Source of the DNA: a virus
DNA length: 36,215 nt
Virus record (IMG/VR): IMGVR_UViG_3300032304_002419
Location: 1-36,215 of that record
Direction: 5' to 3' (one strand)
Positions 1 through 36,215 of the stretch are shown one piece after another (positions within the stretch are counted from its first letter, which is position 1; the number at the start of each line of letters is the position of its first letter). The position numbers were made by a program, and so were the translations under genes. Below the pieces are notes generated by a model that was not told the DNA's origin, did no database searches, and saw only the letters and a program-made list of their open reading frames with translations.

Positions 1-120
1 GACCTACTAAGGTCATTATAAAGAAAAGAATATTTATCCAGAATATTTTTTTAACAAGAGGAGAGTATTGAAACATATAAGTTTTAAGTTATGAAACAAA
101 GATAATATAAAAAAAACTAA
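1..120. other. Left-edge intergenic stretch
   Basis: No gene is visible. The first 14 bases form a small hairpin (GACCT, four-base loop, AGGTC), which could be the end of a terminator of a gene outside the window. The rest is A/T-rich sequence without a recognisable signal. Confidence 0.4.
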
Positions 121-474
121 TTACAAAATTTCTTTTAGATTTAATTCTCTTCGTATTGTAATAATCTTTTCTAATTCTTCTTCTGAAAATTTTCGGATTT
201 CTATATCTAATTTATTTCCTAAGTAGTGAGATTTGAGTGTATATTTTATACGATACTTTTCAATAATCTTATTGAAAAAATCAATAGTTAATATTTTAGT
301 ATTATAGTTGTAGTAATCTTCTTTGATGTATTGTGGCATCTTAGAGACATCCCTGATTTTATCAGAGTGATCCAATAGATAATAATATTCACCATCCTTA
401 TCATAAACAATAAATCTATCTTCTGATAAATCGGAGTAATTTGTATAACAAATATCAAAAATGACTTTAATCAT
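121..474 (-). CDS. Unknown 117-aa phage protein
   Basis: I do not recognise this protein. It is 117 residues, acidic and tyrosine-rich in the first half, basic in the second, with a Glu/Lys-rich C-terminal helix. There is no signal peptide, membrane segment or cysteine motif. The ATG lies inside the last codons of the 53-aa zinc-ribbon-like gene just upstream (8-nt overlap), so it is the third gene of a minus-strand operon headed by the gp52-like topoisomerase gene. The coupling suggests the three are co-expressed; function cannot be inferred from the sequence. Stop is TAA. Confidence 0.65.
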   Translation of the reverse strand: MIKVIFDICYTNYSDLSEDRFIVYDKDGEYYYLLDHSDKIRDVSKMPQYIKEDYYNYNTKILTIDFFNKIIEKYRIKYTLKSHYLGNKLDIEIRKFSEEELEKIITIRRELNLKEIL

Positions 475-628
475 TTAATATCTTCTTTATTTTATCTTCC
501 CTATCACACTCCTTACATAAAATCATATTATCTAAAGTATCTTTATATTTGTTACCACAAATTGGACATTTTTTAAAAAATGCAGATACGCTTTCTAATA
601 ATAATTTGTGAAACTCTACTGGTGTCAT
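467..628 (-). CDS. Small zinc-ribbon-like protein, 53 aa
   Basis: This short gene reads MTPVEFHKLLLES at its start and contains CPICG at about residues 21-25 and CKEC at about 38-41, a CxxC...CxxC arrangement typical of a zinc ribbon. Its ATG overlaps the TGA stop of the topoisomerase gene as ATGA, and its last 8 bases overlap the start of the following 117-aa gene. This double overlap supports a real gene in a translationally coupled operon. The first 17 residues form a likely amphipathic helix. A role in nucleic-acid or protein binding is an inference from the Zn motif only. Confidence 0.6.
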   Translation of the reverse strand: MTPVEFHKLLLESVSAFFKKCPICGNKYKDTLDNMILCKECDREDKIKKILND

Positions 629-1965
629 TTGATTTTCTTTTTCAATTCCGAAAGATCCTCTAAATATACATCTTTTGGATCGACCAATTTCAATTTCTCA
701 ATTTCTTCTTTCTTTAACTTGAAATCCTCTTTTAGTTTCTCAAACATTTCTCTAGTTAAAGAGTAAATTGGCATTCTCAAAAGATAATCATAATCACCAT
801 CTATTTTATCCAAACCAAAAGATTCAATCTGATAGATGATTTCACCTTTAAGTTTATTATTGACCTCGACTTTACCATCAAGTATTAATTTGATAAACTT
901 ACCTCTATTACCTAAGACTTTTAAATCATGTTGCATTTTATTCAACATGAAATCCTTTCTCTTCTGATAATATTCTAATCTAAACTGAACGAAGTATCTA
1001 ATGATATCATCAACCCTTTCAAATATCTTTAACTTTCCATTCTCATCTAAAGTGGTAAAGTTTTCAGTTTCAGATTCCTCTAATTTAAGAAGTTTAACCA
1101 ATTTCTCATCATCTAATTTTTCCAAATCAGATCTTGTGAACTTTATAGTGTAATCAATATTATCTTTACAATTATCATCATAAGATACAATATTTTTATT
1201 CTCAACTAGTTTATCTAAAATCTCTTCGTATTTTTCATAAGTAAGTGAAGGTGGAAGTTCAGTTATCTTAATAGTTGATGTATTGATTCTTTGAAACTTA
1301 CCTCTTATAATCCATCTTTTTGGATTTTCAGAATCTTGAATATATTCACCTAAGAAACCATTTAAATGTGGTTTAATTATTGTTATATTCTTTCCTAATA
1401 ATAATTTATGACAAGCTTCAATTATTTCCTTTACATCACGATTTAATATATTAGAAGCAAAACCAACCGCAATGCCCGATCCCCCATTAATTAGAATGGT
1501 TGGTATAATTGGAAGAAAGAAGTACGGTTCTATTTCTTCACCTTCTTCTTCTTTGTAGTTAAGTAAATCAAAATCTTTATAGATTAATTTGAAATAAGGT
1601 GATAACTTAGTTCCAATATAACGAGGTGCGCCGGCTTGTGGAGATCTCAAAGATCCAAATTGACCATCTTCTTCTAAAAGTGGTGCGTTGTTTTTGAACT
1701 TTTGAGCTAGATTGATTATAGATGAATCGAGACTAGCGTTTCCGTGATGATAGAAACAATCAGAAGCAACTTTTCCAGATAGTTGAAATATTTTCAAATG
1801 TTTCTCAGTGCCGGTTTTCCATATTTGTGAAGAAACATGAATTATTTTCCTATGACTTGGTTTAAATCCATCTATACAAGAGGCAATTGCTCGACTTTCA
1901 ATTGTATAAAAGGCAAACTCTTTATATTCTTCTGAGAGAAACTGAGTAATTGTTTTTTGTTGCAT
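625..1965 (-). CDS. Type II DNA topoisomerase, gp52-like (GyrA/ParC-type) subunit
   Basis: DNA breakage-reunion subunit of a T4-type topoisomerase II, equivalent to T4 gp52. The 446-aa length matches T4 gp52 (about 440 aa) rather than the much longer bacterial GyrA. Visible signatures are DGFKPSHRK (residues 32-40), the YHHG motif (72-75) and GAPRYIGTKL, in which Tyr116 is the expected catalytic tyrosine that forms the 5'-phosphotyrosine link. GyrA-type beta-pinwheel repeats are absent, as in T4. The partner ATPase/TOPRIM subunit is encoded at 11.3-15.1 kb, separated from this gene by about 9 kb. The ATG is preceded by CATATATAA a few bases upstream, similar to other gene starts here. Identification is confident. 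Confidence 0.93.
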   Translation of the reverse strand: MQQKTITQFLSEEYKEFAFYTIESRAIASCIDGFKPSHRKIIHVSSQIWKTGTEKHLKIFQLSGKVASDCFYHHGNASLDSSIINLAQKFKNNAPLLEEDGQFGSLRSPQAGAPRYIGTKLSPYFKLIYKDFDLLNYKEEEGEEIEPYFFLPIIPTILINGGSGIAVGFASNILNRDVKEIIEACHKLLLGKNITIIKPHLNGFLGEYIQDSENPKRWIIRGKFQRINTSTIKITELPPSLTYEKYEEILDKLVENKNIVSYDDNCKDNIDYTIKFTRSDLEKLDDEKLVKLLKLEESETENFTTLDENGKLKIFERVDDIIRYFVQFRLEYYQKRKDFMLNKMQHDLKVLGNRGKFIKLILDGKVEVNNKLKGEIIYQIESFGLDKIDGDYDYLLRMPIYSLTREMFEKLKEDFKLKKEEIEKLKLVDPKDVYLEDLSELKKKIK

Positions 1966-1967
1966 AT

Positions 1968-1985
1968 AATTTATATATGGTAGAA
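1968..1985 (-). promoter_or_regulatory. Putative promoter of the gp52 operon
   Basis: On the minus strand the sequence is TTCTACCATATATAA, 5 bases before the ATG of the topoisomerase gene. It matches the element before nusG (5871-5893) over 15 bases with one difference. The very short distance to the start codon would give a leaderless or nearly leaderless message if it is a -10 element. Confidence 0.5.
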
Positions 1986-1999
1986 ACTATTTGTTGGGA

Positions 2000-2974
2000 A
2001 TGAAATACTTAATGAATTTTAATGAATCATATAGTAGGGATAAAATAAAGAAGTATCAAATTTTAGATTTTCGTGAAAATAGAGGAAATTTTGAATATTA
2101 TTTTTAGACAGAAGATTATTTATATCAAATTCTGATATGTAAATATCAAGGATCTGATGGATATTATTCTATTGGGTTTAAAGCTAAAAGACCTGATGAG
2201 CATTTTTACACAACTGATTTAATAACTAATCAAAATGTGTTTAAGGTTATGTCTTCAAGAAGTTTAAAGTCAAAAAAGACCTGTCTCCAAAGATATGGTG
2301 TTGACAACCCACAAAAATCTAATAAAGTGAGGGAAAAATCGAAAATTACAAATATTAAAAAATATGGTTTTGAACATCACTTGAAAAGTGAAGGTGGTAA
2401 ATTAAAAGTTAAAAATTCAGTTCAAGATAAATATGGTGTTGATAATATTTCAAAGTTAGAATCGGTAAAATCGAAAAAAAATTCTAAATCACAATCTAAA
2501 ACAAAAATTGAAAAAGAACTAATTAGAGAAAGATATGAAAAAACTTGTTTGGAAAGATATGGTGTTACTCACCTTAGTAAGGATTCAGATTTTTTAGAAA
2601 AACTTCTCAAAAACTCATTCTCATATAAATCTTATAGATTACCAAGCGGTAAGATAATATCAATTCAGGGATATGAACCTAAAGCTATGGACTATCTGTT
2701 AGTAAATTATGATGAATCCGATTTAATTACCAAAAATCTAGATATTGAAAGTTTAGTGGGAAAATTCAATTACAGTGGTGATGATATGAGGGAACATCGA
2801 TATTATCCAGACATTTACATAAAATCTGAAAATAGGATAATTGAAGTTAAAAGTGATTTCACTTATGAACTTGATATTGAAAGAAATATTAAGAAGAGAA
2901 TATCTGTAGTTGAAAAGAATATTAATTTTAACTTCTTGATAATTTATACTAACGGAATTATTAAAGAATTATAA
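2000..2974 (+). pseudogene. PD-(D/E)XK-like homing-type endonuclease with in-frame amber codon
   Basis: One open frame runs from ATG 2000 to TAA 2974 (324 codons) except for a single TAG at 2105-2107 (codon 36). The body has repeated CLxRYGVDN/KYGF units (residues about 90-200), known from phage endonuclease-like proteins, and a C-terminal RYYPDIYIKSENRIIEVKS segment that fits a PD-(D/E)XK nuclease core (Asp, then Glu-Val-Lys). The N-terminus, MKYLMNFNES, resembles the recurring capsid-targeting-like starts in this window. Either the amber codon is a recent nonsense mutation, or it is read through, or translation restarts downstream (for example ATG 2249). The uninterrupted frame on both sides argues for one gene. 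The DNA-binding role of the RYG repeats is inferred. Confidence 0.6.
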
Positions 2975-2986
2975 ATCTTAAAATAT

Positions 2987-3448
2987 CTAAGAGTTAGTTT
3001 TTTGAGTCATTTCCTGTTCTAATTCCTCAGGAGTCAATAATCCTCTCTTAAACTTCTTGTATCTTTCTTGATATCTTACTTTGACTCTATCTGAAATTGG
3101 AACTGGTTCGCCATCGTCATTTATTTTTACAAAAACTACCACAGTCGAACAAACTAATTGTTGTTTACCTGTTTCTACATTATGTTTTCTGGCTTCTAAT
3201 TTAAGTGTGATAGAAGTATTTCCGAATTTAACTACATCACCGTATATCTTAATTAGGTTACCAATCTTTACAGTTTTTTCAAAAACTACTTCTTCAAATT
3301 TCTTGGTGACAAGTTTAGGTGAGTCACAGAGTTGAGAAGCGTAAGCTGCTGCACTTAAATCCAACCATGAAAGCATGGTTCCACCGAAGAGATTTTCGTT
3401 TGCACCCATGTCGGATGATATTACGGTTTTAGTTGTTATCAGTTCCAT
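2987..3448 (-). CDS. Acyl-CoA thioesterase, hotdog fold (YciA/BACH-like)
   Basis: A 153-aa single hotdog domain. The segment NLFGGTMLSWLDLSAAAYAS (residues about 19-38) is the conserved N-terminal region of the acyl-CoA hydrolase family, where GGxxLxWxD places the catalytic Asp on the long helix. The later VVFVKINDDGEPVPI strand is also typical. The family hydrolyses fatty acyl-CoA thioesters in the cytosol. It is the last gene of the NusG-led minus operon and overlaps the gene before it by 20 nt. A metabolic thioesterase is unusual in a phage; it may remodel host lipid or CoA pools, which is inference. Stop is TAG followed two codons later by TAA. Confidence 0.85.
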   Translation of the reverse strand: MELITTKTVISSDMGANENLFGGTMLSWLDLSAAAYASQLCDSPKLVTKKFEEVVFEKTVKIGNLIKIYGDVVKFGNTSITLKLEARKHNVETGKQQLVCSTVVVFVKINDDGEPVPISDRVKVRYQERYKKFKRGLLTPEELEQEMTQKTNS

Positions 3449-3911
3449 TTGTTAAATATTCTATTTTTTTATCACGAATTGTTTGTGGGTCTATTATTTC
3501 TTTATATCTAATAAACCAAGATGGTTTCAAAGTTTTTAAATCAACATACTGAATAACAGAATAAAGAATTAAGACTGATAACCTCCCCTTCTCAACTAAG
3601 AAATCCTTTAATGAATCAAGAGATTGAAATTCAGCTGCATCACAAGCATAAGTTTGAGTTACTAAATCTTTACCATTAAGTGATATAGTTTGAAAACTTG
3701 GGAATTTTGTTACAAACGAAACATTTAGAATAGTAGGCACCAAATCATCAAACCAAACCTCTGGTGTCACAGTTGCTAACATTACATTATTATTGTTTTC
3801 ATTACCCATTCTATGACAATTCTCATGTAGAATGAATAGGGCAGATAAATCAATCGAATCTATTTTATATAATGTTATTTGTTCTGATTTAATTTCTTTC
3901 CATTTATTCAT
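3429..3911 (-). CDS. Unknown 160-aa protein in NusG operon
   Basis: No family recognised. The protein is soluble, without signal peptide or membrane helix. A segment around residues 30-45 (HENCHRMGNENNNN) is rich in His, Cys and Asn and precedes alternating hydrophobic strands, suggesting a compact alpha/beta fold. It starts 2 bases after the dCMP deaminase stop and its 3' end overlaps the thioesterase start by 20 nt, so it is translationally coupled to both. No function is proposed. Confidence 0.65.
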   Translation of the reverse strand: MNKWKEIKSEQITLYKIDSIDLSALFILHENCHRMGNENNNNVMLATVTPEVWFDDLVPTILNVSFVTKFPSFQTISLNGKDLVTQTYACDAAEFQSLDSLKDFLVEKGRLSVLILYSVIQYVDLKTLKPSWFIRYKEIIDPQTIRDKKIEYLTNGTDNN

Positions 3912-3913
3912 AA

Positions 3914-4330
3914 TTATATTTCTATTTTATCCACTTTAATTCCGGATGACCTTAGAAATTCTATACCATCCATATCTTTATAGTCTTCTATATACACCAT
4001 CCTTTTTATTCCAGATTGTAGTATAAGTTTTGAACAATCTTTACAAGGTGAATGTGTTTGATAAATAGTAGCACCATCACAAGATTGTCCATGTTTAGCA
4101 CATTTCAAAATGGCATTGGCCTCACCATGTATTACATACCAATGAGTCACCCATTCATCTGTCTCACAAGAATTATCCCATCCAGAAGGAGACCCATTGA
4201 ACCCATCTGAAATTATCATTCCATTTTTAACAATCAGTGCTCCTACTTTCTTTCTATCACAATATGATAGATTAGACCATTCTTTTGCCATTTTAAGATA
4301 AACGACATCATACCTATTTTGTTTATCCAT
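3914..4330 (-). CDS. dCMP (deoxycytidylate) deaminase
   Basis: Zinc-dependent cytidine/deoxycytidylate deaminase of the ComEB/T4 Cd type, converting dCMP to dUMP for thymidylate synthesis. The 138-aa protein has the HxE motif (HGEANAI, His68 and catalytic Glu70) and the PCxxC motif (SPCKDC, Cys96 and Cys99) that together bind the zinc. The N-terminal YLKMAKEWSNLSYCDRKKVG is the usual substrate-side segment of this family. It overlaps the preceding 61-aa gene by 8 nt. Phages carry this enzyme to raise dTTP supply. Identification is confident; allosteric control by dCTP is known for T4 Cd but cannot be judged here. Confidence 0.93.
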   Translation of the reverse strand: MDKQNRYDVVYLKMAKEWSNLSYCDRKKVGALIVKNGMIISDGFNGSPSGWDNSCETDEWVTHWYVIHGEANAILKCAKHGQSCDGATIYQTHSPCKDCSKLILQSGIKRMVYIEDYKDMDGIEFLRSSGIKVDKIEI

Positions 4331-4508
4331 TTTTAATTCTATTTAATATTAATTTAATTTTTTCTATCCTTTTGACATTTTTAAATAAACTATCTAACGA
4401 TGATCCAAATTTTGGACTAGTTATAAAAAAGTTAGCACCACCTCTCAAAGAGGAATTATGTATATGATTAGAAGATTCTAATATCTTTTGAATTAAATCT
4501 TTACTCAT
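4323..4508 (-). CDS. Unknown 61-aa protein with RGGANFFITSPKF segment
   Basis: Short protein overlapping the HNH gene before it and the deaminase gene after it by 8 nt each, which supports translation. It carries SSLRGGANFFITSPKFGSSL in the middle and a basic C-terminus (KRIEKIKLILNRIKNG). The central segment reminds me of the RGxxNxxxxSP strand of some phage capsid proteins, but the match is short and I would not assign a function from it. It could be a gene remnant retained in the operon or a small genuine phage protein. Confidence 0.5.
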   Translation of the reverse strand: MSKDLIQKILESSNHIHNSSLRGGANFFITSPKFGSSLDSLFKNVKRIEKIKLILNRIKNG

Positions 4509-5262
4509 TATCTATTGACCAGTACTGTGGTAAGTATTTACAATCATTATTATTGATAAAATGTTTTCTCCAGTCTTTGATGAATGTATCTAAATCTTGG
4601 ATACTACTAACTACAATTTCACCATGTGTTCTGTTATAGACTCTCACTGAAATATTCAGAATCGATTGTAGTCTTTTTTTTGTTACTTTCTTCCAAGAAT
4701 AATAACTCCTCAACTCCTTCTTCATTGATTGAATTTTACTAATTGGTATTTTACCAACTCCAGAGCTTAATAAACAACGTACTATCTTTCTAATCCGAAA
4801 TAATTCACTGTTATCAATTAACTCACCATTTATAGGAGCATCATATATTTTTGCAAGTTCATTTTTATACTGGAAGGCAGATTCCTCATATTTCTCATGA
4901 CAATCTGCACAAACTGAAAGAACATCGTGAAAGTTGTGAGATTTTTTCTCAAGTGTGAAGTATTTCCGGTAGCAGATAGGAACCACATGATGTCGAGTTA
5001 GAAACTCTTCTGATCCACACACAACACACAAATTAGCCATCTCACTCAATCCATAACCTTTATTATGGTTTCCAAGTCCATTAGGTTCGAAATTCAATTT
5101 GATAGTAAGTGGATCGAGGTTAACTATTTGAGCTAAATCTCTTTTTAAATACCAATTGGCTTTTTTGCTTTCACAACGGAACATAAGATGCCCTTCTGGT
5201 GAAAGCACTTGACAATTACCATAAATCTTTCTATCTTTAGTAACTGTATTAAGTAAACCCAT
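4501..5262 (-). CDS. HNH endonuclease-domain protein
   Basis: A 253-aa protein with an HNH motif in the middle: CVVCG (residues about 79-83) as the first Zn pair, RHHVVP (about 90-95) as the catalytic His-His, and CADCHEKYE (about 118-126) as the second Zn pair and final His. A roughly 75-residue N-terminal region precedes the motif, and a basic region of about 125 residues follows it. It starts 1 base after the NusG stop. It may be a free-standing homing endonuclease or a phage HNH nuclease with a processing role; its tight integration into the operon favours a resident gene. Residue positions are approximate. Confidence 0.8.
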   Translation of the reverse strand: MGLLNTVTKDRKIYGNCQVLSPEGHLMFRCESKKANWYLKRDLAQIVNLDPLTIKLNFEPNGLGNHNKGYGLSEMANLCVVCGSEEFLTRHHVVPICYRKYFTLEKKSHNFHDVLSVCADCHEKYEESAFQYKNELAKIYDAPINGELIDNSELFRIRKIVRCLLSSGVGKIPISKIQSMKKELRSYYSWKKVTKKRLQSILNISVRVYNRTHGEIVVSSIQDLDTFIKDWRKHFINNNDCKYLPQYWSIDNE

Positions 5263-5263
5263 A

Positions 5264-5842
5264 TTAGATTTTCTTGATTTGTGACATTGTTAGGTCAACA
5301 TCGGTAGCTCTACCGAAAATAGCAACTTCTAATTTCACTCTTTCCCTATCTGTATCTAATTTAGTGATTTTACCTTTGAAGGATGAAAATGGACCATCAA
5401 TAACTTCAACCATCTCATTTAGTGTAAAGATATTACTTAAATCTAACTTATCAGTTACTTCTTGTTCAACTAAAATCTTTTTAACTTCGTAATCTTTCAT
5501 TGGTGAAATATCACCTGAACGAGTTCTAACAAAACCAGCAGCACCGTTTATACTTTTCAAAATAGTAGCGATTTCTCCTTTGGCACAAGTTTCGATAAAG
5601 ATGTAACCTGGATAAACAATTTTCTCTTTGAAAACCTTTTTACCATTTTTAAGATCAACTGTTTTTTCAGTTGGAATAATTGTTCTTCCGAACTTTTCAG
5701 TTAGATTAGAAAACTTAACTTCATTTTGAAGTTTCTCAAGAACTGATCTTTCTTTGTTATTTTGAACACGAACTGCATACCAGTTCATAGTTTCAGTGCC
5801 TCTAATAACTGGCACTTCCTCTTTTTTTGTTTTTGTAGCCAT
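5264..5842 (-). CDS. nusG: NusG-family transcription elongation/antitermination factor
   Basis: 192-aa NusG homologue. The NGN domain starts at WYAVRVQNNKERSVLEKL (residues 21-38), contains PGYIFIE (78-84), and is followed by a KOW domain with MVEVIDGPFSSFKGKI (144-159) and a DLTMSQIKKI C-terminus. NusG binds the beta' clamp helices of RNA polymerase through NGN, while the KOW domain contacts Rho, NusE or ribosomes. A phage copy is expected to redirect host RNA polymerase, for instance as an antiterminator of the RfaH type; that role is inference. It heads the operon running to the thioesterase. A TTCTACCGTATATAAG element lies about 35 bp upstream and closely matches the one before the gp52 gene. 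Confidence 0.92.
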   Translation of the reverse strand: MATKTKKEEVPVIRGTETMNWYAVRVQNNKERSVLEKLQNEVKFSNLTEKFGRTIIPTEKTVDLKNGKKVFKEKIVYPGYIFIETCAKGEIATILKSINGAAGFVRTRSGDISPMKDYEVKKILVEQEVTDKLDLSNIFTLNEMVEVIDGPFSSFKGKITKLDTDRERVKLEVAIFGRATDVDLTMSQIKKI

Positions 5843-5870
5843 AGTTTAATTTATTAATTTATTTAATTTT

Positions 5871-5893
5871 TCATTTCTTATATACGGTAGAAG
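5871..5893 (-). promoter_or_regulatory. Putative promoter of the NusG operon
   Basis: Read on the minus strand this is TTCTACCGTATATAAG followed by an A/T-rich leader to the nusG ATG. The same string with one change (TTCTACCATATATAA) lies before the gp52 gene at 1971-1985. The shared TTCTACC part outside the TATA core makes chance less likely. Its role as a promoter is inferred. Confidence 0.5.
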
Positions 5894-5901
5894 TTTTTTG
5901 T

Positions 5902-6069
5902 TTAGTTCTTCACCCCATTTAAGTCTTGAACGAATTCTCTTGAAACCTTCATTCTGAATTCAAAGAGTATCCCCTCTTTATTTCTCCAAATAACCATAAT
6001 TTTAGGAGACATAGTAATACCATCAACTAAAAAATGACCGTATATTTCTTCTATATCACTCTTTTCCAT
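5902..6069 (-). CDS. Unknown 55-aa protein
   Basis: Small gene at the end of the RNase H operon: begins MEKSDIEEIYGHFLVDG and ends FVQDLNGVKN. Its ATG overlaps the 3' end of the 137-aa gene by 14 nt, the same style of overlap as the other genes of this operon, which supports it. It is a small alpha/beta protein with alternating hydrophobic residues (ITMSPKIMVIWRNKEG). No family recognised. Confidence 0.55.
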   Translation of the reverse strand: MEKSDIEEIYGHFLVDGITMSPKIMVIWRNKEGILFEFRMKVSREFVQDLNGVKN

Positions 6070-6469
6070 CCTTTTCTTTCTTTTTATAGTACTTTAATTC
6101 ATCATTTACAATATCTGAATAATGTTCTACTAAATAAACTAAATCATCTTCCTTATTCAAATTTAGCTTCTTCATTAGAAGCTTGAAATCTTTATCTTCT
6201 ATATCTGTTTTGGAAAACTTAGGTGATTTACTCCAAAACCATTGTGGATAGGGCTTACCTTTCATATGATGAAACCACATATCCATTACAATTGATTTAT
6301 CTACATCTTTAAGATTAAGGCAAAGAGCGTGTTGAGGAAACTTTTTACTAAAGAAACGATTGAAAATAAAAACAAATTGTTCTTTTTGTTCAGTTGTGAC
6401 AAATTTCCAATTTTCTCTATCTTTGAAAATCACATTGGATAGTGCCAAAATGTTATTCTCTATTACCAT
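6056..6469 (-). CDS. Unknown 137-aa protein, possible gp62-like clamp-loader small subunit
   Basis: Second-last gene of the RNase H operon. The stretch QFVFIFNRFFSKKFPQHAL (residues about 31-49) followed by MDMWFHHMKGKPYPQWFWS resembles, from memory, the FxxNRxLSYFxD...LDFLxxxxRxxxRFSKW layout of the small clamp-loader subunit (gp62 type) of marine T4-like phages. The C-terminus is rich in lysine and glutamate with an EDDLVYLVEHYSDIV helix. The resemblance is by pattern only. Neighbouring rnh supports a replication role, but T4 gp33- or gp59-type functions sit near rnh as well and are alternatives. Overlaps the gene before it by 17 nt. Confidence 0.6.
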   Translation of the reverse strand: MVIENNILALSNVIFKDRENWKFVTTEQKEQFVFIFNRFFSKKFPQHALCLNLKDVDKSIVMDMWFHHMKGKPYPQWFWSKSPKFSKTDIEDKDFKLLMKKLNLNKEDDLVYLVEHYSDIVNDELKYYKKKEKDGKE

Positions 6470-6857
6470 TATCTAATATTTTATTGATCTTAAAATCTCT
6501 TGAAAGTGTCGGATCTAAGTGTGTAATAAATTCTATTCCAAAAATTTGAATAAGTTCATCAGTAGATAAAAAAACATCAAAAGATTCCGGATCAAAAATA
6601 TTACCATTCTGAAGCAAATACTCTTTCCTACCTGTTAAAAGATTGAAGTATTCTTTTTTTATCTCAATTTTGAAAAAATCCATTTTAGATACTTTTTCCT
6701 TAAAATCTAAAATCTCTAATGATATATCCTCTTTTTGATGTTTGAGATAATGAAAATAATGACAACATAAAAACTTAAAATAAGTATTCTTAATATTCAA
6801 ATGTTTATCAACTAGAGGCGTCCACTTATCAATAACTAATTTATCAAATCCTGCCAT
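6453..6857 (-). CDS. Unknown 134-aa protein downstream of RNase H
   Basis: No family recognised. It is mostly helical, with aromatic-rich CCHYFHYLKHQ around residues 31-41 and an acidic C-terminal half. It overlaps the RNase H gene by 14 nt and the next gene by 17 nt, so it is translated in a coupled operon with a replication nuclease. In T4, rnh is flanked by dsbA, 33 and 59; this position suggests a replication or late-transcription accessory role, but the sequence itself does not show it. Confidence 0.6.
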   Translation of the reverse strand: MAGFDKLVIDKWTPLVDKHLNIKNTYFKFLCCHYFHYLKHQKEDISLEILDFKEKVSKMDFFKIEIKKEYFNLLTGRKEYLLQNGNIFDPESFDVFLSTDELIQIFGIEFITHLDPTLSRDFKINKILDNGNRE

Positions 6858-7812
6858 AAACCACTTTCATTTTATCTACTATTTCTTGTGGTAAAGACTC
6901 TAATCTCAAATCAACTAAAACCATATTTTCTTTAATTCTGGTTACTATTCTTGTAATATTAGATTTGGAAACTTTTTTCTTATCACAAATTATATCAGCA
7001 ATATTCTCAAATAAATCTGGATCACCAAGTGATGGATCACCAAACTCAGTATGATACTCTTCAAAAATACTTAAAGCACCCTTACTTCCAATGCCTCTGG
7101 TTTTACCATTTTTAGTTATTTGGAATACAGATTGAATATTATCACTCACGTCACCAGAAATAACTTTAATGATTAAAGATTGTAAAGAATCTATCTCATT
7201 TATTTGATATTTATTAATAAATCGATTGAATAATCTCAAGAAATCTGAGTTATCATTCAAATTAAATATATCATCATTCGGAATTTTATTTACCTTATCA
7301 ACAAATAATTGATAATTACTTGGTAAGAATAACTTTTCTTGATTATACATTTCATTAGTCATAAAATTAATCCAAAGAGGATCTAAACTAAATGATAGTA
7401 ATTGTTTGATATCATGATCGTTAGATATAATAACATTTGATTGTGACTTCTTATTAGATTCAGAAATGATTAAAGATATCCAATCATCTCCTTCAATACC
7501 AGGAGCTTCAAGTACTCTAATACCTTTTACATTAGATTTGAAGTCTTCATAAGTTTTATAAACAAAAGACCAATCAATATCAGAGTCTTTCTTTCGGTGT
7601 GACTTGTAGTCACCTAAGAGTTGTTTTCTCCAGGATTTCTCTTTAGAGTCTGATACTAAATAAACATTAGTAAAAGGATACCACTTTTTGTAGTTGGATA
7701 TGGTATTTTCAAGTGAATTGTAAAGAGCACCAAATAGAAGATTGTTTTTATGTAAAGTAAAAACTAATCTAGATAAAACGTAATTTCCATCGATTATTAA
7801 ATTTAATTGCAT
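6844..7812 (-). CDS. rnh: T4 RNase H-like 5'-3' exonuclease (FEN family)
   Basis: 322-aa flap-endonuclease-type nuclease that removes RNA primers during lagging-strand synthesis. Metal-binding acidic residues are visible in order: Asp8 in LIIDGNYVL, Asp55 with the arch residues SWRKQLLGDYKSHRKK (about 60-75), Glu107-Asp109-Asp110 in IEGDDWI, and Asp132/Asp134 in ISNDHDIKQL. The helix-3-turn-helix DNA-binding segment SGDVSDNIQSV...GIGSKGA follows. Length agrees with T4 RNase H (305 aa). It heads a minus operon of four overlapping genes and diverges from the 518-aa gene at 7.9 kb. Confidence 0.92.
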   Translation of the reverse strand: MQLNLIIDGNYVLSRLVFTLHKNNLLFGALYNSLENTISNYKKWYPFTNVYLVSDSKEKSWRKQLLGDYKSHRKKDSDIDWSFVYKTYEDFKSNVKGIRVLEAPGIEGDDWISLIISESNKKSQSNVIISNDHDIKQLLSFSLDPLWINFMTNEMYNQEKLFLPSNYQLFVDKVNKIPNDDIFNLNDNSDFLRLFNRFINKYQINEIDSLQSLIIKVISGDVSDNIQSVFQITKNGKTRGIGSKGALSIFEEYHTEFGDPSLGDPDLFENIADIICDKKKVSKSNITRIVTRIKENMVLVDLRLESLPQEIVDKMKVVYGRI

Positions 7813-7861
7813 TTAAAATATAACTCATTTTTTACTTATACTCATTTTGATAACTTTAGTT

Positions 7862-7870
7862 TAATATATA
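7862..7870 (+). promoter_or_regulatory. TAATATATA element, 5 nt before an ATG
   Basis: Exact TAATATATA with only AAGAG between it and the start codon of the 518-aa gene. It is one of at least twelve exact copies in this window, all found upstream of genes or in cassette-site loops. It may be a phage -10 type element giving leaderless messages or a translation-start enhancer. Confidence 0.5.
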
Positions 7871-7875
7871 AAGAG

Positions 7876-9432
7876 ATGGGAAAACTATTAAAGTATGATA
7901 AGTTTCTAGAAGCGAATTTAAGTCTACCTGAACTTGATAAAGTCAGAGATGGTCAACTTAGGGGCCAAGTCTTAGTTAATAAGCTGAAAGGTGGTGAGGA
8001 ACTAACTACTCAAGATGATGAGAAGGTTAAAATACAAGCCATGAAAGTAGATGATGAGTGGGATGATGTTCAATCTGGTGTTGAAGAATTTACAACAGAT
8101 GGTAATTATGACCCTGATAAAGCTAAGGGATATTTCAAAAGGGGAAGAGGATATCGCACAGTATTCCAAGATGAGGATTCAACTGAATGGAAATTAGATC
8201 AGTTAAAGAAAACTAAAGATTTTGGTTCTTCTGGTGCAGGTGTAAGGGTTAGACAATTTGAATCAATACAGGCTATTTTCTTAGCTATTAAACAGGCAAA
8301 TCCAGAGGTTAAATTAGAACCGGAAAATGCGGTTGATTTTTTCAAGGAGTATATAAGAAGGACTCAGTCGCTAAAAAAGGATTTAATATTCATACCAGAA
8401 AACATTAAAATAACAGAAAGTTTAATTGAAGAATTTGTAAATGATAGTGATTGGATAGATACATTTTGTAGAATACCTAATGAAATTTGGGAGCAAGATT
8501 ATCATATAGATAAGAATAATTTATATATGATATATCAACTTGGATATTCAAATCCATCTCCGGTTAGTGTTGTAAAGAGTCAATATAGAAAATTTGCCAA
8601 TAATGAGGGATTTAGAGATATTGATTTCTCAAAATGGTGCCCAGCTGATATTTTCATGGTTGAGGTTAATGAGGTTAATGAGGTAATGGAAAAACTATCA
8701 CAAACGGATAATATATCAAGTTTAACTAAAACCTGTGATGATCTATTTGATGCTGGTATTTTTATACCATTATCTCTTAAAAAGGTTAGAAGAGAAAAAC
8801 AGATTCACATTATAACAAATAAAGAAAAAGAAAGAAATTTACCAAACTTCAAAATTACAGGTCTTTCTATCGGAAGTGATATGAAAGGTATAGGCTCTAA
8901 AATATCCACTAAGTCATATTGGAGATACAGAGATGATAAATTTAGAGAAGAACAATCAGAGAGAGATGTGTCTTTAGATTCATCAGATTCTTCTAAAAAG
9001 CAAAATATTGATGGTGAAGTTGAAGGATCAGCTTCTAGACATGGTAAAATATCCTGGAACGCTATTAAAAGATTCATTGAATCTTACAGATCAGCTTATC
9101 CGAATATCACACCACTTATTGATGCTTCTGAGCTAAAGAAATCTACAATAGAAGAATTAGAATTGATAGCTCAATCTTTAATTAATGAGATTAAAACACA
9201 AAATACCTCTAAAATAGTTAAGGTTAAGCCAATTCTTAGAGGAAGTGACATAAAGGGCAATGAAGGTAAATTGATGTCAAGAATTCAATCCTTACAAATA
9301 ATTCAAGCCTTAAATGAAATTTACAGACATAATCGTAGAGATGCAAATGAAGTAATGACCAAAATCATGAGGTATGCTCTTTCAATTCAGACTGATAAGT
9401 TTGAAACTCCAAGATATTTGAGAGTTATTTAA
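7876..9432 (+). CDS. Unknown 518-aa phage protein with capsid-targeting-like N-terminus
   Basis: Start chosen at ATG 7876, directly after TAATATATA and AAGAG, rather than the upstream in-frame codon at 7807. The protein begins MGKLLKYDKFLEANL, which fits the recurring K-x-x-x-F-x-E type start seen on many proteins of this window. The body is soluble and charged, with acidic N- and C-terminal regions; SSGAGVRVRQFESIQAIFLA (residues about 120-140) is a distinctive segment. A Ser/Asp-rich linker (about 370-390) separates a C-terminal helical domain. Function is unknown. A packaged internal or core protein is one possibility by analogy with T4 proteins carrying a capsid-targeting sequence. Confidence 0.75.
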   Translation: MGKLLKYDKFLEANLSLPELDKVRDGQLRGQVLVNKLKGGEELTTQDDEKVKIQAMKVDDEWDDVQSGVEEFTTDGNYDPDKAKGYFKRGRGYRTVFQDEDSTEWKLDQLKKTKDFGSSGAGVRVRQFESIQAIFLAIKQANPEVKLEPENAVDFFKEYIRRTQSLKKDLIFIPENIKITESLIEEFVNDSDWIDTFCRIPNEIWEQDYHIDKNNLYMIYQLGYSNPSPVSVVKSQYRKFANNEGFRDIDFSKWCPADIFMVEVNEVNEVMEKLSQTDNISSLTKTCDDLFDAGIFIPLSLKKVRREKQIHIITNKEKERNLPNFKITGLSIGSDMKGIGSKISTKSYWRYRDDKFREEQSERDVSLDSSDSSKKQNIDGEVEGSASRHGKISWNAIKRFIESYRSAYPNITPLIDASELKKSTIEELELIAQSLINEIKTQNTSKIVKVKPILRGSDIKGNEGKLMSRIQSLQIIQALNEIYRHNRRDANEVMTKIMRYALSIQTDKFETPRYLRVI

Positions 9433-9965
9433 TTTAATAAATCAGCTAGTTTTATTTGTCGATAAAGTCCATTAAATTCTTCTCGAATCTCTTCTGTATA
9501 AGTAAAGAATTGTTTATTGGTATAATAGTCCCGATCTTTACTTTGAACAGATTTATTCACATGATCATAAACCTCCTTAATTAAGAGCATTGAATCGAAT
9601 TTCTTACAATAAAGAACTAAATGTGTTATTAAATCGAAGTCTATCTTTTTGAATCCCTCAAAGAAAAGAGGATTAGAATAGTTAGATATCATATTCAAAA
9701 TATTTACCTTGTGTCGTTCTTCAGGAAGAAGGAATTTATTCTTTGGATCTGATAGAATAGGTGATACTAAATAAAATTCTTCCTTCAATTTAGGAAGAAT
9801 TTGTAAAAGATAACGATTTAGTTTAGTATCAAAATAAACTTCTAAGTGTTCATCTTTCATATTGATAATAGGAATCCAAGCCATGTATCTAACATAGACG
9901 ATTTCATTCTTTATTTTCCATTTACCATTGTTTGGTAAAATTTCAGTCATTTTCTGTAAGTCCAT
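9429..9965 (-). CDS. Unknown 178-aa protein
   Basis: No family recognised. The sequence begins MDLQKMTEILPNNGKWKI, has strands around VYVRYMAWIPIINM and a helical C-terminal half ending LYRQIKLADLLN. Its stop overlaps the convergent stop of the 518-aa gene (TTAA shared), and its start overlaps the preceding 111-aa gene by 23 nt, so it is the second gene of a two-gene minus operon. Confidence 0.65.
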   Translation of the reverse strand: MDLQKMTEILPNNGKWKIKNEIVYVRYMAWIPIINMKDEHLEVYFDTKLNRYLLQILPKLKEEFYLVSPILSDPKNKFLLPEERHKVNILNMISNYSNPLFFEGFKKIDFDLITHLVLYCKKFDSMLLIKEVYDHVNKSVQSKDRDYYTNKQFFTYTEEIREEFNGLYRQIKLADLLN

Positions 9966-10278
9966 CTTGAATTATTTTTCTAAATAACACTTTATCTTTT
10001 TCTCTTATACCATAGGATTTTCCTTTCCTTCTACTATCTCGATAATAAGAAGTATTCTTATTTGGTGAGTACTTCACTTTATATTTAGAGTCATGTTTTC
10101 TGGTTGTTCCACTCTTATAGAAGAAAAAGTCTTTTAATCCAATAAAGTCAATCCAAATTGGATGAATAATCCTATCTCCGTTAGCTGTGTGAAAATACCA
10201 CCAGCCCCGAAAGAATTTTTTAATTCTTCGGCGATAGATCTTTTCTTCTTGAAAACGTCTCCAATCCCTGGTTCGCAT
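9943..10278 (-). CDS. Unknown 111-aa basic protein
   Basis: Very basic protein beginning MRTRDWRRFQEEKIYRRRIK, with an aromatic GWWYFHTANGDRIIHPIW segment in the middle and a Lys/Arg/Ser-rich C-terminal half. The composition suggests nucleic-acid or ribosome binding, but there is no recognisable domain. It overlaps the next gene by 23 nt and is divergent from the plus-strand gene starting at 10312, with a 33-bp gap between the starts. Confidence 0.65.
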   Translation of the reverse strand: MRTRDWRRFQEEKIYRRRIKKFFRGWWYFHTANGDRIIHPIWIDFIGLKDFFFYKSGTTRKHDSKYKVKYSPNKNTSYYRDSRRKGKSYGIREKDKVLFRKIIQDGLTEND

Positions 10279-10311
10279 AATTGTGACAAATATAATAAAA
10301 TATATAGAAAT

Positions 10312-10860
10312 ATGAAAATCAAAAGTTATAATCTATTTTTAGAATCGAAGAGATATCAGATATCAAAAGAAGAGGAAAATAATATTAAACAATACTTCTA
10401 CGATAGGTTAGATGGAGAGGTTATAGATGGTAAAGAGATAAATGAATATGACTCAACTGAATTTTCCGTCACTAATTGGATTCGTCAACAATCGAATACT
10501 TTCAAATTTTCTGAAGATTGGCATGAGTTTGATTCAAATGGACAAAATAAATATAGTTCAAAAATTCTAAAAGAAAAGAAGCCTTTTTTTTGGGACTCAG
10601 ATAAATCGCGAGACTGGGAAATAAAATTTAGAGAAACTAATTTTTCAATATATCACACCATAATTGTAAATATAATATTCGAATCGGAATCGATAATTTC
10701 ATATCTTAATCAGATTTTTGATAATTTAATAGAAGATGATTACCTTGTTCAGGCTTGGCATCCGAAACCAAATGAATGGAGATTTCATATTGCGACGAAA
10801 ACATCTAATCCATTTCAAACAACGGAAAATAAATTATCTAAGTTATATGGAACCTATTAA
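10312..10860 (+). CDS. Unknown 182-aa protein with capsid-targeting-like N-terminus
   Basis: I place the start at ATG 10312 (MKIKSYNLFLESKRYQ), which follows AAATATATAGAAAT, instead of the longer open frame from 10162 that overlaps the divergent gene. The N-terminal SYNLFLES matches the recurring short motif of this window. The remainder is soluble, aromatic-rich and without known domain (WIRQQSNTFKFSEDWHEF; HPKPNEWRFHIATKT). The 3' end overlaps a convergent small frameshifted gene by 18 nt. Confidence 0.65.
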   Translation: MKIKSYNLFLESKRYQISKEEENNIKQYFYDRLDGEVIDGKEINEYDSTEFSVTNWIRQQSNTFKFSEDWHEFDSNGQNKYSSKILKEKKPFFWDSDKSRDWEIKFRETNFSIYHTIIVNIIFESESIISYLNQIFDNLIEDDYLVQAWHPKPNEWRFHIATKTSNPFQTTENKLSKLYGTY

Positions 10861-11069
10861 ATCATTTAATCTTCTTACTCTATTTAGTCTTTTTTGAACG
10901 ACATCAATAGATTCTAGAATATTCTGTTCAATTCCAAGATTCTCCAATCTCAATTGAATACTTAGGATATCATCACCAGAATAATTAAAATTTACCTTAG
11001 ATGATATGAACCGAACTTCAATTAACTCTTTAGTAAAACATATCCAATATCATTCAAGTAATCTTTCAT
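10843..11069 (-). pseudogene. Frameshifted small gene (about 75 codons) downstream of topoisomerase fragment
   Basis: On the minus strand ATG 11069 opens MKDYLNDIGY and then meets a stop after five more codons (VLLKS). In a neighbouring frame an open reading frame continues from the same place as CFTKELIEVRFISSKVNFNY through LRLENLGIEQNILESIDVVQ to a TAA at 10843-10845. The total span is one base short of a whole number of codons, so a single one-base indel near 11040 would restore a protein of about 75 residues. The ATG lies three bases after the previous gene's TAG. The product is unknown. Confidence 0.4.
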
Positions 11070-11072
11070 ATT

Positions 11073-11285
11073 CTAATCTTTAATAGAATCTTGATTGAAA
11101 GTGAATGCCATTTCTATAATAGAAATGACAGAAGCATCTGAATTTTTCTCACTAATAAAGTTTATATTCCGATCGTAAATATTTTCTTGTATAATTAAAC
11201 TTGGTGTAATTATTACAACTTCAAAAAGATTCTGAAAGACTGGATCCGGTAAAGTAGGCATCGTATGGTAGTGGGGTAAAGCCAT
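11073..11285 (-). CDS. 70-aa protein resembling the N-terminus of a phage tail-tube protein
   Basis: Begins MALPHYHTMPTLPDPVFQNL followed by FEVVIITP. A short N-terminal stretch ending in DPVFxNLFEV is how tail-tube proteins of the gp19 type often begin, so this may be a truncated or very small relative; the assignment is a resemblance only. It overlaps the last base of the topoisomerase fragment's stop (TAATG) and ends in TAG, after which the same frame stays open through AAT into the ATG of the frameshifted gene at 11069. A tail-protein fragment in a topoisomerase operon suggests rearrangement. Confidence 0.5.
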   Translation of the reverse strand: MALPHYHTMPTLPDPVFQNLFEVVIITPSLIIQENIYDRNINFISEKNSDASVISIIEMAFTFNQDSIKD

Positions 11286-12007
11286 TAATTTAATATTTGA
11301 TTTTTTCTTAACTCTGAATTCTTACCAAACCAAATATCTAAATATTCGTCTGATAAATCATCCTTAGTTATCAATGTTAATTTAGGCTTATTAATGATTT
11401 CATCATATTCATCATCAACAAGAGCTGCCAAACCTTTCTTATATTTTATTTCCCAACTTTGTAAATTCTCTTTAAGTGACCAAATATTGTATTCATTTTG
11501 TGTATAGAAAAGTATTTTCTTCTTTTTATCTTTCTTTGAAATAGCAACAACAATTGGTGTTTCGACTTTATAAACCATCTTTCTCTCAAATAATCCTGGC
11601 CAATATTTATTAAAAAAATTTAAGAGAAGGCCAACTATACTATTTCCATCGGTATCAGCGTCACAATAAAATAAAATTCTACCATATCTTAAATGTTTTA
11701 AATCAGGTTCTTGTCCTAATTTTAAACCAAGTGATGCTATTAAATTCACAGCCTCTTCATTTTGGACAAGCCTTTGATTACTCAACTCTGAAACATTGGT
11801 AAATTTACCTTTAAGTGCAAAAGCACCCATCAACTCAGGAACTCTATATTTTCTAAAAGCGGAAATAGCTGAATTATGAGAAACCAAACCATTACTAAGT
11901 AAAAAACTTTGATCAACATCAATTGATATATCAATCATATTAACATATTCATCAGATAATACTATGTCATCTATATCAACCAATTCTAAAAAATTCTCAA
12001 CTATCAT
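11285..12007 (-). CDS. Intein C-half fused to TOPRIM part of gp39/GyrB-like topoisomerase subunit
   Basis: Residues 1-45 are an intein C-terminal segment: block F-like MIDISIDVDQSFLLSNG and block G SHN ending at Asn45, followed by Ser46 as the +1 residue. From Ser46 the extein reads SAISAFRKYRVPELMGAFAL and carries the TOPRIM acidic motif FYCDADTDGNS (about residues 113-123), the Mg2+-binding DxDxDG site of type II topoisomerases. It would trans-splice with the N-half encoded at 13368-15116 to rebuild EGD-SAISAFR. It starts 1 base after the endonuclease gene stop. Without splicing, neither half is a working ATPase/TOPRIM subunit. Confidence 0.9.
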   Translation of the reverse strand: MIVENFLELVDIDDIVLSDEYVNMIDISIDVDQSFLLSNGLVSHNSAISAFRKYRVPELMGAFALKGKFTNVSELSNQRLVQNEEAVNLIASLGLKLGQEPDLKHLRYGRILFYCDADTDGNSIVGLLLNFFNKYWPGLFERKMVYKVETPIVVAISKKDKKKKILFYTQNEYNIWSLKENLQSWEIKYKKGLAALVDDEYDEIINKPKLTLITKDDLSDEYLDIWFGKNSELRKNQILN

Positions 12008-12008
12008 A

Positions 12009-13322
12009 TTATCCTATATTACTTTTTATAAAATTTAAACACTTATCATACTTATTAATATCATCTGACCATATTTCAAATACAGAAAAACCTTTATCAA
12101 CAGCCGTTTGTATTTTTATCTTTTGTCTATTATAAGCATCTTCCGAGGATAATTCTCTATTACAAGGATTTATCCAATCTGATTTTTCATTTTTAGGGTG
12201 GAAAATAACTCCATTATATTCTATAATTATTTTTTTACTTTTTATAGTAAAATCATAAAAGTATATATCATTACCATTTCTTAAAAAGTACTCACTCCTT
12301 TCACCAGATCCTATAAATATATCATCATATTTAATATCATATTCATTAATAATAGTTTCAATAATTGGATTAAATACTTTTAATGATTCTTTAGAAGCTA
12401 AACAAAATGGAACTGAGACTCTTATTCTCCAATTTTTATATTTCTCAGTAGCTATTTTCATATCACCATATTTCTTAAAAAGATTACCAATTGTAATACC
12501 TTTTGACTTATTTATTTCTTCCTTGTTTGGATTATTATTAAAATTTATTCTATATTTATCAACTCTATCTTTATGTTTTTGCATAGCTACATCATATCCA
12601 TACTTATTAATAAAATTCTCAACCGAAACATTAACAGATTTCTTTCTTTCTTCATATTCAAATATAGCTTTATCATAATCACCACTATTCTTTTTTATAA
12701 ATGAATCCAAAGACATTGAATCTTTTTTATAAGAAATATCATTAAACATCTTTCTACCCAATTCTTCACCATATTTATCAACATAACCTTCTTCACTATT
12801 AGCAATTGATATTTTACCAACATGTTTATTATACTTATCATTACCCAATTCAATACCATATTTACCTATATAATATTCAATAGATCTGGATTGTGATTTT
12901 TTATACAAATCATCTGATTTATGATTTTCTTTATAAAAAGGACTTTTATTATTCTCTTTTAAAAGAATTTTGGCATCCTCAATTGATATGTTATTAATTT
13001 TTGATAAAAACTCAAATGAATTTGGGTTCATTTTAATACCATCACATTCACAATTATCTCCATAACAATACACTTTCTTTTTAAAGGAAAAGTCTTTGAT
13101 TTTAATAAAATTATCAACTATTTCAAAATTTATATCCAATGGTGGATTACCAACCTTACATATTCTACATTTTTCACTATCAATATTCTTATAAGTTAAA
13201 TAATCATTAATACTTATACCTAGTTTTCTTTTCAAGGAAATATAAAATGCTGGTTGTATTTTATTATTAGTACATCCAAATTCATAAATTCTATTATTAT
13301 AATCATATTTTATCTTTCTCAT
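12009..13322 (-). CDS. Homing endonuclease between split-intein halves (EDxHD/Vsr-like PD-(D/E)XK)
   Basis: 437 aa from ATG 13322, which follows TAATATATA and CTCT; a TTG at 13343 with an AAGGAG before it is an alternative start. Repeated (K)YGxELGxxKYN units fill the middle (about residues 150-290), like the RYG repeats of other phage endonucleases. The C-terminal YFYDFTIKSKKIIIEYNG followed by an HPKNE...RQKIK...FEIWSDD arrangement fits a Vsr-like nuclease core. Endonucleases of this kind between fractured-gene halves were described with split inteins in marine metagenomes (Dassa and co-workers). The frame is continuous with the intein N-half upstream except for the TAG at 13368-13370. It probably drives homing into intein-free topoisomerase genes. 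Confidence 0.82.
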   Translation of the reverse strand: MRKIKYDYNNRIYEFGCTNNKIQPAFYISLKRKLGISINDYLTYKNIDSEKCRICKVGNPPLDINFEIVDNFIKIKDFSFKKKVYCYGDNCECDGIKMNPNSFEFLSKINNISIEDAKILLKENNKSPFYKENHKSDDLYKKSQSRSIEYYIGKYGIELGNDKYNKHVGKISIANSEEGYVDKYGEELGRKMFNDISYKKDSMSLDSFIKKNSGDYDKAIFEYEERKKSVNVSVENFINKYGYDVAMQKHKDRVDKYRINFNNNPNKEEINKSKGITIGNLFKKYGDMKIATEKYKNWRIRVSVPFCLASKESLKVFNPIIETIINEYDIKYDDIFIGSGERSEYFLRNGNDIYFYDFTIKSKKIIIEYNGVIFHPKNEKSDWINPCNRELSSEDAYNRQKIKIQTAVDKGFSVFEIWSDDINKYDKCLNFIKSNIG

Positions 13323-13326
13323 AGAG

Positions 13327-13335
13327 TATATATTA
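13327..13335 (-). promoter_or_regulatory. TAATATATA element before the intein-associated endonuclease
   Basis: TAATATATA on the minus strand with CTCT between it and ATG 13322. This favours the ATG as the start and gives the endonuclease gene an independent start signal within the fractured topoisomerase locus. Confidence 0.5.
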
Positions 13336-13367
13336 AATACCAAGATTCTCCTTATTTGAAGGTGATA

Positions 13368-15116
13368 CTACAATTTGAAGGTATTAACTAATAGATGAAT
13401 ATTAAAATCGATATTTTTAGATTCTATCATTTCAAACTTATTAGAATCCTTATTATAAATGGCAAATTTATGATCAGGATTAGTAATAATTGATTCACCT
13501 GACATTAGGGTAATACTATACTCATCACTTTTTATTATAGGTAAAAGTGAATCAGTAAATGCTAAATAATTTTTAACTAGCTTATGCTTTAGTTTATTTA
13601 TATTATTAGTTACTTCAAAATAAAATTCGTTCTTTTCAATGTCATAAACAAACCATTTGTGAGTATGACTGCAAATAATATCTTCATTTTTTATTTTAAT
13701 AGTTGCTTTCTTTTTAATCTTTTTAGTTAAAGCATAGACATTAGATATTGTATTATTATGTGTTATGACAAGATCATCAATTTTAACATCCTTTATCTTT
13801 TTATCAACAATATCACCATCATCAATTATTCTTATATTAGTATCTTCATGAAGACAATCACCTTCAAAGATTCCAATGGAACACTTCCATCTATCTTTCC
13901 CTTTAGCATCAATTAACTTTTCGACTTTAATTTTAGCCAAATTCTTATTTAACTCACGAGCCAATTTAGACTCATCAGCTAGTTTCTTCTGATTAACCCA
14001 ATCAAGAATAGAATCGACTATCTCCGATTTAAGAATAGATTGTATTAATTTATCACTTACTATAAATTCTGTCCCAAAATCCTTTACTTCGGTTATTAAT
14101 TTTTCTTTAGTCTGTGAATTAAAACTAGGATTAATAACTTCTGAATCTAAAAATATCATCATGTGGTTTTTCAATTCCGATGGCTTAACATCCACTTTAT
14201 GTTTTCTCTGAAAGAATTCTCTCATTTTAGATAGAATCTGATTTAAAATATAATCAACATGATTTCCACCATCAGTAGTCGAGGCTCCATTAGCAAATGA
14301 GATTTGACGGAATCCATTATCACTTGGTGCAACTGCCAATTTCCAACGGTGTTTGGTTGTTTCAAATATAGGAGAAGTGGTATATAATTTTACATAGTCT
14401 TGAAATGTAGGAACATCTATCCTTTCATCATTAAAATAAAATTTAATGTGTGGATTAATTCCAGCTAAATCTAAAGTTCTTTTATAAATCAGAGAATAAT
14501 GGATTTCGTCTATATCAGTTAAAGTTAAACGTTCAAAGTCGGTTAGAAATTTAATCTCAGTATGATTAGATCTACTAATAGAAATTTTAGGTTTAGTTTT
14601 TTCAGACATATTATTCTTAAATTCCTGATAGAAACTTTTCTTACCATCACAAGATGATACTATAAACTCTTTTGAGAATAAATTTACTAAGACACTTCCC
14701 AATCCATTAGTACCAACTACGATCCTATCATCTGAATCATCAAAGTTTGACCCAGCTCGGAGAGATGAGAAAACCATCTCAGCTACATATTGATTCTTAT
14801 CTTTGTGAATCACGGTAGGAATTCCACCATTATCCCAAACTGAAATATAGTTATCCTTAACACTAACCTTGATCATATTAAGTTTAGAACCTATCCTTTT
14901 CGACTCATCTACTGAATTGGAGATTATCTCATCAAATAATTTCAGGAATGCTGGTAGATACTCAATATCTTTAAGTATCATTTTATTATCCTCATATAAC
15001 CACATTTCTGAAACCTGTTTCTTTACAGAACCTAGATACATACCTGGTTTCCGTAGTACATGTTCCTCTGGCGTTAACTCTTTCCAGATTTCTTCTACTT
15101 TTTTAGATTTACTCAT
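13368..15116 (-). CDS. gp39/GyrB-like topoisomerase N-terminal part fused to intein N-half
   Basis: Residues 1-420 are the GHKL ATPase and transducer of a T4-type topoisomerase II large subunit: Glu63 and Asn67 in FDEIISNSVDES, DNGGIP (95-100), VVGTNGLG (133-140, ATP lid), and QTKEKL (335-340). The extein stops at SIGIFEGD (413-420), exactly at the TOPRIM catalytic Glu-Gly-Asp. Cys421 then starts an intein (CLHEDTNIRIIDDGDIV, block A), with ICSHTHKWFV (481-490) as block B and a second block-B-like ITNPDHKFAIYN (544-555). The intein N-half is about 162 residues, long for a split intein, and ends at a TAG. A CATATATAAAG element precedes the ATG. It partners the gp52-like subunit. Confidence 0.9.
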   Translation of the reverse strand: MSKSKKVEEIWKELTPEEHVLRKPGMYLGSVKKQVSEMWLYEDNKMILKDIEYLPAFLKLFDEIISNSVDESKRIGSKLNMIKVSVKDNYISVWDNGGIPTVIHKDKNQYVAEMVFSSLRAGSNFDDSDDRIVVGTNGLGSVLVNLFSKEFIVSSCDGKKSFYQEFKNNMSEKTKPKISISRSNHTEIKFLTDFERLTLTDIDEIHYSLIYKRTLDLAGINPHIKFYFNDERIDVPTFQDYVKLYTTSPIFETTKHRWKLAVAPSDNGFRQISFANGASTTDGGNHVDYILNQILSKMREFFQRKHKVDVKPSELKNHMMIFLDSEVINPSFNSQTKEKLITEVKDFGTEFIVSDKLIQSILKSEIVDSILDWVNQKKLADESKLARELNKNLAKIKVEKLIDAKGKDRWKCSIGIFEGDCLHEDTNIRIIDDGDIVDKKIKDVKIDDLVITHNNTISNVYALTKKIKKKATIKIKNEDIICSHTHKWFVYDIEKNEFYFEVTNNINKLKHKLVKNYLAFTDSLLPIIKSDEYSITLMSGESIITNPDHKFAIYNKDSNKFEMIESKNIDFNIHLLVNTFKL

Positions 15117-15148
15117 ATTCTTTATATATGAGAGTTTGTTATTGTTTT

Positions 15149-15202
15149 TTACTTTGAATTTTGATCTAAGATAATATCTACAAAATAATTTAAATGTTTC
15201 AT
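15149..15202 (-). CDS. Possible 17-codon mini-ORF (MKHLNYF...)
   Basis: ATG overlaps the TGA of the preceding gene as ATGA and opens MKHLNYFVDIILDQNSK before TAA. It repeats the MKHL start of its neighbour. It is very short and may be chance; it is listed because of the ATGA coupling. Confidence 0.2.
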   Translation of the reverse strand: MKHLNYFVDIILDQNSK

Positions 15203-15675
15203 TTCAATCTTTGATTATAGATTTGACAAAGATTCTCAACTATATCTAAAACCTCCTCAAATTTAATTGTATAGTTATCATCTTGAATTCTCAAAGAACC
15301 TCCTCTTTCTGGGGAATATAATATTAAGACTATCTTACCATTAATTTCTAAGGGTGATATAAATTCTTCCTCTCCATCAGCACCTTTTTGAATCGTGACA
15401 TTATTAAAAATCTTATTCATTAGATTTTCATCAATCACAGATGTAACAAAAAAGATAAACACATCTTCATAATCTCCATTACTATCTCCAAATAATTTTA
15501 GGAAAACTTCTTCATCCAAAACAGTTTTTATTAGAGCCCCTATCTTATTTACATTTTTATTATAAGGATCTATAATAAGATTAGAAATAGCAGATGTTTG
15601 ATACATCATATTACCATTTAATTCTAACTCCTTAAAATTTTGAACACTCTCGTTAAATCCTCTTAAATGTTTCAT
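15199..15675 (-). CDS. Unknown 158-aa protein with MKHLRGFNES start
   Basis: Starts MKHLRGFNESVQNFKELELN, a clear member of the recurring short N-terminal motif (basic residues, aromatic, then FNE). The rest is an acidic alpha/beta protein with FKLFGD..., VFIFFVTSVID and a strand-rich ISPLEINGKIVLILYSPERG segment. No family recognised. Its ATG overlaps the TGA of the 76-aa gene before it as ATGA, so the pair is co-translated. The motif resembles the T4 capsid-targeting sequence cleaved by the prohead protease after Glu, suggesting a packaged protein; this is inference. Confidence 0.65.
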   Translation of the reverse strand: MKHLRGFNESVQNFKELELNGNMMYQTSAISNLIIDPYNKNVNKIGALIKTVLDEEVFLKLFGDSNGDYEDVFIFFVTSVIDENLMNKIFNNVTIQKGADGEEEFISPLEINGKIVLILYSPERGGSLRIQDDNYTIKFEEVLDIVENLCQIYNQRLK

Positions 15676-15902
15676 TTATTTATTTTTAAATAGTAAATAT
15701 TATCTTTTAGTTCCAATTCACCAAAATCACCAATATATCTTTTATATAAAGATAATCTTTGTGAATTTTTAACTTTATCTCCGGTAAATGAGAAAATAAA
15801 TCCCTTTATGTTTGGGTTCTTAAAGTAAAACTTCTTAGCTGATTCCATTACTAATTTCATAACCTTAAACACATTTTGATTAGTTATTATTAAATCATTC
15901 AT
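15672..15902 (-). CDS. Unknown 76-aa protein
   Basis: Small basic protein with KKFYFKNPNIKGFIFSFTGD followed by SQRLSLYKRYI. The GFxFSFxGxKxxxSQRLxLYxRY arrangement recalls small proteins often annotated as hypothetical in tailed phages, but I cannot name the family. ATGA overlap with the following MKHLRGFNE protein shows translational coupling. Confidence 0.6.
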   Translation of the reverse strand: MNDLIITNQNVFKVMKLVMESAKKFYFKNPNIKGFIFSFTGDKVKNSQRLSLYKRYIGDFGELELKDNIYYLKINK

Positions 15903-15953
15903 TCTACAGTTTTTGTAATAATTTTATCCAACACTATTGGTATTGGTATATAT

Positions 15954-16874
15954 TTATTTCAAAAACTCAAAAATATATTTTTTTAGTGCTAAATCTTTCA
16001 TTTTACACTCAAGTTCCACATCAAGTGATTTTCCATAATCATTAAATTTTTCGTAAATAAAATCCGAGTGAGATTCGGATTTTGCCGATTTGTCTTCATA
16101 TATTTTCCTAGAGGAAGAGTGATGGCATAGTGGTTTTGTTTTCCAGGTTGATATGGCTAAGTTAAGAGCTTGCTCCTCTGATAAACCATCTGAATTAAAT
16201 TTATGATGGAAGCTGTCAAAAACAATTGGAATACCTATTTGTGAATGAACTAAATCATAAAGAATCTTAACCGAATATTGAGATAATTTATCATCGTTCT
16301 CAACAGTTAATCTCTTCTTACAAGAATCAGAAAGTGATTGAAACCCTTCACAGAATCTTTTAGCCGCATCTTCTCTGGTGGGTTGAGTTGTATTTACGTG
16401 AATATTGATTGGATAGTAAGTAGATTGTTCTAATTCCATTAAATCAAGTAATTGGGCATGTTTGTTTAATTCATCAATTGTTTTAGCAACAACAGATGGA
16501 TTCTCACTTCCCAGAACATTGAATTGGCCCGGATGGTACGATACTCTCATATCATTCTCACGGATTTTTTTACCAATGACTTTGAGAAAAGAATTGATTA
16601 CAGCAAATCGTGGAAGATTTTCAAAGGAGTACTCAGACATCCAGGGAAATGAATCAGAACTAAGGCGATAAACACGAATATCATTTTTGATATTATAGTC
16701 GAGAACTTTAAGTGTATCTTTTAGATTCTCAACGATTAAATCGGCAACGTAGGGTAAACCTTTAGCATCAAATGTTTTTCGAACCATACCACGATTAACG
16801 AGTACATGGTCTTTCTTTTTAAGATTTTCATTAATTCCGATACTCAAACAACAGTAGCCGATTCTATTTTTCAT
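15954..16874 (-). CDS. uvsE: UV damage endonuclease (UvsE/UvdE)
   Basis: 306-aa TIM-barrel nuclease that nicks DNA 5' of UV photoproducts. It begins MKNRIGYCCLSIGIN; the ATG at 16874 is preferred over the upstream TTG because family members begin with IGYxxLS. Visible family segments are RVYRLSSDSFPW, RVSYHPGQFNVLGSENP with a metal-binding His, NIHVNTTQP, LTVENDDKLSQYS with the catalytic Glu, PIVFDSFHHKFN, and CHHSSSRK. All expected metal ligands appear present. Phages use the enzyme as an alternative to T4 denV. The gene stands alone; a TATATTTG is 8 bases before the ATG and matches the Bacteroidota TAnnTTTG -7 box, without a convincing -33 box. Confidence 0.93.
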   Translation of the reverse strand: MKNRIGYCCLSIGINENLKKKDHVLVNRGMVRKTFDAKGLPYVADLIVENLKDTLKVLDYNIKNDIRVYRLSSDSFPWMSEYSFENLPRFAVINSFLKVIGKKIRENDMRVSYHPGQFNVLGSENPSVVAKTIDELNKHAQLLDLMELEQSTYYPINIHVNTTQPTREDAAKRFCEGFQSLSDSCKKRLTVENDDKLSQYSVKILYDLVHSQIGIPIVFDSFHHKFNSDGLSEEQALNLAISTWKTKPLCHHSSSRKIYEDKSAKSESHSDFIYEKFNDYGKSLDVELECKMKDLALKKYIFEFLK

Positions 16875-16930
16875 ATTTAACAAATATAGTAAACTTTTTG
16901 ATAATTTCCTAATAATATATATCTTAATAA

Positions 16931-16977
16931 GGTTTAGTCACGGTGGAGTGAAAAGTTGGAGTTGTTTGGACTAAATC
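16931..16977 (+). promoter_or_regulatory. Intergenic hairpin-capable, G-rich element
   Basis: Between uvsE and the membrane-protein gene, TTTAGTC (16933-16939) and GACTAAA (16969-16975) are inverted repeats around a G-rich loop. A TAATATATA lies just upstream at 16913-16921. The segment is less AT-rich than the rest of the gap and could be a leader RNA structure or small RNA, but nothing further supports it. Confidence 0.25.
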
Positions 16978-17014
16978 TCAATAATTAATTAACCTATGGA
17001 AAGTGATAGTAAAA

Positions 17015-17311
17015 ATGAAACAGGAAGTCAAAAACAAAATGATGGTGATCCCGAATCGAAGGTTGAAACTTGCGGCAATTTGCTTATTTTTAGGATCCTT
17101 TTTTCTACCGTTTGGATACGATGCAGCATTTGCTGCTATAATGAAACTGACAGGTTCTTATTGGATTACGGATATCTTCTTTTATTTTGTTTCGGCTTGT
17201 TTTTTTGGGTTATATTTTTATTTATCTAATGTTAACCCTTTTGTTAAATTGAAAGATATTTTCTTGAATCTCTGGTTTAATAAAGTCAAAAATTATGGTA
17301 ATAAATCTTGA
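17015..17311 (+). CDS. Small two-helix membrane protein
   Basis: 98 aa from ATG 17015 (a GTG at 17003 would add four residues). A basic N-terminus (MKQEVKNKMMVIPNRRLK) precedes a first hydrophobic segment, AAICLFLGSFFLPFGYDAAFA, and a second, WITDIFFYFVSACFFGLYFY, with a basic C-terminal tail; this predicts two transmembrane helices with both ends inside. Function is unknown; phage-encoded small inner-membrane proteins often serve in superinfection exclusion or lysis control, but nothing here shows which. The last 19 bases overlap the out-of-frame tail of the convergent HNH endonuclease gene. Confidence 0.65.
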   Translation: MKQEVKNKMMVIPNRRLKLAAICLFLGSFFLPFGYDAAFAAIMKLTGSYWITDIFFYFVSACFFGLYFYLSNVNPFVKLKDIFLNLWFNKVKNYGNKS

Positions 17312-18086
17312 TTTCTAAACTCAAGCAATTTCAAATAAATCGGATGCTTTTCATCTTCTATTTTATTTGATTTTACGATATATCATAAGACCACATAGGT
17401 CTTAGATTAGAATAATGATTAAGTATTTCAACTTCATGTTTGTTTTTTGATAAAGATATAGGTATGATATGGTCAATATGCCATTTGTCCCTATTTTCCC
17501 AATTCATATTTTCTAAAAATAAAGATTCGATGTGTAATTTTAATTCTACTTTAGAACAACTTATTATACTTAAAGTTTTGAAATCTTTTACTTCCGATAT
17601 TTTTTTTAAAATCCTCCTAATGTTATTTGAAATCGAAACGATTACTGAATAAAGAGAATTCTTTTTTAAAACATTTTCTTTATATTTTCTTCTATATCTA
17701 TTAACTTTTTCTCTATTATTTTTTGAGTAGTTACGAGATCTTTCTTTTAATTCTTCTTTACTTTCTTGATATTTTAATTTTGTTTGTTCCGAAATCGATT
17801 CTTTATTTTCTTCATAATATTTTTTAAGATATGCAGACTTGCAAATTTTACAAATTCTCTTTTGATTGATGAATTCGGTAACTGATTTTGTTTCCCCGCA
17901 GGTATTGCAGGTTTTTTCTGTTTTATTTTTAGTATTTTGAGTAAATGGATTATCACTCACTCCCTTTCTATAAGCTTTCAAATATGACTTTTTACACTCT
18001 TTACATTCGTTTCTTAATTTACCGTTATCTCGTTGATTAAAATCGGATTCACATTTCTCAACATTACAAACTTTACATAATTTCAT
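17293..18086 (-). pseudogene. HNH homing endonuclease, frameshifted near its C-terminus
   Basis: The intact part (17373-18086, 237 aa) has two CxxC zinc pairs at the N-terminus (LCKVCNVEKCESDF, CKECKKSYL) and a second pair set (CNTCGETKSVTEF, CKICKSAYL), a long charged helix, and a C-terminal HNH motif WHIDHIIPISLSKNK...NHYSNLRPMW. The frame then stops, but a shifted frame continues SNKIEDEKHPIYLKLLEFRN to a TAA at 17293. The break falls in an (AT)3 run, so a dinucleotide slip would join the two parts. The catalytic core is intact and may still be active. A TAATATATA (18091-18099) lies 4 bases before the ATG. Confidence 0.75.
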
Positions 18087-18090
18087 ATTT

Positions 18091-18099
18091 TATATATTA
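18091..18099 (-). promoter_or_regulatory. TAATATATA element before the HNH endonuclease gene
   Basis: Exact TAATATATA on the minus strand, four bases from the ATG at 18086. It forms a back-to-back pair with the plus-strand copy at 18138-18146. Confidence 0.45.
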
Positions 18100-18137
18100 A
18101 ATTCGTTTGGATTCTCAACTATTTAATTTTTTAAATC

Positions 18138-18146
18138 TAATATATA
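18138..18146 (+). promoter_or_regulatory. TAATATATA element before the 189-aa gene
   Basis: Exact TAATATATA with GAAT between it and ATG 18151. The same spacing is seen for the divergent endonuclease gene. Confidence 0.5.
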
Positions 18147-18150
18147 GAAT

Positions 18151-18720
18151 ATGAAAATTAATAAATATATCGAATTCATAAACGAAGATAATTATCAAGA
18201 TACTCCAGAAGAGTATGTTAAAACCGCTTTAATCAAACTTAAAAAGAAACTTGATTCTTTTTTTGAAGAGTCTTCTAAAGAAGAAGGTGATGAAAAAGAA
18301 GTCATTACTATGGCTCAAGCCAAAAAGAAAGGTGAAGAGAAAAAGAAAGAGGAAGGAAAGCTTTCATTTAAAGAATTGAATGTTGAATTAGAATCATCTG
18401 AATTAAGTAAATATTCGGCAATTTTTGATTCTATTACGATTAAATATTCAGATCCAGAGTTTCTTTATAACTTGTTCATAACTATTCCACTTTCGGATGG
18501 GATTAATCCTGATAAAACTAAAGATTTTTCTGATAAAGATATTAAAGAATGTTCTTATAAGTTCAAAAAGTATGATGTTAATAATTTTGAGTTATTAGGA
18601 CAAATTGGACCAAAGACTATTGAAATAGATAAAATAGATGAAGAGTTTCTGGTTAATTTGAAAATTGAATTAGATGACGAATATGGTGGGGAAACAGAAG
18701 AACTAGAATTTGAAACATAA
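18151..18720 (+). CDS. Unknown 189-aa acidic protein with MKINKYIEFINE start
   Basis: Begins MKINKYIEFINEDNYQDTPE, which fits a T4-like capsid-targeting sequence with cleavage after I-N-E. A strongly charged coiled-coil-like region follows (KKKLDSFFEESSKEEGDEKE and a Lys/Glu-rich stretch, residues about 35-72), then a beta-rich domain and a highly acidic C-terminus (DDEYGGETEELEFET). No known domain. The charge pattern and N-terminus are those of phage internal or scaffold-like proteins, but this is inference. It ends before a good intrinsic terminator. Confidence 0.7.
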   Translation: MKINKYIEFINEDNYQDTPEEYVKTALIKLKKKLDSFFEESSKEEGDEKEVITMAQAKKKGEEKKKEEGKLSFKELNVELESSELSKYSAIFDSITIKYSDPEFLYNLFITIPLSDGINPDKTKDFSDKDIKECSYKFKKYDVNNFELLGQIGPKTIEIDKIDEEFLVNLKIELDDEYGGETEELEFET

Positions 18721-18776
18721 TATTTCTATTCATTTGAAATAGAATCGTTGGTGCCCATAATACCTAAAGTATGGCT

Positions 18777-18809
18777 AAAAATACTCCAAAATGGAGTATT
18801 TTTATTTTT
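18777..18809 (+). terminator. Intrinsic terminator after the 189-aa gene
   Basis: AAAAATACTCC (18777-18787), a five-base loop, then GGAGTATTTTT (18793-18803) form an 11-bp perfect stem that runs into a T-rich tract (TATTTTTA). Placed about 60 bp after the stop codon. Confidence 0.75.
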
Positions 18810-18839
18810 AGGGACTTTTAAATACTAGATAAATAACTT

Positions 18840-19361
18840 ATGGGTTATAGTATTGTTACAAATCAGAAAATCAACAATCATTTTAAAAAATCTCGATATT
18901 TTAGACAGAATTTAGGACTTGTTGCCACTGTTGAGAAGAATGGTGATAGAGTTTATAATGAAAAGGATAAATTTGCTCATTTTTATAATAACCAATACAA
19001 AACCACAATTTATGGACAGGGAAATGTTGGAGATCTAATGTTTTATACTGATTTGTATATTCATCAAGATTTGATAGCTGTTTATCTTAATACTGAAGAG
19101 TTTATTTTTGAATTTGATGAAAAAATGATGAAAGAAAAAGGTCCAGATTTTTATTTAGGACATATTATAAAGGAATTAGAAACTAAAAATGAAGAAAGAG
19201 TAAAGGCGGCAGAGGAAAAGAAAATTGAAACTGAGAAACCGGCTGATGCTGAAAGTGTTTTCAAAAATCCCGGAGCTGTAAATTATGCTGATTTACAAGC
19301 TTACCTAAAGAAAAAACAAGCTGAAAGGTATTCAGTTCAAGAACTGCCGAAGAAGGAATAG
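18840..19361 (+). CDS. Unknown 173-aa protein
   Basis: No family recognised. The N-terminal two thirds is a mixed alpha/beta domain (GYSIVTNQKINNHFKKSRYF; IYGQGNVGDLMFYTDLYIHQ), followed by a charged helix (residues about 118-145, KNEERVKAAEEKKIETEKPA) and a short C-terminal helix with LQAYLKKKQAER. It stops with TAG, and only five codons would follow on readthrough. The 3' end overlaps the convergent 83-aa gene by 30 nt. Confidence 0.65.
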   Translation: MGYSIVTNQKINNHFKKSRYFRQNLGLVATVEKNGDRVYNEKDKFAHFYNNQYKTTIYGQGNVGDLMFYTDLYIHQDLIAVYLNTEEFIFEFDEKMMKEKGPDFYLGHIIKELETKNEERVKAAEEKKIETEKPADAESVFKNPGAVNYADLQAYLKKKQAERYSVQELPKKE

Positions 19362-19583
19362 GTATATCTCTTTTTTTAATTTATTAGGTAGTTCATCATA
19401 ATTAAATTCGAAGTCAAGTTGGCCTTTAAACTTATGGAGTATTACTTGATTTCCTTTTCTTCTCCATTCAATTGAATCAAAGACCACTTCATCGAGTATT
19501 ATATCAACCACTACTTCATCAAAAGTGATGCCTAAATATTTAACGACTGATACAAGGTTTTTTTTATCCATCCCATTTAGCAT
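19332..19583 (-). CDS. Unknown 83-aa protein
   Basis: ATG 19583 (MLNGMDKKNLVSVVKYLGIT) or the in-frame ATG 19571 may be the start. The protein has a strand-rich, acidic middle (FDEVVVDIILDEVVFDSIEW) and a Leu/Lys-rich C-terminal helix. It overlaps the 198-aa gene before it by 20 nt and the convergent 173-aa gene by 30 nt. No family recognised. Confidence 0.55.
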   Translation of the reverse strand: MLNGMDKKNLVSVVKYLGITFDEVVVDIILDEVVFDSIEWRRKGNQVILHKFKGQLDFEFNYDELPNKLKKEIYLFLLRQFLN

Positions 19584-20160
19584 ACTTGTTAGAAATTACT
19601 ATTATATCAAATTTCAAATCTTTGACTGGTCCTAAAAGAATAAAATTCAATCCTCTAATCTTTAAATAACTTTTTAGCTCCTTAATGTTAGATTCAAATT
19701 CTTCATCTCTGTTAAAATTATAAGAGTTGATTTTTGGATTTTCAACTTCTAGTTTTACTCTATAACAAGGAGCTAAATTCTTTTTTGATTTTATTTTATT
19801 ATCCTTTATCTCAAATTGCATTAAACTAAAGGATTTCCATTTTTTAGTAAACCATTCATCAAAATCTTTCTTTGGATAAATCAATTCTTGAAGATATAGT
19901 TCTTCTAATTGAGATCTATCTCCTGTTCTAGATAAATTAAAATAATGAACATCATCGACCATTAAACCTCCACACCAATTTTTCCAAATTAATCCAGAGC
20001 TTTTATAAAGATATGGAATTATATTTTTTAACTTGAAACCATCAATTGTTTCACAGATATCTATTAAATCCTCTAAATCAGGAAATAAATCAATTATTTC
20101 ATCTATTCTTTCTTCTATTGGTTCAAGTGAAGAAAAATCATCATATCTTTTTATTTCCAT
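19564..20160 (-). CDS. Unknown 198-aa protein
   Basis: Begins MEIKRYDDFSSLEPIEERID, which weakly resembles the recurring K-R-Y-x-x-F-x-x-L-E starts in this window. The central segment LIWKNWCGGLMVDDVHYFNL and a Lys-rich C-terminal half with an I-V-V-I strand give no recognisable domain. It is the first gene of a two-gene minus operon and has TAATATATA (20165-20173) four bases before its ATG. Confidence 0.65.
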   Translation of the reverse strand: MEIKRYDDFSSLEPIEERIDEIIDLFPDLEDLIDICETIDGFKLKNIIPYLYKSSGLIWKNWCGGLMVDDVHYFNLSRTGDRSQLEELYLQELIYPKKDFDEWFTKKWKSFSLMQFEIKDNKIKSKKNLAPCYRVKLEVENPKINSYNFNRDEEFESNIKELKSYLKIRGLNFILLGPVKDLKFDIIVISNKYAKWDG

Positions 20161-20164
20161 AATT

Positions 20165-20173
20165 TATATATTA
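20165..20173 (-). promoter_or_regulatory. TAATATATA element before the 198-aa gene
   Basis: Exact copy on the minus strand, four bases from the ATG at 20160. A divergent plus-strand copy lies at 20215-20223 before the endonuclease gene at 20242. Confidence 0.45.
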
Positions 20174-20241
20174 TAAATCTCATGTGATTTTAGACATTAG
20201 AAACACGAGGTTTTTAATATATACTTCTAAAAAAACTATTT

Positions 20242-21168
20242 ATGATTGTCAATCAAAAGATTTTAATAAAAATAACTCATAAATCTTATAAATTTTATAA
20301 TTTAAAAGGATATGAAATGAATGTCGGTGATGAAATAGAGGTACTTGTTTCGGATTTGCCGATCGGGAGCCACCTCAAAATAGATATTAAATGTGATTTG
20401 TGTGGGTTGGAAAGAAGCTATATCTATCAGGGTTATATGAGATATACTAAAAACAATACAATACCTTATTATTGTAATAGGTGTAATTCCGTTAGAGTTA
20501 AAGAGAGTTTTGAGAAAAGGTTTGGAGAGGGAATAACCAATTCAATGCACGTCAATGAATATAGAGAAAAACAGAAGGAAAATCTAAATAAGTCTCTTTC
20601 TGACCATGTTTCAGAAAAAAGAAAAAGTACCAACAATATTAAATACGGAACAGATACTCCTTGTCAAAATTTAACCATCAAATCAAAGTTAATATCATCA
20701 ATTAATAGTAAATCGGATTATGAAAAGAGTAAATCTAACAAGAAGAGAGAAATTACCTGTTTGAGGAAATATGGCGTACATAATGTAAATTTAGATGATT
20801 CAATTTTAGAAAAGTCTAAAAATACTAGAATCGAGACTGGTCGTCAAATACCAGATGAAGAATTGACAGATTTTAGAAAGTATAGAAAAAAGGTTTCATC
20901 ATTTACTAATAAGAATAAAAAAACACTATTAAAAATATGGGATGGTTTTGATTTTTATGATGGTGATTATATTAGAGAAAACTTTTCTCTACATAAGTAT
21001 GATAAGTCCTATCCAACAATAGATCATAAATATAGTGTTTTGAATGGATTTTTGAATGGTGTTGATCCGGAGGTTATCGCCAACATAGAGAATTTATGTT
21101 TAACAAAAAGATCCAACAATTCAAAAAAATCTTCAAATAATTTCTTATATTTGCTTGATAATATATAA
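20242..21168 (+). CDS. HNH-type homing endonuclease with RYG/KYG repeats
   Basis: 308 aa. An N-terminal domain (about 1-50) is followed by a zinc-ribbon pair CDLCG (residues about 51-55) and CNRC (about 80-83), then repeats of the type KRFGEGITNS, IKYGTDTPCQN and LRKYGVHNVN that also occur in the other endonucleases of this window. The C-terminal YPTIDHKYSVLNGFLNGVDP followed by NLCLTKRSNNSKKSS fits an HNH nuclease with Asp-His as the first catalytic pair. It sits 3 bases before the RNA ligase gene. A free-standing homing endonuclease is the likely role, with the ligase locus as a possible target. Confidence 0.75.
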   Translation: MIVNQKILIKITHKSYKFYNLKGYEMNVGDEIEVLVSDLPIGSHLKIDIKCDLCGLERSYIYQGYMRYTKNNTIPYYCNRCNSVRVKESFEKRFGEGITNSMHVNEYREKQKENLNKSLSDHVSEKRKSTNNIKYGTDTPCQNLTIKSKLISSINSKSDYEKSKSNKKREITCLRKYGVHNVNLDDSILEKSKNTRIETGRQIPDEELTDFRKYRKKVSSFTNKNKKTLLKIWDGFDFYDGDYIRENFSLHKYDKSYPTIDHKYSVLNGFLNGVDPEVIANIENLCLTKRSNNSKKSSNNFLYLLDNI

Positions 21169-21171
21169 ACT

Positions 21172-22371
21172 ATGCGACTATTTAATTTTTCAAAATTTAA
21201 CGAGAATATATCCAATAAACGGTATTTCCTTCCGACATATATAGAATGTAGAAAAATTTGTGATTCTAATGATAATTTTTTATTCTATGAGTCAAAAACT
21301 AATATAGACGGATATAATGTCAGTATCTTTAATTATAGATTGGCTCAGTATTCCGACTTTATAAACCCTCTAAAAGATGGTTCATCTATAAATGCTTTAG
21401 AACTCAGAGGGTTGACATTTGTATTCAGAAAAGATGGTTCTCTTTATAAAAGATATCTCCTACTTGATAAGTTCTTTAACTTAGAGCAAACTCCTTGCTC
21501 TATGTATTCAGTTGTAAAAGATTACAAAATCAAGAACATCTACAATAAAGAAGATGGTTCTATTGCTTCATTTGTTAGACTTCCAAATGGAAAAGTCCTT
21601 GGTAGAAGTAAAACATCTTTCCAGTCTGATCAAGCTATTGAAATACAAAAAATCTATGAAAAAGATGGACAAATTAAACAATTTGTCGATTTTTGTATTG
21701 ATGAAGATATTGTGCCGATATTTGAATATGTCTCACCAACTAATCGCATTGTAGTTCCTTATGCTAATACTGAATTAATTCTTCTTAGAATGAGAGATAA
21801 CAAGACTGGAGAGTATCTCAATATCAATGACTTTGCTCATAAATTAGATGGTATATCAGTTGCTGCTTCTTTGGGTGAGCATACTCTTGATTCTATAAAA
21901 GAAGTCGTGGTGAAAATGGTTGGTAAATAGGGTGTGATAGTTCAGTTTGAAAATGGTAAGATGATTAAAATAAAAAGTCCGTGGTATTCAGAAAGACATA
22001 AGCTCTTCACAGAGGATCTTAACCGTGAAAATACTCTTATTGGATTAATAGTTGATGAAACTATTGATGATGTTTTGTCTCAGATTGAAGAACCAACTAA
22101 AAAGGCTGAAATTGAAAGAACAATTGAAATAGTTAATAAAGAAATTGGTAGAATGGCTCATCAAGTAGATGAATTAATGTCAAACTACAATGGTGATAGA
22201 AAAGATTTTGCTATTAAGTTTAATAAACATACAATGTTTCCAATTGCTATGGGTATAATTTCTGGTAAAGATAAAGTTGATTTGATTAAACAAAGGATCA
22301 AAATCGATACTAAGAACCTTATGCAAGCTCGTGAGTGGATGAAAAAGGCGAAAGAAAGATTTGAAAGTTAA
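21172..22371 (+). pseudogene. rnlA: T4 RNA ligase 1-like gene interrupted by an in-frame TAG
   Basis: One frame of 399 codons, close to T4 Rnl1 (374 aa), interrupted only by TAG at 21928-21930 (codon 253). The first part (252 aa) has ALELRGLTFVF (residues 75-85), the adenylation motif I NKEDGS with Lys126, and motif IV VPIFEYVSPTNRIVVPY (181-197). After the TAG the frame reads GVIVQFENGKMIKIKSPWY, which is motif V with its KIK lysines, and then an Rnl1-type helical C-terminal domain. The N-terminus MRLFNFSKFNENIS resembles the capsid-targeting-like motif. A GTG two codons after the TAG could restart translation, giving a two-piece ligase; otherwise the gene is broken or read through. Confidence 0.8.
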
Positions 22372-23198
22372 TCTTTATATTTCCAAATGAATCCAGCATA
22401 ACTTTCTTTCAAACCTTTACAACATCTTGATATTTGAGGTCTTAGTAAATCAGTTTCTCTTTCAATTTCTCTCATACTCTTCCATTCTTTGATTAATAGT
22501 CCATTCATATCAAATTGTAGGATTTCACTTCTTTTTACTTTCGAACCTTTAAGTTTTTCACTTATCTTTTTTTTCTGTTCATCAGTCCTTGACTTTTTGT
22601 TGCCCACATTTTTCGGATTATTAATTTTTGCTAATCTTAATTTTTCATTATGTTCTTCGCTCATTTTCTTTCCATATGCCCAGTGATTCTCAGGATTAGA
22701 AAAAAAATCTTTAAGAGTATTACTTATCTTTTCTTTTACTTCAGACATACTTGATTTATTTGGGTTATTCTTTTTCAATCTATCAGAATTATAGATTCTC
22801 AATTCTTTAGCTTTTTCTTCACCGACAATTTCTTCAAGAGATTTTCCTTTCTTTACATTTGACATTTTTTCTTTTGTCAAAGCAGAAAACTCAGTAACAT
22901 CATTCGTTTGAGAGTTTGTCAGTTTTTTCCCATCTTGTGACAACTTGTCAATCCAATATTTTTCTCTAATATTTGATTGTTCTAGATTTTCACAAGTTTC
23001 AATAACTTCTATAATTGGTTTCATGTTCTTAGAAAGAATACTTCTTAACCATCTTGATTTATAGGTATCATACTCACTATCTTTCTCTTTAAGACACCTT
23101 AATATATGTGTATTATATCTTCTATTCAAATTATTTGTCTGTCCAACGTATCTTATCTCACCGTTTTCTGGATTTTTCAAAACGTAAATAAATCTCAT
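22368..23198 (-). CDS. GIY-YIG homing endonuclease with NUMOD-type repeats
   Basis: 276 aa. The N-terminal GIY-YIG nuclease is visible as FIYVLKNPENGEIRYVGQT (residues 3-21) with NRRYNTHI (catalytic Arg) and a Glu in IREKYWIDKL. The middle has NUMOD3-like repeats (GKKMSEEHNEKLRLAKINN, KKSRTDEQKKKISEKLKG), and the C-terminus has a NUMOD1/IENR1-like helix-turn-helix (ILQFDMNGLLIKEWKSMREI...ETDLLRPQISRCCKG...GFIWKY) for DNA binding. It abuts the 3' end of the RNA ligase gene with a 4-nt overlap, a typical site for free-standing homing endonuclease insertion. Appears intact. Confidence 0.92.
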   Translation of the reverse strand: MRFIYVLKNPENGEIRYVGQTNNLNRRYNTHILRCLKEKDSEYDTYKSRWLRSILSKNMKPIIEVIETCENLEQSNIREKYWIDKLSQDGKKLTNSQTNDVTEFSALTKEKMSNVKKGKSLEEIVGEEKAKELRIYNSDRLKKNNPNKSSMSEVKEKISNTLKDFFSNPENHWAYGKKMSEEHNEKLRLAKINNPKNVGNKKSRTDEQKKKISEKLKGSKVKRSEILQFDMNGLLIKEWKSMREIERETDLLRPQISRCCKGLKESYAGFIWKYKD

Positions 23199-23309
23199 AA
23201 ACTTTTTTTTTAATTTATATATAATATTTTAATTCGTTCCTTAATCAATACCTATAAGTGTCTTGAAACTTTGGCACGATTTTTGATATAACAATTATAA
23301 AAAAAATAA

Positions 23310-25190
23310 ATGAATATGGCAAACAAAGAAGTAATTATTGGGGTAGATCTTGGGACCACAAATTCTGCTGTCGCTATCGTAGAAGGTGGTGAGCCTGTGG
23401 TTATTACAAACTCCGAAGGTAAAAGAACAACCCCATCTGTCGTGGGTTTCTCAGGAAGTGACAGAAAAGTAGGTGATCCTGCTAAAAGACAAGCAGTAAC
23501 TAACCCTACCAAAACAGTTTATTCAATTAAAAGATTCATTGGAAAAGATTTCTCTAATTGTTCTGATGAAATAACAAGAGTTCCTTACAAAGTTGTTAAA
23601 ACTGGTAATAACGTACCAGCTGTTCAAATTGATGATAGGAAATACACCCCACAAGAAATCTCAGCTATTATTCTTCAAAAAATGAAGAAAACTGCTGAAG
23701 ATTATTTAGGTTATGAAGTGAAAAGAGCTGTTATTACCGTTCCAGCTTATTTCGGTGATGCTGAAAGAACCGCAACTATTGAAGCTGGTGAAATCGCTGG
23801 TTTGAAGGTTGAACGTATTATCAACGAACCAACAGCCGCAGCCTTGGCTTATGGTCTTGATAAGAAAAACAAAGATGCTAAGATAATCGTATATGATTTG
23901 GGTGGTGGTACTTTCGACATCTCAGTTTTAGAGATCGGTGATGGAGTTTTTGAAGTTAAATCAACAGACGGAGATGTTCACTTGGGTGGTGACGACTTCG
24001 ACAATGAAATCATTAATTGGATGGTATCTGAATTCAAATCAGAACACAATATTGATTTAAGTAAAGATCCAATGGCACTTCAAAGATTGAAAGATGCCGC
24101 TGAAAAGGCTAAGATTGAGTTATCCTCTACCGTTCAATCGGAAATCAATCTTCCTTACATCACAGCACAAGATGGTGTTCCTCTTCACTTTGTTAAAACT
24201 TTAACTAGGGCTAAATTTGAACAAATGACATCATTTTTAGTTGAAAAAACAATCAACTGTTGTAAATCTGCACTAAAAAGTTCTAAAGTCACTACTAGTG
24301 AGATAGATGAAATTGTATTGGTTGGTGGTTCTACAAGAATACCAGCTGTTCAAGATGCTGTTGAAAAATTCTTTGGTAAAAAGCCAAACAAATCTGTTAA
24401 TCCAGATGAAGTAGTTGCTATTGGTGCCGCTATTCAAGGAGCTGTTTTAACTGGTAACATTACAGATGTTCTTCTTCTTGATGTAACGCCTCTTTCACTT
24501 GGTATTGAAACTATGGGTTCAGTTTTCACCAAGTTGATTGAAGCCAACACTACTATCCCTACTCGTAAATCAGAAACTTTCTCAACAGCTTCTGATAATC
24601 AACCATCAGTAGAATTACACGTTCTTCAAGGTGAACGTCCAATGGCTAAAGATAACCGAACTTTGGGTAGATTTCACTTGGATGGTATTATGCCAGCTCC
24701 AAGAGGAATTCCGCAAATAACCGTGATTTTTGACATAGATGCTAATGGCATACTTTCCGTAACTGCACAAGACAAGGCTACTGGTAAAGAAAATAGAATC
24801 CGTATTGAAGGCGGTTCTCAACTTTCTAAAGAAGAAATCGAAAAGATGAAGCAAGAAGCTGAAGCTAATGCTGAATCAGACAAATTAGAAAGAGAAAGAG
24901 TAGATAAACTCAATCAAGCAGATAACATGATTTTCCAAACTGAAAAACAAATCAAGGAATTTGGTGACAAACTTTCTGATTCTAATAAATCAGAATTGGA
25001 ATCCGTTCTTGGAGAATTGAAAGAATCTCACAAATCAGGTGATGTTGATAAGATAGATTCGACTATGGGTAAGTTGAATGAAACTTGGAACAGAATTTCA
25101 ACAGAGATATATTCACAAGTACAAACTCCACCACAAGATGGTGAAGTAAATCAGGAAGCACAAGATGTTTCTTACGAAGAAGTTCGTTAA
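23310..25190 (+). CDS. dnaK: Molecular chaperone DnaK (Hsp70)
   Basis: 626 aa, nearly full length compared with bacterial DnaK (about 640). Visible ATPase signatures are [18 protein letters not shown] (residues 10-27), [20 protein letters not shown] and [17 protein letters not shown]; the interdomain linker and substrate-binding domain include [19 protein letters not shown], and a helical lid follows. MANKEVIIG at ATG 23316 may be the true start. The EEVD-like end of eukaryotic forms is absent, as expected. The codon composition looks less AT-rich than its neighbours. With grpE and dnaJ nearby, the phage carries a complete Hsp70 system, probably for folding virion proteins. Confidence 0.97.
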
Positions 25191-25205
25191 AATAGGATTA
25201 AAAAG

Positions 25206-25242
25206 TATGAACCACTTTTAAAAAACTTAAAAGTGGTTCATA
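25206..25242 (+). terminator. Strong hairpin after dnaK
   Basis: A perfect 16-bp inverted repeat, TATGAACCACTTTTAA and its complement, around a five-base AAAAC loop, about 15 bp after the stop. No run of T follows directly, so it may protect the 3' end rather than terminate by itself. Confidence 0.6.
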
Positions 25243-25277
25243 ATTCTTATCTATTATATATTGAATCATTAGAAAAA

Positions 25278-25315
25278 TAAAAAACCCTCTGATTTCTCAG
25301 AGTTTTTTTATTTTA
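25278..25315. terminator. Bidirectional terminator between dnaK and a convergent gene
   Basis: A-rich arm then CTCTGA, a TTTC loop, TCAGAG and a run of T. Arms carry A-tracts on one side and T-tracts on the other, so it can terminate transcription in both directions between convergent genes. Confidence 0.7.
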
Positions 25316-26578
25316 ATAATCATCATCATCTGGATCTTGTTCATCATATCCGCCACCAGTATCATTTAAGAGTTTATTAGCACCAATTTCACTTGATGAG
25401 TTAGATAGTTTACCTCTATTGTCATTTAAATAACAAAGAGTGTCTAAATAAGGATATTCGCCATTATATCCTCTAAGTAATTGAACTACATAAATTGGGT
25501 TTTTAGATTCAGAACCTCTTACTGCTGTAAAATTTTGAGAAGAGCTTTGTCCTTTTTTGGCCCACCAACCATTTGATTCAGCATATTTCTTGAATAATTC
25601 TTCATCGGAAGAATCAATCGTATAGATTCTATCCATAAACATATCACCTGATGTTGTTTTCCAAAGAATGGCCCTTCCTACTATTTTATCTGATTTGAAT
25701 GAGCCATCAATAATCTGACCTCTATCAGACCATTTAACTACCATTTGACAAACTTCTGGGTTATCAGTATAAATTTCCAACATATCACTTGAAGCTTGTG
25801 CCATGCAAGAATTACCTAAAGTTCCTGCTTCTTCCTCATAATTTTCAGATTGATATAATCTATATATTTCATTTCCACTAACAACTGCAAATTTTGCAAA
25901 AGCATTATTCATAACACCAAGTATAGATTTCCATTCTGAGACAAATTTCTCTTTTTCAGAATCAGAGTATGTTTTGCCTGTAAGTGGTAACATTGCATTT
26001 ATAAATCTACCAATTTTAAGTGGATTTCTAGCAGTTGTCCAAAGTTTTTGATAAACTTCTGTGTCTTCTTGAACACCATTAATGTTAATAACTGCCTTCA
26101 TTGTAGGATCAGTAGCGCATTCATACGCTACATAGACTTTATTGGAATCATAAGGTGAAACTAGTTTACCTAAAATTTTAATCTTAGAATTTTGTGGAGC
26201 TTTTTTAGCCTCTTCTATATTCAAACCCAACAACTCATAAATATGAGCGTTTTGTTGACGACCTTCTTCGGTTTTAAAATCGGAGATTTTAAGGTGATTA
26301 TTAGAATTGGTCAGTTTGTAAAGATTCTCAACATCTTTAACCATTCGTTGAGCTCTGGCATCTTGTATAAAAGTAATTTCATCATTTGTCTTTATATCGA
26401 CATCAATATAATTATAATTGACTTTTTTATCTTGTGATTGAAGAGCAAGAATATCTTGAGCAATCGGGTGTTTAATACCACCCAATATACCTAAAAATGA
26501 TTTAGAAAATTCAATTTGACTTTCTAAAATTAAATCATAGATAACTTTCTCTAAAATAAAATCTCCGTATTTAAGCAT
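25313..26578 (-). CDS. Unknown 421-aa phage protein with MLKYGDFILE start
   Basis: The N-terminus MLKYGDFILEKVIYDLILES fits the capsid-targeting-like motif. The C-terminal half has TLGNSCMAQASSDMLEIYTD, MVVKWSDRGQ, IVGRAILWKTTSGDMFMDRI and LFKKYAESNGWWAKKG, an arrangement I have seen in hypothetical proteins of several phages, with a conserved Gly-Asn-Ser-Cys that could be a catalytic or structural cysteine. The extreme C-terminus is acidic (DEQDPDDDDY). Function is unknown; candidates include a virion-associated enzyme. A TAATATATA (26601-26609) lies 22 bp before the start. Confidence 0.7.
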   Translation of the reverse strand: MLKYGDFILEKVIYDLILESQIEFSKSFLGILGGIKHPIAQDILALQSQDKKVNYNYIDVDIKTNDEITFIQDARAQRMVKDVENLYKLTNSNNHLKISDFKTEEGRQQNAHIYELLGLNIEEAKKAPQNSKIKILGKLVSPYDSNKVYVAYECATDPTMKAVININGVQEDTEVYQKLWTTARNPLKIGRFINAMLPLTGKTYSDSEKEKFVSEWKSILGVMNNAFAKFAVVSGNEIYRLYQSENYEEEAGTLGNSCMAQASSDMLEIYTDNPEVCQMVVKWSDRGQIIDGSFKSDKIVGRAILWKTTSGDMFMDRIYTIDSSDEELFKKYAESNGWWAKKGQSSSQNFTAVRGSESKNPIYVVQLLRGYNGEYPYLDTLCYLNDNRGKLSNSSSEIGANKLLNDTGGGYDEQDPDDDDY

Positions 26579-26612
26579 TGTGACTAAAAATAGTTTTAAT
26601 TATATATTAAAA

Positions 26613-26825
26613 CTATTTTGCCATTTTTCTTAATGTTGAAGACTTTAAACTTATAAACTCATTGGATTGAATTCCATTTTCTAAAAGTAAAGTATCTAAA
26701 TTGCCGATACGTTTATTTAAAAAGGTTTTTGTTTTTGGATCAAAGATTTTTGCCATTACGTGGCCCAATTCTGTGAAGTAGATCTTTTCGAGGATTCTTT
26801 CACCATCCTCGGTGATGATTTTCAT
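26613..26825 (-). CDS. Unknown 70-aa protein
   Basis: Start chosen at ATG 26825 (MKIITEDGERILEKIYFTEL); a TTG at 26846 would add seven residues. The protein is a small beta-then-alpha domain ending TLRKMAK. It stops at TAG, and the frame would close one codon later at TAA. A TAATATATA is upstream at 26882-26890. No family recognised. Confidence 0.5.
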   Translation of the reverse strand: MKIITEDGERILEKIYFTELGHVMAKIFDPKTKTFLNKRIGNLDTLLLENGIQSNEFISLKSSTLRKMAK

Positions 26826-26906
26826 TTGAGTAGGATAATCTGCCAATTTGTTTAAGATTAATTTTTAGTTAAAAATAATAGTATATATTAGTAAATATAA
26901 TTAGTT

Positions 26907-27668
26907 TTATTGAAATTTTGAAAAATTTTCAAAGTTTTTTAAATGTCTGAAACCTTCTCTAATCCTGGTATAGACATCTATTCCTCTTCCACCCAACTTA
27001 ATCTTAAACTCATTAATTAGTTTTCTAAGTTGAATAATGGATTTTATCTCACCTTTTAAAATCTTTTCTTCAAACACATTTCTTGATATATCAGAATAAT
27101 TGTCTAATTCACTCATTAACTCATCTATTGTTCTTTGACTACCAACATTCCAGTCATAATAATTATAAAGTGAGATTCTATCTGGTGATTTAGTATCATT
27201 TCCATCGTAAATAACATAGGTTTTTAAAATTTTAGATCCTAACTTCTTTAGGAATAAATCGATTGATAAACCAGTTGTTCCTGAATAAAATGAATCATCT
27301 ACAAAAATAAATTCTTTACGATTTATATCACCAATTTGCTTCTGAATATGAACCTCCTTCACCTTCTTTATTTTATCCATATCAGTAAAGTGTGAGGTTA
27401 ATCCACCACTTACTTGTAAAATAGTTCCTTTACATTTTATATCACCTCTTTTAAGAAGAAATATAATCAAATCGCCAAATCCACCACTAACAACCAAATT
27501 GTAATCTAAACCAAAATTAGAATAAATCTTTTCGAATAACTTGATTATAATATCTATGTTTTTTGGTTTTTTGATTTCTGAATCCAATTTATCAAAGAAT
27601 ATATTACCACCTGGGGTTGTCTTAGATATATCTTTAACAATTGTATCAATTCGTTTGGTGATATTCAT
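26907..27668 (-). CDS. Phosphoribosyltransferase-like protein
   Basis: 253 aa. The segment KEFIFVDDSFYSGTTGLSID (residues about 136-155) is a PRPP-binding loop of the type I phosphoribosyltransferase fold (two acidic residues, then xxSGTT). It is preceded by a Rossmann-like strand with VVSGGFGDL. The C-terminus (GGRGIDVYTRIREGFRHLKNFENFSKFQ) ends in a segment similar to the recurring F-E-x-F motif. The family makes nucleotides from bases and PRPP or acts in regulation; the substrate here is unknown. A TAATATATA (27675-27683) lies 6 bp before the ATG. Confidence 0.75.
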   Translation of the reverse strand: MNITKRIDTIVKDISKTTPGGNIFFDKLDSEIKKPKNIDIIIKLFEKIYSNFGLDYNLVVSGGFGDLIIFLLKRGDIKCKGTILQVSGGLTSHFTDMDKIKKVKEVHIQKQIGDINRKEFIFVDDSFYSGTTGLSIDLFLKKLGSKILKTYVIYDGNDTKSPDRISLYNYYDWNVGSQRTIDELMSELDNYSDISRNVFEEKILKGEIKSIIQLRKLINEFKIKLGGRGIDVYTRIREGFRHLKNFENFSKFQ

Positions 27669-27734
27669 ATACTGTATATATTAATTCAACTTTATGTGTT
27701 AAATAACATAAAATAAAAAAGTAAAAGTTAAATT

Positions 27735-28220
27735 ATGAAAATATCAGTTTTTGCAGAAGATTTAGTTAAAAGGTGTGTGTGGGATCATTATGTTTATTAT
27801 GTGCTTGGTTCTGACAAGGATGCAGAACAATTATTAAAAGAAAATAAAGAGTTTGAAATATCAGAGAGAGATGCCCTTGTCATTGGACTTCTTAAAGTTA
27901 TTGAAACCTCAAATTTAATTCATAAATTCAATACTTATGTGGTTGATTTTTTGGCAAACAAGTCTATCAGCCAAGGAAAAGATGTTCTTGTGAGAAAGAA
28001 AGGACTTGAGACATCTGTTGATAAATTCTTAGACAAGTTTCCAGACTATTGGATTCCGAATGTTGAATATAAAAAGTCTTTAACTGAATTGGTTGATTAT
28101 ATTGAGGTTTTCAAAAGTGGTGTTGAAAAAATAGACATCATTAAAGTAACCGATCAATTTGGAACTCATGAGTATCTAAACTCAAACAACGTCAAAAAAT
28201 TACTTAGTTTCAATTATTAA
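27735..28220 (+). CDS. Unknown 161-aa protein heading the grpE-dnaJ operon
   Basis: No family recognised. Mostly helical, beginning MKISVFAEDLVKRCVWDHYV, with LLKENKEFEISERDALVIGL and a C-terminal FKSGVEKIDIIKVTDQFGTH. It ends 4 bases before grpE, so the two are probably co-transcribed. The position suggests a role tied to the phage chaperone system, perhaps a client or regulator, but this is not shown by the sequence. Confidence 0.65.
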   Translation: MKISVFAEDLVKRCVWDHYVYYVLGSDKDAEQLLKENKEFEISERDALVIGLLKVIETSNLIHKFNTYVVDFLANKSISQGKDVLVRKKGLETSVDKFLDKFPDYWIPNVEYKKSLTELVDYIEVFKSGVEKIDIIKVTDQFGTHEYLNSNNVKKLLSFNY

Positions 28221-28224
28221 TATT

Positions 28225-28662
28225 ATGGAAGAAAAAGAATTAGAAGTAGAAAAAGAAATTCAAAAAGAAGAACCAGATTGGAAAGATTCTTATTTGAGAT
28301 TATTAGCAGATTTTGATAACTTCAAAAAAAGAAACATTAAAGAAAAAGAGGAAATCAAACTTAAAACTAAACTTGATACACTCTCCTCTGTCTTAGAATT
28401 AGATAATGATTTTCATTTAGCTCAGAAAGTAATTAAAGATCCAAAGTCTTTAGAAGCGGTAAAGGTCATTACTGATAAGTTATCATCTTTCCTAAAGTCA
28501 AAGGGTTTTGAAGAGGTTCAAACTGAAAAGTATGATGAAGATTTACATGAAGTTATTTCAGTTTTAGAAACTGGTAGAGAGGGTATAGTTGATGTAGTAT
28601 CAAAAGGTTGGAAGTTAAATGGTCAGGTAGTTAAATATCCAAAAGTAATAATTTCAAGGTAA
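28225..28662 (+). CDS. grpE: GrpE nucleotide-exchange factor
   Basis: 145 aa, shorter than bacterial GrpE (about 190) because the N-terminal tail is reduced. It has an acidic start, the coiled-coil helix SYLRLLADFDNFKKRNIKEK, LELDNDFHLAQK, and the C-terminal beta-wing with GFEEVQTEKYDEDLHEVISV and KGWKLNGQVVKYPKVIISR, all diagnostic of GrpE. It exchanges ADP on DnaK. The stop shares its last base with the next ATG (TAATG). Confidence 0.95.
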   Translation: MEEKELEVEKEIQKEEPDWKDSYLRLLADFDNFKKRNIKEKEEIKLKTKLDTLSSVLELDNDFHLAQKVIKDPKSLEAVKVITDKLSSFLKSKGFEEVQTEKYDEDLHEVISVLETGREGIVDVVSKGWKLNGQVVKYPKVIISR

Positions 28663-29153
28663 TGAAAAAAAAGTATTCTTCAATAGTTGAATTACAAAGT
28701 GAGCCTATTTTTAATGCCTTATTGAAAGGCACCGAAGGAGAAAATAGAGACCTCTTGAGAGAGTTGATGGTGAATACTTGTCAGAGTAATTTATTTTCCG
28801 ATTCTTTTTGGTTTACAGAGTTGGATGGTGATTATCCAATTGAATATGTTTTACCAGCTGTTAGAAGAGTTTTCGCTTCTTTTTTCATTCAAATACCACC
28901 ATTATTAGGAAGTGATCAGAAACGTGTTGAACTTTTTCAATTACAGTTTAACCTAGAAGAATTTCTAATTGAAGTATCTAATAAGATTAAAACAATTGAA
29001 AGATTATCTGATTTTGAGCATATAGATAAAGCATCCACTGTTCTACAACTTATTGTGGATAATTATGTGTCCGGTAAAATAAAAATGACGAGAGTTGATA
29101 ATCTTACACAAACAATTAGAGAAATTAAATTGGAAAAACACTTGAAAATATAA
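28662..29153 (+). CDS. Unknown 163-aa protein between grpE and dnaJ
   Basis: Mostly helical soluble protein. It begins MKKKYSSIVELQSEPIFNAL and includes FSDSFWFTELDGDYPIEYVL and a long helical region with FQLQFNLEEFLIEVSNKIKT. The ATG overlaps the grpE stop by 1 nt, so it is translated with the chaperones, and dnaJ follows after 9 bases. No family recognised. Its fixed position inside a chaperone operon makes it a candidate phage co-chaperone or client. Confidence 0.65.
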   Translation: MKKKYSSIVELQSEPIFNALLKGTEGENRDLLRELMVNTCQSNLFSDSFWFTELDGDYPIEYVLPAVRRVFASFFIQIPPLLGSDQKRVELFQLQFNLEEFLIEVSNKIKTIERLSDFEHIDKASTVLQLIVDNYVSGKIKMTRVDNLTQTIREIKLEKHLKI

Positions 29154-29162
29154 ATACTAATT

Positions 29163-30203
29163 ATGAGTAAGGACTATTATAAAATACTAAAAGTTGATAA
29201 AAGCGCAAGTCAAGAAGAAATTAAAAAGGCTTATCGGAAATTAGCTTTAAAATACCATCCTGATAAAAATCAAGGAAATAGTGAAGCAGAGGAAAAATTC
29301 AAAGAAGTTTCAGATGCTTATTCGATTCTTTCAGATGAAAATAAAAAATCACAGTATGACCGTTTTGGTTCGGTGGGTGGTAATAACTCCGGTGGTGGTA
29401 ATCCATTTAATATGGACGATATTTTTTCTCAATTTGGTGATATTTTTGGTAGACGTAGTAATGGACCACAACAAAGAAGAGGTTCAGATCTGAGAGTCAA
29501 GGTAAATGTCACTCTTAATGATATAATTTTTGGATGTACTAAAAAAATCAAATATACTAGACACGATAAATGTAATGTTTGTAGTGGTAAAGGTGGTGAA
29601 GAATTAACCACTTGTCTTCCTTGTCAAGGAACTGGACATAGAAGTGTCGTGCAAAATACACCATTCGGAACCATTAGACAATCAGCTGTTTGTAATCACT
29701 GTGGTGGTAGTGGTAAATCTGTAAAAAATCCATGTAAGTCATGTTCTGGTAATGGAACTCAAGTAAAACAAGAAACCGTAGATATTGAAATACCAAAAGG
29801 AGCTATTAATGGTAGTTTTATGTCAATGCCTCAATACGGTAATTGTATAAGAGGTGGAGTCCCAGGAGATTTACAAATTGTAGTTGAAGAGATTCCAGAT
29901 CCTTTTTTCAAAAGAGAAGAGTTAAATCTTATCTATGATGAAAATGTTTCCATAGTTGATGCTATTTTAGGAACGGAAAAAATCCTAAAAACGCCAAATG
30001 GTCAAGAAATCAAGTTCGGTATAAATCCTGGCACAACTCATGGTAAATTACTTAGAATAAGTGGTAAAGGAATTCCAGATGTTCACTATCCAGGACACAC
30101 TGGTGATTTATTCATACGAGTTAATTTAAAAGTTCCAAAGACTGTTTCTAATGAGGAAAAAGAATTACTTCAACATTTGAAGAAAAGTCCTAATTTCAAT
30201 TAG
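29163..30203 (+). CDS. dnaJ: Chaperone DnaJ (Hsp40)
   Basis: 346 aa. The J domain has HPDK (residues 32-35), followed by a Gly/Phe-rich region (about 68-105) and four CxxCxGxG zinc repeats (Cys137/140, 151/154, 177/180, 191/194), then the C-terminal substrate-binding domains. It is about 30 residues shorter than E. coli DnaJ, ending just after the second substrate-binding domain without the usual dimerisation tail. The stop TAG is followed within 10 bases by the first cassette-array-like sequence, so the array may have inserted at, or replaced, the 3' end. Partner of the phage DnaK and GrpE. Confidence 0.95.
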
Positions 30204-30208
30204 ACAAA

Positions 30209-30270
30209 GTAAGATTTATTTCTTATATTTGTTGATAAAGTACATCTTGGGTGTATGAGAAGGTTTGCTT
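30209..30270 (+). repeat. Left boundary of cassette array: two different attC-like half-sites fused
   Basis: The first part contains ATTTATTTCTTATATTTGTTG, identical to the right arm of the site at 33968-34053, with a degenerate GTTGATAAA instead of GTTATAAA. It is followed by TTGGGTGTATGAGAAGG, which equals the left arm of the site at 35361-35457. A complete palindrome is not formed. This looks like a scar at the edge of the array. Confidence 0.65.
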
Positions 30271-30271
30271 T

Positions 30272-30568
30272 ATGGGTGAAGATATTAGAAAAATGATTGA
30301 TAAAGTTAAGAACTTTAAACAATTTGTAAATGAAAGTGAGTTTTCTTTTGTCTCTATACCAGAAAAAGAAACACCAACAATGATAAAACTAATAAAGACA
30401 GCTGAAAGAGATGGGTATTTAACTGGACATGAAGGTGGCGCTAATTATGTTATGGATGCAGCGAAAAAAGTTGCAAAAGAATGGGATGAATTAGACACAG
30501 AACAAAAGAAAGTTTTTAGAGATAGTTTTTATCAAAAGTTTTTAAAATTAATACACAAGGTTGGGTAA
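30272..30568 (+). CDS. Cassette 1 protein, 98 aa, with KNFKQFVNES motif
   Basis: Start uncertain between ATG 30272 (MGEDIRKMIDKVKNF) and ATG 30293 (MIDKVKNFKQFVNESEF). The latter would put the capsid-targeting-like motif FKQFVNES at the extreme N-terminus. The rest is a small helical domain (MIKLIKTAERDGYLTGHEGG, ANYVMDAAKKVAKEWDEL). First gene after dnaJ; its 5' end contains left-arm sequence of an attC-like site, and its 3' untranslated tail (TAAATTTTTAAAAAGTTTTT) is shared with two later cassettes. Function unknown. Confidence 0.6.
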   Translation: MGEDIRKMIDKVKNFKQFVNESEFSFVSIPEKETPTMIKLIKTAERDGYLTGHEGGANYVMDAAKKVAKEWDELDTEQKKVFRDSFYQKFLKLIHKVG

Positions 30569-30622
30569 ATTTTTAAAAAGTTTTTCTCACAAATGTTAAA
30601 TAGAAGCACTATGGTAGCATTG

Positions 30623-30755
30623 CATATAACGGTTGAGAATATAAGTAGTAACCGATTTGAAAAAAGAAACTTAAAATTAAAGATAAATGTTAAACAAAAG
30701 TAGTAACTTAAATAAACCACATAACTCGGTTATTACTTATATTCTTTGTTATGTG
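30623..30755 (+). repeat. attC-like site A (133 bp)
   Basis: CATATAAC at the left and GTTATGTG at the right are the outer pair. The inner arms GAATATAAGTAGTAACCGA (30637-30655) and TCGGTTATTACTTATATTC pair over 19 positions with one G.T wobble on this strand. The loop of about 70 nt is A-rich. The first 63 bases recur in site G. It separates cassette genes 1 and 2. Confidence 0.85.
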
Positions 30756-30765
30756 TAGTTTTATT

Positions 30766-30963
30766 ATGAAAAAATGGAATAAATTTGAGAAGATTAAACC
30801 TATTGAAAGCGACTATCCAATCGTGGTAGTTTCAAAAAGGGAAAGTAAAAACAGAACTGCTTATAATATACAAGTTGTTCTTGAGGAAAGTTTGATACAT
30901 CTAAGTAAAAGACACAGTTCTGTTTTTACAAAATGGTTGAAACTACCTGATTATATGGATTAA
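30766..30963 (+). CDS. Cassette 2 protein, 65 aa
   Basis: Small basic protein from ATG 30766 (MKKWNKFEKIKPIESDYPIV); an in-frame ATG at 30751 lies inside the R' box of site A and would add five residues. It has a beta-strand pair (IVVVSKRESKNRTAYNIQVV) and a C-terminal WLKLPDYMD. No known family. The unit ends match exactly: GTTATGTGTA at the 5' end and TACACATAAC at the 3' end. Confidence 0.55.
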   Translation: MKKWNKFEKIKPIESDYPIVVVSKRESKNRTAYNIQVVLEESLIHLSKRHSSVFTKWLKLPDYMD

Positions 30964-30968
30964 AATTA

Positions 30969-31025
30969 CACATAACGGTTTGCGTATAAAAAATCGTTTT
31001 AATGTTTTTTATACGCTGTTATCAG
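30969..31025 (+). repeat. attC-like site B (57 bp, shortest)
   Basis: CATAAC and GTTATC form the outer pair. Inner arms GCGTATAAAAAA (30982-30993) and TTTTTTATACGC (31005-31016) are perfectly complementary around an 11-nt loop. The spacer is GGTTT on the left and T on the right. It ends cassette 2 and precedes the methyltransferase cassette. Confidence 0.85.
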
Positions 31026-31116
31026 TAGTACGGTAATTAACCACAAATGCTCAATCGGAGAACTGAACCTTTTTCTTTTCTTTTTTGTGTGGTGGGAAAA
31101 ATATTAAAATAAAATT

Positions 31117-31905
31117 ATGACAATAGATTTAAGATTCGGAGATACAATAAAGCAAATGAAATTGATACCTGATAAAAGCATTGACTTTATTTGCTGTGAT
31201 TTACCTTACGGAACGACTGCATGTTCGTGGGATGTGGTTATTCCATTTGATGAATTGTGGAAACAATACAATAGAATAATTAAAGATAATGGAGCAATAG
31301 CATTGTTTGGTAATGAACCTTTTAGTTCCACACTTAGAATTAGTAATTTAAAAAATTATAAGTATGATATTATTTGGCAAAAAGAAAAACCAACAAACCC
31401 ATTTACTATTAAAAAACAATTTGGAAAGGTTCATGAAAATATATCAATATTTTATAAGAAAACACCAACTTATAACCCACAAATGAGTAAACGTGATAAT
31501 GTTACAAATCCCAAACCAATGAAAGGTGATTTGAATATTGATGAAACTAATGTTATAAGCGGTGTTTATAAACATTCAGAAGATTATAACCCATATTTAG
31601 TATATCCAATATCAGTTCAAAAATTTAATAGAGATAGTAAAAAAGGTGTTGAAAAACTACATCCAACACAAAAACCGTTATTATTGATAGAACTTTTGGT
31701 AAAGACTTATTCAAATGAGAATGATATTGTTTTAGACAACACTTTTGGAAGTTGCACCACAGGAATTGCTTGTATAAACACCAATAGAAGCTTTATCGGA
31801 ATTGAGAATAATATGGATTATTTTAATATTTCTTTAAAGAGGGTGGAAGAAAAAAGAAAAGAAAAAGAATTTAACGTAGTAACTTCATTCGGAGATGGAA
31901 TGTAG
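31117..31905 (+). CDS. DNA methyltransferase (N6-adenine/N4-cytosine type), cassette 3
   Basis: 262 aa. The catalytic DLPYGTTACSWD (residues 28-39) corresponds to the DPPY motif IV, and the AdoMet-binding FxGxG-like motif appears near the C-terminus as DNTFGSCTTGIACINTNR, after HPTQKPLLLIELLVKTYS. This order (motif IV before motif I) is the beta-class arrangement. It methylates DNA adenine-N6 or cytosine-N4 at a specific sequence; no restriction partner is present, so it likely protects phage DNA or marks it. The 5' leader shares TGTGTGGTGG with the cassette at 33.4 kb. It is the only array gene with a clear enzyme identity. Stop is TAG. Confidence 0.93.
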   Translation: MTIDLRFGDTIKQMKLIPDKSIDFICCDLPYGTTACSWDVVIPFDELWKQYNRIIKDNGAIALFGNEPFSSTLRISNLKNYKYDIIWQKEKPTNPFTIKKQFGKVHENISIFYKKTPTYNPQMSKRDNVTNPKPMKGDLNIDETNVISGVYKHSEDYNPYLVYPISVQKFNRDSKKGVEKLHPTQKPLLLIELLVKTYSNENDIVLDNTFGSCTTGIACINTNRSFIGIENNMDYFNISLKRVEEKRKEKEFNVVTSFGDGM

Positions 31906-31910
31906 TATTA

Positions 31911-32044
31911 CTGCTAACGTCCGCAGGTATATTTCAGTTGCGGAATATGAAGTATATAATAATCAGATTAGTAATAACTTAAATACGAGAACAAATGACA
32001 AAAGAAACACAAAAACCGCAATTGAATATACCTGTTGTTAGCGT
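31911..32044 (+). repeat. attC-like site C, with start codon of next gene in its loop
   Basis: Outer pair GCTAAC (31913-31918) and GTTAGC (32037-32042). Arms CAGGTATATTTCAGTTGCGG and CCGCAATTGAATATACCTG pair with one extrahelical T and one G.T wobble. The ATG of the next gene (31995) lies in the loop, and the right arm is translated. Confidence 0.85.
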
Positions 32045-32195
32045 GAGTGATATTCATTCATTTTTAGAATGGTTAAATAATCAACAAAAAGATTATATGA
32101 GTGGTGAATTTCTATATGATGTGAAAGGTTATTACAAACGCTTAAAGCAAGGAGAAATGTTTGATTATTGGTTAGAACGTGTTCATTCACGCTAA
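31995..32195 (+). CDS. Cassette 4 protein, 66 aa, N-terminus encoded by attC-like site C
   Basis: MTKETQKPQLNIPVVSVSDI: the first 16 codons come from the loop and right arm of site C, with PQLNIPVV encoded by the arm itself. The body (HSFLEWLNNQQKDYMSGEFL, YYKRLKQGEMFDYWLERVHS) is a small helical domain. The TAA stop is part of the R'' box (CGCTAAC) of site D, so both ends of the gene are formed by recombination sites. The unit ends match over ten bases (GTTAGCGTGA and TCACGCTAAC). Function unknown. Confidence 0.6.
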   Translation: MTKETQKPQLNIPVVSVSDIHSFLEWLNNQQKDYMSGEFLYDVKGYYKRLKQGEMFDYWLERVHSR

Positions 32196-32324
32196 CGATA
32201 CTCAGATATATTTAGGTTTTCTTTTTAATATATACTAAAAACTAATTTACGAAGATGAAAGATTTAAAACACATTAAAAGATTTAACGAACATCAAGAAA
32301 ACTTGAATATATCTGATGTTAGTG
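32190..32324 (+). repeat. attC-like site D, with phage motif and start codon in its loop
   Basis: Outer pair GCTAAC (32191-32196) and GTTAGT (32318-32323). Arms CAGATATATTTAGGTTTTC and GAAAACTTGAATATATCTG pair over 19 positions with two G.T wobbles. The loop contains TAATATATA (32226-32234) and the ATG (32255) of the next gene, whose N-terminus reads through the right arm. Confidence 0.8.
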
Positions 32325-32566
32325 ATAGTAAATTTGAAATAATAGGTCCAGATATGGATGAGATTTTGGATGGTATAAACTTTATCAATCAAAATTATGA
32401 TGATTCTGTTAAATTAAAACCTATGGATTGGTCACTATTAGTTTCAGATAACTATTCCATTTTTGTGAAATTTGAACCAGAGGGTGATGAAAATAGACAC
32501 ATCAGATTTATGAATGAAATGTTATCTGAAAATAATTTTGATTGTAAGTTATATAAGACTAAATAA
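32255..32566 (+). CDS. Cassette 5 protein, 103 aa, with KHIKRFNEHQE start from site D
   Basis: MKDLKHIKRFNEHQENLNIS: the first 22 codons lie in site D, so the capsid-targeting-like KRFNE is supplied by the recombination site rather than by the mobile unit body. After the GTT core the cassette proper encodes an acidic alpha/beta domain (FEIIGPDMDEILDGINFINQ, WSLLVSDNYSIFVKFEPEGD). Unit ends match over GTTAGTGATA. Family unknown. Confidence 0.65.
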   Translation: MKDLKHIKRFNEHQENLNISDVSDSKFEIIGPDMDEILDGINFINQNYDDSVKLKPMDWSLLVSDNYSIFVKFEPEGDENRHIRFMNEMLSENNFDCKLYKTK

Positions 32567-32580
32567 TTCAAATTTATTAT

Positions 32581-32675
32581 CACTAACGGTTGGGTGTATA
32601 TGTAGGTTTTTTAATTAAAATTTAATATATACTACAAAACTAAATAAAAAACTTACATATACACCTTGTTATGTG
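32581..32675 (+). repeat. attC-like site E, with phage motif in its loop
   Basis: Outer pair CACTAAC and GTTATGTG; arms GGTGTATATGTAGGTTTTTT and AAAAAACTTACATATACACC pair over 20 positions with one G.T wobble. The loop carries TAATATATA (32623-32631), followed by CTACAAAAC, similar to the site D loop. Confidence 0.88.
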
Positions 32676-32698
32676 TAAAAAAAAATTAAGACAACAAT

Positions 32699-32965
32699 AT
32701 GAAACACGTTAAACGATTTAATGAAAATACAGAAACACTTAAAATTTTTATAGTTTTATACTGGTTTTGGGAAGGTGACGGATATTTAGTAAATGAATAT
32801 AAAGATTGTTTCTTAACAGAAGATGATGCTTTTTCATTTGCTAACACACTAAAATATGGTGGTAAAACTATAAAAATTTATCACCCGGATGAAGATATAC
32901 CAGATGAAGGTGATGGTGGATATGGAACTTCTGCTTTCGTTCAAATAGTTAAGAAAGTGTTTTAA
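32699..32965 (+). CDS. Cassette 6 protein, 88 aa, with MKHVKRFNENTE start
   Basis: The N-terminus MKHVKRFNENTETLK carries the capsid-targeting-like motif, here encoded outside the attC-like site. The body is aromatic-rich and acidic (FIVLYWFWEGDGYLVNEYKD, YHPDEDIPDEGDGGYGTSAF). Site E upstream carries TAATATATA 67 bp before the ATG. Unit ends match over GTTATGTGTAA. No family recognised. Confidence 0.65.
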   Translation: MKHVKRFNENTETLKIFIVLYWFWEGDGYLVNEYKDCFLTEDDAFSFANTLKYGGKTIKIYHPDEDIPDEGDGGYGTSAFVQIVKKVF

Positions 32966-32975
32966 TTTTTTATTA

Positions 32976-33099
32976 CACATAACGGTTGCAGGTATATGCA
33001 GTTGTTTAACACAAAATTAAATTAAAAGATATGATTGAGAGATTAACAGATTGGCTTATTAAAAGGAGAATGAAACAATTGCATATACCTGTTGTTATG
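32976..33099 (+). repeat. attC-like site F, with start codon of next gene in its loop
   Basis: Outer pair ACATAAC and GTTATGG. Arms CAGGTATATGCAGTTGTTT and AAACAATTGCATATACCTG pair over 19 positions with one G.T wobble. The ATG at 33031 is in the loop, and the arm is translated as KQLHIPVV. Arms resemble those of site C. Confidence 0.86.
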
Positions 33100-33264
33100 G
33101 GTAGTGCTACTCCGAGAGATGAATTTAAGAGAGTATTAAACACTTTCCGTGAAAATAAGGTAATGGTAGATACAAGAGAAGATGGTATCTATATACGAAT
33201 GGCTGGAACAGAAAGCAAAGGAGAGTGTTTTACTTACGAATGGGCAAAGGTTAAATCTTTTTAG
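33031..33264 (+). CDS. Cassette 7 protein, 77 aa, N-terminus encoded by site F
   Basis: MIERLTDWLIKRRMKQLHIP: the first 23 codons lie in the loop and right arm of site F, with QLHIPVV echoing the QLNIPVV of cassette 4. The body after the GTT core is a small beta domain (VMVDTREDGIYIRMAGTESK). The donated segment is an amphipathic basic helix. Stop is TAG. Function unknown. Confidence 0.55.
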   Translation: MIERLTDWLIKRRMKQLHIPVVMGSATPRDEFKRVLNTFRENKVMVDTREDGIYIRMAGTESKGECFTYEWAKVKSF

Positions 33265-33270
33265 CATTAC

Positions 33271-33337
33271 GCATAACGGTTGAGAATATAAGTAGTAACC
33301 GATTTGAAAAAAGAAACTTAAAATTAAAGATAAATGG
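33271..33337 (+). repeat. Truncated attC-like site G (left half only)
   Basis: From GCATAACGGTTGAG this matches site A for about 60 bases, but the complementary right arm and the GTTA box are missing. The sequence instead continues directly into the leader of the next gene. The 5' end of that cassette appears deleted together with the right arm. Confidence 0.75.
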
Positions 33338-33435
33338 TAGAATGTTTGTTTGGAACACGAATAAAAACTTTTTAATAATGTGTGGTGGAAATATTAATTT
33401 TGAATATTTATATATAAAGTAAACTATTTATTAAT

Positions 33436-33912
33436 ATGGAACAAGATAAAAAACTAAAGAACTTCATTAAAACTACAATTAGAGAGTTTTTGAATAAACA
33501 ACAAATCAATGAAATATCATCAGATACATTTAAAAGTGCTATAAATGTATCAAAAGAACGTGGTACTGACAGACGAACATATAAATTAGGTGAACTATAT
33601 CTACATAAATTTATAGGTAAAGATTTGATTGGTGGTAAGATAACCAATATTGGTGTTCAGAGTCCACAACAGGGTAATTATAGAAATGTAGCTATAGAAG
33701 TTACTAAAAGTGTTTATCAAGATAGTGGTTATAATAAAGGTGAAAACAAACTTGTGAAAGACTATATCTATTATGATATAGATAAAGATATATATGATGT
33801 GGATGAAATTGACAGGAAAGATGCTGTTGTTTTATCGAAAATAGCACAAAATATTAATCCCGAAACAAAATACAAGGAAACTGGTAAATATTTTCAAATA
33901 AAGGGTTGGTAA
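33436..33912 (+). CDS. Cassette 8 protein, 158 aa, FIKTTIREFLNKQ start
   Basis: MEQDKKLKNFIKTTIREFLN is nearly the same as the start of the frameshifted gene at 35573, and their leaders are also similar, but the bodies differ. The body (YKLGELYLHKFIGKDLIGGK, a strand-rich region, and DYIYYDIDKDIYDVDEIDRK) has no known domain. The N-terminal amphipathic helix is of the type found on many short phage proteins. The leader has AAAAACTTTTTAATAAT and the 3' tail the inverse ATTTTTAAAAAGTTTTT. Confidence 0.7.
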   Translation: MEQDKKLKNFIKTTIREFLNKQQINEISSDTFKSAINVSKERGTDRRTYKLGELYLHKFIGKDLIGGKITNIGVQSPQQGNYRNVAIEVTKSVYQDSGYNKGENKLVKDYIYYDIDKDIYDVDEIDRKDAVVLSKIAQNINPETKYKETGKYFQIKGW

Positions 33913-33967
33913 ATTTTTAAAAAGTTTTTATCATTGAACTTAATTTGAAATACAAATGTAGTATTGT

Positions 33968-34053
33968 GTATAACGGTTGCAAATTTGAGAAGTAAATTTT
34001 ACCTATAAAAATTAGATAAATCAAAATTTATTTCTTATATTTGTTGTTATAAA
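33968..34053 (+). repeat. attC-like site H
   Basis: Outer pair GTATAAC and GTTATAAA; arms CAAATTTGAGAAGTAAATTTT and AAAATTTATTTCTTATATTTG pair with two G.T wobbles and one T.T mismatch. The right arm contains TATATTTG, a match to the Bacteroidota TAnnTTTG box, though no -33 TTG is at the right distance. Confidence 0.82.
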
Positions 34054-34074
34054 TATGTAAATTAAATTTTACCT

Positions 34075-34263
34075 ATGGAAAATAAACATGAATTGGAAAG
34101 CACGTTGGTAAATTTGAAAGAATTTAGAGAAGCGTTAGATAATTTTGAAGCACCAGAAAACTTAGGTGGATGGTCGTTATCAAATTTACCAACACATTTT
34201 TGGGAAACACTTGGTGAATGTATTAACGATATTGAACACTATATTAAAACTCATAAAATTTAA
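34075..34263 (+). CDS. Cassette 9 protein, 62 aa
   Basis: MENKHELESTLVNLKEFREA: a small acidic, helical protein with GGWSLSNLPTHFWETLGECI in its second half. No family recognised. The unit ends match over GTTATAAA. It starts 22 bases after site H. Confidence 0.55.
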   Translation: MENKHELESTLVNLKEFREALDNFEAPENLGGWSLSNLPTHFWETLGECINDIEHYIKTHKI

Positions 34264-34270
34264 TTTATTG

Positions 34271-34368
34271 TTTATAACGATTGGGTGTATGAAACGTAAC
34301 CTAACCACGAACTTTGAAATTAACCACTGAATTATAATAGGTTATGTTTTATACACCTTGTTATACAC
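34271..34368 (+). repeat. attC-like site I
   Basis: Outer pair TATAAC and GTTATAC; arms GGTGTATGAAACGTAACCTA and TAGGTTATGTTTTATACACC pair over 20 positions with two G.T wobbles. The left spacer is GATTG. Confidence 0.88.
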
Positions 34369-34400
34369 AGTGCGGATTATTAACTTAAAACTTAAATAAA

Positions 34401-34709
34401 ATGGAAATTGAAACAGAAGGAATTAAAATTAAATTTGATGATGGTACTGAATATAGATTACCAGACATCTCTTATGAAAAATTTACAGAACACATGTTTA
34501 AAAGTGGTGGTTCTGATGTAGAATACGATAAATATTGTAGAGAAAACAATATGAAAGAATTAACAAACTTTAACGGTGAATCAACTGGTGAAATTACATT
34601 AATAGTAGAACAACCATATAGAGGACGTGTTCTTAAATTTAGATGTATCTATGATTCAGATAACGATGAAAATTTTAATGAGGTCAGTTATTTTGGAATG
34701 GATATTTAG
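34401..34709 (+). CDS. Cassette 10 protein, 102 aa
   Basis: MEIETEGIKIKFDDGTEYRL: an acidic, strand-rich protein with KFTEHMFKSGGSDVEYDKYC in the middle and a second beta segment (GEITLIVEQPYRGRVLKFRC). The overall pattern suggests a small beta-barrel-like domain, but no family is recognised. Stop is TAG. Unit ends match over GTTATACACA. Confidence 0.6.
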   Translation: MEIETEGIKIKFDDGTEYRLPDISYEKFTEHMFKSGGSDVEYDKYCRENNMKELTNFNGESTGEITLIVEQPYRGRVLKFRCIYDSDNDENFNEVSYFGMDI

Positions 34710-34713
34710 CATT

Positions 34714-34811
34714 GTGTATAACGGTTGGGTGTATGAGAAGGTTTTTTATTTGGAAATCTCGAAATTTATACCTACCTTTGTAAAAAACTTTCTTATACAC
34801 CTTGTTATAAG
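34714..34811 (+). repeat. attC-like site J, with a Bacteroidota-type promoter in its loop
   Basis: Outer pair TATAAC (34717-34722) and GTTATA; arms GGTGTATGAGAAGGTTTTTTA and TAAAAAACTTTCTTATACACC pair over 21 positions with two G.T wobbles. The loop holds TTG (34750-34752), 20 bases, then TACCTTTG (34773-34780). Confidence 0.9.
34750..34780 (+). promoter_or_regulatory. Bacteroidota-type promoter (TTG-N20-TAnnTTTG) inside site J
   Basis: TTG at 34750-34752 and TACCTTTG at 34773-34780 match the -33/-7 consensus of Bacteroidota vegetative promoters, with a 20-nt spacer. It would drive the 72-aa cassette gene at 34852 and overlaps the hairpin's right arm. Confidence 0.6.
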
Positions 34812-34851
34812 TATGTATTATTTTTGTTTTACCTATTAAAAAATATAAATT

Positions 34852-35070
34852 ATGGAAGAAGTAGTAAAAAATATGTTGAAATATGCGGAGATTGTTTCAG
34901 TTTTAGAACAGAACAACATTTCGTGGAATGGATTGGTTGATGGTTTGGTAGAAACTTATCACAATGATAATCCAGAGTATAAACTGAAACAAAATCCAGA
35001 TTGGTGGAATATTGGAAGTAAAGAAGAAGTTATTGATAGTGTTATATCAACATTCTCAAAACAAAAATAA
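34852..35070 (+). CDS. Cassette 11 protein, 72 aa
   Basis: MEEVVKNMLKYAEIVSVLEQ: an acidic helical protein with NNISWNGLVDGLVETYHNDN and a C-terminal GSKEEVIDSVISTFSKQK. No family recognised. Transcription from the promoter in site J, 72 bp upstream, is plausible. Unit ends match over GTTATAAGTA. Confidence 0.55.
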   Translation: MEEVVKNMLKYAEIVSVLEQNNISWNGLVDGLVETYHNDNPEYKLKQNPDWWNIGSKEEVIDSVISTFSKQK

Positions 35071-35076
35071 TATTAC

Positions 35077-35211
35077 TTATAACGTTATGGCGGTTGGCGT
35101 TCGTTGCCGACTTTGGAACACAAATCTTTCACTTAAAAAATAAATTTGATATGGAAAACAATACTTCAATAAACCGAGAAAACAGCAATGGCGCTAACCG
35201 CTTGTTATATG
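35077..35211 (+). repeat. attC-like site K (GC-richer), with start codon of next gene in its loop
   Basis: Outer pair TTATAAC and GTTATAT. Arms GCGGTTGGCG...GTTGC and GCAATGGCGCTAACCGC pair with several G.T wobbles and one bulge. The site is GC-richer than the others. The ATG at 35151 and about 18 codons of the next gene lie inside it. Confidence 0.78.
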
Positions 35212-35360
35212 CTGTGCCACCTGAACGCACAATGGAATTGTGTAAAGCTGTTTTAGACTACTTAGGCAGTAGATTGAACCAAGATATTGAACCAAAACCA
35301 AGTCTAAACAGCGTTGCTTGTCTTGCTGCCGATATTATGAAAGAGCTTCGTAAGGCATAG
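35151..35360 (+). CDS. Cassette 12 protein, 69 aa, NGANRLLYAVPPERT N-terminus
   Basis: MENNTSINRENSNGANRLLY: the leader is encoded by site K and reads through the arm as GANRLLYAV into the cassette proper. I recall similar NGANRLL starts on small hypothetical proteins of bacterial cassette arrays. The body is one helical domain (MELCKAVLDYLGSRLNQDIE, SVACLAADIMKELRKA). The frame through the GTTA core differs from that used in sites C, D and F. Stop is TAG. Unit ends match over 14 of 15 bases. Confidence 0.6.
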   Translation: MENNTSINRENSNGANRLLYAVPPERTMELCKAVLDYLGSRLNQDIEPKPSLNSVACLAADIMKELRKA

Positions 35361-35457
35361 CATATAACGGTTGGGTGTATGAGAAGGTTTGCTTAGATGA
35401 ACTTTCAAATTACCACAACTGCTGATAGCAAACTTTCTTATACACCTTGTTATACAC
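35361..35457 (+). repeat. attC-like site L
   Basis: Outer pair CATATAAC and GTTATACA; arms GGTGTATGAGAAGGTTTGCT and AGCAAACTTTCTTATACACC pair over 20 positions with two G.T wobbles. Left spacer GGTTG, right spacer TT. The best-formed example of the main site type (also E, I, J). Confidence 0.9.
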
Positions 35458-35572
35458 AGTACGGTTTATTAAGGTAGTATGTTTATTTGGAACACGGATA
35501 AAAACTTTTTAAAAATGTGTGGAAGAAAATTTAAAATTGACTATTTATATATAAGATAAATTATTTATTAAT

Positions 35573-36023
35573 ATGGAAAAAGACACTAAAATAAGAAACT
35601 TCATTAAAACTAGAATAAGAGAGTTTTTGAATGAACAGAAATTAATGGAAAATGATAAACCACCAATGATGGGAACTCAATATAATCAAATTAAGGTTTT
35701 ATATAATTTAACAAATGATGATTTTTCTTATGTACCATCAAGTGTAAATTATTGGAGTATAAACACTGATAATACATTAATTAATAACTGGACACTACGG
35801 TAAAAATGATGAAGAAGAATATCAAAGAACGATTAAAAATTTAGATTTTTTCTTTATATATTATAACGGAAAACAATATGTTTATCAAAGACATTATAAA
35901 ACGCTGAAAGATAAGCACGACAATAAGATAAAATCGTCAGAACAATCCGATATATTCAACTTGCAAATGAATGAAATTATAAACAAAACTTTAAATCCAA
36001 CAAAACCTATTGAAGTTTTTTAA
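35573..36023 (+). pseudogene. Cassette 13 gene, frameshifted; N-terminus like cassette 8
   Basis: The first frame gives 76 residues (MEKDTKIRNFIKTRIREFLN ... YWSINTDNTLINNWTLR) and stops at 35801. From about 35790 the +1 frame is open and reads GHYGKNDEEEYQRTIKNLDF and continues (YYNGKQYVYQRHYKT) to TAA 36021-36023. A one-base indel around 35785-35795 would restore about 150 residues, close to the 158 of its N-terminal relative at 33436. Either a true mutation, a sequencing error, or programmed frameshifting; I favour one of the first two. The leader and 3' tail match cassette 8. Confidence 0.65.
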
Positions 36024-36089
36024 TTTGGGTGGGATATTTTTAAAAAGTTTTTTAAACAGAACTATAATTGAAACACGAAAGTAGTATTG

Positions 36090-36215
36090 TGTATAACGCA
36101 TTACAAATTTGCGTAGTGCTAAACTGAAATGATTATGGAAAACGAAAAATTATTTACAAAAAAAGATTTGGAAGAAGCATTTAACAAAGGAATGAGCCAC
36201 GATTATAGACCGAGC
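36090..36215 (+). repeat. attC-like site M, left part (continues past window)
   Basis: GTATAAC followed by GCATTACAAATTTGCGTAGT is a left arm of this family. Its complementary right arm is not seen before the window ends, so the site is larger than 126 bp or truncated. Confidence 0.6.
36135..36215 (+). CDS. Partial cassette 14 gene (N-terminal 27 codons)
   Basis: ATG 36135 opens MENEKLFTKKDLEEAFNKGM and stays open to the window end. If the right arm of site M lies downstream, this start codon is inside the site, as in sites C, D, F and K. The product is unknown. Confidence 0.45.
   Translation, partial: MENEKLFTKKDLEEAFNKGMSHDYRPS

Follow-up and report, generated by a model that had tools for sequence, protein, structure and literature searches.

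Layout of the array

The window, i.e. the whole stretch of 36,215 nt analyzed here, comes from IMG/VR record IMGVR_UViG_3300032304_002419 and is a fragment without a recombinase gene. The region under study is best explained as a cassette array, similar to an integron, in a phage of the Bacteroidota type, and to this explanation as a whole, including the composite proteins and the exchange described below, we assign a probability of roughly 0.8. The array would consist of two alternating modules. One is a hairpin that reads AAC, stem, loop, stem and GTT, and the other a body with an inverted box on either side, GTT... forming its 5' and ...AAC its 3' border. Some hairpins (C, D, F and K) are headed: their loop and right stem would provide a translation start and 10–30 codons, the head, and a fixed phase through GTT would yield a protein composed of head plus body.

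All features are located on the plus strand. Hairpin A (30628..30747, stem AGAATATAAGTA) is headless and is followed by unit A (30748..30976), a body between inverted R boxes which was delimited by an ab initio unit finder. Unit B (31018..31918) contains an N6/N4 DNA methyltransferase gene with its own ATG (31117-31905), and an 84% identical counterpart of this unit in the cultured Flavobacterium phage mymlan6-1 is flanked by different hairpins on both sides. Hairpin C (31919..32036, stem CAGGTATATT..CAGTTGCGG / CCGCAATTGAATATACCTG) harbors head C (31995..32036), in which the ATG at 31995 and MTKETQKPQLNIPV are followed in phase 0 by the GTT at 32037, read as a valine codon, and the ORF extends to 32195 within unit C (32037..32196; R' GTTAGCGTGAGTGA, own R'' GTTAGCGTGAATGA as reverse complement). 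Hairpin D (32197..32317) includes a conserved, by inference promoter-like TTTTTAATATATAC element, the start codon and head D (32255..32317, MKDLKHIKRFNEHQENLNISD), from which the frame starting at ATG 32255 passes GTT 32318 in phase 0, again as valine, and runs to 32566 in unit D (32318..32587; R' GTTAGTGATAGTAA, R'' GTTAGTGATAATAA).

The headless hairpin E (32588..32667) precedes unit E (32668..32984; R' GTTATGTGTAAAAA, R'' GTTATGTGTAATAA), whose gene begins with its own ATG at 32699 (MKHVKRFNENTE...). Hairpin F (32985..33093, stem CAGGTATATGCA) contains head F (33031..33093, MIERLTDWLIKRRMKQLHIPV), with the ATG at 33031, the GTT at 33094 in phase 0 (valine) and an ORF to 33264 in unit F (33094..33277, delimited by the unit finder). 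Finally, hairpin K (35084..35203, stem GGCGGTTGGCG / CGCTAACCGC) carries head K (35151..35204, MENNTSINRENSNGANRL), where the frame from ATG 35151 crosses GTT 35204 in the other phase (TTG, TTA), continues with LY and ends at 35360 in unit K (35204..35368; R' GTTATATGCTGTGC, R'' GTTATATGCTATGC as reverse complement). Scans of the window revealed no known RNA families (Rfam) and no tRNAs, and neither Pfam nor PHROGs assigned a function to the headed proteins.

Heads and reading frames

In the preliminary description the start codons of C, D, F and K were placed in the hairpin loops, with the frame passing GTT as a codon in C, D and F and in another phase in K, and our reading of the sequence agrees, all four starts being inside attC-like hairpins. 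It had also been proposed that the cassette of C takes its stop codon from site D. The TAA (32193-32195) does lie within TAACG, but this box is the cassette's own 3' end and not a loan; a stop codon inside the terminal box was found in 85 of 373 units. The sequence data strongly imply that translation begins with the hairpin ATG. In the D body the first ATG occurs at codon 13, past a stretch that is conserved in a contiguous homologue (L221). In C a GTG is found at 32043, and in F the ATG directly past GTT at 33097 is a possible alternative start, so that for F sequence alone leaves both ATGs possible. Bodies opening with VM, such as F and others, could use their own ATG.

The D arm was found in 69 copies in viral contigs, which are mostly uncultured and partly redundant. 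Every one of them leaves the same frame open and leads into one of 62 distinct body starts, although the heads differ greatly in length. The bodies behind them are open for up to 220 codons. As the other two frames mostly close early, this opening exceeds chance. Heads of the C, F and K types precede varied bodies in frame as well: the head type of C recurs before several other bodies, the arm class of F (..QLDIPV/V) before five others and near relatives of head K before three others in the same phase. The exact head F occurs once, in the window, its arm class being wider. A search of viral contigs for close relatives of the full-length C and F proteins found none, so the evidence for these two concerns the hairpin class; the exact K arm gave zero matches and K was confirmed solely by protein search. 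As a control, the best ORF crossed GTT in none of 51 hairpins of the common type. A rigid pattern for common hairpins had zero matches in 32 contigs.

Further support comes from the headed units themselves, 110 of 158 of which have no ATG, and 73 of 158 no ATG, GTG or TTG, within the first 15 body codons. Variation in head codons is lowest at the second codon position, and pN/pS is 0.59 in frame versus 0.77 and 0.74 in the shifted frames, a moderately low value from short heads. Signal peptides and lipoboxes are split by GTT, e.g. with MKHNFSITALTLAFASLL before and LVAGCSS after the junction, and the L221 homologue of D has a similar N-terminus with no hairpin present.

In cellular genomes exact-motif matches were mostly due to chance. 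The combined arm pattern gave 69 matches there, 14 of them with an upstream ATG and 30 open codons, and about five appear genuine, mostly on small metagenome contigs, suggesting that headed hairpins with such arms are phage-specific. In annotated phage records the D, C and K hairpins were absent except for one 27-nt match. A headed gene is carried by the cultured phage mymlan6-1, where the methyltransferase QHB40088.1 has the predicted head peptide MQKSLFENEMLNIVQKPTLHK and a body from VSRSTFF. Judged from these sequences, in-frame hairpin starts are general far beyond the four sites of the window.

Probable recombination border and ownership of the hairpins

The 5' box of a body matches its own 3' box at 5.69 of 7 positions (3.53 +/- 0.17 when shuffled), whereas the match to the hairpin's upstream box is 3.21 versus 2.99 shuffled. 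Body ends thus match each other and not the upstream box, which makes the head–body junction a likely recombination border. Moreover, one body is found behind two different heads at 99.5% nucleotide identity, further pairs exist at 87.6% and 77%, and more cases are seen at the protein level. The comparison of cassettes between related phages, which the preliminary description had suggested as a check, favors the proposed reshuffling, with D, C and K heads in frame before many unrelated bodies. Shared heads with unrelated bodies and shared bodies with different heads together indicate that N-termini have been exchanged at GTT; that the body is translated head-first and that a recombinase drives the exchange we infer from the same comparisons.

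A tyrosine recombinase gene is present in 16 of the 32 D-bearing contigs, in most cases closely 3' of a D-type site. The encoded protein is XerA-like, and the array, whose genes are directed toward the recombinase gene, has it at its 3' end. Its best NCBIfam match is the XerA-type NF040815 (195 bits, below the cut-off of 220); the integron integrase model TIGR02249 matches in two stretches with 158–171 bits (cut-off 265), and where IntI4 has 82 residues it has 34, so by sequence it does not appear to be an integron-type integrase with the additional segment. In 13 of the 16 contigs a conserved TAACTATnnTATAT motif, which follows the last unit and lies just upstream of the recombinase gene, represents a putative attI-like site.

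Among 21 pairs of like units, 13 have different 5' hairpins, 20 have different 3' hairpins and 12 differ in both. In two pairs of near-identical units, u21 and u68, the shared stretch starts at TAACG and covers the 5' hairpin, but the 3' hairpins are not the same. Hairpins are clearly exchangeable between units, as judged from these pairs. Gene orientation is tied to box polarity (356 versus 17). On the coding strand, imperfect stem pairs are G.T in 518 versus 120 instances (48 versus 1 in R boxes), and the better-folding strand of the hairpins is the coding strand. The attI-like site at the 3' end, together with the shared 5' hairpins, makes it more likely that the hairpin forms the 5' part of the cassette to which its own gene belongs; it is probably not a gift from the preceding one. 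The frequent separation of hairpin and body is unexplained by a simple cassette of 5' hairpin plus body, and a second crossover type or gene conversion is needed.

The preliminary description had seen the peptides as donated by sites C, D, F and K to the next cassette. The in-frame fusion of the head is supported, but ownership by the preceding cassette does not agree with the differing 3' hairpins. An ordinary integron geometry, in which a hairpin always serves as attC for the cassette before it and hands its start codon forward at every insertion, fits the heads ending exactly at G^TT with varied bodies next, as well as the single pair (u9) which shows the classical pattern of a kept 3' and a different 5' hairpin. 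It is nevertheless unlikely in view of the other 20 pairs, the sharing from TAACG in u21 and u68, the 3' position of both recombinase and attI-like site and the better folding of the coding strand. As the main model it was dropped because 3' hairpins differ, 5' hairpins are shared and the attI-like site is at the 3' end.

We regard it as equally improbable that the hairpins and not the bodies are mobile, as selfish modules copied between R boxes by gene conversion or homologous recombination and replacing gene starts without a tyrosine-recombinase cassette reaction. The 12 pairs with the same body between other hairpins and the identical hairpin types at many places would be expected in this case, but like bodies also occur in different arrays with different neighbors, so bodies have moved too; in addition, the inverted boxes at body ends show the conserved asymmetry expected of recombinase sites, and the arrays come with a recombinase and an attI-like site. 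That frames cross GTT simply as a result of stem constraints and AT richness, with true starts inside the bodies, is very improbable: the ATG of F and the GTG of C just past GTT and a conserved peptide that is partly stem-encoded (LNISD, NIPV) can be cited for it, but not the single frame of all D arms despite very different head lengths, the lack of crossings in the other hairpin class, the 73 units without a usable start codon, the in-frame constraint on loop codons, the split signal peptides or the hairpin-less L221 homologue.

For the two-module array, we propose that ribosomes would start at the hairpin ATG and that the XerA/IntI-like tyrosine recombinase at the 3' end would act on hairpins as folded single strands. 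The main crossover may take place at the AAC box adjoining the attI-like TAACTATnnTATAT, so that a normal cassette would be 5' hairpin plus body with the gene facing the integrase, and crossover at the GTT box would part head from body and swap N-termini.

Relation to known systems and significance

Integrons and CALINs with methyltransferase cassettes have been described in virulent phages, including Polaribacter phage P12002L (Qi et al. 2023, PMC9892861), which is a match of the window; start codons or translation are not mentioned in that study. Common to these systems are small genes in arrays, with imperfect palindromes carrying GTT/AAC boxes between them, a tyrosine recombinase and methyltransferase cargo, and the putative attI-like site would be a further likeness. 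Like attC sites, the hairpins are imperfect palindromes with R''/R' (AAC..GTT) and L''/L', the strand being marked by conserved G.T/A.C mispairs. In contrast to integrons, the recombinase scores under the integron-integrase cut-off and has no extra segment between conserved blocks, genes face the integrase with a hairpin at their 5' side that codes for the N-terminus, and units do not keep a 3' hairpin as expected of an attC at the gene's 3' end.

In class 1 integrons attI1 carries ORF-11 / ORF-18, whose peptide usually ends at the TAG of GTTAG and acts by translational coupling (PMC8876359). There too, a recombination site contains a ribosome start and an ORF that overlaps the crossover, but it is one fixed attI, whereas here many cassette hairpins provide N-termini that would stay in the protein; the heads are read past GTT through the whole body with no junction stop. 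In the 'reverse' integron of Treponema denticola the first cassettes were amplified in the order intI, attI, attC, with stops at the attC R box (PMC4909258), which places attC 3' of the genes. Integrase and cassette genes have the same direction in both systems, but in ours the array lies on the 5' side of the recombinase gene, and the hairpins precede the genes. The T4 capsid targeting sequence is a short N-terminal tag, of which 10 residues suffice, that can precede unrelated proteins (PMC9026906). Such a tag directs its protein into the prohead and is removed by the prohead protease. The likeness is one of layout only; D-type heads (K.IKRFNE) look similar to the N-termini that other proteins of the window phage have.

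Shufflons and recombining hsdS genes likewise exchange the ends of proteins through site-specific recombination within coding regions. The segments inverted or exchanged there belong to one gene, whereas here unrelated bodies would obtain interchangeable N-termini.

The recombination site of known integrons is regarded as non-coding, with at most a short coupling ORF in attI, whereas here the site would be part of the protein. A start, and possibly a promoter, travelling in the hairpin would solve the expression problem of captured genes, and coding hairpins would make N-termini interchangeable. Headed genes would be overlooked, or given wrong starts, by gene finders and integron tools. The layout, with hairpins 5' of genes facing the integrase, may serve as a test case for the evolution of strand choice and crossover position. 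More tentatively, and with somewhat less than even odds, the modules could be exchangeable independently of each other, coding hairpins (promoter, start and a targeting or secretion N-terminus) and phase-matched headless bodies yielding new tagged proteins by combination. If so, one effector could be given different destinations, such as capsid, membrane or cytoplasm.

Start codons in the hairpins and recurrence of the heads

The start codons ahead of the units behind hairpins C, D, F and K (ATG at 31995, 32255, 33031 and 35151, respectively) are located in the hairpin loops, and from each of them the frame stays open through the right stem (arm) and the GTT into the next unit. Reading of the sequence confirmed this claim of the preliminary description, including its coordinates and peptides: GTT is a codon in C, D and F, which use one frame, and K uses another with a TTG/TTA split. 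Candidate alternative starts are an ATG directly behind the GTT in unit F and a GTG behind it in unit C. In the following, the start codon and first codons within the hairpin are referred to as the head and the remainder after GTT as the body.

Viral contigs contain 69 sites with the D arm TTGAATATATCTGATGTTA, every one of them open in the same frame, with 62 distinct sequences downstream. Nearly all possess a heading ATG (two have none in the available sequence), and the resulting heads of about 11–28 codons vary in sequence (MKDLKHIKRFNESEEN-, MSKEMRQHIDKFNKFKLTESEN- or MIEEKEYLKAKQIVQEYEKQ-LNISD). The arm class of C and F occurs at 12 further loci, mostly in ETQKPQLNIPV- or QLDIPV-type heads with differing bodies, and three other bodies stand behind heads related to that of K (MENNTSINHENGNDANRL), joined in the K phase. 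The comparison of cassettes behind various sites in related phages, proposed earlier, hence yields the same head types joined in frame to many bodies. Among 51 distinct common hairpins (TTATACACCnTGTTA) used as a control, the best ORF crosses the GTT in none, and the genes start at their own ATG 19–176 nt downstream. In cellular genomes the arm motifs gave almost exclusively chance matches without head-body organisation.

A search for GTTA...TAAC units with matching ends, for which the unit finder and identity thresholds were tuned on the arrays analysed, yielded 373 distinct units; the reversed sequence gave 11, versus 208 in the forward sequence of the same loci. These comprise 166 headed units, 188 with their own ATG (at a median of 42 nt past GTT) and 19 unclear ones, the headed fraction being inflated because many loci were retrieved via the head arms. 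The headed units fall into three phases (122, 35 and 9, the nine mostly spurious).

That the heads are translated as protein N-termini is strongly, if indirectly, indicated by sequences of partly redundant, mostly uncultured contigs. No ATG is present in body codons 1–15 of 110 of 158 headed units, and 73 lack ATG, GTG and TTG alike. For 28 D heads, an in-frame pN/pS of 0.59 compares with 0.77 and 0.74 in the shifted frames, and second codon positions are the least variable. Several signal peptides and lipoboxes straddle the GTT junction (e.g. MSNRKTNGFFAYVL/LAVVLSSCGEE), and the D protein has a homologue, encoded in contig L221, with a contiguous N-terminus, MKRLKYIKRFNESNEMDIEIELIGPD, similar to the hairpin head.

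The junction and the probable mobile unit

Judging by sequence, the GTT junction at which head and body meet is a recombination border. The seven bases past GTT in D- and C-type units resemble the unit's own 3' box in reverse complement (mean 5.69/7; shuffled 3.53 ± 0.17) and do not match the box in front of the hairpin (3.21 vs 2.99, p = 0.08). The body VSGSFNRFEEFF..., 99.5% identical over its full length, carries the head MKDNKIKRFNENSELNISD in contig L043 and MEEDKKLEQNLDKSNKKLHISD in L042, L059 and L071. Two further pairs of one body with different heads show 87.6% and 77% identity, and protein comparison yields more. The predicted reshuffling of N-termini is thus borne out: since the same bodies occur with different heads, N-termini have been exchanged exactly at GTT.

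Like units situated at different places form 21 pairs; their 3' hairpins are unlike in 20 of these and their 5' hairpins in 13, against a background resemblance of 2–3% between random hairpins. In two of the pairs (u21 and u68) the shared stretch begins exactly at TAACG and takes in the 5' hairpin. The 5' hairpin is common to 5 of 8 pairs at ≥95% identity, 3 of 11 at 85–95% and 0 of 2 below, although these counts are small and some shared flanks represent similar D heads or plain synteny. We infer that the usual cassette would be a 5' hairpin plus body with a crossover at AAC, and that a second type of exchange, at GTT, would part heads from bodies. As recombination of a top-strand attC hairpin can move to the R'' box (PMC2727003), both borders are plausible.

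Recombinase, polarity and relation to integrons

The window stops before any recombinase. Of 32 D-bearing contigs, 16 encode a tyrosine recombinase (about 265 aa in intact copies), which usually follows a D-type site of the same strand 0.2–3.5 kb further downstream. Its best profile match is XerA (195 bits, cut-off 220); the integron integrase profile gives 158–171 bits, below the cut-off of 265, and a longer segment of IntI4 is missing. A D-type head is also joined to a recombinase-like ORF truncated to 241 aa (L220, 3234–3956; also in L078). In 13 of 16 contigs the candidate attI-like motif TAACTATnnTATAT is located past the last unit, directly upstream of the recombinase gene (L221, L222, L225, L226, L229, L230, L232 and others); the 32 contigs together contain 26 copies.

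In 14 fetched arrays 65 units are placed upstream of the recombinase, 12 downstream (one contig only) and 4 on the opposite strand. The direction of the genes is tied to the polarity of the boxes (356 to 17). G.T on the coding strand accounts for most stem mismatches (518 vs 120), so that this strand folds better; in the inverted R boxes bounding the body the ratio is 48 to 1, chiefly at position 11. Nearly all units have G there in the 5' box and, read as reverse complement, A in the 3' box, e.g. at 32318–32331 vs 32574–32587. This conserved G.T mispair of the coding strand could serve to distinguish the strands.

Viewed on the template strand, the layout would be that of an integron, with divergent integrase, attI and cassettes with a distal hairpin, except that the genes face the integrase; in the Treponema integron, integrase and cassettes share one direction (PMC4909258). 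The system is of the integron kind, yet not an integron proper, because two defining features were tested for and not found, namely an integron-type integrase and a hairpin kept at the 3' end of the cassette gene. Clusters of attC in phages (PMC9892861) and short attI1 ORFs aiding translation (PMC8876359) are already known; cassette hairpins encoding N-termini are not described in the open-access literature searched.

The phage and possible roles of the heads

The 36,215-base window, an IMG/VR virus record, is a fragment of a virus genome, by the look of it from a large tailed phage, with genes named from sequence as topoisomerase, DnaK, GrpE and DnaJ; from about 30.6 kb to its right end, small genes alternate with imperfect AAC/GTT-box palindromes. 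The closest annotated phage records have Flavobacterium and Polaribacter as hosts. Flavobacterium phage mymlan6-1 matches 31017–31920 at 84% (blastn), a stretch reaching from a GTT to the TAACG that comes next, with flanking hairpins unlike those of the window on both sides. In this cultured phage (L008) one of the five units of a small array, at 550–1324, is a headed methyltransferase unit (QHB40088.1). The topoisomerase gene (11285–15116, minus strand) is apparently interrupted by an intein in two halves with another ORF (12009–13343) between them, which points to a split intein into which an endonuclease-like gene is inserted. Repeats at 33336–33514 and 35473–35651 (83% identical) span the leader and N-terminus (..NFIKT.IREFLN..) of two otherwise different genes, this shared N-terminus lying outside any hairpin. 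Stretches like TTGGGTAAATTTTTAAAAAGTTTTT recur at the gene ends at 30561, 33905 and 36028, immediately before R'' boxes (3' end, ...AAC).

The heads would give the body its start codon, which in D-type loops is accompanied by a conserved TTTTTAATATATAC element; of 158 loops, 36 have T(A)ATATATA (3.5 when shuffled). The head N-termini are of several kinds: some are charged, some secretory or lipoprotein-like and some KxIKxFNE-like. Those of the KxIKxFNE kind resemble N-termini of other proteins of the window phage (e.g. 15199–15675 and 32699–32965). A short aromatic/Lys-rich N-terminal motif ending in F..E (e.g. MKHLRGFNES, MKINKYIEFINED) is found in the proteins at 7807, 15199, 18151, 21172, 25313, 30275 and 32699; it is similar to some heads and, loosely, to the capsid targeting sequence of T4. 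By analogy with T4 (PMC9026906), KxIKxFNE-like N-termini might, purely as a hypothesis, act as capsid-targeting tags.
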